Assembly (NCBI GenBank): GCA_021234155.1 | Contig: JAJEKV010000160.1 | Coordinates: forward strand, 1,033,196 to 1,097,195 | Source: Isoetes taiwanensis | Taxonomy: Eukaryota > Streptophyta > Lycopodiopsida > Isoetales > Isoetaceae | Direction: 5' to 3' | Length of the DNA: 64,000 bases | Shown: positions 1 to 64,000 of the stretch, piece after piece | Numbering within the stretch: the first letter of the stretch is position 1 | How the letters are laid out: every line of letters begins with the position of its first letter | The notes under the pieces: generated by a model | The model's input: the letters and a program-made list of their open reading frames with translations, nothing else | Databases searched by the model: none | Told to the model about the DNA's origin: nothing | Translations under genes and position numbers: made by a program

Positions 1-770
1 GCTGGAAAGACAAGCAAGCCCGGTGGTTCTCGCTATGGAATGTGCGGGCACACGATGTGGACCAAGTGCATACACCAAGGAACGCTACGCCTTGAAGCAA
101 AGATTTGGATGCTTGCTTCATGGCCAAGCTTTGGGATGCAGAGGCCCCATCACATGTCAAGGTGGCAAATTATCGACAAAGCAGTTAATCCCATGCTCAC
201 GAGGGGCCCACACCACTACGCGGCACCCATCTACCCATGAAAAAAGCGCAGGTGATTGCTTCCATTCGCGATAGGTGCACACCACCTCCGCGATTGAGAC
301 GGGGAGATGGATTCCGGGGAGCCGCGTGAGGACGAGTCCGGTCAATGCCGCCAACAGAGCCATTGAGGATGAAAGTCACGCCCTCCGGGCTTCGTCCCGA
401 CGAAAGCATATCCGGGCTCGGTGATGCTCGGTTAGTTGTGCCCCATCGGGCCTTGCATGAGCTAACCGCAGCGGCCTCCGCCAGGAGGCTTGTTGGGATC
501 GTACCTCCAGGAGGTAATGGATACGCCGGACTCGATTTATGCCCCCCGTCCGACATTAACCTCAAATTGCATACTTGTGATTATGTATATAATCGTAGCA
601 GATGTCAAAGATCCTTATTGCTACTAAGGTTTTCCCGAAAACCCTTCCGGGTGGGGGTTTTTAATCCTCGTAGTAGTAATTTCGCTGCTCTCTCTCATTG
701 TACTTGGGTCCCATAGGGCGGTTGGTCTCCGTGGACGATAAAATCATATTCTATTCTATTCTATTCTATT
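1..770 (+). mobile_element. LINE 3' end, upstream copy (partial at window edge)
   Basis: This segment is homologous, with many small indels, to about 3310-4069, the 3' end of the LINE described next. It ends in the same (ATTCT)n tail at 747-770. No reading frame of meaningful length survives. The element enters from outside the window, so its 5' extent is unknown. The differences from the downstream copy are mostly one- to three-base indels at CG-rich sites, while the flanks that follow each copy are almost identical. Confidence 0.75.
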
Positions 771-2103
771 AAAAAATGCCATATTTTTGTGAGGTGTAAA
801 ACCTGTAATATTGGAGCCAATAATGCTTATTATAGAAATATGAATTTCAACCCAGTGTTATTGGTGACATTAACAAGTAGATGTCCATCTTGATTATATG
901 TGACTGTAAATGGGTGTTATCATAATGGTGGCTTATGTTTGTGTTTTACAGCCATAACAATGTTCTTACTCTGTCTCTTTCATCTACATATTGAGGAGCT
1001 TAGCCAGATATGGAGAGTGGAAAAGGAAAATTAGTGGAAGACGACCCCAAAAATCTATTGAGGAGATGGTTAAGCATTTGCTGGCCAGGGACAGAATTAA
1101 ACAACGATATCCAAGAATTTAAATGAGAAAGCGCTCCTCATGAGCAATGAACAATTTGTAACTATTTTGTTCTAAAACTTTTATATGGGACTAGATGTTT
1201 ACAATATGTTACAAGTGGAATGCTTAATTTCACCTCTCCTTTGTTTCAACCGACCCTAAAGTGTAAGTGGAAAAAGAAAGATAACCTATATGAGGAGACC
1301 ATGGAACAAAATCCATGTTCTCAATCCTCGTCTATCCCATGGGCAGAAAAAACACGAGGCAAGAACACAAATCCGTACGTACATAAGTCAATACAAGGGA
1401 ATCTTCTTACACAAAATCTTCCCTATTAGGTCCTACATTTCAAGAAAATCTTTCGCACCGTTCCAAAGATATACAAAATCCGCCCTTGCAGGAGCAAGTC
1501 GGGGAAGACAAATTTATTGCGGTGGCCCACATGAATTTTCTTTTGCAGTGGCTACATTTTGCACTATTTCTTCTTTCGGACCAAGTATCTTTTACACCCA
1601 ATATCTTTTGCGCCGAGTTGAACAAAAGAAATGTTCTTGAGAGTGAATATACATAATTTAAAAAATAGATGTGTAGCCAAGACCTTTGTTGTGAACTCCT
1701 ACAAAGGAGAATCTTATGACTATAGCTAACTATTGGCTATGCATGCGTTTTAAGGATTTATAAGTCTATGAAAATGTTGTTGGGGCAAATTGAGAATTAT
1801 CAAATAAGAAATCAATCGTTCACATCCCCATAACAAAAAATTGTTGCACTCTATATGAACAAACAAACATGCATTGCATCCAAAATGTCATTACGGCAAA
1901 TTGATTATTGTAAGAAGCCAATGATTCACATCTTTATAACAAACGATTGTTGCACTCTATACAAAAAAAACAAGCATTGCATGCAAATTGAGTATTACTA
2001 TCAAGTAAGATATCAATCCTTCACATCTCTATAACAAAGGATTGTTGCACTCTATACGAACAAACATGCATTGTATCCAAGTAAAACATGTTTCAAACCA
2101 CTT
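771..2103. repeat. 1.33-kb duplicated flank, copy 1
   Basis: This non-coding AT-rich block is nearly identical to 4070-5407; I see only about three small patches of difference (near 1080, 1345 and 1370). No gene was recognised. A short open stretch around 1047-1120 is broken in the second copy. The 3' end carries three imperfect ~90-bp tandem units (starting about 1785, 1896 and 1984), each with GTTGCACTCTATA and a GCATTG motif. Confidence 0.9.
1785..2081. repeat. Imperfect ~90-100 bp tandem repeat, about 3 units
   Basis: Units begin with GCAAATTGA at about 1785, 1896 and 1984 and share the order TCACATC, ATAACAAA, GTTGCACTCTATA, GCATTG. The same array recurs in the duplicate flank at about 5089-5385. 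Confidence 0.7.
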
Positions 2104-3330
2104 CCCCCCGCACTGGACTACCAGTAGAGTTGTGCCCATATACAAAGCAGGGGACCCCCACAGCCCAGCCAACTATCGTACCATTATGGTCAGTTCTGTC
2201 TTTGCCAAGTTGCTTGCCGGGATTCTTGAGCGGCGATTGACACTTTGGGCAGAGGATGGAGAAGTGCGGGCTCTCACGCAGGCAGGCTTCCGCCCCCGGC
2301 ATTCTACTATTGACCATATCTTCACTCTGCGAACACTCATAGAGGATAGCCGAAATCGACGCCAGAATCTGTACTGTTGCTTTGTGGATTTCGCAAAGGC
2401 TTTTGACACAGTGCCTCGGGATAAGTTGTGGGATAGATTGAGACAGCTAGGGACCCCCGTCGACTTGCAGAATGCTATATACAGACTATACGAGGCTTGC
2501 TCCGGTCGTCTCACACTGTCGGGGGAGCCCGTTGTTACTAGCATTGGGGTGCGCCAGGGCTGCCCTCTATCCCGACGCTCTTCGGCTTGTACATTGACCA
2601 GCTAGAAGAATGGCTAGCCGAAAGCACACGGGGAGGCTTCGGTTGATGCACCACATAATCCGGCAACTCATATATGCCGATGATGTTGACTCGCCGCGAT
2701 ATACCCCGTGAGGACATGCAACGCCACCGGATGCTTTGGACACTTTACGCCAATTCACCGACATGAGAGTTAACTTGGCCAAGACAAGGGTGTCAGCTGG
2801 TCCCATCATCCCAAGGCTCCACGCCTTCCCTCATTCACTTACCAGGGGGGTAGTGGAGGTGGCTCGATCTTATAAGTATTTGGGCATTGAGTTTTCTACT
2901 ACCACACTTTGGGATGCATCCATCAGTTACGGGTCACTGCAGTTGGAAAGCCCCAGATGCAATGCAAAACAATAGTCACAAGGCGTAGTCAGATGCATGG
3001 GGTCACCGGGCACACTTGTTCGTGGCCTTGGTTGAACCGGTCCTCCTCTATGGGGCGAAGTGTGGGGGCGGTGATATCCCTCACCACTTGGAACGATCTA
3101 GAGCAGGTACACAGAAGGCCTTCTTGGCCGCACCGGGAGTGAAATCCACGGTCCCATATCAGATCTTGCTCCAGGAGACAGGCTTCCTTCCATTACGAGG
3201 GTCATACTGAACGTCACATTATTTACTTCCGGAAGGTGGTGGCTATGGATGAAGCCCGCTGCCCAACCTTGCTTTGGCAAAGGGCGATGGGCCCTTGCCG
3301 ACTCAAAGCCTGCTTTGGAAAGACAAGCAA
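2104..3330 (+). pseudogene. LINE reverse transcriptase, frameshifted remnant
   Basis: Conceptual translation shows ordered reverse-transcriptase motifs: VPIYKAGD and NYRTI, then QAGFRPRHST, motif A FVDFAKAFD, and motif B GVRQGCPLS. After motif B (about 2570) the frame shifts by one base and continues as LFGLYIDQLEEW, then motif C YADDV near 2675. Another shift leads to the thumb segment VNLAKTR and YKYLGIEFS (2736-2900). A further segment (about 3016-3200) has the LINE-typical EPVLLYGAK and LLQETGFLPL. The endonuclease domain that precedes RT in most plant LINEs is absent through 5' truncation. At least three frameshifts make it inactive. The family (L1, RTE or Jockey-like) cannot be fixed by eye. 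Confidence 0.85.
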
Positions 3331-4069
3331 GCCCAGTGGTTCTCGCTATGGAATGTGCGTGCACACGGATGTGGACCGGTGCATACACCGAAGGAACGCC
3401 GCCTTGAAGCAAAGACTTGGATGCTTGCTTCATGGCCAAGCTTTGGGATCAGAGGCCCACATCACATGTCAAGGTGGCAAATTATCGACAGCCAGGTTAA
3501 TCCCATGCTCACGGGGGCCCACACCACTACACGCGGCACCCATCTACCCATGAAAAAGCGCCAGGTGATTGCTTCCATTCGCGATAGGTGCACACCACCT
3601 CCGCATTGAGACGGGGAGATGGATCGGGGAGCCGCGTGAGGACAGAGTCCGCCAATGCCGCCAACAGGCGCCATTGAGGATGAAAGTCACGCCCTCCAGC
3701 TTTTGTCCGACGAGCATATCCCGCCTCGGTATGCTTTCTGTTAGTTGTGCCCCATCGGGCCTTGCATGAGCTAACGAGCACACGGCCTCAGAGGCTTGTT
3801 GGGATCGTACCTCCGGGAGGTAATGGATACGCGGACTCGGTTATGCCCCCCGTCCGACATTAACCTCAAATTGTACTTGTGATTATGTATATAATCATGC
3901 AAGTATGTCAAAGATCCTTATTGCTACTAAAGTTTTTCCCAGAAAACCCTTCGGGGGTTTTTTAATCCTGGTAGTAATACGCCTGCTGCTCTCTCATTGT
4001 ACTTGGGTCCCATAGGCCAGTTGGTCTCCGTGGACGATAAAATCATATTCTATTCTATTCTATTCTATT
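2104..4069 (+). mobile_element. 5'-truncated LINE (non-LTR retrotransposon)
   Basis: The element begins abruptly inside a reverse transcriptase domain, runs through the C-terminal part of the polymerase ORF and a 3' UTR, and ends in (ATTCT)n at 4046-4069 instead of poly(A). 5' truncation and a short tandem-repeat tail are usual for LINEs made by target-primed reverse transcription. The 5' junction at about 2104 coincides with the point where the 1.33-kb flank repeat ends, so it may be either the LINE truncation point or a tandem-duplication breakpoint. Confidence 0.8.
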
Positions 4070-5407
4070 AAAAAATGCCATATTTTTGTGAGGTGTAAAA
4101 CCTGTAATATTGGAGCCAATAATGCTTATTATAGAAATATGAATTTCAACCCAGTGTTATTGGTGACATTAACAAGTAGATGTCCATCTTGATTATATGT
4201 GACTGTAAATGGGTGTTATCATAATGGTGGCTTATGTTTGTGTTTTACAGCCATAACAATGTTCTTACTCTGTCTCTTTCATCTACATATTGAGGAGCTT
4301 AGCCAGATATGGAGAGTGGAAAAGGAAAATTAGTGGAAGACGACCCCAAAAATCTATTGAGGAGATGGTTAAGCATTTTTTGGGCGTGGGACGTAATTAA
4401 ACAACGATATCCAAGAATTTAAATGAGAAAGCGCTCCTCATGAGCAATGAACAATTTGTAACTATTTTGTTCTAAAACTTTTATATGGGACTAGATGTTT
4501 ACAATATGTTACAAGTGGAATGCTTAATTTCACCTCTCCTTTGTTTCAACCGACCCTAAAGTGTAAGTGGAAAAAGAAAGATAACCTATATGAGGAGACC
4601 ATGGAACAAAATCCATGTTCTCAATCCTCGTCTATCCCATGGGGGCGTAAAAACACGAGGCAAGAACACAAACCAGACGTACGTATATAAGTCAATACAA
4701 GGGAATCTTCTTACACAAAATCTTCCCTATTAGGTCCTACATTTCAAGAAAATCTTTCGCACCGTTCCAAAGATATACAAAATCCGCCCTTGCAGGAGCA
4801 AGTCGGGGAAGACAAATTTATTGCGGTGGCCCACATGAATTTTCTTTTGCAGTGGCTACATTTTGCACTATTTCTTCTTTCGGACCAAGTATCTTTTACA
4901 CCCAATATCTTTTGCGCCGAGTTGAACAAAAGAAATGTTCTTGAGAGTGAATATACATAATTTAAAAAATAGATGTGTAGCCAAGACCTTTGTTGTGAAC
5001 TCCTACAAAGGAGAATCTTATGACTATAGCTAACTATTGGCTATGCATGCGTTTTAAGGATTTATAAGTCTATGAAAATGTTGTTGGGGCAAATTGAGAA
5101 TTATCAAATAAGAAATCAATCGTTCACATCCCCATAACAAAAAATTGTTGCACTCTATATGAACAAACAAACATGCATTGCATCCAAAATGTCATTACGG
5201 CAAATTGATTATTGTAAGAAGCCAATGATTCACATCTTTATAACAAACGATTGTTGCACTCTATACAAAAAAAACAAGCATTGCATGCAAATTGAGTATT
5301 ACTATCAAGTAAGATATCAATCCTTCACATCTCTATAACAAAGGATTGTTGCACTCTATACGAACAAACATGCATTGTATCCAAGTAAAACATGTTTCAA
5401 ACCACTT
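4070..5407. repeat. 1.33-kb duplicated flank, copy 2
   Basis: This is the second copy of 771-2103, following the second LINE tail. It continues into unique sequence at 5408, whereas copy 1 runs into the LINE at 2104. The period between copies is about 3.30 kb. No coding content was found. Confidence 0.9.
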
Positions 5408-5792
5408 TGAAACTATGAAACATGGTCTTCAACCTTAGGAAACCTCAAGGACTTTGAATGTGGGGGGTGGAGCCAAAGACCATTCCAACTTCACACAAAC
5501 TTTTGAACCACCGCCATGATAAATTTTTTGTTGTCCTAAAACATTTAATAAAAAACCCCACTAAAAATGCATAAATCATGGTTTTAAATCTTCTACTTAA
5601 TCATGGTTTTAACCTAGCCTTCCAATTTAATGGCTAGCATAACATCTATAAGATGTTTTAGTATATATCAATGCCTATTTTGGATATTCCTTTAGCTTCC
5701 GACATGCTTTTCAAATGGCAAACTAAATCTAAATCTAAATCTAAAACTGGCCAAGCCTTCTATTGCGCCTTTAAGCTAGTTTCTCTCTCTCT

Positions 5793-5826
<34 letters not shown>

Positions 5827-6300
5827 CACGCCAGCCTAACCAAGCCTGCACCCTTTCTTGCAATTTTAGCCTATCCACGTCGCACCTCCACCTCAGCCAA
5901 ACCTGAGTTGGATGAATTTTTGCCGTTGGATTTTTTCTTTTACGGTTAAGGAAATTAGAAAAGGTTCTAAAATTGAAATGGAGATACTATCGGGCACCCT
6001 CGTCTCCTTGCTCTGATGCCCGTTCCTTGCCTTTCATCGTCGGGAAAAAAAAATGTAAGCGTGGAGTTTTTAGTCGACCTTTTTTTTTGCTGGGGCAATT
6101 TTTTCATAATGCGACAGATCAGTTCACGGAGATGCTCGCCCCGTCTGCTGATCCTTAGCTGGACTGGAATTTGTGGCATCCCCATAGTTGCTGCAAGCAT
6201 TTGCTTTAGAGATGTTCTTTGGTGCATGTTAATCCATATCCCGGTAAAGACTGAATCTGTTTCATTTTTATCTTTGTGTGCAGTTAAACCATTCTTTCAA
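5408..6300. other. Unassigned host DNA with pyrimidine tract
   Basis: AT-rich DNA with a CT/T tract at about 5781-5824. The longest plus-strand frames (from 5973 and 6016) show no recognisable domain and I treat them as chance. It lies directly upstream of the possible exon disrupted by the LTR retrotransposon. Confidence 0.5.
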
Positions 6301-6378
6301 AGGTTTATGGCTTTTGGAGCTTCGATTTTTGCTTGCCAAGCTGATAAGAGTTTTTGGACCATCAAAGATTTTTTGCAG

Positions 6379-6527
6379 GACGGTTTGTTGCTTGGGCTTC
6401 CACTGTTATTGCATGTCAGTTTTTTGATATAAGATGGAGCTTGCATGCTTATGTTCCTGCTTGCAACCCGAACTCTATTCAACCAGCACACTAACCTTCA
6501 GGTTTGGATGGGTATGCATATCAACAT
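6379..6527 (+). pseudogene. Possible host exon, 5' part, split by the LTR retrotransposon
   Basis: A candidate acceptor (TTTTTTGCAG) precedes 6379. The frame from there reads FVAWASTVIACQFFDI with one in-frame TAA at 6492-6494. The same frame runs up to the LTR insertion site at 6527 and resumes after the target-site duplication at 20115, staying open to a TAA at 20187. I do not recognise the protein. It may be a pseudogene or a terminal exon; confidence is low because the stretch is short. Confidence 0.35.
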
Positions 6528-7129
6528 TGTGACGTTCCAGCACAGTATACAGTCCCAGGACGTATACTGTACTGCCTCGTCACGCGTACACGCCACTCCG
6601 ACTGACGTGTACGCCGACGGGTAGCCAGGCTAGTAGCCCCTAGGGGGCAACTTGCTAGGTATGTGCATGTATTAATGTGCACATTTACCAATGTGCACAT
6701 TTATTAAGGTGCACACCTTTTTATGTGGGCACATTTTGCCACCTAGCCATTAAAGGCAAGTGGGCCCATTCCCAATTATCCCACATGCCTAAAGGGATAA
6801 TTGGAAACCCTAGCCCTAACCCCTTGTCTATTTAGGTAGGAGAAACCCTAACTTGCCATTTTCGTCCCTAGGGTTCTAGAGCTCTGTTTTGGCTGCCCCA
6901 GGAGCCAAAACCGCCTCCCAGACGTTGCCCAAGCGAATTGCACCATTAGTTTCCCTTGATTCGAGCAGTTCAGCAGGATGGTCGAACTCGACCCCTTCAC
7001 TCTTCCCACTGGAACCCGTCACGGTTGCAGTGTCATGTGGAGGGCCCTGTATCGGCATGGAGCTGGTATGGGGGATGAACTCCTGTTTGTATACGGTGAG
7101 TGCACCGTATGCGAGTAGGGGACGTCACA
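6528..7129 (+). repeat. 5' LTR (602 bp)
   Basis: It runs from TGTGACGT to ACGTCACA and matches the 3' LTR except that the ~965 bp at about 19021-19985 is replaced by a 17-bp filler at 6990-7006. The promoter and transcript start cannot be located by eye. Confidence 0.92.
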
Positions 7130-7130
7130 G

Positions 7131-7142
7131 TGGTATCAGAGC
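7131..7142 (+). promoter_or_regulatory. Primer-binding site, initiator tRNA-Met
   Basis: TGGTATCAGAGC lies one base after the 5' LTR end. It is the standard plant complement to the 3' end of initiator methionine tRNA, used to prime minus-strand synthesis. Confidence 0.95.
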
Positions 7143-7468
7143 AATGTTCTTGGAGACCAAGAGCAAAGCACTGACCACGCTCCCAGTAGTACTAACTTGA
7201 TAGAATCCTTAAACCTCGAAAAGTGGGAAAAATTTTTCTCATTTTTGTAGTTTGTGCTAAGCTAGTAACAGTTAAGTGAATTGGAACTTAATAAGACTAA
7301 AAAGAATTTGACTAAAAAGAAATTGCCAAGTAAGGTGGTCTCACAGCTCGCGCCTGGTTGAAGAACTAAACTGCAGTTTTTGAGCGAGGCGCAAGCTGTG
7401 AGACATTGAGCGAGGCGCAAGCTGTGAGACATTGATCCAAAATAGCTTGAAAAGTCATAAAATTAAAA
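7143..7468. other. LTR element leader with a long hairpin
   Basis: Non-coding leader between the primer-binding site and the Helitron insert. It contains an imperfect inverted repeat at 7338-7404, with arms GTCTCACAGC and GCTGTGAGAC, plus a partial extra arm at 7407-7431. Related hairpins recur at about 11432-11490 and 11637-11702. Confidence 0.7.
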
Positions 7469-7497
7469 CTAGTAATGGTGCCCAGCGTTGCTGGGCA

Positions 7498-9500
7498 TAA
7501 GTCGAGAGCACGTGAATAGTTGTGTTGCGTATATCTTTGGACTTGTAGAAGTGTTGCCTACTCAATTGCGTGAATGGTTGAAATACCAGTAGTTGAACCA
7601 GAGCCTGGCATTGCACATCTCTTATAAATGCTATCTTCAAACTTTTATAAATGCTACTTTGTTGCTAGAGGTCTAACAAACCGCCATCTCTTATAAATGC
7701 TATCTTCAAACTTTTATAAATGCTACTTTGTTGCTAGAGGTCTAACAAACCATCTCTGTCTAATCTTCAAGTAACAACTCCTATAGTGTATTTCCATGGT
7801 TGCTTCTTTGAAGATGATATAATGATTTCTTGTCCATGCGAGCATAAGATAGCATTCATTGACATAGCAAAGTACTTTGTGTAGCTCCATATAACATGGA
7901 TAATTCTCCATAAAAGATGGAGATTTGCCTTTTTCTTTACTATCTACACACATGCTTTTGTTTTGTGTTGATAGAGGACATAGACAAAAGAATAAAAGAT
8001 TGCCTTTAATACTACAAAGCTCAGATAATATGGATATTCTTTAAATAATATAGACATTTCAAGACATTATCATTCGCTCATATGGTCTTGCTATTTAGTC
8101 CAATGTGATTCTTATATGTCTCATAATCCAATTTTTTTTTCTAAACCAAATCTTTGTCGCTTTTTGTGTCCGAAGTTTTGGCCTCTCATAGGACAAAACG
8201 ATTTTTCATGAGATAAAATATAAATACATATACCTCTAGCTTTTGCTTTGAAAATAGTAAACACTATGATTGTAGTACTGCAAATAAGCTCTGGTCTTGA
8301 TAACCCAAACCATCTCAAGATTTCGTTGTAGCACCTTCTTGCATATGAAGTTTCTTCTTGACTTCTACGCAAAGGTCGGAAGTTTCGTCATGGCCTAAAT
8401 TTTGAAACTTGCCGCATTAAACATCTACATATGGAAAGGCTTCATGTTCCATGTAAGCTGCCCTAGACCCAAAAGCAAAAGCTCGGTGGAAAAAAAATGA
8501 CTACGGTAAGCCGCCATCAAGGTGAGCATGCATTGCACCATTTATCGGGCAAATCAAACTTTTATAGCCGGTAAACCGAAATTTTATAGCTACCGCTAAT
8601 ACGGATGAGTTTTTCAAAGATACTATGAATTTCAATGACCACCTCCTTTGAGCCTAAGGGTTCATACTTTTCTTCAGATAAATCCCTGAGTTGCTTAGCA
8701 TAAGAGTTGCTTCGACATGTCAATCGGCAAGCAAAGGTTTGTCATGCACGTAAGAAATTCTACAATTTTTTCCCCGCGGTGATGCTCCTATGGTAATCTT
8801 TTTCAATGATCCGCAGATAAGGAAAATCCTTTGTTAACAAAATCATCATCACCGCTAATCTAAAAATAAAATACCTACAATGAGCTACCTGTGCATGAAG
8901 ATGAGGATTTTAAATATCTAAGCAGTTAGACAATGCAAAAATACTATACCATTTCAATGTCATAATCTTCCTGAATGGGATTTTCCACAGCCTATTAACG
9001 GTGTAGCACAATGGGATTTTTCTGCCTATTAACCAGATAGCATGTGGAAATCTGTCATGGCTACAAACAAAACTATGGCAATAACTATATTAAGAACAGA
9101 ACTTGGGTTCTTCAAGAAGAAGGTGATGCAAAGAAGAGGATTCTTTCTAAATTCCATTAATCGCTCCTTTCCCATGCGTAATATGCCATGTCCATCTGCA
9201 TCTCTGCCATCTCCGTGCTCAAGTGTTGCATACTCTAATATTATTTGCTAGAAAGATAATACCTAGCAGATGCAGCAATATCGCCAAGAGCTTGTGCATT
9301 CCCCGGTCGAATTCTCACAGATCTACCCAAGTGAGCTGAATCTTCCACCGGTTTTATTCCAAGCAACATAAAAGTTCAAGCTAAACCCGCTATCTAGATC
9401 TGGAGGAGCTTGTCTAGGCCGTTATTTCGTAGATCTTGAAGTGAATTTAAAAGGGAAAATTAGAGCGTAAGCTAGAACACGGCAGATTAACCTTAATGGA
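7498..9500. other. Helitron interior, unassigned
   Basis: Contains a ~65-bp direct duplication (about 7617-7681 and 7685-7749 region) and otherwise no coding stretch I can identify. Intron-like AT-rich sequence between captured fragments is likely. Confidence 0.4.
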
Positions 9501-9559
9501 CAGCTTTTGCAAGGGCTTCAAAGCTATGAAATCGGATTTAAATTACCGTAAGAGACCTT

Positions 9560-9790
9560 CCACGCTTCCAATGGAGAGATTGGCCGCCCTCAAAGTTACA
9601 TGCCCAAACATCGCAAGCTTGATATGCCCGTGATTATCCACTAATATATCGCATCTCGAGCTTTAACAAAGTTCAAAGATGCAATCCATAAACACCTTTC
9701 TTTGATGCCCCAAAATCGGCAAGCTTGATATGCCCCCTGAATATCCACCGATATGTTTGCACCATGAGCTTTAACAAAGCCAAAGATTCA
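9560..9790 (-). pseudogene. MAPKKK-type protein kinase fragments, duplicated
   Basis: The minus strand reads GHIKLADFGASKK at 9736-9694, which is kinase subdomain VII with the Mg-binding DFG motif and the ASKK that follows it in plant MAPKKK/NPK1-like kinases. A second, damaged copy of the same region, VDNHGHIKLA then a one-base shift, lies at about 9645-9601. No N-lobe, activation-loop end or complete C-lobe can be read, and stops interrupt all frames. Fragment capture is typical of Helitrons and this lies within one. Assignment to kinase is firm for the 13-residue motif; the subfamily is an inference. Confidence 0.6.
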
Positions 9791-10719
9791 GATAAAAGCT
9801 GCCCCGCTTGTGCAAAGAACTGTTGCCAAATCTTGAAACTCGTTGGTATGAAACAGCCTTCACCTCCTTATTCATTTTTTTTCAACATTCCAAACAGTAG
9901 GCTCTTTTATATTTTCAAACGTGCCACCGGAAGTTTCCACCATAAACAACAATACCCAAATCAACGCCTCCTTTGTCTCACTTTTGCCCGCCTGTGGGTC
10001 ATTCTCGCAATTGGGTTGCTATCGATATAATCTTTCCATATTCTAACATTGTCTTCCGATCAAGCCCATGCCCAAAATTGCAACTTAATCCTTTTTGTCG
10101 ATTCCTATTCTTCAAAGAAACAGAATGAAAGTGCATATGTCAAGAGAGGTCAATGAGGAGATAGAGCTCCACTTATGACACTTGTGTTGTGAAGGCTAAT
10201 CATAAATATAGTTTCTTACCCTGTGTTTCAGAAAGGTGAGTAGCTTCATAGCAAGCATCATTAATGCGGGATAAATATAGTCCCTTTCCCCAATGCTTTG
10301 TTGCCAAGCATAAAAGGAAATTGTAGCAGAAAGCAGCTCCATCGCAGAAGCACCAAGGATTCTCAAACTCTATTCCAAAGAAAAGAGGCAAGTGTTTTTA
10401 ATCTCATCGCTTTGATCAGATAATAAGCCATTTTGCAAACATGAGTGGTCAAGTTTCTAGGCTAATGACGCTGTAAAGAATCGTAATTTTGTTGGTGCAA
10501 ACCGCTTAAGCTTTCGATCTCCCCCTGCCTCAAGAAGAGGTGGAGACCCACAGAGCCTTCGAGAACTCAACGCCGCCTTCGGAAATAGGGCGTGGATCAA
10601 GATCGCCTAAGTTTAGGTCAAATTACATCCGACGCTCCAAATTAATATCAATCCGCACCGTTTAAATTAGGGCGTGGTCCATTACTTGCACTAAAACATT
10701 ATTATAATATAAGATAAGA

Positions 10720-12480
10720 TAAGATAGTAACTTGGTCATTCGAATTTTAGCCTAGGAATTAGCTAGATTAGTCTAGTTTTTCAATCTATTTGAACCTCAT
10801 CTTAAAAGGATTCTCGCCGGTAGCGTGAATTGAACCTCCCACCCATTGTGGTTGAACCCCCGCCAACCAACCCATCGAGGGCGGGCATCGTTTGTATTTG
10901 AATTATAATTCTTAATTAAATTTAAGCTTTAATAATGTTAGATAATATTAATGGCTAAGCCTTAGACTTAGAACCAAGACCCTTAAGCTAGATAGAGACA
11001 AAGATCTTGATAGACACGGGACTCCGATCGACATGGCGCAAGACCAAACAGACCGCCGACTTCCTCGACAAGGCTTAAACAGCCGAGAGGCCAAGGAGGC
11101 CAAGGAGATACAAGAAGAGGAGAGGGCGAACGAGAGGGGAGGCCAAGGCTCAAGAAGCAGCAGAGCGTAAGCGGGTCCAACATTTTGAAGACTCAAAAAC
11201 AAGACTGCTCATGCGGTTTAGTAACCCTCATGAGGGAAGACATGTAATTAGATAGTTTAATTAAGGGAGATCCCCAAAGAGATATGTTGTAAATAATCAA
11301 TAATTTTGTTAATACATGATAATTTTGAGTAGTTTATGTGTCAAATCTTGCTTAATTAGGACGAAGTTAGCAAGTAGTAGTTTTATTTTAGTAAAATAGG
11401 ATAATCTCGCACTGTGTGTGATGTCTCACATTTCCGCCTCGCCAAGAAACTAAAGTTTAGTTTTTGAACGAGGCGCAACCTCGTGAGACCTTCATACCTA
11501 GACCATGTCCAAACTAGACCAAAACACCTCCAAATTGACCAAGTAAGGGGTCCATTCTGCCTAACTCGAGGAGACTAGCATGAATAGACCCTTAGATCAC
11601 CCAAATTGGACAAGTTTAACCCAATTTACAGCCAATGTCTCATAGCTCGCGCCTGGTCAAAGAACTAAACTTTAGTTTTTGAGCAGGGCGCAACCTGTGA
11701 GACCTCCAAACTTTGAACTTCCATAACTTGAGCTACAGAGCTCCAAACTGCCTGAAAATTGTTGCAATAGGACCATTAGACAGCCTAGAATCCATTTATG
11801 ACTCAAATTAGGCTAGAAATGTCAAACCCCAGCTCAAAATGACCAAAATTGCTCAAACCCTTGAATTGTTTTTCCAAACTGTGGTTTGTTTGTAAATAGA
11901 AGCATACCCCATTAGTAGCTCGCAAGTATTGCTCTTAGCTCGAAGCTGATGCCTTACTCCTAGATAGAAGTGCCCAAGAACACCCCTTTGTTATATTCAT
12001 CTAGACCTCAGCATAGCAACCCAAGTCCAACTGTTGGTACATCACCTCTGCTCATGCCAAAGGCATAAACCTTGACCTAATTTTGTATCCTTCTAATAGA
12101 GTTTGACTTATATAGCCGCCACATTAACACTCCCTATTGCCAGGGTACCTAGAAAGGAGCTAGAGTCTAGAGCTGCCCAAGCCGCTCCATGTGTAGAGAT
12201 TGGACCCCTCCCTCAAACCAACTTTGCTAGGACCTTAGAGTATGCCTCAAACATCACGGAGGTCTTGCAAAACAACCCTCATGTCATGCCATACCACACG
12301 TCCTAATATCCATAGACTTGGAGATTATAGATATGTCCCCAGTAATGCTGCTTGAGCCATCTTGCTTGCTTATAGAGCCCAAAATGTTGTAGGAGAGCCC
12401 TTCAAGTAGACCCTTAGACTCTAGGATATACGAGCGTTACTTTCGAAGGACGGGGCCAGAGCCACAGAAGAGCTAGAGGC
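10720..12480. other. LTR element interior, non-coding with hairpins
   Basis: No conserved retrotransposon domain was seen. Two imperfect hairpins (about 11432-11490 and 11637-11702) share the GTCTCA / TGAGAC arms and an ACTAAA-(C/G)-TTTAGT core with the leader hairpin at 7338-7404. Confidence 0.5.
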
Positions 12481-15400
12481 GCAACTCCTTGAAGACATCA
12501 AGGCCCCAGCCGATGTACAGACAGATAAGGAGAGGAGACCGAAAAGGCAGACCCAAGAGAGGGAAGCACAACGACAAACACCTCAATCGACAAACGAGTA
12601 GAACGGGACACCACCGGGAAGAATAATTGGTAACCAACGGCATCAAGAATTTTCTAGATGTCAACCTCCCGGCTACCACGTCCACGAGCTCACATCAGGA
12701 AGAGGATCCCGACGCCTTCACCAACTCGACGCCCATGAGTTTCAAATGGAAGAACGCAAGGCAGCAAAATACAGGTGCAGGAAGGCGTTAGACATCGATG
12801 CCGCGTTAGCATCACGAGCTAGGGCCAGAGGGTATAATCTTCCGTCGAGGAGAGAAGTCATGGCAACACAGGAGTGTATAGAAACCGGAGGGAAGACAAC
12901 CACGACATTGCAGCCCAGCAGCTCAAGCGAATGTCATGCAATGTCAACAAAAAGGAGCAACCAAGCTAGACAACGACAAAGCACCTAAGGCTAATCAGAA
13001 CAAGCTTCCAGCTCCCTTGCACCAGCAGGAGAACTTTCATCGGTTCCAAAAAGTAGGAGACCATGAGGGGGAGGAGACGCATATCAGGGAACATCTCCGA
13101 CTTGAAGGCCTATATCAGCATTAGGGGCAAGATCAAGGAGGAGAATATTCCGCTCGAACAAGAATTCCGGACCCAGGAACACCTAGAAACCAAAGGAAGA
13201 TCGGCTTTACTACGTCAGCCAAGAAGTGCGAGACTCGAATGGATAGGACCCAAAGGACGGGGGAGACGACCTAGCCAGCAGGTACAAATCACGCAAAGGC
13301 GACCAGAAGGAGCTATGGTAGGTGCAATGGAGATGATCACACTTCTAGGCACAGGAGAGGCACTTCGGAATGAAGCAAAGCCCAAGCAACATGGGTCGCA
13401 CTCAGAAATTCAACCTGCGGAGGAATCACAATGCCTGCCTACCGACCACGATCTCAGAGCTTCGAAGACATTCAAGAATGGCCAACTGCAACAGCCAGGT
13501 GATCTTACTCAAGCGATCAACGGCACCGCACATCGGCAACCTTGCAACGACACAACGCATGTAGGGATGTTGAGCGGTCAGCGCATTCCTCACGACGAAT
13601 ATACACATTAAGGAGGAGCATCTTTCTCAAGGGATCACATCGACGAACACTCTTCGCAACTGGCGTGACGAGCTCGGATCAGACATGAAGCGCAACAATA
13701 GTAGCAGCATCTCAAAGGAACCCTGGAGTCAACCAGAACGAAGAAGATGCAGCAAAACCGAAGGATCAAACGCGATAGGAAGAGGGGAAACCCTAAAGGA
13801 GTATAAACATTTAAGTAGATCTTCGTAGTTATTTTGGAAAAGTGGATGAATTAAAATCCCAATGTAAATGCGTATATGTCTATTGTAGATCTAGGGTGTC
13901 CACATATATAGTGGAGAAACATGAGTTTAGAGTCATGTTTTACGGATTTAGCGCTTAGATCAGAAGCTCCTTCACTTCGACTACCAAAGGAGGAAGCAAG
14001 GAGGCACAACTATAGCCCAAGATCAAAATGGAAGAGCAAGTACGAGGGAAAACGACCAGAGGCCAAGCAAACCTTCGACTCCAAACACTTCGGGAAGTGC
14101 CCTCAAGTAGAAGATCACTCGTCCACCCAATGTCAGAATAAGAGACAACACCAGTCATGTCAAGATCATCAGCGAGGCACCAGGACATCGTCAGGGCGCA
14201 GCTCTACATCTTGTGGCAGTGGCAACACTTGATGGACTTATGACACGAGTGGCCTCAACAATAGGAGGAAAGACCCGACATCAACGAGCCAACTAAGAAG
14301 ACAACATCTCGACGATCATAATTACACCTTGTGGTAATATAGGGGAATGCGCTATGACACGTGGATTAGATGGAGATGCACTTACGAAAGGCACCGCGAC
14401 GAGGAGATATGCCTTCAACAACTAGGGGATGGCTTCGTCAGGTACTCCTACTAGTAATTAGAAGAGAAGAAGCCGATCATATCTCCGACATGTGGGACAT
14501 CAAACGCCCAAGTAGAAGCATTCGACACCTTAACGACAAGGATAGCAACTGAAGCACCTTCGGCAAAAAGAGAGTTCAAGATAATAGCCAGGCTATTCAA
14601 CGACAAGAGTATATCTAAGGCAGGTACTTCTTCAACTCAAGGGTCAACCTGCGCAGATATAAGGATCCATCAGCCCAACAATATAGCCAGCAGGGAGGAG
14701 ATCCATGATGCTTTACTTGCCAGAGAGACCGACATGCATAGAGGGACAAAGGTCAGGAACTGAAAGCTGGAGAAGTGCTAGCAACCGACTTCTTCCACGA
14801 GCTCCCTAGAGGCAACAGGAGGATCAAAACTGACGAGCACAATCAAAGCCACCGGAAGGTACCTCAAGACAAGAAGACAGCATAGCGCTGTGGAACGTGA
14901 CAACGTCCAAGCCATGTGATTGAGGGGATCAAACAAGGAAGTTTGGAAGCTCGATGGAGAAGCAACTAGGCGAGGCGAGGCGAGGCGATGACTTGCACAT
15001 GGACTTGCATACAACTTGGTGAACCCAAGGATGGACGATTCAAAGAACAACTGCAGAAGAGAACAACTCCAGAGGAGTATAGCCAAAGGAATCGCGCACA
15101 TCCTCAGACGCCTTCAAATAGCTTCAAGTATCATGAAGGAGGAACAATTACCGCGCAAGAACAGGATCAGGAGGCAGACCGAAATGTCGAAACATCAACG
15201 ACCAGCACACCTTTAATTAGAATGTGATGCAAAGCGTGTTGTGCCATAGCCGACAAATGTCGGAGGGCCCAAGTATATCAACAAGTTACCCCGGAGTACG
15301 AGCCAACGTACAAATAGGAGAATATAGATCGTCAACACCATTGCACCGGGAGGAACACCGATGACATCGCCAAGGAGTAGGTGTGCAACTCGAAGGGAGG

Positions 15401-15912
15401 CACAAGGGGGACCTAATAGCTCTAGTAGTAATTGTAATTATGTAAGCTATATGTTTTGCATGTATAGTTCCCCTGTTATTCCTTCCCTCCCATAGCGTAA
15501 CAGATCAAAGGAAGAGATGTCAGGCAATTTGCAGGGGTGAAGCAATCAACATCCTCAACACTCTTCGGGCAACACGATAACGACAACAGGACTCGACGTA
15601 TGAGACATCGATGGAGTCGAAGAAACAATATCGGATACAAAGTCGTCCTTTAGCTGCCAAGACAAAGAGTTCAAGATGAAAGATCTTTTTCAACGGCGCC
15701 ACCTTCAGGCTTTTGAAAAGCGGCATGGAAGATTTCAAGTGATCAACTACACCATCAAGCAATGCGAGGCTTCTAACGAACAAAGTCAACCTCTACATCA
15801 AAGAGGAGCCACCGTCAAGGAGACTGAAGTATCGAGCGACTCGGAAGAACGTTACCTTGCTACTTCAAGCAGACAACGAGTGGATGAGCTTTTAGCAAGC
15901 TCAAGGATCTAA
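12481..15912 (+). other. Purine-rich former coding region of the LTR element, unassigned
   Basis: Higher GC and purine-rich on the plus strand, with several moderate frames; the longest is 13063-13611 (182 codons). Translations are Arg/Lys/Gln/Glu-rich and low in hydrophobic residues, as in degraded gag or an extra ORF. A stretch near 14090 (HFGKCPQVEDHSSTQC) only loosely resembles a zinc knuckle. I cannot assign a function and regard it as decayed sequence. Confidence 0.4.
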
Positions 15913-18546
15913 GGCCATGGGGCCTAGTAGGTTAAATGTATGGACGGTAACATCCATATGGGGATTAGAAGGCATTTCCAGATATTCTCGCTGAAAGGAT
16001 CGCCCCAATATTGAGCTAAGCGTCAAGATTGGGAAGGAAATGCATAGGAGTAACTATAATTATACACGATTGTTAACAGACATCCAACGTATTGAAACCA
16101 CTTGGTGAGATTGATCTCCTCGCTAAGAAGGAATCATTACTAGGATAATTGTTGACCATGTATAAATATAGTACCTCCAAAAGAATAATCCAACCGAAAG
16201 AAAAGAAGTAATCTAACAAGTCCGGCCAACTTGTTACGATGACATCAATTCGATTGGTAGGAATATTCCAAGAGCTAAATAACTAAGAAAGGGGGAATCT
16301 CTAGAATATAAAAGAATAATACATGTAAGGTACATCTAAAATAAGAATTATAGTAATCAAATAGTCTTTTGAGACAAAAGCAATTATCATGATGACAAAA
16401 CCTTGTGGTTTAGAATCGTTCTAACTAAGTAGGTAACCCATAGCTATATTGAAATAAATGATAACATAATATGTGCATCCATCTTAGATGGTTATATATA
16501 TCAGCTAAGGCTAGTAAATTAATGTGCTAAGTAAGAAGCATATAACCTCTTAAGGGGAGAGAATAGATATGACGTTGTGTACAACGTCATTGAAGTGGTG
16601 CAGGACCATTTTCCTTTCGAAGAAGTGGGAGGGATTGAACCCGTAGAATAGAGTTTACTCCGGCAATGGCCGAAGCGAATAGAGCGTAAGATAGATAGAT
16701 ACCTTAGTGCTCAGGAGGCCTTCAACGTGCGAGACTGACGTGGTAGCTAACTACACCAATGAAGTGGAGCAAAAGTATGGGAGCAATGCAACGACCAAGT
16801 CATCTCCAAATTACTCGACGCCGGCTCAATGGGTGGATGCGTCCTAGCCTTAGGTAAGGTGTACGCATGCATTATAAGCTTTAATGTGTCTTATAGATAA
16901 GTTAAATATAGATCCTAATAACTGCATAGAAATTGATGTACGTATATGTATCATACGGAAATAAGTTAAATAACAACGATAATGTGAGGTAGCATGTTAA
17001 TTAATCCTTCGCAAGGATGCAATTCCTTCAAAGGATAGCTATATGACCTCGGGTCCTTATAAATATAAATAGGAAATAGAATTCAGATATACTTAAGTGC
17101 ATCTTAAGGTTATACTTCCAAGGGTAATGCAGGACCCAAGGAAGAGAATAAGAAGCACATCTAATTCTTGTGTATGATAATTAAAACCTTGTCTATGATA
17201 CAATAGGTCTATCAGGGTTATTGTTTAAATAATCGCGATCTAAAAGTCGTTAAATATTGCAAAGCTTAGAGTAAATATAAGTGTACTATCGGAAGTAATG
17301 TATCCGATACTATGATAATGTTAATTCATAAATATTACCTTAGGGTAATTATGTTAATCACATGCATTAAAGGAGCCAGCAAAAATCGGCTCAGGCATGT
17401 CGATTTGTGTTTAGATTAGTTTCATGTGTAGTTAAGATTAATCTACGCATGCAACCTATGCTTGGTAAGGGTTGCATGCGTTGTTACCGATGATGAGATT
17501 ACTACGGTGATCTCTAGGGCGTGGTGTAATGTCAATGTAGGCATGACCGCGTTCCGCTTGGATGAGTGGAAGGTAGATTAGAAAGACGACCTCGAGAGAA
17601 AGGAGGTCATTCAGGAATGCATTGATAGGAAAAGCACCTCTACCCATATATGCTTTGATAGGAGGAACCTGGCCTTCACGCCCCATATACGGGAAGGACC
17701 TATCCTCCACGCTGGGCAACTAGGGTGTAGGCATGAGCGGCATATAGGCATATAGGCGCTGTCTCCACGGCCATAATGGAAGATTCACCCTCTTCCTACG
17801 CCGGGAGATTAGCCATGCATCCATGTAGATAGGTGGGGTGGTCACCATATAACCAAAATTTTATTAATAATTAAAATGGTAATAACGTAGGTCGACCTGC
17901 AGGCCAATAGAGCGCTCCGGAGGGCAAGGAGGTCGAGCTACGAAGACTCGCAACACAAATTTTGTTATAATGTGTTGCAAGGGATGAAGAGTACCTTAGA
18001 AGTGTAAATTTTGTATGAAATTGATAAACTTTGACAAACTTAAATGTTGTATTAAGTAAGGTTAATAATTACCTTGCGTGGATTAAGTTATGAAGTGATA
18101 AGTTAATTGGATAATGAAATAGTACAGTAATGTCTTAAACATTACCTTAGAGTAATCCTAATAATTAAGATAGTAAGTATGTAATTATAGATATTGTAAA
18201 ATTAATGCAGGATTTTAAGGTACGAAGACTTGCAACACAAATTTTGTTGGAATGCGTTGCAAGGGATGAAGAGTACCTTAAATAATAATTGTATATGAAA
18301 GTGTTAAATTGTGATAAACTAAATGTTGTGATAACGGAGACTAATAAGTCCTTGTTTTATTAGAAGTTACGAATTGACAAGTTATTTGATAATGTAACGG
18401 CGTAATAATGATTTAAAAATATTACCTTAAGGTAATCTTAATAAATGTGTAAGTATTATAGTAGTATATCGTATGCATCAGGTTGATTGCAGGTTAAGAA
18501 GATTCCAAGGTGGGGAGACCCACGATGCTGCGGACAGCATCATTTC
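15913..18546. other. AT-rich 3' interior of the LTR element
   Basis: No coding signal. Two imperfect ~280-bp repeats begin at about 17938 and 18219, sharing ACGAAGACT, CAACACAAATTTTGTT and GGGATGAAGAGTACCTTA. A polypurine-tract-like AAGGTGGGGAGA occurs near 18508 in addition to the true tract next to the 3' LTR. Confidence 0.55.
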
Positions 18547-18559
18547 AAGGTGGGGAGAA
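18547..18559 (+). promoter_or_regulatory. Polypurine tract
   Basis: AAGGTGGGGAGAA directly precedes the 3' LTR and would prime plus-strand synthesis. A near copy lies about 40 bp upstream. Confidence 0.85.
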
Positions 18560-20109
18560 TGTGACGTTCCAGCACAGTATACGGTCCCAGGACGTATACT
18601 GTACTGCCTCGTCACGCGTACACGCCACTCCGACTGACGTGTACGCCGACGGGTAGCCAGGCTAGTAGCCCCTAGGGGGCAACTTGCTAGGTATGTGCAT
18701 GTATTAATGTGCACATTTACCAATGTGCACATTTATTAAGGTGCACACCTTTCCATGTGGGCACATTTTGCCACCTAGCCATTAAAGGCAAGTGGGCCCA
18801 TTCCCAATTATCCCACATGCCTAAAGGGATAATTGGAAACCCTAGCCCTAACCCCTTGTCTATTTAGGTAGGAGAAACCCTAACTTGCCATTTTCGTCCC
18901 TAGGGTTCTAGAGCTCTGTTTTGGCTGCCCCAGGAGCCAAAACCGCCTCCCAGACGTTGCCCAAGCGAATTGCACCATTAGTTTCCCTTGATTCGAGCAG
19001 TTCAGCAGGATGGTCGAACTCAGATCAGGAGGAGCAACCCAAGGATCAGGTATTTAGTCAATTTAATAGCCTAAACCGTCTTCCAGTCATTGTATCAGTA
19101 AGTTTAGCCTATTAAATTGCCCATAGCAGCCATCTAGATCTCTAGATACCAAGCTCTAACTAAAGAACCTAACTCTATGCTATAGATTAGATCTTGTTCT
19201 TTAGTTCTTCTGTGATGTATATGGATGATGTATCTCTGTGAACTCCTTGTATTGGGAAGGGGGGTAGAGACCTCAAGCCTAGTAGTTGATGCTCCTAGTT
19301 AGCCTCTCTAGCACACTGTAGATTCGGCCTGTGTACAAGAACCACACCTGGTTGTGGGCGAAGGGGCCAGACTGGCTAAGAAGGAGGTTCATGTCCTGAC
19401 TCTTGAACGATCCCTCTGGTGTGTAAAGCCTACCAGGGATCATTGTGACTAGGCCCAATAGCTTACCACTGAGTGTGGGTAAGGTATAGGCTCGACACCC
19501 GTGAAGTGGTGTTCACTTTCCAGTGGGTTCAGTCGAATATGGGCAGTGGCCCTCTAGTCACCTTGAGTCAGCATGTAGATCTCTGGAGGGAGTGATCCCT
19601 TCCTGCCCCATCGGAACTGGGAGGATGAGGCCCAGGAATAGCCCCTTTGGCTATGCATCCGGCGACAGTCGGGTCCCAACGCTTTTCAGCCTACTCTGCA
19701 AAGTGTGCACAGGAGGGGCGGATGGAGTGGACAACCCTAAGCCATGTTCTTATGCCAGCCAAATCCATTGCCATGAATTCTGTCTGCAATGAACTCTGGA
19801 GACCCAAGCTTGTCAGTCCATCCCTGTGTCTGAGCCTTGGGTAGGACTCCCTATGTGATGTGCTGATCTTTGTCCATGCAGATATGTGGTGAACCATCCT
19901 TCGTGATGGTCATGTGATGTTGATGTATGTACTACTGACATGTATGTTTATGCTTCCGCAGCTAGGTAGGCCCTGAGGGAGACCACCACTGGAACCCGTC
20001 ACGGTTGCAGTGTCATGTGGAGGGCCCTGTATCGGCATGGAGCTGGTATGGGGGATAAACTCCTGTTTGTATACGGTGAGTGCACCGTATGCGAGTAGGG
20101 GACGTCACA
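18560..20109 (+). repeat. 3' LTR (1550 bp)
   Basis: It begins TGTGACGT and ends ACGTCACA. The first ~460 bp and last ~123 bp match the 5' LTR; the middle ~965 bp (about 19021-19985) is absent from the 5' LTR. This middle part has no recognised coding content. Flanked on the right by the AACAT duplication. Confidence 0.92.
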
Positions 20110-20114
20110 AACAT

Positions 20115-20189
20115 CTTGATTTTGTTTCTTCTATGACCATTGATAGTGTGGAGGTTGTTTGCAAGTACTTGGGAACAAAAGCAGCCTAA
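20115..20189 (+). pseudogene. Possible host exon, 3' part, after the LTR insertion
   Basis: Continues the frame of 6379-6527 across the target site and reads LDFVSSMTIDSVEVVCKYLG to a TAA at 20187-20189. The open frame on both sides of the insertion suggests that the retrotransposon landed in coding or formerly coding DNA. The family is not recognised. Confidence 0.35.
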
Positions 20190-20927
20190 GCACTCTCTGA
20201 TGCCCATTCTTTGTGCCTATTTTGATTCTAATTTGGTTTAGTTTATTGTGGGTTGTTCATATGATCTGCATACTTTATCATTTATATTTAGAATGTTATG
20301 CTACGAGCAAATTATTAGGATCTTCAAAACGGGTTATGCTTTAATGCTACTGGAGATAAATATAGAAGGAAAGCCAACGCATTCATTTGTTTATATTTAG
20401 ATCAGTTAGACCTTCTCATTGTTTATGAATTCAGACCATTCAATGCATGCCACGATGGCATCTAACATTTAGTCATACCATGTCGTGAATATAAATGCTA
20501 GATTGATTTATTTGAGACAATTAATGTTTTTGCATCTTTGTAATCTTCTAAAAGCCAATTTTTGCAGTGCCCTCTGGTATCTAGCAGCTGGTATCTAAAC
20601 TCTAAGAGACGAGACGTGATTGAAATATTGTCCAGGAGGTCTGGAAACATCTGAACAGGTGATAAGCTTCTGCTAATTATTTTGAAATGGATCTGCATAT
20701 ATTTTGAGTGCAGGATGATCTTATTGTTGTTCCCTCTTTTATAAGCAGGCAAATGAAAACGGACTGGATGAACAGATTGGATGAGCAAAGTATCTGCAAA
20801 TGCAAGTCTATGGTCACGGTGGAAGAATAAGGTCAATGCACTTTCCCTCCTTCTAAATTATGTTTCATGTATTTTGCATGGGCAGATTACGTGCCGAATA
20901 TCTGTATTGCTGCAAGTTTCTACCTTA
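20190..20927. other. Host DNA between LTR element and TIR element
   Basis: AT-rich, no coding stretch identified; possibly 3' UTR or intergenic. The last four bases (CTTA, 20924-20927) are the left target-site duplication of the next element. Confidence 0.5.
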
Positions 20928-20953
20928 AAGCACAATTTCATTAAAATGAGAAA
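20928..20953 (+). repeat. Left terminal inverted repeat
   Basis: Matches the reverse complement of 32397-32422 at about 24 of 26 positions. Preceded by CTTA. Confidence 0.75.
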
Positions 20954-22852
20954 TTTCGTGATTCCAATTAGGAACGAAAATCCTTTTTAGTCAAATTTAT
21001 GCCAATTTTTTGAGCAATTATGGCGCCATTTAAAAAAAATATGCATCTAAAGTGCCATTTATTGGCGCCATTAAAAATTCTAGCATTGCATAAAATGAAG
21101 CTGGAGAAACATAACATCACAAAAAATAGTTAAAAATTCCGAATTCATAGATTTGCATATTAAAAAATTTGCCAAAACAGGCAAGGACTCGGAAGAGGCA
21201 GCCTGTATACAAGAGTATTATGTACAATTTACATTATTTTCATACAAAATTCAGGGTTCCTCATCAGGAACAGGCTCCACAATAGGATCAGGTTCCGTAT
21301 GGCCAGGGCCATGGCTAGAAGAAGCAACCATAGGATCTCCCAGAAAGCTCTCGAACGCTGTGGCAGTGAAATTGGGATCATCAAGAATGTCCATATTGAA
21401 TTGTGTATTCTTGATCACATCATAGTCCACATCGGGTGGAGCTTCGGGCATTTCTGGATTTGGTGGATCTGACTTCTTCAACTACAAAGCTAGTGGTGGT
21501 CTCTCGTCACGAGAGGCAGTGCGATGATGGTAGGATTCAGTAGGCGGTCAAGCCTATCAAGAATCCCCTTTAGGCACTCATGCTTAAGCGGGTCACTTTC
21601 GAATACAATGCAAAATCTCTTATTCAGCAATGAAGCCCGGCCAAAAGAACCACAGGAGAAGTAATCAAACACCCCTGTTCCTGGCGGTACCATTTTCTGC
21701 ACGAGGTACGAGCATGTAGCAGGACCCAGCTGGTTTCTCATAATTATGTCCCCTGGCAAGCCTTGCCACCGCATGTACTGAATCTGCTGTTGCAGAGCTT
21801 CCCGGCCATAGCCTCGGTCTCCCCGTCTTCGTCTTCTTCGTTAGGCACAGGAACTGGTGGCAGTTCTTGAGGATGATCGTTGAAGGGGAACTTGAGGTCA
21901 ATAACTTCGACAGGAGGACCTTCAGTGGCCTGAATCTTTGTGGCATACACTAGTGAATGGGCCTCCTGAACTCCTGGGGGAGGCGGATTCTTGTATTCGT
22001 CCTCATACATGCCAATATAAACTCTGGATCTGGAATCCAGATCATCCAATACAGATGAAATCAAAAAGTTGTGCTCCGGCCTTGCAAAGACTACTATCCA
22101 AAAAGAATCAGCTGTGGTGTTCTTTACAAACAGATTAAAGAAATTTGTTAGTGTGGTTTTGTCCCACATTGGAAATATGCCTCTAGTGTCGGGGCAATCA
22201 AGGATACTGATGCGGGAGTGCAAACAACTTGTCCCTTTGTCAGTCATTAGTTCAACCGCGAACGGAAGTCTTGATTATCCTCTCTCTTCAAGACAGCATT
22301 GCGTATGAATCTTGCCAAGGCAGGTGGCACGTTACCGAAAATGCCTTCCTTGCCCACTCCGGTTTCAACCCACTTACTATGCAAGGTGGCCATGGAAATC
22401 AGGTCGGTATCCTCGAAGCCCGGCACTGCAGTACTGAGATCAGTGAAGGACTTGAACTTCCTCGGAAAATTATCCTTCACGTATGCAAAAATCTCCTTCT
22501 TCAAGAAAGATATGGATCTTAGTGTCTTTGCCCTTGCCTTGAAGAATTGCTTACCTGTATAATCACTAGTGACCTTGACGAAGGTCTTCCCATCCAGCAC
22601 TTCCTGGAACAGAACCCGACAGTCTTCGTAGTCCATACCCCTCATGCACCTCAGGTAGGTCTGACTGAAGTAGTCAGATTCTTTTGCCCAGTTACAGGTA
22701 ATAGTTTGTCCCTTGTTGTCTTTTAGCTTGCAAGATTTCCACAAGTTCCATAGGGACACGAATAACTGAAAAATATCCCTCGGCATGAAGACCCATTGGT
22801 TGAAATCTTTAGGATGCTTACCACGCATGGTAACCCACCCGAGCCGATAACG

Positions 22853-22971
22853 CTGAAAACAACAAGAAGTTAGACGAACATTTAATGAGCAAATGGCGCC
22901 GTGGCGCCGTTTGGTGAACAAATGGCGCCACGGCGCCATTTCATAATCTTGCAGAAAATTAAAACATGTAC
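22853..22971 (-). other. Intron 2 with two GGCGCC palindromes
   Basis: 119-bp intron, donor CAAG|GTACAT and acceptor TTTTCAG|CG. Two palindromic variants (about 22891-22911 and 22920-22941) fill its centre. Confidence 0.7.
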
Positions 22972-24749
22972 CTTGTATGGTTCTGAGCGAGATTGCCCGC
23001 GTCCCGATGGATCAGGCTTCCCGCATAGAGCATATTGCTGCCGCAGGTGGGTTATGTTATCAATGAATGGCTCTTTGAAAATAGTCTTCGCAGTGATATC
23101 ATTGACTTCACAATCGAAGCTGCAGCATTCTGTTTCGTTGATCGTGTGCGGACAACACTCGGCAATTCCGTTGAAGATAAATCTTTGACATTTGCTCTTG
23201 GGACTTTGGTGTGCCGAGTCTTCTACATACAAGTTGAGCAGCCATAACTGAATGATTACCATTCACTATATAATAGTGCATCCCCATGAGGTCATCCTCG
23301 GTTTTCCAAGGGACCAGTTTGTTTGTGAGGGGATTGAATGGAATCACATCAGCGGGAGTGAAGACTGGATGTGGGTCTCTCTGAAAGGACTCCACCAAAG
23401 TTTTGACGTGCTCCATATTCCTTGGTCTAGATGTCAGATTTGCTGGTCCTTGATATAATTTGAACACGTCTATTTTTTTAATGAATGTGACACCGAGAGG
23501 AAACAGATGCCGGTGATCGTAAATTTTTTGCAGTGTATTCTCTGCCGTCTTTTCCTCTTCTGACCTTTCCACCCGAAGATTTGCAGGCACCTCTAGCAAG
23601 TGCTGAGCTATTCTTAATGTGAGCTTCTTTGGCTCTAGCTTCTTAATGGGGACCCTTTTGGCCGGGGTGTCCGCAGGATCCTCGCTATGCCTTGGGCTCG
23701 GAGGTTCACCACCACTTCTAGGACTTCCAGCAGGACTTGGAGTCCGAGGCGCTCTCCTTTGTTTTTTTGGTGTCCTCTCCTTCTCAAGGGTCTCCGGCCT
23801 GTGCTTCTTCTTTTTCCCATCCGTTTCCTCTGTCTCCACTTCCTTTCCCTCCGTTTCCTGTGTCGCCTTTCCTTCCTTCTGCCCCTTGCCTTCCCTATCC
23901 TTTTCTTTCCTTGCCCTTTTCTTTTCCTTCTTTTCCCTCTTTTCTTTATCTTCCTTCTCTTTCTTTTCCTTCTCTTTCTTTTCCTTCTCTTCCTTTTCCT
24001 TCTCTTCCTTTTCCTTCTCTTCCTTTTCTTTAGATTGTTTCTTTTCCTTCTTTTCCATATCTGGATCTTTGTGATCCTTTCTCTTAACTTTCCTCTTGCG
24101 CCGCCTTTCCTTCCTCCGGTTCTGGACATCCTCGAGAAGATGAGGAGTCTTTGTAAATTGCAGGTGTATCCCTAGGTTGTCTTGTCTTCTTCTTGCTCCT
24201 TGTTTTTTAGCCGTGCCGCGGTCCACAATATGTAGTTTCTTTGGGCTATTGCCTTGACAACGAATGAAGGCGAGTTTTTAGACTCGTTCATCCGATTATG
24301 AAAGAATCATAAAGCCCCTCAAGATTTCTTGTGGACCTTTGATGTCGACTTCTTCAAAGTCAATGCGACAATGACAATTTTCAGCCTTGCTTCTTCGCCC
24401 GAACCGGCTACATTTGCAATGCTAGCGGACATTGAGTTGGGATCATAAAACTTCCGGTCCACATAGTACACAATTATTCTCTGCTTCAAAGTATCTTCAC
24501 AGACCACCACGGATCCAATCACTCGCGGCCGCTCTTGGCAACCAACTTCATTTGGACCAAGATACCTCGGCTGGTAAATGCCGGTTTTTTTACATGTCTG
24601 TCTCCCTTATAAGGAGGCAGAGCTCTCTTTGATCTCCTTTAGAGCCTCAGCGTAAGAGGGGCTCACCCGCATTACTTCCATGCACCAGTACCTGTCTATC
24701 AGCATCATAGTCTGGTCGGATTGAAATTGTGTTTCCGCACGTAAGATAG

Positions 24750-25420
24750 CTGCAACAAAGAGGCATCAGCAACAAAGAGGCATCAGTAAATGGTTTGAAC
24801 AAGCGGTGCATTAATAGGTTAGGAGTTGGCAAATGGCGCCGGGCGCCATTTGTATCGATCGATGCATAAGCATCGAGGCGACATCGTATGCCTATCCCCC
24901 CGTTTGGTCGAAGAGATTTTCCACCCAGCTCAAACCACTCCCCTTCGCAATATTCGAGGAAGATGGTTGAAGGAGAGTGGATCGGACCGGTGGAGGCACC
25001 GCGATTCGTAGGGAGATACCACAAATGAAAACGCGGCAATGCACGGATGACTAGGCAAACAACAAGTTCCCAATGTATGCTAATAGACATCAAATGGCGC
25101 CATGGCGCCATTTGCCAACAACAAGGCCCTATGGTAAGCTAATACACATCAAATGGCGCCATGGCGCCATTTGCCAACAACAAGTCCCAAATGTATGCTA
25201 ATACACATCAAATGGCGCCATGGCGCCATTTGCCAACAACAAGACCCTATGGTAAGCTACCAGGCATCCTAAAGTAAGCTAAGACTCCTAAAGTGCACTC
25301 AATCATCCAAATGGCGCCATGGCGCCATTTGTCAACTATAAGACCCTAAAGTGGTTACCATGCATCTAAATATGGCGGGCTTCATTTAGCCCAAACAAAC
25401 AATGCAAGTAGACGACATAC
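24750..25420 (-). other. Intron 1 with clustered GGCGCC palindromes
   Basis: 671-bp GT-AG intron. It contains five palindromes of the form ATGGCGCCATGGCGCCAT or close variants, at about 24831, 25091, 25150, 25209 and 25308. Three lie in 59-bp tandem units starting near 25079, 25138 and 25197. Confidence 0.7.
25079..25331. repeat. Tandem 59-bp units and palindromes, ATGGCGCCATGGCGCCAT
   Basis: Three consecutive 59-bp units plus a fourth separated palindrome. Each has a 24-bp perfect inverted repeat centred on CCATGG. Variants with the same GGCGCC core occur elsewhere only inside this element (21021, 21063, 22891, 22920, 24831, 25558, 26843, 26884, 26927), apart from unrelated single GGCGCC sites. 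Confidence 0.85.
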
Positions 25421-25487
25421 CTGTCCCTTGAGGTAAGCTAGCTTCTGTCTCCACATTTTGTTGAGCTCCAGAATTGTCCATTTCCAT
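25421..25487 (-). CDS. First coding exon of the ParB/methyltransferase-like gene
   Basis: ATG at 25487; reads MEMDNSGAQQNVETEASLPQ and ends G|GTATGT at 25421/25420. The frame joins cleanly to 24749 after the CAG acceptor, giving ILRAETQFQSDQTMML, which supports a real spliced transcript. A second in-frame ATG lies two codons downstream. Confidence 0.6.
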
Positions 25488-26464
25488 TTCGCGCGCCTTG
25501 AATTTGGTCCGAAAACCGGTGTGTATCTAGATGTGTTGAGGCGCTGAACTGCGGGGAAATGGCGCCGTAAATCACCGAAAAAAGGATGAAAAGGGTTGCT
25601 TTAGGCGCTGGCGCTTAGGGCGTGTATTTAGGCGCTGGGGCTTATTGGCAGCTAAGGTCGAGTATTTGGGAGCCGGAATCGAAAAACGAATAAAGCTTAA
25701 TGAAGCTTCGTAAAAAAACAGGTGACCAACTAGGGGCTATCGACGTCCGGCGCCCATGCGGCGGTCAGGGGCGCCCATGCATGCCCATACGCTTCACGCC
25801 CGTTCGCGTGGCTGTCCATGCCGCGGCATGCCCGCACTCCACTCCCCATGCCCGTGGCGGTCCAGCGCCCATGTTCGGCCATACAATTGAATTTTGAAAT
25901 TGAATATTTCCATCTTAAACCCAGCCCAAATTTGAACATAAAATTCAAAATTCCGCCCCGCCCGCTTAATTAACATAAAAGTCAAAATTACCAGATATTG
26001 AAATTTGATCACACACACATCAAATTTGAATCGTCCGTTTGAAAATTGTACTTTGCCTTTAAAGCTCCCTCTTTGCCCGTAGTGCTCCCACTTAATGCGA
26101 CCATGCTGTGGATTAGCCGCACAAAAATTCAAACGCGAGGATTTTTTCGTGCCGCAGTTCGGGCGCTTTGAATCCCGCTGTTAGTCTCATTTTACTTCTT
26201 CGCATAAAGGCGCTTCTTTTCTCGGCGCCCTGAAACTTTGCAAAGCGCATCGCGTCTTTGTCGGCGCTTTCTTCTTAACTCGCGAAATCGGGTGATTCTT
26301 GGCGCTTTCTTCTTCGCGCTTTCTTCTTGGCGAATCCTCCTTCTTCTTCGAATCTTTCTTGGGCTTTCTTCTTGGCGCTCTTCTTGGCATTCTTACGCCT
26401 TAATATATCTGCTTGGGATCGGCTTCATTTTTCTGTTCTATCTCTTGCTCCGGGACATACCACT
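25488..26464. promoter_or_regulatory. Divergent intergenic region between the two element genes
   Basis: About 980 bp between the two outward-facing start codons, so it probably contains both promoters. GC-rich patches with CGCCC and GGCGC words lie at 25560-25900 and again at 26140-26400. No TATA box could be assigned confidently. Confidence 0.45.
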
Positions 26465-29400
26465 ATGGATCTATCTAATATCAAGTAAGTCCCTTTGTTT
26501 GGTATAAATTCTGTTCTATTGCTTGCCATATTGTATAGAGTGTTCAAATGCTGACATTAATCTTTGCTAGGACCGAGAACCTTGGTTTCAATTGCAAAGT
26601 TGGCATGGGGTGCCCATGTTATGCATGCCCGCTCTTATTGACACATATACAACAATGGGAGCAAGAATGCATAACATAGGCACCTCGTAGATTTTGTGAT
26701 GGAGTTAAGCCATTTGGTGGAAATGGTGTTGGATCAAATAAAGCCATTTGAAAGTGAAATGGTGTTTGGATCAAATGAAGCCATAGCGCCATTTGATCCA
26801 AATTCACACCTATGAATGTGCCATAGGTGTGAATTTGGATCAAATGGCGCCATGGCTTCATTTGATCCAAACACCATTTCGACCAAATGGCGCCATCTTC
26901 ATTTGATCCAAGTGTTCACCGTTACACCAAATGGCGCCATGGCCATTTAGCTCCAAATTTGGACCAAAATTTATACTTTTGTACTAAATAAGCCATTTTC
27001 GCTTATATTTTTGCTTATTTTTCCTCTATTTCATATGTTCTCAAAAGTATCGCCTTGTTTGATTGAAACGGGTTTAATTTTCCCCTGCACAACCTATTCG
27101 GGTCGGAAGGACAATTGTTGCCCTGGGACATATTTTGAATAGAACCACTCTTCATGGGAAGGAAATAGATCCTTCAAATGTAGCAATTGAGGTCACTTGA
27201 GTCCGTGATCCCATCGACAGAAGCTTCCAGTCCCAGGGAGGGGCGGATAACATTGGTGAAGCAAAGAGGGCACATTCATTCAAGTGGCCTAAGAGGGATG
27301 TAAAACCAAATGAGTGGCCCTCAAGTGAAGATACGCCTTGAGATCCCTCAATTTGCCCTCTTCACAAGAGGATTCATCTAGTAGTCCATCCGTCAAGAGT
27401 TCACACGGACATCGGTTTCACCGCTCACCGTGGTGAACCAAGCAACACAAAGAACAAATGAAGAAGACGAAATAGTAGAGGAGATTGGAGGTCATGAGAA
27501 TCTAGTTGCCCGCCTTGGTCTCAAAGTTGTTTAAGCCCCAAGATGAGACGATCTACTACCCGAACAGATCTACTAGGTTTGCCATGCTACATTCTTCACT
27601 CCTCAGACCGGATCTAAATATTCTGAGGCTTAATATAGTCTTTAGTGATCCTCGGGATGCTATAGACGATGAGTTCTTGGGTGTATCAAAGGTCGGGCTT
27701 TCGAGTGGGTAATATAATAGATCCAACGGGAAACCAAAATATCGTGTCATGTCATGCTTAGGCCGAGAGGCCTATAGCTAATGGCCTAGTAACCCGGGAG
27801 ACCCATCTTTGTTTTGCTTCATGATGGTAGGACAGGTTCACAACATTTACAAGCTCTTTGCCGCTCTCGAACATGATGATTTAGAAGTTGAGTGCTTGGA
27901 AGTCGATGTTGAGAAGCAATTCAAGAGGAAAAGGAAATATACATATGTGAAGAGGGAGGAGGGAACCAAAGGGGATGGCAAGGAGGAGAGGATGTGCGCT
28001 TCCAAGGCAATCAAGAGTGCTCTAAAATCAACATGCCGCAAGGACTAATGTGTCAAAAACCGAAATTCCACGTAGCAAGTATGTGCCTTAAGAAAAGAAT
28101 TTTATTCTCAATCAAGCAAAGGCCGTGGATTACGCTTTTGTTTTTGATGTGTTGAGTGTAACTTATACAGGCGCCGGAGGCTTAAAGTAGTGGTCCGTGG
28201 AGTGGAGTGTCACAATTCGCATGGCGCTGCGGGTTTTAGGAGTTGCTCACCACGTTTTATAGTTGGAGGAAGAGGTTCGAAAGTTAGGTGGAAAACCGGG
28301 CGGAGCATGGTAATACTGTGCTCTAAGAAGCCTAGATCCGCGGACACTAGCTACAGAAAGTGTGTTTGATACCTTCATTAGTGAGAATGCAGAGAGCATT
28401 CCACATAGAAGCAAAAAAGGAAAGGATGATATAAGGGAGAATGTTCGCAAACTTCCTTCCATCCTTAATAAGAAGAGCATACATAAGGAGGTGGGGCCGT
28501 GGTGGAAGAATTGACAGGAAAGAGTGTAACCTTGCCCTCTTTTTACAATATTTGGAAGAAAGAGTTTCCAGACGTCAAGATAGCAAAAATACAAAGATTC
28601 TCCAAGTGTAACATATGTGTAGTCATCAAGCGTAAATTGGAAAGAACAAAAGATATAAGGGAGAGGCGCAACCTTTCAATTCAACAGCGGGCACATATGT
28701 TGGAACAACGTTCCTGTAGGAGTCAATATTGGCATTGGCGTGCATTATCACATCGTTCGCCAGAAAGTCACCTCTGCATAATACATGATAAGATGGATCA
28801 GGTCAAAACACTCACACCAAGAAGTCACCATCTCGCAAAGTCTGTTTGGAGAGGAGATCGCTTGAAGAGCAGCTTGACAGGAGCATTGACACATGGTCAT
28901 GGTGGACGGGCTTATGGCCATTTCTCTCTTGATCTTTGGAAGGATGACTCAAACTTTCATGTTGGATCACTTTCTAGGATCCTACACTATCTTGAGTTGC
29001 CGGAAGAAGACAAGTGTGGTGATTTGTGGAAGCAGAACTACAGATTGCAAATTGATGCAAGCCCTAAAAGATACTCGACCACTGCAACATAAGCTAGTGC
29101 AGACACAAGAGAAGATGCCTTCATCTTCTAGTGCCAACTTAGAAGGCTTCAATCCTCTTCCTCGAAATCTCTACTTACAGTTGGATAATGCATCGGGTCA
29201 AAATAAAAATAGATATGTGTTCTCCTACCTCTCTTATTTGACATGGCTTAAGGTATTCGATGAGATTCAGGTTGGCTTCATGATGGTTGGGCACACTCAT
29301 GACGATATTGATGCATTGTTTGGGAACTTTTCGACGTTAATGAGTTCATCGGATGCTCTAACTTTGCCCGAAGTTGCTTTTACTTGTTTAGTAAGTGCAA

Positions 29401-30191
29401 TGCAAAGTCTCCCTGTTCCATATTTTGTGGATGAAGTTCCAGATTGAAAGGCTTTGTCAAGGGATATATCCCCTCGATAAGGGCCAACGCCTAACGTGCC
29501 ATACCGAGCCATTGCTATTCCGATTTAAAATGGATGGGAAATGGCCCATTATGCAATATAAGATGCCAACCCATAAAGAGTGGATTCCAGAAAATGGAAT
29601 AAGAATGTGGAAGGAGGATGAAAATGGTGAGCCAACGCTACAACGTGGGTGCCTAAAAATATCCCTCCAAGGAAGACATTGAAAGATCTCCCCGGCCCGG
29701 CGGCACAAAGATCGCAAAGTACATAGCATTATGGAATTCCTTCAAGCAAAAATCAAGAAGATAGTGTGTTTGCACGACAAGACAAAGCAACTATGGATTA
29801 CCGAACGAGATTCTTTTGTGTTTGGAAGATGTATCTCCGTGGACGACCTCAAAATGATAACTTTTGGTCAAGCGCATAAGGCAAGAACCTCTACAAGCCG
29901 CATTTACTCCGTGAGGTCGATGAAGCCGGCGTGGTTTGTAAGACCTTTGCCTACATATTGTGGGCCGCCAGATGGGCCGCCCGGTGTTGCCTATGGATGA
30001 GTTCGATCCTCATGCACATGTTACTTAAAGGTATGTTTGTTTTAGTCCGACACGGAGACGATGAAACTCCAACGTGGTTGGGCTTTTACGTAAGAAGATG
30101 CCATCCTAGATCCGAGTCTACCAATTATGGTCACATTTATGTATCATGGTGGATGCCCGTTGGTCGTGACTATACTGTGTTGCTTAACTAA
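26465..30191 (+). pseudogene. DUF7869-like gene, broken frames
   Basis: A plausible start exon 26465-26484 (MDLSNI) ends at GTAAGT and joins at 26571 after TTTGCTAG, giving KTENLGFNCKVGMGCPCYAC, a Cys-rich start. The core begins about 28365. One frame (28499-29040) has FPDVKIAKIQRFSKCNIC, HDKMDQVKT and GRAYGHFSLDLWKDDSN. A shifted frame (29100-29447) has LQLDNASGQNKNR and VGHTHDDIDALFG, and the next has FRFKMDGKWPIMQYK. The C-terminal part (29740-30191) has WLGFYVRR and VSWWMP. This motif order matches the eukaryotic DUF7869 family, whose biochemical role is unknown to me. The conserved Asp residues in DN-SGQNKN and GHTHDDID could be an RNase H-like catalytic set, but that is an inference. 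Region 27060-28340 is poorly readable. Confidence 0.65.
26700..26960. repeat. Degenerate GGCGCC half-palindromes in the first intron region
   Basis: Several ATTTGATCC / GGATCAAAT words alternate with CAAATGGCGCCAT half sites (about 26775, 26843, 26884, 26927), forming overlapping imperfect inverted repeats. They mirror the intact palindromes of the opposite gene. Confidence 0.65.
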
Positions 30192-31556
30192 ACGCTTATA
30201 ACCCAATCCATCGATCCATCAAGGTATGAGAAGTTAGATGCCATACATTATGCATGGGATGCAAATGGCAAAAGACCAAGAAATTCAGATTCCAAAATAC
30301 ATTGTTGACATGTGGGGGACATAGCATTAGCTAAAAGCTCTCAATCTCAGGTCATGTTCTCGATAATCATGTATGTAATTTCTTTTGCTATAATACTTAA
30401 GCATTTTGGACAATTAATACGTTTGTCGATACATTATGCTTATACTAACATCCTTACATCTATTATAATAGGTGTTTAATACACATCATTACATCGATGC
30501 ACACATTATTGATGGCATACATATAATTTAGATGCACATATTATTGATGGCATTATAGAGTCGATGATTCACTCATCATCAATCCTCGCTATTGTGATCG
30601 CATTCACTCAGAGGCATGCGCCGGGAACCCCAAAGAAGATGGATCACAACACGAGTAAGGCCGGGCAATCACACTCACGACCTTCTCGCTTTGGATTGTA
30701 AGTAAGGATCCGAATTTTAACACCTTTATGTATGCAGCGATTAATATCATTGTAGCTCATGGAGCAAAGAATGGTCTCAAACCGATCATCATAAATATTA
30801 TAAGCCATGATGGGAGATGAATGACTTACCGAATGGAGCTGCTTTTATAGTCGTTATAGAATTATTGGTATAATACTTCAGCATTATTGGTATTATCGTG
30901 AGCATTATTGGTATTATACGTCAAAGATTATTGGTATTATACTTCAACATTATTGGTATTATACTTCAACATTATTGGATTCAGTAGCTATAAATTCTTT
31001 TACCTTGTTTTCACTTCTCACTTTTCATCCTTGCTTCTTGCTCCTTCATCTTCCTTGTTCCTTGATCTTCTTGCTACTTGATCTTCCTTGTTCCTTGATC
31101 TTCTTGCTACTTGATCTTCCTTGTTCATTGCTTCGGCTACTTGATCTTGATCCTTGTTCCTTGCTACTTCATTCCCGTGCTCCTTCCTACTTGATCTTGT
31201 TCCTTGCTCTTGATCTTGCTCTTTGCTACTTGATCTTGATCCTTGTTCCTTGCTACTTCATTCCCGTGCTCCTTCCTACTTGATCTTGTTCCTTGCTCTT
31301 GATCTTGCTACTTGATCTTGTTCCTTGCTACTTGATCTTGATCCTTGCTTCTTGCTCCTTGATCTTCCTTGTTCCTTGATCTTCTTGCTACTTGATCTTC
31401 CTTGTTCATTGCATCTTGCTACTTGATCTTGATCCTTGTTCCTTGCTACTTCATTCCGTGCTCCCCGCTACTTGATCTTGTTGCTTGCTCTTGAACTTGC
31501 TTGCTTGCTCTCCTCCGTGTTCCTTGCTCGTCGGTGATCCTTGCTTGCTTTTGCAA
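30192..31556. repeat. Low-complexity stretch between element genes
   Basis: 30192-30840 shows nothing recognisable. 30850-30975 holds about five ~22-bp repeats of TATTGGTATTATACTTCA type. 31013-31550 is a pyrimidine-rich tandem array built on CTTGATCTTG(A/T)TCCTTG and CTTGCTACTT words in a ~75-90-bp higher-order pattern. Confidence 0.8.
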
Positions 31557-32096
31557 ATGATTGGACCCAATCCTCCCCGGGCTACTCGTAAGGCTGCAAG
31601 CATGCCCCGTGCATTCTCATGCGGCCCTGGAATGGATGAGCTATGGGACCATTTCTTGGAGTGGAGGTTGCGCCCACGGTCCACCAAGGAGCTTACAATG
31701 GAGTTGATCAACTTCATTCTGGAGCGATTTGATTGTGGTCATGAGCCACTGATGGAAATTAATCCATCTGAATGTTATAGGAGACTTGCAATGAGGGGAA
31801 TGCTTGAACCCCCTCCTTATCTGGACGAGATGCTACAGCAATTGAGGCCTCTTCTTCGTGCTGGATATTTAGCACACTCTCTGGATGCATACATATCAGA
31901 GTTCATTCATGAAATTTGTAAGGGACAGATGTATGGCCTTATTAGGGTGTACTACAATGAGTACAACGGTTTTGTGGAGTTGGGTCCGCTCTTCTTCCGT
32001 GAGTATTATCCTGTGGAATTACTTTTTCTAATGACTAGGTACCCCATATGGTGGGAAGAATCAGCATGGGATGAGCGTGAGCTCTTGACTCCCTAA
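31557..32096 (+). CDS. Uncharacterised 179-aa protein, intact ORF in the TIR element
   Basis: ATG at 31557 follows the pyrimidine array; stop TAA at 32094-32096. The protein starts MIGPNPPRATRKAAS and is otherwise acidic and aromatic-rich, with LWDHFLEWRLRPRST, ECYRRLAMRGMLEPPPYLDE, a short hydrophobic patch PVELLFLMTRYPIWW, and an end of ERELLTP. No signal peptide or membrane span is clear. I do not recognise a family. Unlike its two neighbours in the element it has no frame break over 540 bp, which favours selection or recent origin. The frame is open upstream into the low-complexity array, so the start could be earlier. Confidence 0.6.
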   Translation: MIGPNPPRATRKAASMPRAFSCGPGMDELWDHFLEWRLRPRSTKELTMELINFILERFDCGHEPLMEINPSECYRRLAMRGMLEPPPYLDEMLQQLRPLLRAGYLAHSLDAYISEFIHEICKGQMYGLIRVYYNEYNGFVELGPLFFREYYPVELLFLMTRYPIWWEESAWDERELLTP

Positions 32097-32396
32097 CCCG
32101 TGACGTGGGTTAGACCTCAGGCTAAGGGAAAGGGAAGGGGAAGGGGTTAGGAACCCGGGGAAGGTTACTAGGGACATACATAGTTCATACTTTGGTCTCT
32201 ATTGTGTTTGGAAGTTGGTATATGATACCGTGTTATTATGTTCTCTAAATATTCATGTATGTATGATACACGGGTACTGCACGTGTATAGAACCCCTGCA
32301 TAAGGTCTATGATACAGGGTACTGTACACGTGTATACAACCCCTGCATAAGGTCTATACAACCCCCATAATAAAAAAATTCCAGTTTACTAAAAAT
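32097..32396. other. 3' region of the TIR element with G-runs and a 46-bp tandem repeat
   Basis: G-runs at about 32126-32146 (GGGAAAGGGAAGGGGAAGGG) could form a quadruplex. Two 46-bp units start at 32263 and 32309 (ATGATACA...CCCCTGCATAAGGTCT). Confidence 0.65.
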
Positions 32397-32422
32397 TTTC
32401 CCATTATAATGAAATTGTGCTT
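32397..32422 (-). repeat. Right terminal inverted repeat
   Basis: Inverted partner of 20928-20953, followed by the CTTA duplication at 32423-32426. Confidence 0.75.
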
Positions 32423-32552
32423 CTTAGTATTGTTTGACATTAATCTGCACCAATTTCAAAACGACATTGACTCCAATTGTAAGATAAGCTAAATTTTCCT
32501 CTTACCCTTTTTCTTTGGAATGTATGTTTTCTTATGCTTCTTACCTTGTTCA

Positions 32553-32890
32553 TGTCAAGATATATGCGATATTGAGACCACCATCTTGCTAGACGTATTA
32601 AAGCAGTGACTCAGCACTCAACACAGTGGTGCTGAGAAAGTGTTGAACTGAACAGAGTCAGCACCTTATCAGCACTGAGCACCAACCTAACTAAGTAACG
32701 GCTGTTATTAGTGGGCAATGGGTGAACAGCTAATACTATTCTTAGTATCACCGTTTTGTTTATATCATTATACTTCATGTATTGACACACAACATTGAAT
32801 ACAATTCCATTTTGCCTTTGTTTTAGGAGCTTGCGCTCTCGGATATCGGTGTGCATCCTCTTCTCTCCCTTTCTTGGTGCAACCTTGACA
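32553..32890 (+). repeat. Copia LTR, forward (338 bp)
   Basis: TGTCAAG...CTTGACA ends, followed directly by TGGTATCAGAGC. About 338 bp, the same family as 43182-43515. Confidence 0.9.
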
Positions 32891-32902
32891 TGGTATCAGA
32901 GC
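32891..32902 (+). promoter_or_regulatory. Primer-binding site, initiator tRNA-Met
   Basis: TGGTATCAGAGC immediately after the forward LTR. Confidence 0.92.
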
Positions 32903-32940
32903 ACTAGGTGTGTTGTGATTGATTCAAGATCAACACAGCA

Positions 32941-33059
32941 ATGGAGAAGGATGCAAGCTACAACCAGATTACCTTCCCTGGCGGTCGTGCAATTCAAATC
33001 TTTGACGGCACAGGTTTCCAGCAATGGAAAAGCAGAATGATCTTCATTCTCAAGGATGA
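32941..33059 (+). pseudogene. Copia gag N-terminus, truncated
   Basis: ATG at 32941 starts MEKDASYNQITFPGGRAIQI and continues FDGTGFQQWKSRMIFILKD, the N-terminal gag signature of plant Copia elements. It stops being gag after 33059, where reversed LTR sequence (TGTCAAGGTTGCACC) begins in mid-gene. The remainder of gag for a related copy is at 42269-43131 on the other strand. Confidence 0.85.
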
Positions 33060-33180
33060 TGTCAAGGTTGCACCAAGAAAGGGAGAGAAGAGGATGCACA
33101 TCGATATCCGACAGCGCAAGCTCCTAAAACAAAGGCAAAATGGAATTGTATTCAATGCTGTGTGTCAATATATGAAGTAT
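33060..33180 (-). repeat. Reversed Copia LTR, U5 part, split by an insertion
   Basis: Matches the inner third of the reversed LTR 43182-43515, starting at the terminal TGTCAAGG. Its continuation lies at 40648-40876; together the two parts make about 340 bp, the right length for one LTR. Confidence 0.8.
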
Positions 33181-33962
33181 ATAATAATAATGGCGTTTTA
33201 TGATAGTCTGTGCGCAATCTTGGCCCTTAATTGTTTTACTTCAATTTTATCCCTTCGATTTACCGGTTTCTTTTCCACAACCTGCGCTTCTTATTTTTGT
33301 TGTGGATCTATATGCAGACGATTGCCTAGAGGCAGCTTATTCTGCCATAGTCGCTCCGGTAATGCTCCTCGCATCATCTTACGTTTGACCTTAATCTGGC
33401 AACCTTTCTCTACAAGAAAGGCATGGCTTATGGTATATTTTAGCCCCAACATCATTTTTCAATTTTACTGGCAAACCTCTTGGGATCTATGGCATTGTTT
33501 GCCAGAGGGGTTTTGCTGCTAGCGGCCATATATGACTCCACACAAAAGAAAAATGGAAGCATGACTTTCAAGACACCGTGTTATGGGAGCACTATCGACC
33601 GGTGATTCATTTCAGCATCTAAGTTATTTGTTGTGCTTCCACCGACATTCAAATTTAAATAGACACGAATGGTAAGATGCGACCAAAATAGACATAGAGA
33701 TATTTTTTTAAGCAATAGACACAGAGAGGTTTCTTAAGCCATAGGAAAGATTCTGGCCAATATCTCTTCCCTTTGTTCTCTATATCTTCTTTGATGGATT
33801 TAGGTTCGAACTTTCTATTTGTTTTTTGCAATTTCTTTGTCGAAATAGAATGCAAGAGAATTGGATAGTCTGTGCACCATCTTGACCATAGACTTTTCTT
33901 AATTTAGTGTGATCCCTTGGATTTAACGGTTTTGTTTCATCCGCACTGTCTAATTCCATGCC

Positions 33963-34388
33963 ATTGGAGAAAACTCACATATCGGGAGAGTTGGCCATGT
34001 AGGTTTGATTCTAATGCATCGTTAGAGAACAACAAGATGTAAGTTCCCTATTGCCCTGCCTCATTCCTGTAATTCTTCATGGTATGTAGCTTTATAACAT
34101 GTGGTCTCAATTTGTGGGCATCTTTGATGTTTATATTGTGGACACCTCTGACGTTTATAGATTGATAGTGTTTGGGTTAGAGCAGAAGTCGATCCAAAAA
34201 ACCGTGCTTTGAGCTTCTATTGGAGAAAACTCAAATCGAGAGACCTGCAGTGTAACTGTGATTCTAATGCATTGTTAAAGAACAACAAGACGTAAGTTCC
34301 TAAATTAAAATATTTGGCTCATTCCTGTAACTCTTTGTGGTATGTAGCTTTAACGAATGTAATCTCAATTTGTCGGCATCTTTGACAT
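33963..34388. repeat. Imperfect ~170-bp direct repeat, two copies
   Basis: About 33963-34130 and 34218-34388 share TTGGAGAAAACTCA, GAACAACAAGA(T/C)GTAAGTTCC, CTCATTCCTGTAA and TGGTATGTAGCTTTA. The second copy ends at the MITE insertion. A further weak repeat pairs 33203 with 33866 (GATAGTCTGTGC). Confidence 0.7.
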
Positions 34389-34711
34389 GGGTGAAAGCAT
34401 GCTAGGGTGTACCATCTAAAGTACCTATTTAGGTAGTACAAAACTACCCAGAAAAGTACCCAGCACTGGGTACTGGGAACTTGCAAAAATGCCGCAATAA
34501 ACAATAAGTTTGAGAGTTAATTCATTTATTTTAGTCATTAGTAGTATTGTTATCCTCTAGTACTATAGATTGACATGTTATTGACCCTCAATTCAAAAAA
34601 TTTTGATTGATTTTAATGGAAAGAAAAAACAGAAAGTACCAGTTTTAAAAGTACCCAGTGTAGGTACTTTTGAGGGTTCCAAAAGTGGTACACCGTAGCA
34701 TGCTTTTACCC
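34389..34711. mobile_element. MITE, 323 bp, TSD ACAT
   Basis: Terminal inverted repeats of about 25 bp (left GGGTGAAAGCATGCTAGGGT; right end is its near-complement with two mismatches). ACAT flanks both ends (34385-34388 and 34712-34715). Internal GTACC/GGTAC words are frequent. No coding capacity. The superfamily is not assigned. Confidence 0.75.
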
Positions 34712-34715
34712 ACAT

Positions 34716-35930
34716 AGTACCAGTTTGTGGCGTAGTAAGGTTGTATTCCTGACAGTATCATTAGGGTGAAGCCACATGAATAAAAAATAATGCTTTATTT
34801 TGTGGATATGTCATCCTCAAGGAATCAAAGATGGTCTTGTACATACTTAGAGAAGATATGTCTCGGTGCTTCTGGATTTGGTTTTTGACTGTGAAAGCTG
34901 CAGTTTTGGCAATGCTTATGGGAAAAGACACTCTAACTGATGCCTTCCTATTTCTATTTGGTACTACTGATATAGCATTTATATTATTCCAAACGATCTA
35001 CATAAGAGCTTGGTGCCCACAATCGTTCTTGTTCATGCCTCTATTAGCTATGGCTAGGAACTTAGCAAGGGAAGGCTGCTATGTACTCTCTATAGATGCA
35101 CCAGCTTTCCACTGAGATATTCAACAGAAGGTGAGTACTCCTGAAAAACAAGGAAGAGGCAGAGAGTAAAAATGCAGTAGTAGAAGCTTGGAAAAGATGC
35201 AGGACTTGCATATAATGCATCAAATGAAAATAAAATTTGAGGGATGCAGACTGTTTACTTATGCAATTCTTCAAACTAGTGAATTTTGGCATTGTCAACA
35301 CGTTTTATTATTTGCTTCAATCTAGAAAATGATGTCGTCTCCTTACGTATTTGATAGATTGTTAGAATATTAGGCTATGGATGCTTTATCCATCAGTATG
35401 CCTTAGTGTTGGGCATTTGTAGTTGGACCATGATTGTATAGTATGCCTTACGGCTAGGCATTTCTGGTTGGACCATGATTTGTATCTCAGACAAGAGGAT
35501 GTACCATCAGGCATTTTTAAATAGGTTTTTAGATTATAAAAGCTTTGATTTATTATATGAGTTTGAATATCTTGGTTTGCAGGAGCATGAAGGCCAAAGT
35601 TTGTCCTCCTTTCCTGGGCTTATATTTTGTTTCAGGGTCACAATCTTTTGAAAACGGAATTTGTGCACTAGCAAAGTATGAAGAGAGGAGCTCCAGGTCA
35701 TGTTATGGACTCTTAGTACTAGATGTCTTTCTGTTATTAAAGTAAGAAAACAATCAAACCTTGGATGTGAACCTTTTGTTTTCTCAGTTGCCTGTTGTTG
35801 GAAGTGGTCGATCCATACAAAAGCATTCTAGATCGCATTGTATCTCAGCTTCACAAAACATATTGGTTAGCATCCCTAGCTCTTCAGAGTTATTTGCATC
35901 TCTAGAGAGAAGAAGGGCAATGGGATGATA
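34716..35930. other. Helitron interior, unassigned
   Basis: A 94-codon plus-strand frame at 34831-35115 with hydrophobic stretches shows no recognisable family. A short direct repeat around 35400-35480 (AGTATGCCTTA...GGCATTT...GTTGGACCATGATT) is present. Nothing else could be supported. Confidence 0.4.
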
Positions 35931-35949
35931 CATTTATTATGGGCGAAAA

Positions 35950-36297
35950 TGCTGGTAAACAGAGTTTCCACTTCTATAGATATCAATGAGTGGTGGTATT
36001 CCTCCATGTAAAGCAACAGACTGAGTGTTATCGACAGTTTGTGTCAAACCTTGGAGAGCCATAGCTGCCTTCTCACTTGCAAGTGAGCTCCCTGAATCAA
36101 GAAGCCTTACCAATGATGGCAAAACTCCTTCCATCACCATTTGGTGCCCACAATTTTCGAAGGTGGAAAGAATGCATGCTGCTGCTGCCGCCTTTTCTCG
36201 CATTGCAGGCACACTTGCTACGTCATCAATGCCTTCTTTTAGTACACCATCTGCACTAAGAGATATGAATTCTTTTAGTCCAGTGCTTAAGAGATAG
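35950..36297 (-). pseudogene. Armadillo-repeat protein fragment (minus strand)
   Basis: The minus strand reads DGVLKEGIDDVASVPAMRE, then EGVLPSLVRLLDSGSSLASE and KAAMALQGLTQTVDNTQSVA and GGIPPLI. This is the helix pattern of two consecutive Armadillo repeats (GxxPxLVxLL...AxxALxxL). ARM proteins are scaffold or adaptor proteins, often nuclear or in ubiquitin ligation. There is no start or end of a full gene. It is adjacent to an oppositely oriented ARM fragment (36318-36514), so a source gene was captured and rearranged. The ARM call is confident; the parent gene is unknown. Confidence 0.65.
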
Positions 36298-36317
36298 GAA
36301 TTCTTGCACTTCAAAAC

Positions 36318-36514
36318 CTTGCACAATCAGAAGATATCTGGTGCTGGCTAATGCACAATTGTCAGTGCAACAGGTTGCTGCTTTGGCCATTTCTGATATT
36401 TCAGTTACTATGGACTCCAAGAAAGCCATCAAGGAACTCGGTTGCATTTCTTCTCTTGTTAGCATGTTGGATGCAAAGACTGTCCTTGCTCAGGAGCATG
36501 CAGCTCGACCATGT
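36318..36514 (+). pseudogene. Armadillo-repeat protein fragment (plus strand)
   Basis: The plus frame reads RYLVLANAQLSVQQVAALAI, then KKAIKELGCISSLVSMLDAK and LAQEHAAR, another ARM-type helical repeat. It lies head to head with the minus-strand fragment 35950-36297. A third scrap, DGVLKEGIDDVA, appears on the plus strand near 36640, repeating a piece of the minus-strand fragment. Confidence 0.6.
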
Positions 36515-37251
36515 TAGATGTTGTTGTTAGATGTTGCCCTAAACTGGAAAATGGCTTTTCCATGTCAATGTAGAAAGAATGAATAATGAGGGCTTTGCAA
36601 ATTAAGTATGTGAAATCAGATCTAAGGTGCAGATGGTGTACTAAAAGAAGGCATTGATGATGTAGCGAATTCTTGATTAGCCTTGGCCCAGACAAAAATA
36701 AAGTAAATGAGGTGCAACTATGGTCATGGCCTATTACAAAGTGGCAGATTTTGGATAACAAGGGGATTACAAGAGCAACCTCCATCCGTTGGTATTAGGT
36801 TGCTACATTATAGTTGCCTTTCTACAAAGTTAAAAACTTATATGATGAGCATCACCCACTTTCGGCATTGGTATAAGATTTGTTGGTGCAGAACAAATGC
36901 TAGGTAGACGTTGTTTTGAATTCTATTGTTTCTCTAGCATAGCTCTTTGTTTCTAGGTATTTTTCCCTTGCATAGAACTGCTTCATGTCTTGCTGCAGAA
37001 GGACGTTTTGAGTCCAGGCAGTCTTGCAAAATTTTGTGATAGGCAGTATCAGTGTTGCGCAGTCCAATGTTCAAATGTTCAGGTAAAATATGCTCACTAG
37101 ATGTATTTCTTGCTATTTTAGATCGTATTTTGATTCGAGTCAGTAGCTCACTGCTGCTGCTGCTGCTACAACTGGATCTATGTTAACCTATATCTATATT
37201 AGCCATGACTACATAACCAGCAGACAGTAAGAATCTATTGTGAAGAGTTGT

Positions 37252-37480
37252 TTAGCATTTCTTTCCTATTGCTACATCACTGTGCATCTGACAAGCGCTA
37301 AGCAGCGACATCCAATTGCTTGCATCAGTAGCTACGTCCCATAGATATTGTGCTTCATTGATGCATCTTGCACGACAATGGGCTAGCATCATAACATTTT
37401 CTAATAGATACCAAATGGCAATGACTATCATCCAATAAGCGTCGCGGGTTTGCATGTGCAATCGTAATTTTGCTCCCCGT
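37252..37480 (-). pseudogene. Pentatricopeptide-repeat (PPR) C-terminal fragment
   Basis: The minus strand reads WMSLLSACQMHSDVAIGKK, the conserved E-motif region of plant PLS-class PPR proteins (W..LL.AC..H....LG). PPR proteins bind organellar RNA. Only this segment survives. Decayed versions with in-frame stops lie in the two downstream duplicates (about 38125-38165 and 39410-39455). Confidence 0.6.
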
Positions 37481-37538
37481 GATAAATAATTTGTGGAGGG
37501 AACCTCAAAGGCAAGCAAGTCATTTTATGCTTTCCTGT

Positions 37539-40120
37539 TCTGTACAATGCATCTATAGATGCATGATACCTAATGCTAAGAGTTTTAAGCAAATGAAAAC
37601 ATTCGGAATGATATCAATAATGATGAGCGGTCTGCAACATTGAGGGCTTGTACCCAAAACGTTGGAAGCTGTTGTTTCACCAGAGAGAGATGTTTCTTGA
37701 ATAACCAGGGTAATGTTGCTAAGTATCGTGTTGCTAAGTGTCGAGAAGAGACAGAGTCCAACTATGAAAGTTTTTCCTTTTTTTGAATACATGAAGTTGA
37801 CAGAATTGCATAGGTTGTTCTGAGGTTCAAGCAAGAACTCCTTATGACTATTTTTGCTTCTTTTTCCTAATATGACCTTATGAGAAGGTTCAATCAGTAA
37901 ATGTATTTCTTGCTACTTTAATTTGTACATGTATTTCTTGCTTTTGATTTGAGTCGATAGCTCACTGCTGTTACAATTGGATCTATGTTAGCCTTTAATG
38001 CTACTATCCGCTTCATGGCATATACCCACAGGGCAATATCCATATTAGTCATGAGTACCTCACTAGCAGAGCAGTAAGAATTCATTGTGACAAGTTGTTT
38101 AGCAATGTTTTCCTATAGCTACATCACAATGCATCTGACAAACGCTAAGCAGCGACATCTAACTGCTTGCATCACTAGCTGTGTCCAATAGATAGTGATT
38201 TAGTGAGACATCTTGCATGACTAGGGGCTCACATCATAACATTCTCTAATAGATACTAAATGGCAATGACCATCATCCAGTAAGCATGCATGGTGGCATG
38301 TGCAATCAGAATAAATATTTGTGGATGGCCGCTTCAATTTTGGAGCCCGGATTTTTGTTTTAATTTCTTCAAGGATGTACATAGCCTATTGGCAAAACAA
38401 GTATGTTTTTCGATGCTTGTAGTCCATCTTTAGAATATTTGAAAAGCGATCTTCTCTACGCCACAAACTATCACTTAAATGCACATATTATCTCTAGCTT
38501 AGGGCATCCATTGTAGTGGTCGTACGATCTTTCTTTATAGGTCATTGATGTAGAGCTTTGGCAAATAGAGGGAAGTTCTCAAATCATTTTATTTGGTTGA
38601 AATCCTATTGTTTTAGGGAATGCCCCAAACAAAGAAATGATAAGGTGGTCCTAAAAAAAGGGTTTTTTTTTTAGTAGATCCAACTTCCATTTTTTTTGTC
38701 GCCACATGTTGTCCACTGTTCAACGAAATCTGTGACCCAACTTCCATTTTTTATTATTGGGTGATGTCATGTCGCGGCATGAAAATAATTTTTCGCATTA
38801 ACGGTGGCCCACTATCCATATTGCTTTATCCCACCATTCTGTACAATGCATCTATAGATGCATGATACCTAATGCTAAGAGTTTTAAGCAAATGAAAACA
38901 TTCGGAATGATATCAATAATGATGAGCGGTCTGCAACATTGAGGGTTGGAAGCTGTTGTTTCACCAGAGAGAGATGTTTCTTGAATAACCAGGGTAATGT
39001 TGCTAAGTATCGTGTTGCTAAGTGTCGAGAAGAGACAGAGTCCAACTATGAAAGTTTTTCCTTTTTTTGAATACATGAAGTTGTAATTGCATAGGTTGTT
39101 CTGAGGTTCAAGCAAGAACTCCTTATGACTATTTTTGCTTCTTTTTCCTAATATGACCTTATGAGAAGGTTCAATCAGTAAATGTATTTCTTGCTACTTT
39201 AATTTGTACATGTATTTCTTGCTTTTGATTTGAGTCGATAGCTCACTGCTGTTACAATTGGATCTATGTTAGCCTTTAATGCTACTATCCGGCTTCATGG
39301 CATATACCCAATGGGGCAATATCCATATTAGTCATGAGTACCTCACTAGCAGAGCAGTAAGAATTCATTGTGACAAGTTGTTTAGCAATGTTTTCCTATA
39401 GCTACATCACAATGCATCTGACAAACGCTAAGCAGCGACATCTAACTGCTTGCATCACTAGCTGTGTCCAATAGATAGTGATTTAGTGAGACATCTTGCA
39501 TGACTAGGGGCTCACATCATAACATTCTCTAATAGATACTAAATGGCAATGACCATCATCCAGTAAGCATGCATGGTGGCATGTGCAATCAGAATAAATA
39601 TTTGTGGATGGCCGCTTCAATTTTGGAGCCCGGATTTTTGTTTTAATTTCTTCAAGGATGTACATAGCCTATTGGCAAAACAAGTATGTTTTTCGATGCT
39701 TGTAGTCCATCTTTAGAATATTTGAAAAGCAGTCTTCTCTCTGCCACAAACTATCACTTAAATGCACATATTATCTCTAGCTTAGGGCATCCATTGTAGT
39801 GGTCGTACGATCTTTCTTTATAGGTCATTGATGTAGAGCTTTGGCAAATAGAGGGAAGTTCTCAAATCATTTTATTTGGTTGAAATCCTATTGTTTTAGG
39901 GAATGCCCCAAACAAAGAAATGATAAGGTGGTCCTAAAAAAAGGGTTTTTTTTTTAGTAGATCCAACTTCCATTTTTTTTGTCGCCACATGTTGTCCACT
40001 GTTCAACGAAATCGGACCCAACTTCCATTTTTATTATTGGGTGATGTCATGTCGCGGCATGAAAATAATTTTTCGTGATTAACTTGGTGGCCCACTATCC
40101 ATATTGCTTTATCCCACCAT
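37539..40120. repeat. 1.3-kb tandem duplication
   Basis: Unit 1 is about 37539-38838 and unit 2 about 38839-40120, starting at TTCTGTACAATGCATC. The copies are near-identical with small indels. The region 37098-37500 is a more diverged relative of the middle third of each unit, so at least two rounds of duplication occurred. Confidence 0.85.
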
Positions 40121-40619
40121 TCATCCAATAAGCACAGGGAACAAATATAGAGTATTCCCACAATTGCATTAGAACTACAATCTCATTCCACTATCTAATA
40201 TCGTCGTTCAGTAAAAACACGTAGGCTTAAAGACGTATAACATTCTCGATTGCTCATCCCTCTCATACCTTGTGCTGGTGGTGCCAAGAACATGACTATT
40301 ATAATGCATACTATAGAATTTTAGAAGTCATGTTGTCAAAACAACAATTTATATATATGGCACATAAAGGAACTGAATGCAATGATAACTTCCATTTAGA
40401 TTATTAAGTTTAGATAGGCATTAGTTTACAAACTCACTTGATGGACAGACATAAATAACGTGTTTGTTGCTGCAAATCCTATTGCCCATGGCATTGCAGC
40501 AATGTGTACTGTCTTGGCGCCTTGTTAACGTTGTCCCAGTTTTGTTATCATTATCTAAACTTCACATGACAAAATGCTCCCAGTTTTGTTATCATTATCT
40601 AAACTTCACATGACAAAAT
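40121..40619. other. 3' subterminal region of the Helitron-like segment
   Basis: Non-coding. Two adjacent 42-bp units (about 40537-40578 and 40579-40620) lie just before the terminal hairpin. Confidence 0.6.
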
Positions 40620-40647
40620 GCCCAGCAACGCTGGGCACTTTTTCTAG
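40620..40647 (+). repeat. Helitron-type 3' terminus
   Basis: Hairpin with 7-bp stem GCCCAGC/GCTGGGC, spacer ACTTTTT, terminal CTAG followed by T. The same family end occurs reversed at 7469, 44523 and 57010. Confidence 0.85.
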
Positions 40648-40876
40648 TATGAAGTATAATGATATAAACAAAAAATGGTGATACTAAGAATAGTATTAGC
40701 CGTTCACCCACCGCCCACTAATAACAGCCGTTACTTAGTTAGGTTGGTGCTCAGTGCTGATAAGGTGCTGACTCTGTTCAGTTCAGCACTTTCTCAGCAC
40801 CCCTGTGATGAGTGCTGAGTTACTGCTTCAGCACGCCTAGCAAGATGGTGGTCTCGATATCACATATATCTTGACA
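40648..40876 (-). repeat. Reversed Copia LTR, U3 part
   Basis: Continuation of 33060-33170 after removal of the insert; ends CTTGACA at 40876. Next to it on the minus strand is the purine-rich AAGGACGAG, the position of a polypurine tract. Confidence 0.8.
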
Positions 40877-41566
40877 CTCGTCCTTGATGAGAGATCGCCA
40901 TCTTCATGCTCAGCCTCCTCCTCCTGGAGATAAGATCTGAATCTTGGTCAGGGCTCACTTAATCAGGTTCATCTGAAAAGCTCGCAAACCAAGTTTTCAT
41001 GAAGAGATCAGCTCTATTCTCTCTGGTAGGTAAATAGACCTATTGATCAACCACTGTATCAGGAACAATAAGTCAATAGAGTTTGTCTTTGATATCCATA
41101 ATTGTTTTGCCAAGAGGAACATGAAAATTATTTCCATGCGTAGCCTCGATATAGGCAATATAAGCATCCGATATGATTACTTCGTTAAGACTTATGGATT
41201 CAACAACCATAAATGCAACTACTCCAACAATGCTAGGTCAAAATTCTCCATGAAAATCAAACCTTAGTACCTTCGCTTGACCTTGATCAAGTGTTGCTAG
41301 AAGTAAAGAGTCAACTGCTCCTCCTTGCTTTGGAATCATGATCATATGCATATTCAACTTCTTCATAATCAAATGAATTAAGGTCACCTCCTTGATCTGG
41401 AAACAAAATTGAGTTGAGTGCCATAACAGGTGCTGGAAGTGTTGGAAGTGCACTGTAAGTGTTGGAAGTTTCTGTAATCCGAACAGAAAAATTAGCTGAT
41501 CAGGTGTTAATGACTGAAGTAAAGAGTCAACTACTCCTCGTTGCTTTGGAATCATAATCATAAGAA

Positions 41567-42150
41567 AACGGTGATACTAAGAATAGTATTAGCCGTTCAA
41601 CCTCCGCCCACTAATAACAGCCGTTACATAGTTAGGTCGGTGCTCGATCTTGATAAGGTGTGACTCGCTGTTGATTCAAAGACTTTCGCCACCAATCTTG
41701 ATCTTTGGGTCACTGCTTCAGCACGTCTAGCAAGATGGTGGTCTCGATATGACATATATCTTGACACTCCTCCTTGATGAGAGATCGCCATCTCCATGAT
41801 CATCCTCCTCCTCCTGGAGATAAGATCTGAATCTTGGTCAAGGCTCACTTAATCGGGTTCATTTGAAAAGCTCGCAAACCAAGTTTGCATGAAGAGATCA
41901 GCTCTATTCTCTCTGGTAGGCAAACAAACATGTTGATCAACCACTGGTCAACTACTCCTCCTTGCTTTGGAATCATGATCATATATGATGCATATTCAAC
42001 TCCTTCACAATCAAGTGAATTAAGATCTCCTCCTTGATCTGGAAACAGAAAAGAGTTGAGTGCCATAACAGGTGCTGGAAGTGTTGGAAGTGTTGTAAGT
42101 GCTAGAAGTTTCTGTAATTCGAACAGAAAAATCAGTTGATCAGGTGTGAG
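41567..42150 (-). repeat. Internal tandem duplicate: partial Copia LTR plus adjacent 3' interior
   Basis: 41567-41773 is a partial reversed LTR. The following sequence (about 41774-42150) duplicates 40877-41560, including TCCTTGATGAGAGATCGCC and GGTGCTGGAAGTGTTGG. The composite therefore contains LTR-interior-LTR-interior in one orientation. Confidence 0.75.
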
Positions 42151-42268
42151 AACCTGAGTGCCTCCTTGCATAAACGCCGCCAAAGTATCAGAAATGAATG
42201 CCACTTGATGAAGTGTTGCTACATTGCCTAAAAATGGGGAGATGAAGGCCACATCAAGATATCCTAGC

Positions 42269-43131
42269 TCAATGGATGAGGTATATATCTATTAATCCTT
42301 GCTTGGAAGGTGCTGGAATATCAGAAATTGGCATCCATTTATTGGGTGCTACTGCATCGTCTGATATCCAGAAAGTAGAAGGATCTAAATCCACTACTTC
42401 ATGCTTAATAGGAAAAGATAATCTGCTGCCAATGTGCTTCTCCTCCTCATCGTGGTCATCCCCATTTAGGGTAGATTGAGTCTTTGAATGCCCTGCTGCA
42501 AAGAGAGTGGCATGATCATCTTTACCTGCATCTTGCCTCATCATGATCTCCTCCTTAATAAGAGTGATTGCTTGATGGAAGTCCATTTCTTTGTCTTGCA
42601 TGAAGCTGCTGCACAAAGAATCAAATGCATTAGGTAATGACCTGAGGAAGAAAAATAGTTGCATCGATTGTGAGATCTGATGCTCTTCTCCAAAAGCTTC
42701 AATCTGCTGGAAGGTGTGCTTCATGTGATCCAAGAACTCGTCAAGACTTTCAACAGTTTCGTCCCAGCACATATCCATCACCTCTGCATACAAGTGCCCA
42801 ATCTTATGGGTGTTTTGGTCATGCTTCTCAATGAGGAGCATGCCACAAATCGTGACTATTCTTCTGCTGGAACTCATCAAGGATAGAGTCAGCTAAAGAG
42901 AGCCCGATATATCCCATTGCCTTGTCATCTCGGCGCTGCCAAGCATGCAAATCAGCAATATTCTTGACATCCGGTGCAGGTTCTTGACCATTGACAATTC
43001 CCCAAACTCCTTCATCCTTGAGAATGAAAGATCATTCCGCTTTTCCATTGCTAGAAACCTGTGCCGTCAAAGATTTGAATCGCACGACTGCCAGGAAAGG
43101 TAATCTGGTTGTAGCTTGCATCCTTCTCCAT
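42269..43131 (-). pseudogene. Copia gag (UBN2-type), frameshifted
   Basis: From ATG at 43131 the frame reads MEKDASYNQITFPG and IQIFDGTGF, then breaks. It resumes as WQRRDDKAMGYIGLSLADSI near 42950-42880 and is open from 42880 to 42269, with SLDEFLDHMKHTFQQI, LFFFLRSLPNAFDSL and ITLIKEEIMMR. These are the helical gag core motifs of plant Copia elements. There is no convincing zinc knuckle and no protease, integrase, RT or RNase H follows. Downstream frames 42252-41845 are open but unrecognised. Confidence 0.8.
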
Positions 43132-43169
43132 TGCTGTGTTGATCTTGAATCAATCTCAGCACACCTAGT

Positions 43170-43181
43170 GCTCTGATACCA
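43170..43181 (-). promoter_or_regulatory. Primer-binding site, initiator tRNA-Met (reverse)
   Basis: GCTCTGATACCA on the plus strand, the complement of TGGTATCAGAGC, next to the reversed LTR. Confidence 0.9.
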
Positions 43182-43515
43182 TGTCAAGGTTGCATCAAGA
43201 AAGGGAGAGAAGGGATGCACACCGATATCCGAGAGCGCAAGCTCCCAAAACAAAGGCAAATTGGAATTGTATTCAATGCTATGAGATACATGAAGTACAA
43301 TGATATAAACAAAACGGTGATACTAAGAATAGTATTAGCCGTTCAACCACTGCCCACTAATAACAGCCGTTACATAGTTAGGTCGGTGCTCAGTGCTGAT
43401 AAGGTGCTGACTCTGTTCAGTTCAGCACTTTCTCAGCACCACTGTGCTGAGTGCTGGGTCACTGCTTCAGCACGTCTAGCAAGATGGTGGTCTCGATATC
43501 ACATATATCTTGACA
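43182..43515 (-). repeat. Copia LTR, reversed (334 bp)
   Basis: TGTCAAG and CTTGACA ends; followed by GTTCA, identical to the 5 bp before the forward LTR at 32553. Confidence 0.9.
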
Positions 43516-43520
43516 GTTCA

Positions 43521-44522
43521 GAAGTCGTATTGTGTAGTTGTTTTCTTATGTGTAGAGCAGGTGGTTCAATCCAGATAGATAGCAAGATAAATTTCAGAAG
43601 AACTTTCTTTCATGAAGCACATTATCTACTAAGTGCAACTATGCATGTCGTTAGTTAAATGTAAAGGCTTTCATTTTTGCATTATCTATAGAAAGTTGGG
43701 TCTTTATTCTTTGTAATGGCAGGTTGTGATTATTTTAGGTCGTGATGGACTCTTTTACACTGGTCTATCTATTAGAGTTGCTTCTATGGTACATACATTT
43801 TCCTCAAAAGCCATATTAGGCATTGCCATTTCAACCACGTGATTTTTGCGTTTTTTTTATTCGATAAATTAACGGCTTTAGTTGCTGCTGTCTTTCAGAA
43901 CCTAGCTGTGTCCTGATATGCGAATCACAAACGGCTTTAGTTGCTTCTGTCTTTCAAAACCTCGCCGAGTCCTGATATGCGAGAGCTTGATAAGTCAGCG
44001 AAGCAATGCATCGAGCTAAAATTGATGCGTTATTTGTGTTGGCCTGATACGTTGTTTGTGTATATCTTCTCTAGCAAATGCTGCATGGTTATTGCCCTAT
44101 GATTATCGCCTACTGGATAAAAATGTAAGCCTAGATTTTAGAGTTATCGATATTGGATCAGATTGAATTTGTATAAAATCGATTAAGTTGATATTTGTTG
44201 ATTTATACTGCTATTACATGGTTATGCTCTAGGAAGGCAAAGAGTGTTGCTTTGACTAGATGATATTCCACATTATATGACTTTGGTTGGAGAATCGGAT
44301 AAAGGCGCAAGGCAAAAAATATGGCGTCTATCCTACTTCAGGTTAGACACTTTACATTCTCTAGTTCAGCATTTGTTTCACGCAGTAGTTGTTTATGATG
44401 GTAAACAATTGCCAAAACACACTCTACTATGAGGATTGTCCGCCTTCTGATTTGTGAGTGCACTTCACAATAGCTAACATCTTCTGCACCTTTAACATCT
44501 AATTTTAATATTATATATTTTA
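43521..44522. other. Unassigned host DNA
   Basis: No gene recognised. A ~58-bp imperfect tandem duplication occupies about 43871-43985 (ACGGCTTTAGTTGCT...TCCTGATATGCGA). Confidence 0.5.
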
Positions 44523-44550
44523 CTAGAAAAAGTGCCCAGCGTTGCTGGGC
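44523..44550 (-). repeat. Helitron-type 3' terminus (reverse)
   Basis: Host A, then CTAG (44523-44526), spacer and hairpin GCCCAGC-GTT-GCTGGGC (44534-44550). The element would extend to the right; I could not identify its 5' end. Confidence 0.75.
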
Positions 44551-45386
44551 TTTTCATCGAGCATAATTCCAAAACTCATATTAAATAAACAATAATAACA
44601 ACAACAAAGATCTCGGTAATACCAACTTCTTTTGAAAAAATAATATAAGTGATGCATTACCTTGACCTGTTAAGTTGTCTCCTGCATCCCATGAATATGT
44701 AGCATAATAACAGGGGGTTTTTTTTGTGTTTTTATACTTTTTTTTCAATGGTTTTGCTATGATTTGGTCGCCGTATTCGCGTGCGTGTACTAAATAGTAC
44801 TTCTAGAGTGCGCCCTTTTTTGACCGTGTGGTTGTGGTTGTGGTTGAAACTATTTTTAATTTATTTGACCATGCAGTGCTCGAGGCCCTTTAGTTTAGGG
44901 TTAGGCCATTCAGTTTAGGGTTTTCCAAGTTTCAATGGAATGATCTTTATCAGATTTGGATCTCCAGGATTCGATGCGGCTCCCATAATTATTTCTGTGG
45001 AGCAAGCCTCTGAATAGAGACAGAAGGTTCGGCCTCTTCAATCCGGCACTGCACTCTAGCTTCACCGCCATACCTGAGCTTGGCCACCCCTGAAGCTTGG
45101 TCGCCATAGCTCGAACCTTATGGAGTTCGCTCAGCAGAATCAAGCATAGCGGCTCTCAAGCATAGTTTAGGGTGGCTGATCTCAAGCATAGCGGCTCTTC
45201 TAGAGGCTGAGAATCATCATTTCGACCTACCTGCAAGTCATTTGACCACCTTCGAAGAGCAGTTGAAATAGCAAGAGGGCAGACACCATCGCTGGAGTTA
45301 TCACTGGTGTGATTTGAGATATGTGAGCTATTTAATTCTATTGCTGAATTTGTTTCAGCTCTTAGCAAGTTCATTCTCATATTCAG
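44551..45386. other. Unassigned DNA after the Helitron end
   Basis: No gene recognised. Two TTTAGGG-like words near 44889-44925 resemble plant telomere repeat but are too few to mean a telomere remnant. Confidence 0.4.
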
Positions 45387-45998
45387 GTACCAAGGGATAA
45401 GGATGGGGAGCTTGCATTCGATGAACTTATTTGTCCCAGATGTGCAAAGTCATGCACGTTCCTGTCCTGCTATCCTGAGATTCTTATCCAGCCACTTATC
45501 CTCAATATACACCAATCTGGAGTGGTCAATGGAAGTTGTGAAAATGTAAATTCTACAGAGGAAAAGCCACAAGAGGCTTCAGCCTTGACTATGGAATCTG
45601 GAAAAGTTGTGAGTGTTCAAGATGCAACTTGCAAGCTGAAGAGGGGTATTAAGACTCTATCTTCAGTTGGGAAAAAGGCGATTTTTCTTGACAGGTTCTA
45701 GGTTCTGGAGAAACAAGCTTTGTCAATGTCTTGATTGTCAAAAAATGTTTTGAGTCTCGGAAGATCCTGAGTATAATGACCTGACTGAAAGCTTGAAATC
45801 TTTCCTGGTGAGTACTTGAGATTAGAAAAGTTTATGCTAGATATTCAATCTTCTTTCTGATCTTGGTTTCTCTTTGATATATCCTACTTAAATATTTTCC
45901 ACCACGGGTTTCAAGAATCTGGACGAGCAGTAACTTGTGCAGATATGCATGAATTTTTTGAGAAGCGTAAGAAGAAACGACAGAGAGCCTTCCAGTGA
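45387..45998 (+). pseudogene. UBR7-like (UBR/PHD E3 ligase) 3' exons, broken
   Basis: After an acceptor (ATATTCAG) the frame reads VPRDKDGELAFDELICPRCA and SCTFLSCYPEIL, typical of the region after the PHD finger in plant UBR7 homologues. Next come FLDR and FWRNKLCQCLDCQKMFESRK, then EDPEYNDLTESLKSFL, a donor GTGAGT at 45808, and a last exon 45916-45998 with ESGRAVTCADMHEFFEKRKK and TGA. UBR7 is a putative ubiquitin ligase that reads histone tails. The UBR box and PHD finger themselves are missing. A 7-bp direct duplication (GGTTCTAGGTTCTGG, about 45703) and another frame shift near 45765 disable it. Likely a captured or relict fragment. Confidence 0.7.
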
Positions 45999-47160
45999 TT
46001 GTTAAATTGGAATTTGAGAGAAATTTGATTCCATTCAGGAAACTTCTAGAGATGTTTCTGTTTTACTCGCGTAAAATTTTGCCGAAGGTAGAAGCTTTGT
46101 TTCAATAGTATGACACACGGAGAAGAATCAAGCTGTTTCAATTTTGACGATTTCAATTTAGTTCCCTTGCCATAACTTGAAGGCTTAGGATGCTTTCTGT
46201 GTTAGGCTGATTTTTGCATGCTTTAGGATGAAGGCTGTTAAAATCTCATAACCATGTGGGAAGATCATGGAATAATTCCAGTACTGGAGCACTGCAATTG
46301 CAACTGCATACTTGTTATGGTAGTGCAACTGCATACTTGTTATGGTAGTGTAGTATGTAATAAGATTTAACATTCTTCAAAAGCATTTGAAGAAATCTAT
46401 TTTGGAGGTATATATTCATGTGGTACTTTATGTTGCAATCTTACACGGTTGCAGAGATATAGATGGGCAGACATAATGGGTTCAAATCCCATATTATAAC
46501 CTCACTACCAATTATATGCTCATTTTTTAATTTCTTTTATAATATCATTATAATAAAATGCTTTGTTAGGGCCCGGAGGGCCCAAAAAAAATTTCATATA
46601 ACAAACAACACATAACTACCATTAATATTAATTAACACAAACCATTGCATTTAACCATTTACATTAAAATCCCCCTGAAACCCCCTTTGGTTTGGGTGCA
46701 TATTCACACGGGGGTGACTCCGGGCAGCGAGAGCTGTTGGATGGGCATATTCACCCTTTATTCCTTAATCTACACCGTATATAAAGTTCCTCGTTTGTGG
46801 GGTATCCATGTACAGAATTTGCTATATTGTATAACAAAATTTGTAAAATACTATAATGCCTATAGTTCAAAACTGAATATAAATAATTCACTTATGATCA
46901 TTATGTAATCTATTTGTAGTATATTGAAGCTCAAAGAATGACTTTTGGGAGATGAATAAGATAATATGTGGATGGCATATGGGACTTCGCAACTTGAAAA
47001 ATGTGTATATAGTATTTGAGGAATTATTCCAATTCCATGTCGCAACGTTGAGAATTTTTATTGTTTCTCAAACTTCCATGGAGATTATATCAATGTTTAT
47101 GGAGTTCAAAATACGATAAATGGGCCCCTTCTTATTAAGTTCTTAAGTTTTCGATGTACT
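45999..47160. other. Unassigned DNA with tRNA T-arm-like sequence
   Basis: 46476-46492 forms ATGGG-TTCAAAT-CCCAT, a perfect tRNA T-arm/B-box-like hairpin, but no matching A box or acceptor stem was seen; a SINE remnant is possible. GGGCCCGGAGGGCCC at about 46569 is a GC-rich palindrome. No gene recognised. Confidence 0.35.
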
Positions 47161-47248
47161 TTTCTATTGCACCAATTTTTCCTTCTTCTAGAAGGAATTC
47201 CACGTTTCTATTGCACCAATTTTTCCTTCTTCTAGAAGGAATTCCACG
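47161..47248. repeat. 44-bp perfect tandem duplication
   Basis: Two copies (47161-47204 and 47205-47248) starting TTTCTATTGCACC and containing the palindrome CTTCTAGAAG. Confidence 0.9.
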
Positions 47249-49284
47249 TGAATGAGTAGTCTTTTGGCACATCGTTATTGTGTTTTTACACGACCATTAC
47301 AAAACATATTGTTCTGTTAACTGTTAACGTTCACCAGCCCAAAATTAACTCCGACTTATTTTACAAGTTTGTGGAATGTGATGCTTTGCTTTTCATTGAC
47401 GTGCCACATATCCTTAAAGCTTGTCACCAAAAGAAGAAAATTTTAAATGGTCCAAAGGTTAAACAAAATATCCTCTTTTCATTCTCAAAGAGCACTAATA
47501 TTGCTCCATTCTCATTCCCAAACCTTATTTATGGATTCTTATCTATGCATTAACATTTTTGGGGCCGATATCCGAGATCCCCCAATTTCCGTGAATTCCT
47601 TATCTGGAATGGGTTATCCTCGGCATTCGGCATGTTGCTCAGAATGATGCAGTCGGCGAGGTATTTGGCATCGACATGCACTGCACCGACAGCTCATGGA
47701 ATCCATTGGTAGCGTGTAGATGTAAGGTCAGACCCTTTGTATGCAAGTAGGTTGCTTTGTTTTTGGCCAAATTTGATGTTTGAGGTGCTAGGTTGTCTCT
47801 TACAGGACGAAATCGGGAGCTTAGCGACCTGCATAGCAAATATTAGAGACCTTAGCGACCTCCATAATGGATACTATTTACACAGGTAGATGCAATGATC
47901 TAGAGACCCATAGAAATTTGTGTAATGATTGTGAGGATTTTTTAGCCTGCCATGGCTTGAAATGCTCTGAAAACCCTTATTATTATGTGTAGGATCCTGT
48001 GCCAGACTAGCCTGGTTGCATATGAGAGGACGAAGCTGGAAACATAACCACCTGCATATTGTTTACACATGCGTCTTCATCCACCTATCTGCAAAATAGC
48101 CTTCTCTTTACAGCCTTCTCTTTACGAAATCATACTATTGGTTCCTTATTATTTGTGCTAATGGATAAATGATTATTTATGCAGGCTTTGTTGTTTCATG
48201 GATACAAGCAAAGTAGAGCAGTAGAAATACTTTCTGTACTTTTTTGGAAGCCTCTTCATGAGTGGGTCAGAGACCCACCCCATATGGACTCACATCTACT
48301 ATATTTATTTTGACTTGGCAGATCTGGGTACTGTCAGCTTTCTGCGTTAAAGATCGGACCACAAATAAGATAAAGGTGATCATTTGTATCTGTAACTTGG
48401 TTACGTGTCGAACTTGATCCAGTCCAAAATACTAATCTAACGGGCCTGTGCATCCAAAGCATCACTAATGAGTTGTGATTGTACAATTGACATTGCAGAT
48501 TTGGTGTTATAACTCTGATGCCACTTCAAAATGACGGCAGAGGATATTAGATGGTACTTTTTGCAAGCATTGATCTTAACCTATCGCACTGTGTAAACCA
48601 AGAGGGTTATTATCCAGCATAACTTCAGTAGGATTTTACCTAAGGAGAGCATGTGCAAAGGCTTCCATAAGTCTCCAGATTTTTGCTTTTGAACAGTCCA
48701 AGAAAGATGTATAGGATGCAGGAGGCATCTCATTTCTATTCTGATTGTCTTCATATGTTCATTTGCCTTTTCTTTTTAGGTTCTGCCTCTTCAAGACCTG
48801 ACAATACACTTACATTTGTTGTATTCTCGATTTAATTGTTGGTTTTTTATTTCATTGCAACTGCTTCTGCCACATCTGGGGAATCAGTCTTTTCAAAAGG
48901 GTTAATTTGTGCACTGCACTGATTTCACACTGCCACTGTCACTGCTCTGCCAGAGTTCATGCTTTAAGGACGCAACAAAGCAAGTAGGTATTGTTTTGTG
49001 CAGTTCATTATCCTTCCGACCATAGGTCTCAGGTCTCAATTAAGCAAATTATATATAATGTTGTTGCTTTTGCTTGCAGATAATTTTGGTTGTGCATCAA
49101 CCTCTATAAATAAATTGTGTTTGTAGGGTTGCCTTGAAGAAGAACCGACACTGTCATATGAAGACCATGTTGTTTGTTGTTTTTATCCACTTTGGTGCTC
49201 CACTCTTCTGTTTGCACTAAGCATGTCTTTATCCAATTTCATTGGAATCAGACATCAAGGCTTTTACATACAAGTTCCTTAGCT
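47249..49284. other. Unassigned DNA
   Basis: Moderate frames at 47278-47553 and 47600-47760 lack recognisable domains. Nothing else supported. Confidence 0.35.
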
Positions 49285-49596
49285 TGCACCAGCACAGCCT
49301 GGTTCTATGATGGGCAGTCTTGCTAGCACAGTGGCACAAGGTAATGTCTTTTTTATTTGATGGTGTTTTTGTTGTTTAAACTATTAATTCGGGTGTTGTG
49401 ACGAGGAGTCGCTTATGGAAATGGCAATGCAATTGCGCACCACATGTGGAATGGCAATGCAATTGCTCATCGTGCAGTTGACGATACATGGGACCTAGAC
49501 AGGTGCAAGAGAGTCCAATCAACCACGAGTTTGCCGGCACTCACAACTATTGGAGCTGCTGATGCATGTGGCAATCATACGAAGGCATTCCAAGCT
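49285..49596 (+). pseudogene. CHCH-domain (CHCHD2/Mix17-like) gene fragment
   Basis: Exon about 49285-49340 reads APAQPGSMMGSLASTVAQG with donor GTAATG. Exon 49406-49596 continues GVAYGNGNAIAH...AHRAVDD and later GAADACGNHTKAFQA, ending at GTAAGT. This is the glycine/alanine helix and first Cys motif of the mitochondrial intermembrane-space CHCHD2/10 family. The second Cys pair is not found and the N-terminus is missing. A 27-bp duplication repeats NGNAIAH. Probably a relict or captured fragment. Confidence 0.6.
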
Positions 49597-50498
49597 GTAA
49601 GTTATTGGAACAAATCTTGCTTGAAATTTTAGGCTGTTTGTTTGCTGTCATACTATCAAAATGACCTGTAAGGAGTGGGAATGATATCACCAAGTGCCAA
49701 TTCTATATGGACATGCTTGCTAAATGTTAGAGCAGTTCAACAACTTCTGCTACGAGTCCTTCTCATCTGCTATTCCAGTTTGTTGAGGGTTTTGGGATAT
49801 AATTGTATTGTGTTCTTCAGAAATTTATAAGGCTTATAGGGCAGGTGATGCTTTCTTTCCTAATAATAGTTTTGTTGGCATCGATGCTGCACTAAGCTGA
49901 AGGATCAGATAAGATAGTGAGACAAATGTAAGCTCTACCCTAAAATGGGCTTCATGCAAAAACAACAAAGTCCAGGCTTCATTATTCCTGATGCAAATTG
50001 CGAGGAGCTAGGATATCTGAGTTTATTTCCCTGTAAAATTACCAAAGCATCTCTTTAATTAAGTGCTTAGCTTCATTTTGCATGTTTCCCTTTCAACTTA
50101 AAATCTTGATCATGCCTAGCTTCATTTGCTGCTTCTGTACTTGGAACAGTAATTGTGACATAAGCCTTCCTAGATCTTTGGCAGCCATGACTGATTCTCT
50201 TGGTTCTGTACTTAGTATAGTCATTTTAATTTCTAACTTCGTTTAAAATGCATGCCTATTTATGTTAGTGTGTTAATGCTGCAACACATGAACACATTTG
50301 TGTAAAACTTGGGCGAGCTGGGAATTGTGGAAGAGATGCATCCAAGAGAAATATTTTGTCTGCAAATGTGCATCCAAAAGAAATATTTTGTCCACAAAAG
50401 TGGTTGGATCAAGTTATTAATCTTGCAATGCAAGAACACGACATTTAAAAGTTGATTGAAACATTGAATGGCCTAGCTGTAATATTATTCCGTTATTC
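49597..50498. other. Unassigned DNA
   Basis: No coding or structural feature supported. It ends at the ATTAG target-site duplication (50499-50503). Confidence 0.35.
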
Positions 50499-50503
50499 AT
50501 TAG

Positions 50504-52392
50504 TGTAACGGACCTGGCCACTTGATGGGGCAGCATGCGTATTTAAATACGCATGTATCCATGCATGGCATGCATGCATGCGTGCATGCATGTGTAGAGA
50601 GCTTAAAAGCAAGGGTTTTCTTGTGTTTTTAAGAAGGAGCCTTGCAAAGCTTTTGTAAGAGGCCAGAGATGAATTGCAGAGCATAGAAGGATTCTGTTGG
50701 AGACACCAAAGAGGCAAGAGCTTGGAGATCACATCAAGAACGGCATCAAACATCTTCTTACAGGTGGGGTTTTGTTGAGTTAATCTGAGGTACATGGGCT
50801 GATATCATTGGATTTATGCATGAATTGATAAGAAGGTTTGGCTATGTATGTTCGAGAAAGTATGGCATGCAGAAACATCCAGAGGAATGAAAGATGGAAT
50901 AGAAGCTAATCTAGATGCATGGTAATTATCCTAAAAGAGCCTGGAGTAGGCCGAAATTGATGCAGGAGGAATCTAGTTGAGAAGTTATGGGCTACAACAA
51001 CGGTTTTTCATGCAACAGACGGAATCGCCGCCGACGGAGCCAGAAGATCTGGAAATATCCCGATATGACATGGAACAGGCCGATTTGGGCATTAGAACCC
51101 CGATGCATTGTGGGCAGCTCCGAAAAGTTGCAACCTGATCTGTATCCCGATTTGTTTGTTGGTTGTTTCGTTGTTTTATTTGTCCTTTTCCTTGATTTCT
51201 TGTTAACAAATGTCATGTACACCTTAAATAAAGTTATAAGAAATGGATAAATAAATATACAAGGAGTATAAGGGAAACTATGGAAGTACAAGGGCAGGGA
51301 TCTAGCACAGACTATCCACAATAGTAAGTTCAGTACAGATGCAGGAGATAGGTCTGATTTGATTATTAGTTATTTAAGTATGCTTTGTTGAATTAAACAA
51401 GATAAGGTCCTAAAGTAACATGAGGCATTGAACGAGTGGTTCCTAGAGATGGGGCCTGGTTTTATGGTAAGTTGGCAGAGGCTATATCCAGTTGCGGTCA
51501 TGAGGTCCTGTGGATTTTTAAGCCAGAAGTGCAAGATTTGGAGTTTCCACATTAAGACGCATTAATAAATCTTAAGCTATGGAAAGTGGGTTTTTAATTC
51601 TCTTAAGAAAGTGGGTTTTTAATTAGAATACTAAAAAACCTTAGCTAACAATGGTTCAAAAAGAAATAGATGTTGGAACTTTGGAGATATGGAGAAGTAG
51701 TTACCAAGACATCAGGGAAAAAGACAAATAAAACAACGAAACAACCAACAAACAGATCGGGTTGCAACTTTTTGGAGTTGCCCACAATGCATCAGGGTTC
51801 TAATGCCCAAATCGGCCTGTTCCATGTCATATCGGGATATTTCCAGATCTTCTGGCTCCGTCGGCGACGATTCCGTCTGTTGCATGAAAAACCGTTGTTG
51901 CAGCCCATACTTCTCAATTAGATTCCTCCTGCATCAATTTCGCCCTACTCCAGGCTCTTTTAGGATAATTACCATGCATCTAGATTAGCTTCTATTCCAT
52001 CTTTCGTTCCTCTGGATGTTTCTGCATGCCATACTTTCTCGAACATACATAGCCATACCTTCTTATCAATTCATGCATAAATCCAATGATATCAGCCCAT
52101 GTACCTCAGATTAACTCAACAAAACCCCACCTGTAAGAATGTTTGATGTCGTTCTTGATGTGATCTCCAAGCTCTTGCCTCTTTGGTGTCTCCAACAGAA
52201 TCCTTCTATGCTCTGCAATTCGTCTCTGGCCTCCTACAAAAGCTTTGCAAGTCTCCTTCTTAAAAACACAAGAAAACCCTTGCTTTTAAGCTCTCTACAC
52301 ATGCATGCATGCATGCATGCATGCATGCCATGCATGTATACATGCGTATTTAAATACGCATGCTGCCCCATCAAGTGGCCAGGTCCGTTACA
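50504..52392. mobile_element. Inverted-LTR / foldback element, 1.9 kb, TSD ATTAG
   Basis: Both ends are TGTAACGGACCTGG facing inwards, with about 700-bp inverted arms (50504-51205 and 51695-52392) that are near-identical, around a ~490-bp core. ATTAG flanks both sides (50499-50503 and 52393-52397). TG start and a 5-bp duplication are typical of LTR-retrotransposon integration, but the repeats are inverted, not direct. Each arm contains the palindrome CATGCGTATTTAAATACGCA-TG and a GCATGCAT tract. No coding or primer-binding site seen. Confidence 0.8.
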
Positions 52393-52397
52393 ATTAG

Positions 52398-53190
52398 AAA
52401 ATGTAAAAATATTGTTTAAAACATCTCCTTATTGATAACTTCATAAAAGCACCACCACATATTTTGAATTGATAAGGCATATATCTGGATGATACAATTA
52501 GGTAAACTCTATTCAAACAAATTGCAAATGCTTCCTACATAGAACAAATAAGTTGGGGACATAAATTAAATCTATAGGCTTCACATTATAGAACATCTAG
52601 ATTTAAATGTATCGGTTTCACATTGTAGAACATCTATTATGGTGTACTAACACTATACTAATATAAGGCAATATATTTGTAAAAGCCAGAATAATAATAT
52701 CCATTAACACTTATACATTATATAAGATGTTTAAATTTCATGTCCCCTCCATGGGCAACAGTCATGCCATGACATATAGCAACTAAGCCCTCTACCCAAA
52801 GATCAATTGCTTAGTCTATTACACACACTTCAAATCGGGCCCCTGGGGGAGGGGGGGAGATTCCACACAAAATCCGCCCATGCTACCCATTTTCCTCTCC
52901 TAAAGTGGAGCAAGATTGAGCAATGTAAGGCACTTTGATATTAGTGTAGCATATCCTAGACCAATGTTAATTACTAGAGTCATCAATCTTAATTATTTCA
53001 ACACATTTGCTACAAGGGCCAACTCTAAGACCTACCATCACGCCAAGCAACAATATTGATAATCCAGATAGACTTGAAAAATATCACTTAATTGAGTAAA
53101 AAACAAAGTGCTGTTTTACTTTCTATCTGGCATGATTACCTGCATTTCGCTGATTTACTTGCATTCTGGCTGATGTTTACTTGCATTCTG
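52398..53190. other. Unassigned DNA upstream of the oil-body gene
   Basis: AT-rich, no coding feature. A short repeat occurs at 52570-52630 (ATAGGCTTCACATTATAGAAC and a near copy). Confidence 0.4.
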
Positions 53191-53227
53191 GTTTCAAGAA
53201 TTGAACGTCCCTTGTTTCCACGTTATA

Positions 53228-53328
53228 GGAAAGCCCATTTAGTGGGCTTCCTGCTGCGTCAACAGGGCTCCGTGTTGCCACGCGTCGCCCTGTTTCCATA
53301 GCAGGAAAGCCCATAGTGGGCTTTCCTA
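53228..53328. promoter_or_regulatory. Paired hairpins upstream of the oil-body gene
   Basis: GGAAAGCCCATTTAGTGGGCTTCC (53228-53251 region) and AGGAAAGCCC-ATA-GTGGGCTTTCCT (53303-53328) are near-identical hairpins. Between them ACAGGGC and GCCCTGT form another pair. Function unknown. Confidence 0.55.
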
Positions 53329-53398
53329 TATACAGAGCCATCGCAAAAAGAAATCTTCAGTGATTATGGCATCTTCGAGGGATTATCATTAATAATCA

Positions 53399-53488
53399 CT
53401 AGAATATTCTTTGAAATAAAATGTTCGGCTAGAATATTCTTTGAAATAAAATGTTCGGGTAGAATATTCTTTGAAATAAAATGTTCGG
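53399..53488. repeat. 30-bp tandem repeat, 3 units
   Basis: Three essentially perfect units starting CTAGAATATTCTTTGAAAT (53399, 53429, 53459), ~200 bp upstream of the oil-body gene start. Confidence 0.92.
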
Positions 53489-53681
53489 GAAGTTATGTAT
53501 TAGAACCATGCTAAAAATAATTTGCAAGGGCATGTGGTTAAGAAAGCGAGGAACTTATTATTGCATGCTGTGCTACAGATGGCGCTTGTAAAAGCGTGCA
53601 TGTTGTGCTGGAGATGGCGATCGATGCGGCATCGTGAGTAAGTTGTTAAGCGCTGCCTTGACAGATGCAAATGGATCAACA

Positions 53682-55063
53682 ATGGCCGCCATGGGCCCTG
53701 GTCCTGCTTCTACCTCTGTCGACATTCCTGGGAAAGATCCTGAAACATCCACAGTGCTGCTCGAGACAGGTACCGGAATGATTCAAAGCCTTGCGCCTGT
53801 TAAGAAGATCCATCAACACCTCTGCGCGTAGGTTCTCTTCTTCTATTCCATTTTTTTTCGTTCAAATGTACTTTGCTACTAATAGTGTTCAATTCATCAG
53901 CACTTAGATATGCAGGGTCTGGTATATTAAACCTTAAAATGATTTCCCAGACATATTGTTTGTGATATTATTTTGGCTTAGGATTTTTTATTGGCCATTT
54001 CCTAGACGTATTGTCCTGAATTTTAGCTTTTCTGGCTTATTATCCTGCATCAACGCTGTACGCTTTTTCTTTTTTTTTTCTGTTTTAGGTTTTTGTATTA
54101 GATTGAGCATTCGCTTGAGTTTAGGGCTTTGATTAACAAGGACTTATATTTCATTTTATATGTTCATTTTTGGACTTGTATCTCATTTTATATGTCCATT
54201 TCTGGTTTCTTTTAGTCCTGATTAATTAGCGTTTTATACATACTTCCTTTGTGCAGATTTCATTTTTATGCTTATGACATGTCAAGACAAGTAGAGGCAC
54301 ACCACTATTGCAGTCATGTGAATGAGGAAGTGAGACAATGTGTAATATATGACACTCCATTTGAAAATGCTAGGATCATTGGTATTGAGTACATTATTCA
54401 TGAGAGGCTGTTTAACACACTGCCAGATGAGGAGAAAAGGCTGTGGCATTCTCATGATTATGAGGTTAAAGGGGGCATTTTGTTCATGCCAGATGTTCCT
54501 AAGATTGCAGAACATGCAGAGATGGCTAAGCTGGTGAAATCATATGGAAAAACCTTTCATTTTTGGCAATACGATCGTGGGGATGTTCTGCCCCTTGGAT
54601 TGCCACAGCTTATGATGAGCTTCACTAATGATGGCCAACTTGAACCTTTATTAGCAGAAAGTGAGTTCCCTTTTCATTTCATATGTCGATGCTTTAGCAC
54701 TGCTATAATGTTTTTTCTGGCTATATTTTTTACAGCTACTGCTACAATGTTCACAATGTTGTTATTTTTTACCAGCTGCTATGTTGATTTGCTATGTCTT
54801 TTGCTGATTTATATAGATCAATGTCTACAATGATTTCTATTATGCTTTTTATGATGCTCTCTGTTCTATGTGAGATTAAGAAAGGTTTTGACTAGCTAAT
54901 ATGCCTCTCAGATATTGAGAAACGCTTTGATGTGTCCTTTGAAAAGAATGGAAAGAACAGAGCTGATCTTCAGGGGCCGGACTTTGGCATTCATCCTTTA
55001 GCTAACCCATGGACAAAGGGCATAGGCCTGGCCACAAAGTTGAAGGAAGCTGGAGATGGTTGA
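53682..55063 (+). CDS. Oil-body-associated protein 1-like (DUF1264), 3 exons, intact
   Basis: Exons are 53682-53827, 54257-54660 and 54912-55063. The joins keep frame exactly (146+404+152 = 702 nt, 233 aa plus stop) with GTAGGT/GTGCAG and GTGAGT/CTCTCAG splice sites. The protein starts [20 protein letters not shown], then [74 protein letters not shown] and IHPLANPW, all hallmark blocks of plant OBAP1/DUF1264. OBAP1 associates with seed oil bodies and affects their size and stability in angiosperms; the role here is inferred. Length fits the family. A GTG-initiated extension upstream is open but the ATG at 53682 fits homologues. No frame breaks, unlike the transposon-borne genes. Confidence 0.92.
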
Positions 55064-57000
55064 AATTTCTAAAGAGGCTGAGTTTATACAGTAAATAGAA
55101 AATGTTATTTTTGTAGAAAATCAAATGGTGTCTTATGCCATAATGGATACTGCTGTTTTTGTTGCCATAATCGATTCTCTTTTTCCAAGTATTATGGGTT
55201 TATTTTGTAGGATTGAATATGGGTCGTTGGCTGGCATCTTTTTCACATAGAAACTTTTAAGGTATTTTGAGACAAAACATGTACTTTCACGGTAATCCAT
55301 GGTTGAGACAAATCAAATAAAAAACAAGCTCCCAGCTTCACACAGGTCTGCGCATCCATCCGGCTTATGGCTTCAACCAGGTATAGCTATGGCATGTCCT
55401 CATAGCATGCTAGAAACCGTGCTGCCATCATACAGCCATCGCCATCCTGCCATAGCAAGATCCATAAAACAGAAAACCATCCTCAAGTCTGGGCAGCGGC
55501 TTCCTAACAAGCGGATTTAGCTAGAATTTGGGTGAACAGCGGCCGTTCAAGCAGAGAACATATCTTATTAAAACAGAAAAAACAGCTAGTTTATCTCTGC
55601 AGCACAGGAACAACATTATCTACAGCTGTTCAAGACTGCCCTGAACAACTGCACAAAGCAGAATAAGGAGACGTCTAGCCCTCTGGATTCGCCATCCATC
55701 CTACCTAGCAGAGGTCGTTTCCATTCAATCGTCCCTCTGGGCCCATGCTTTAGGAACAAACAGGTTAGAAAAGACAGAAATACCAAATACAAAGCAGCAG
55801 GTCGTTTGTTGGCTTCAACGATGCCTGTGCCTGCTCTGCTCCGCCGCACCTGCAAAAACAGAGAGCCCAGCCTCGAAAAAGGAAGTGGCGTGAAACGCCA
55901 TCGACGCCCTACAATTTAGCATGAAAAATAGCCAACAATAAACTTGCAAACACGTTAAAATTAGAAACTAGACTACTAAATGCAAACAAGCTGCTCAAAC
56001 ATGCCAAAATATACCCTTTTTCATACAATACGACATCAAAATCATAGTCCTAACCACTGATTCCCAAATACCAAACTAAAATCGCAGAAGTTTATGGATA
56101 CTGTTGTTTCTGTTGCAATATTGCTATGTTGTATCTGGTGTGTATTTCAAGTGTCCTCTATAGATATTGCTGTTTCTATGGTATACATCGAGTAATATTA
56201 AATAAGTAATATTATATTCTTGTCATCATCTGTTAATGTTTCACATTGTTGCGGCGCTACCATAGCAGGGTACACAATTTTGTCAATAAGGTTGCAAAAT
56301 TATCTTGATACTAAGATTTGGGCAATGGTGGACCGAAGAAAGGTGGTTTTGTGTTTGTTGTGGATTTTTTCTAAGGTCCAAAATTAGATGTTCCTTATGT
56401 ATGCCTGCGTTTTCATACCTGGTATTTTTTTGGACACATGCAGCGGTCGATGCTTGGTATTCGCGAGGGCAGGCTTTATGTTGCAAGAGAAATCCGGCCT
56501 GATGGATTGTAGATCCAGCACTTTTTTTTTTTTTGTTGTGGCCTCTGTTTCGGGTTTTGTAGGGCAAAGCGAGCCTTGTTCCACTATATTTCAATCATTG
56601 CCAAGGTTTAGAAGCTGTGCTTTAGATTATGCACAGGATTTCATGTATTTCAGTGGCAGGTAGGGCTTCAGATATAGAAGAACAGATAGAATCGGCCGCT
56701 TGATGTGGAATCACTATTAGATTCATCCACGCATTAAGGGCACTCGAGTTTAGGGTGCATGAGCCGAGCTGGGTGGTTTGGAGTTTCACCGTCTCTTGGA
56801 TAGACATTTTTTTTTTTCCTTTGCAATGGTTCATGAACTTGTATTCGCCATTTCCTTACGTATTTTTATATGTACATACATACACTGGAGAGCGTCGAAG
56901 TACATAGGGGTATATAGATCTGGCATATTTCTAGGAATATGCTAAAATCCGATGAACCTTAAAAAACAATAAGGAGTGAACAATAAGGAGTAAAAATCAC
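55064..57000. other. Unassigned DNA downstream of the oil-body gene
   Basis: Includes its 3' UTR. Several short frames (55299-55520, 56305-56663) have no recognisable domain. T-runs at about 56521-56534 and 56807-56817. No other gene supported. Confidence 0.45.
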
Positions 57001-57009
57001 AATATTACA

Positions 57010-57037
57010 CTAGAAAAAGTGCCCAGCATTGCTGGAC
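57010..57037 (-). repeat. Helitron-type 3' terminus (reverse), diverged
   Basis: Host A, CTAG (57010-57013), AAAAAGT spacer and hairpin GCCCAGC-ATT-GCTGGAC with one mismatch. The following sequence resembles that after the 44523 end (TTTTC-TCG-G, AATTCCAAAA). 5' end not found. Confidence 0.7.
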
Positions 57038-58560
57038 TTTTCGTCGGGATTAAATTCCAAAATTGGTAGGGTTATTATTGATAGCATCTAGTGGGACATA
57101 CTAGTTCCTTAGCAATGTGGTCTCGAGTTCGAGACCGCCCAGAATCGCACTCGGTACTGTTGGAGATCAAATCCCAACAGACGCAATGTAAGGTGGTTGG
57201 GGGCAGGGCCCAACCAAGCAATGTAGAGTGGTGTGTGGTCACATGTCCAGTTGGATGCTGCCTAGTGGCGTGACGTTAAAACTACTATCTATCTACTATC
57301 TATCTATATATGGTCGTTCCTTAGTTGGGCATAAAATGCTTTATTTATTGAGGTTAAACTTCGAATACAACTTATAGTTTTTGAATATCCATATCAATCA
57401 TCTTGCATTCATCATGGGGTTAAATATATGTGTCGATTTCGGTTGTCTTACGAGGCTGTCATATTCAATTAGTTCTTGTTAGAACTCTGGCACGTTGTCC
57501 AAAGTGAGTTCTATTCTTATCATAGAACATCTTCATTTGCATATTTCCAATTGCAATCACTGAAGGTCAACATTTTGTCAATAATCGATGGCAGTCTGGG
57601 TTTTTGAAGCTATAATTTGTGATAATTCTGAATGTTCTTTTCTGCATCTAATGTAATGTTTATGATTCAGTAATGGTGTTTCCTTAGTGGGTGTGACATG
57701 TTGATGGAATGTTTAGCTTTTGACCAATATTCATAGAAAGTATGTGGGTGAAACCTACAAATGCTCTCTGTATTTGTAACTCTTCCCTTGAAACTTGATT
57801 TGAAGAATTTTGGGTGTTAAATGTGAGAGTTTGAAGATGCCCTCTAATATCAACTCTTCAAGAACAAAATTAAGATGATCATAGTGCCTGACAGATGATC
57901 ATAGTCTGCTCTATAGCTTGTTATGGTAGAATATAAGGTAAAAAATAAAAGTTATTTTTTAACTTTCTTGCAACCAGCTTTATACTGACAGTACGAGTAC
58001 GTCATGAAACCATTAATATGGAGTTCTAAAGGTAGATGATCATTGAATTCAATTCAAAAATGCTTTTAGATGGATGTAATTTGTTCAGTTTTTGTATTTG
58101 TAGGAGCGTCAAACTTGACATCCATAATTGGTAAGGAATGAAATTTTTATTAGCGTCTACTTTAACCTTGAGGGTCTACATTCTAGAGGAAATGTTTGAA
58201 GCCTTTCTAATGTAAACCAAATTTTAATATAAAGCTATCCATTTCACCATTATGTCAAAAAAATAACCTTGACATGAGCATCTTTTTTTCTCTAGTTGAG
58301 CAAATTCTTTAGAAATTAATGCTCAAGGTTATAACAAGTCGATTTTTTTTTTACCATATCTTTTGCTCTTTCCACGAGTTTCTTTTTGCATTGGTTTCAT
58401 ATCCTTATAAACTTTCATAATGTGATTTTTTGGAGGACAACCTAGAGTCATATGTAGCAATGCTATCCATTTGTATAAATTACCTAAGATTAATAGAAGT
58501 AAAAGTCAAAACATCAAATTCAAACTCAACAAATATTTTTAATAGGATGGAGGGCTTCGT
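57038..58560. other. Unassigned DNA
   Basis: Contains a CTAT microsatellite at 57286-57310. No gene recognised. Confidence 0.4.
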
Positions 58561-58569
58561 GAACTACTT

Positions 58570-58880
58570 AACCTTTTCCCTTCCTTTTTTCGATGCTCTC
58601 TTTTCGCTTCCCTTTTCCTCTTTCTTCACCCTTTCCCTCTTCTCTTTTTTTCCATGCCCTTTTTCCATTTCCTTTTGCCCTTTTCCTCGTGCTCTTTTTC
58701 TAGGTTCCCTTTTTCCCTTTCCACCTCCCTTTTTTTTTTTTCCCTTTCCCTTTCCTTTTCCCATGCGTTTTGTTCGTCCCCTTCTTCCCACCCTTTTCCC
58801 TTACCTTTTTTCTCCTTTTTCCACCCTTTCTTTCTTCTCCTTTTTTCGTGCCTTTTTTCCTTTCCCTTACCCCCTGTTGT
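58570..58880. repeat. Pyrimidine-rich low-complexity tract
   Basis: About 310 bp of CCCTTTT/TTCCCTTT words on the plus strand. The long frames on both strands here are compositional artefacts. Confidence 0.9.
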
Positions 58881-59210
58881 AACCCTGATCTGTTGTAACC
58901 CTGAATGCAGACTTGCAGCCAAAGTTTTGCTTCGAGGGAGCATTTCTAAGCTTAAATGCTTGGCCGTTCTTTAGCAAAACACAGAAAATACCATTTGCTC
59001 AAATCTGAAGAACAATGGGGTCTCAAATCGGTGCCCACAACACTTCTAAGCCGCCGCCGCGTCTCCGAATCGATTCAAGGGTATTCTGGATCGGGAGGAA
59101 GCAACATTCGAAGGTAAAATCTGGACCATTAAACTCACAGGTAAATATGGGCCCTCCGATTTAGGGCTGGATACAACATCCTATAACATTATTATATGGG
59201 ATTTGAGACA
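58881..59210. other. Unassigned DNA
   Basis: GC-richer patch with GGGCCC near 59148 but no coding feature. Confidence 0.35.
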
Positions 59211-59430
59211 TAGGCAAGTACCTCGTCGGTCAAGCATAATCATAGACAATCTCATGCTCCAAATTTACTTGGAAGCAGGCAAGGAACTCACGCTTCAAAC
59301 ATAAGCATATGGGGTCTTGGATTTCAAAGTCCTCTGGCATGAGCATAGGGAGATCTCAATTTTTTGCAAGCCTGTGCGAATTACGAACTCGGGTTTTTCT
59401 AAAAATTGTCTACGCAAGCTACTCGAACGA

Positions 59431-59501
59431 GGTCTTATTGAGAATTGATCTCGAGCTATTGGATTCAGAGTCCAATGTCCTAACCACTAGACCATAGAAC
59501 C
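59431..59501 (-). tRNA. tRNA-Gln(CUG)-like, degenerate T-arm (probable pseudogene)
   Basis: The minus strand starts GGTTCTATGGTCTAGTGG with a paired D-stem (GTCT/GGAC) and anticodon arm TTGGA-CTCTGAA-TCCAA. The T-stem is mispaired and the loop reads ATCAATT, so it is probably inactive. Confidence 0.5.
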
Positions 59502-59610
59502 CATAGGAAAAAAGAGAGCAGTTAAATTAACATGGTTATGCACAATCCATCGAGTGCTTTCACTTTCGTTCACAAGCCATTGAGCGCCTTCATTTGTCTA
59601 CAATTCAATG

Positions 59611-59656
59611 AGGTCCTATCGAGATTTGAACTCGAGCTATTGGATTGAAAGTCCAA
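59611..59656 (-). pseudogene. tRNA-like 3' half
   Basis: Anticodon arm TTGGA-CTTTCAA-TCCAA, perfect T-arm TCGAG-TTCAAAT-CTCGA and TAGGACC, but no matching 5' acceptor or D-arm. Confidence 0.55.
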
Positions 59657-59967
59657 CATTATAACTCAATTTTAGATATAACACAGCGGTCAAATTGAGT
59701 TGCGGTTCGATATACAACATGTCAACCTTCTACATTTATTTGAGAAGTAGGCAAGGACCTCGCCTGTCAAGCATAGTCATAGACAATCTCATGCTCCAAA
59801 TTTACTTGGGAAGCAGGCAAGGAACTCACGCTTCAAACATAAGCATATGGGGTCTTGGATTTCAAAGTCCTCTGGCATGAGCGTAGGGAGATCTTAATTT
59901 TCGGCAAGGCTTTGCAAATTACGAACTCGGCTGTTTCTAAAAATTATCTACACAAGCTACTCGAACG

Positions 59968-60039
59968 AGGTCCTATCGAGATTTGAACTCGAGCTATTGG
60001 ATTCAGAGTCCAATGTTCTAACCACTAGACCATAGAACC
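59968..60039 (-). tRNA. tRNA-Gln(CUG), near-canonical
   Basis: The minus strand folds as a 72-nt tRNA: acceptor GGTTCTA/TAGGACC fully paired, D-arm with one C-A mismatch, anticodon arm TTGGA-CTCTGAA-TCCAA (anticodon CUG), 4-nt variable region, T-arm TCGAG-TTCAAAT-CTCGA, discriminator U. A run of five T's on the minus strand lies ~25 nt downstream, a possible Pol III terminator. It sits in a tandem repeat, so it may be a repeat-borne copy or SINE-like head and not a working gene. Confidence 0.6.
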
Positions 60040-60148
60040 CATAGGAAAAAAGAGAGCAGTTAATTAACATGGTTTATGCACAATCCCTCAAGTGCTTTCA
60101 CTTTCGTTCACAAGCCATCGAGAACCTTCATTTGTCTACAATTCAATG

Positions 60149-60194
60149 AGGTCCTATCGAGATTTGAACTCGAGCTATTGGATTCAAAGTCCAA
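60149..60194 (-). pseudogene. tRNA-like 3' half
   Basis: Same arrangement as 59611-59656, with anticodon loop CTTTGAA (UUG). The 5' half is degenerate. Confidence 0.55.
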
Positions 60195-60462
60195 CATCCT
60201 GACTCACTTTTAGATATAACATAGCAATCAAATTGAGTAGCGGTTCGAACATGTCAACCTTCTACATTTATTTAAGACGTAGGCAAGTACCTCGCCGGTC
60301 AAGCATAATCATAGACAATCTCATGCTCCAAATTTACTTGGAAGCAGGCAAGGAACTCACGCTTCAAACATAAGCATATGGGGTCTTGGATTTCAAACTT
60401 CAAACATAAGCATATGGGGTCTTGGATTTCAAAGTCCTCTGGCAGTGAGCATAGAGAGATCT

Positions 60463-61000
60463 CACTACAACAGTTTAGGGTGTTTTCCGTCGAGTATAGC
60501 GTCAATAAAAGTGACGCTATGTGTATTCTCAAAGCCCCTCTAACTGTCATATTATTGACGCTAAACGTGCTATACTTTGATGTCGCATGGGCGTCAACTT
60601 TTGCGTCAATTATTGCGTCAAGGCTACTTAACACAAAAATGACATAATGACTACATTAGTGGCAATTGCATGGCGTGTTTGCATCGATCTTAATATCCAA
60701 GTTATTAAATAACTGCGTCATATTTCTACCATATTAGTCTCCACACAATGACTACATTTGTGGCAATTGTATGGCATGTTTGTGTCAAGCTTAAATCCGT
60801 GTTATCCACTAATTGCGTCATATTTTCTATCATATCAGTCTCGACACAATGATTATATTTGTGGCAGTTGCATGGCAAGTTTTTGTCGAGCTTATATCCA
60901 AGTTCTTCAATATTTGTGTCATGTTTTCTATCATATTAGTCTCGGCTATGTAACTAATTTGTTACACCATATTGGCATCCCTATTTTGCATAGGTTGACA
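60463..61000. mobile_element. CACTA (EnSpm-type) transposon end and subterminal repeats
   Basis: CACTACAACAG at 60463 is a typical CACTA terminus. It interrupts the third ~535-bp unit, and TCT (60460-60462) would be the 3-bp target duplication. Inverted GCGTCA/TGACGC words follow, then three ~103-bp subterminal units (about 60644-60955) with ATGA(C/T)TA(C/T)AT and GCGTCATATT. No matching TGTAGTG end was found, so the element probably runs past the window. Confidence 0.7.
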
Positions 61001-64000
61001 TCCTTTGCGTCATATTTGTAACTCTCTCATAACATGTTTTATAGATTCTTGTTATGCAATTTATAATATGCCTAATTTATTTTTACAACGCAATTGTGAC
61101 CTTTAGTTATATCGTTATAAGAAACTAGTTCTATTTTTGTAATATTTGAGTGACAAAATTGTGTCAATTGTAAGTTATTTTTGTGGCATGTACATCTCAA
61201 TTTTATGAGCACGAATGATACCATTGTCTAATTTGTGTCCGAATTATATGTTGTCTTTGTGGCAATTCTATAGATTTTTGTCACTTTTATCTCTTCATCC
61301 ATCGATGGTTTTTTTATCTTGGACAAATCTATATTTTAGATGCTTTTGTATTCATGTATGGAAAATTGTTTTTATTCAAGTCTATAGTTGCATCATGAGT
61401 ATGAACGGTGGAAGAAAAAGTGAAAAAGAAGGTAATCGCACCAAGACTGATCACATCTTTGCAAAAAACAAAATTACTTGACAAAATAAAGAACATTATT
61501 TTGAATTCAAATGAAAGATCATTATGCATTTAGAGTACTTTAACATTAAGAAGTTATCTGTGAAAATAAATCTAAAAGTTTGAGCTTAACAATCACTTTC
61601 TATCATGCATTTTTTGCATTCCAGATTATTGTCCTCAGTAAGAGACAGACCTAAGAGACGAACCTTTATCATTGGGCTCATTGCATTCTTCGTCTTCACT
61701 AACTTGCTTCAAAAAAGAGAACAGGAACTTGGTCAATTTTCAAATTGAGGTTATTTTGCCATGCAAAAAAGAACAAAAACAAATTAAGAACACCACTTAA
61801 ATCATTATTATCTTAATTGATTTCTAAATATTAATATCCCTTCAATCAATATCCACATCACTGTCCTGTTTAGATATAGGAGTAGAACAAATTTAATGGG
61901 GCCACATTAATGCAGTAGAAAAAACTGCACAAACAACTGCCAGAACTTATCTGCAAGAGCCAAAAAGGGAGAGCTTGAAATGGCACCAGGCAGGACCTAT
62001 TCGACTTGCACCACAATAAGCCATGTTAGAAAGAGTCTGCTCTGAAATACAAAGATGTGATTATTTCTTCCTTCACTGAGCCACTGCTTCTGAGATTCAG
62101 CGTATTGCAAGGAAGCATTTGCACACTAAAACATCGTAATCTGAAGAAAAAGAAAAGAAAAGCTTGCAAGAGAATCAAGGACTTCGAGCAAAAAGACAAC
62201 AAAATCAAAGATAGTGTTACCAGAGGCGCCATTAAATTGTTATAAAAGAAACCGAAGCGCAAAAAGCGGACATAAAATTTGGAAGCCGCAGAAGCCAGAC
62301 GCAATCTGAAGCTCTGCAACCTATGAGGGTTTGATATAAAAGTGATTTTCATTCATGCAAATGAGGAAGCAACGCAAGAATCCTTTTATTAATCCATACC
62401 TATAAGTTGGAAGAAGCATCTACAGCAGAACCCACTAACACACCCAATGTGCGAGAGAGCGTGATCTCTTTTTTCTCCTTCCCATCCCTCTTCGAACTTT
62501 TATCTTATATTTACATTCAAGATCTGCTGTCTTTTAATGACCTTCCTTATTCCGTTGGACTGCAGGAAGGACCTCATCCACAGTTCTTTCAACTGAAACC
62601 CTGCCAATAAGCTTGTTAAGAGACAAGAAAATAGAGCAAAAATACATATATAAACAATAGATGGTGCCCACGGTCTTCCGGGCATAGCATTACAACTTCT
62701 AGACCCTTTCTTACGCCAATAGAGGACGATTTTGCAAAGGATTTTCCAATCTTACTTACGGTTTTATGCCCGGTTCGAAAGCGAGAAAAAATGTGGGCAT
62801 TGTGGGTCTCTTGGGACTGCTCAAAAAAACACGCAGCGAGAATCAGCAAAAATATGAGAAAAACATTACCACAATGCCAATTTTGAACGAAATAGAGATT
62901 CTTATTACGACCGTAGTTTTCTTGGCACAACAGGTAGCTCCTCCATCTTGACTCACCAATCCGCTATGTTCCATTTCACGCTTACGTGATCTTGGCATAA
63001 AAGGCGGATATGCTTACCCGAGAATGCTCACTGTTGGCGACATACCTTTCGACTCTGCTTTCGGCTCATTTCGACGACTGCAGGCGGCCTGTGGGTTTGA
63101 AAGACTATCGATTGGTTTGCAAAGCGGCGAAGGGGGAAAGGGTAACGTGGAAACAACTGGCCAATGGGAAGATAAGACCGAGATCAAAATCTGGGCCCTT
63201 CATCTTAGTTCATCTCAGCCGTTGGATCGGAAGAAGTAGCTTATATTGGCTTAGCCCATAAAACGCCAACACTGGACCATTAAATATCCATTACGCATCC
63301 TAGCGCACTGATTTTAGCTTGTTGAATACCTAGGCAAGCTATTCCTTAAGAGAAAACTGGACTGGAATGTTCCATCTTGTAATTTCATATGGAGATATGG
63401 TAATGTAGGCCTTAACCTATAAAATTTGCCAAACCATAGTGAAGCTCAAGACCTTTAGATATAGCAAACCATATGAATACCGTCGAATTTGATTTAAAAA
63501 GGAACTCAACAGTTTAAATCAAATTTCATGGTTTGCTACCAACCAACTATTCCTTAATCATAACTATTCATGGTTCAAAAATTCGGAGCATTCACCTGAA
63601 AAATTCAGCCATCCTTGAAAAGTTCCGACAAAAAATAGCGTGATATGATTTTTTCTAACATCAAACGGAGGGCGGCATTTGTCACAGTTGGGTGTGCACC
63701 TAAATTCGACCCCTGCGGATACACCGATATCATGCGTGATAAAACCATAATTTCACTTTCACGCGTGTGACAAATCTTTAACTTTTTATTTTGCCACGTG
63801 ACAAAACTTAATGTTTGTAACCAGTGATGTGTGTGCCAATAAGTTGCCAGGATGTAGTGATGACATGGCAAAAATGGCATCATGATCTGACAAATGTTAT
63901 TTTTGCAATCTTCACGAGATGAGTGGGAAAAGTGGAAATTTGCAAATGTTGACATGGAACATGATGATGCGGCACTCCAAGTGGTGACATGTCATGCCAA
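61001..64000. other. Unassigned DNA, possibly CACTA interior
   Basis: No transposase or host gene could be read. A minus-strand frame at about 61670-61745 (LKQVSEDEECNEPNDKGSS) could be a small exon but is unsupported. 63466-63537 forms a hairpin with arms TAGCAAACCAT and AATTTGATTTAAA repeated in inverse. Confidence 0.35.

Follow-up and report, generated by a model that had tools for sequence, protein, structure and literature searches.

The 64,000-bp stretch of Isoetes taiwanensis DNA analyzed here (the window) contains, at positions 20928–32422, a genuine and very abundant cut-and-paste transposon of 11,495 bp with terminal inverted repeats (TIRs). It is likely to be an autonomous-type element of the Sola-1 kind that combines a DUF7869 transposase with a palindrome-binding ParB/methylase accessory, which would protect or regulate the element. 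The window element belongs to one lineage (lineage A), and a second lineage in the same genome (lineage B) carries the same pair of genes between different termini.

Termini, copy number and gene layout

The limits of the element were set by its TIR pair, its target site duplication (TSD) and collinear copies. The left TIR (20928–20956, plus strand) and the right TIR (32394–32422, minus strand) were defined by inverted-repeat pairing and by the genome count of such ends. The arms are 29 nt each and 90% complementary, with the 16 outermost nucleotides identical, and CTTA is read directly outside both of them (20924–20927 and 32423–32426, plus strand), so that the matching ends and flanking CTTA reported in the initial annotation lie exactly where it had placed them. 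When the whole genome (1,658,258,908 bases in 1,110 pieces) was searched with the lineage A terminal 16-mer, allowing at most one mismatch, there were 1,502 forward and 1,498 reverse matches, compared with 27 and 11 for a reversed-pattern control. An exact 4-bp TSD was found in 22 of 27 head-to-head pairs of lineage A ends (19/24 and 3/3 in two sets; the chance expectation is ∼1/256 per pair), and the duplicated bases differ among them. Empty sites were sought with 280-bp queries in which the two flanks of an insertion (C78 or C222) were joined with one TSD copy kept; these matched tens of uninterrupted repeat copies, up to 99% across the junction, and for C222 the length was unchanged in most matches. 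The expectation that the termini would recur with 4-bp TSDs and empty sites was thus realized, at ∼1,500 copies per end.

Several known classes were considered for the window element. A retroelement identity was rejected. EnSpm/CACTA elements have CACTA-type TIR ends and a 3-bp TSD, and MuDR/VANDAL elements have a MuDR transposase and a 9-bp TSD. The former identity was rejected on the ends, which read AAGCAC or AACAAR in lineages A and B, and on the 4-bp TSD, and the latter on the DUF7869 gene and, again, the 4-bp TSD.

All three gene units proposed for the window element, two of them divergent, are present (minus strand, ∼24759–21281; plus strand, ∼27084–30363; plus strand, 31557–32096), with the extents of the divergent genes set by tblastn with copy C1066. 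The same layout is found in copies of 10–12 kb (C43, C44, C88, C93, C950, C1034 and C1066), and other full-length copies are collinear with the window element end to end, at 67–92% identity by segment. Full-length copies carry both the DUF7869 gene and, divergently, the ParB/methylase-like gene, and among the matches listed there are at least 37 divergent ParB/DUF7869 pairs, 4.5–9.5 kb and mostly ∼6 kb apart, versus one match in a wrong-side arrangement; the predicted co-occurrence of both genes between such ends is therefore confirmed. The third unit, a 180-aa open reading frame (ORF) at 31557–32096, was found by tblastn in several full-length copies, with 90% identity in C950; the same search did not find it in C1066, and it has no Pfam match. 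Shorter elements of 2–7 kb also have lineage A ends, and some retain a remnant of the DUF7869 motif (C48 and C224) or palindromes (C179 and C221); they look like deletion derivatives.

Elsewhere in the window, a 123-bp inverted repeat (97% complementary, with a 167-bp spacer) lies just to the right of the transposon at 32769–33181 and is a possible foldback element. A fragment of a host-type DUF1264 gene is located at 54222–54833 (PF06884, E = 2e-65), and retroelement remnants are located at 2009–2605 (RVT_1, E = 1.5e-14) and 42269–42892 (a copia-type gag match below the cut-off).

The DUF7869 protein and its divergent partner

The DUF7869 gene of the window (27084–30363, plus strand) matches PF25273 at 28890–29447 with E = 1e-28. 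Its reading frame is shifted near 29009–29030 and disturbed again further on, and the copy is not intact. Some of these frameshifts may be sequencing errors because the assembly was built with Nanopore long reads (PMC8566536). Copy C1066 has an intact DUF7869 ORF of 1,136 aa (PF25273, E = 4e-41); upstream of the domain there is a weak match to the winged HTH_29 (residues 426–460, E = 0.0047). Motif conservation and tblastn located three acidic motifs in the window, HDKMDQ at about 28784–28801 and the second and third (LQLDNASGQNKN and GHTHDDID) at 29133–29384. The motifs D-x-MDQ-x-KT, LYLQLDN....NKN and VGHTHDxID..F are invariant between lineages, and their DDD-like order is that expected of an RNase H-like transposase. 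A dN/dS of 0.09 indicates purifying selection on DUF7869; the constraint is weaker (0.63) in the closer lineage A pair C1034–C950, both of which are frameshifted. A profile search found no RNase H-like relationship for DUF7869, searches of PDB and NCBIfam with the lineage A proteins gave nothing useful, and no DUF7869 relatives were found in IMG/VR or in GTDB contigs. A single-sequence AlphaFold model of the window DUF7869 core had a pLDDT of 34, too low to inform on an RNase H fold.

Lineage B is represented by the DUF7869 copies with the best Pfam fit, whose identity to the lineage A protein is only ∼31%. Its copy C1076 is an element of 8,536 bp with different TIRs (AACAARGTTTAAAATGAAAC...) and the TSD ATCC. 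The lineage B TIR has 1,065 and 1,078 matches in the genome versus none in either control, and an exact 4-bp TSD was found in 11/11 pairs (C1076 and ten further). C1076 contains a divergent ParB/methylase–DUF7869 pair arranged as in lineage A. Since TIR elements with 4-bp TSDs accompany DUF7869 in two lineages, the protein is taken as the transposase, as originally suggested; it is almost certainly so, and would carry out catalysis with its DDD-like motifs.

The partner gene in lineage A has at least two exons. The N-terminal exon or exons (22969–24759, minus strand; tblastn with C1066) encode a charged low-complexity stretch and a ParB-like part with the motif NMEHVKTL...YYIVNGNHSVMAAQL, which is conserved among lineage A copies. 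The C-terminal exon (21281–22597, minus strand), delimited by tblastn, motif comparison and dN/dS, encodes an amino-methyltransferase-like domain. No Pfam match to ParB was obtained in the window or in the lineage A accessory protein; in hhalign, a bacterial ParB profile aligned at the expected motif with a weak, non-significant score, and a CcrM-like profile also scored weakly against this protein. The window accessory has no profile match to PF01555, the N6_N4 (beta-class) amino-methyltransferases that include CcrM, MboIIA and RsrI, and the catalytic motifs [DNS]PP[YFW] and FxGxG are absent from it. In all readable lineage A copies, GSGTT of motif I is replaced by CGSF (DYFSCGSF), and DTRG or DLRA stands at the DPPY position of motif IV, an alignment that is positional, as the profile match is not significant. 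The dN/dS of the methylase-like domain is 0.13 between C1066 and C1034, a rough value given the high dS of ∼2. By these measures the lineage A domain has lost its catalytic motifs yet is under purifying selection, and it is probably a non-catalytic binding module. Between the same two copies, synonymous divergence is ∼0.57 in DUF7869 and saturated (∼2) in the methylase-like exon, and this inequality suggests recombination or module exchange between elements. No relatives of the ParB-like and methyltransferase-like parts were found in IMG/VR, and none that were convincing in phages.

The accessory of lineage B has an above-threshold match to PF01555 (E = 2e-15), with GSGTT as motif I, DIPY as motif IV in a neighboring exon and MboIIA as the best PDB match of its methylase. 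One part of it shows weak alignment (E = 0.003) to the ParB-like region of lineage A. It resembles PF01555 enzymes in all these features; both Isoetes accessories differ from those enzymes in that a eukaryotic transposon encodes them together with a ParB-like part, and lineage A differs further in its lost motifs. The lineage B accessory probably also methylates DNA. When the best 150 of 1,444 PF01555 candidates in the genome were scored, 150/150 were above the cut-off, and among the best 150 matches each of PF01555 and DUF7869 there are 22 divergent pairs within 13 kb, versus 0.09 expected and two in other arrangements. The gene content of lineage B rests on one full copy (C1076) and this genome-wide pairing. 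The pair is therefore a conserved module rather than a peculiarity of a single element, and within it the ParB/methylase gene serves as a conserved accessory. The accessory role first suggested for it, in DNA binding or methylation marking, is strengthened by the second lineage, but the loss of the catalytic motifs makes it doubtful that the window's own protein methylates DNA.

Lineage-specific palindromes

The window element contains 12 copies of the perfect palindrome ATGGCGCCAT, and there are none in the remaining 52.5 kb of the window. Eight of the 12 lie between the two divergent genes (25094–25328), three upstream of the DUF7869 gene (26844–26940) and one near the left end (21020–21029). 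Lineage A elements have 3–16 copies each. The double palindrome AAATGGCGCCATGGCGCCATTT, 22 bp long, has 957 matches in the genome versus 0 in the control; of the first 50 places, 49 lie inward of a listed lineage A end and the remaining one lies 2 kb from a ParB match. In lineage B the palindrome is GTATAAATTTATAC, with 25 copies in C1076 and none in 6.5 kb of its flank, and 12,556 genome-wide versus 17 for the reversed control. The non-coding DNA of C1066 is no longer alignable with that of the window copy (10-mer conservation, 0.6%); C1066 still contains 24 copies of the half-site AATGGCGCC and 23 of GGCGCC, where ∼1.3 of the latter would be expected.

The palindromes are mostly in non-coding DNA, mainly between the divergent genes and away from the ends, as would be expected if a regulator encoded by the element read them. 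In Arabidopsis, VANC proteins of VANDAL elements bind family-specific non-coding repeats and undo silencing (PMC10398659). The Isoetes elements share with them an element-encoded accessory and short family-specific non-coding repeats, the likeness of function being our proposal; the transposase superfamily and the accessory are different, and anti-silencing has been shown for VANC and is extrapolated here. The lineage-specific palindromes are thus candidate self-recognition sites like the VANC motifs, and we infer that the ParB/methylase-like protein is their reader. A fuller version, which we put forward tentatively, is that the protein of each lineage reads its own palindrome as a parS-like array and that binding, with or without methylation, averts host silencing, the lineage A methylase now being a non-catalytic binder. 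It is somewhat unlikely that the palindromes are instead bound by the transposase, which is the situation in CACTA elements, or are promoter elements for host factors and not targets of the ParB/methylase protein. The weak helix-turn-helix match of DUF7869 and the position of the arrays between two divergent genes would fit such sites; however, the palindromes are mostly not subterminal and are wholly different between the lineages. This lineage specificity, together with the half-site kept in the otherwise unalignable C1066, suggests a co-evolving binder encoded by the element.

Relationship to Sola elements and significance

The claim of the initial annotation that this gene pair had no precedent among named superfamilies fails, since the kind is already known. 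Sola1-1_Ec32, described from the brown alga Ectocarpus in 2025, is a giant TIR DNA transposon of the Sola-1 superfamily in which an accessory gene with ParB-like and N4C/N6A DNA-methyltransferase domains lies opposite the transposase (PMC12477816). Moss is among the known hosts of Sola elements, which generate 4-bp TSDs and encode DDD transposases (PMC10741241). The Isoetes elements share TIRs, 4-bp TSDs and cut-and-paste insertion with empty sites, and also have a ParB plus DNA-methyltransferase gene opposite the transposase, in lineage A by motif and position only. They differ from Sola1-1_Ec32 in size and host (8.5–12 kb in a vascular plant, compared with 21.5 kb in a brown alga), in the degenerate methylase of the window lineage and in the palindrome arrays of both lineages, of which the accessible part of PMC12477816 makes no mention. 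The element is classified as Sola-1-like by structure and gene content, since all features compared agree with this kind, Sola elements having been compared by description only. This comparison by description and not by sequence, together with the fact that DUF7869 is named nowhere in the literature searched, leaves room for a superfamily separate from Sola, based on DUF7869, that acquired the ParB-methylase accessory independently or shares it. Such a superfamily is unlikely, given that the TSD, size, DDD-like motifs and opposite-strand ParB-methyltransferase gene match the published descriptions of Sola elements and of Sola1-1_Ec32.

It is highly improbable that the ParB/methylase gene is a passenger without function for the element. 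A broken window copy that no longer has the methylase motifs is what a passenger might look like, but the same gene occupies the same place in two lineages whose DUF7869 proteins are 31% identical, its methylase-like domain is under purifying selection, and a ParB-methylase gene is also reported from brown, red and green algal transposons (PMC12477816). That the inverted ends arose by chance or as an assembly artefact is ruled out for practical purposes by the end counts, TSDs and empty sites described above, and nothing was found in its favor.

In the Sola-1-like model that we favor, the DUF7869 protein would have a helix-turn-helix ahead of a probable RNase H-like core that contains the D-x-MDQ, LDNxxxxNKN and GHTHDxID motifs, and would cut at the TIRs, the stagger at insertion being 4 bp. 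The accessory, encoded by the divergent gene, would combine ParB-like DNA-binding and amino-methyltransferase-like parts; most likely it binds the palindromes in the element's own non-coding DNA and protects or regulates the element, as VANC proteins do for VANDAL, with anti-silencing as the presumed effect. The lineage B accessory would probably methylate as well, and that of lineage A would probably act as a binding module.

As far as the literature searched shows, the vascular-plant lineages, the link to DUF7869, a constrained domain that has lost its methylase motifs and the arrays of palindromes are new. DUF7869, hitherto an unexplained domain, of which this one plant genome has at least 150 copies (the number scored among 9,910 candidates), would gain a function as a transposase, and the brown-algal design of a ParB-methylase transposon would extend to a vascular plant. 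With one palindrome per lineage as a candidate cis target, the idea of transposons that mark their own DNA becomes directly testable. In addition, the presence of many copies of a bacterial-type N6/N4 methylase gene in the genome of a plant is relevant to reports of plant 6mA or 4mC.
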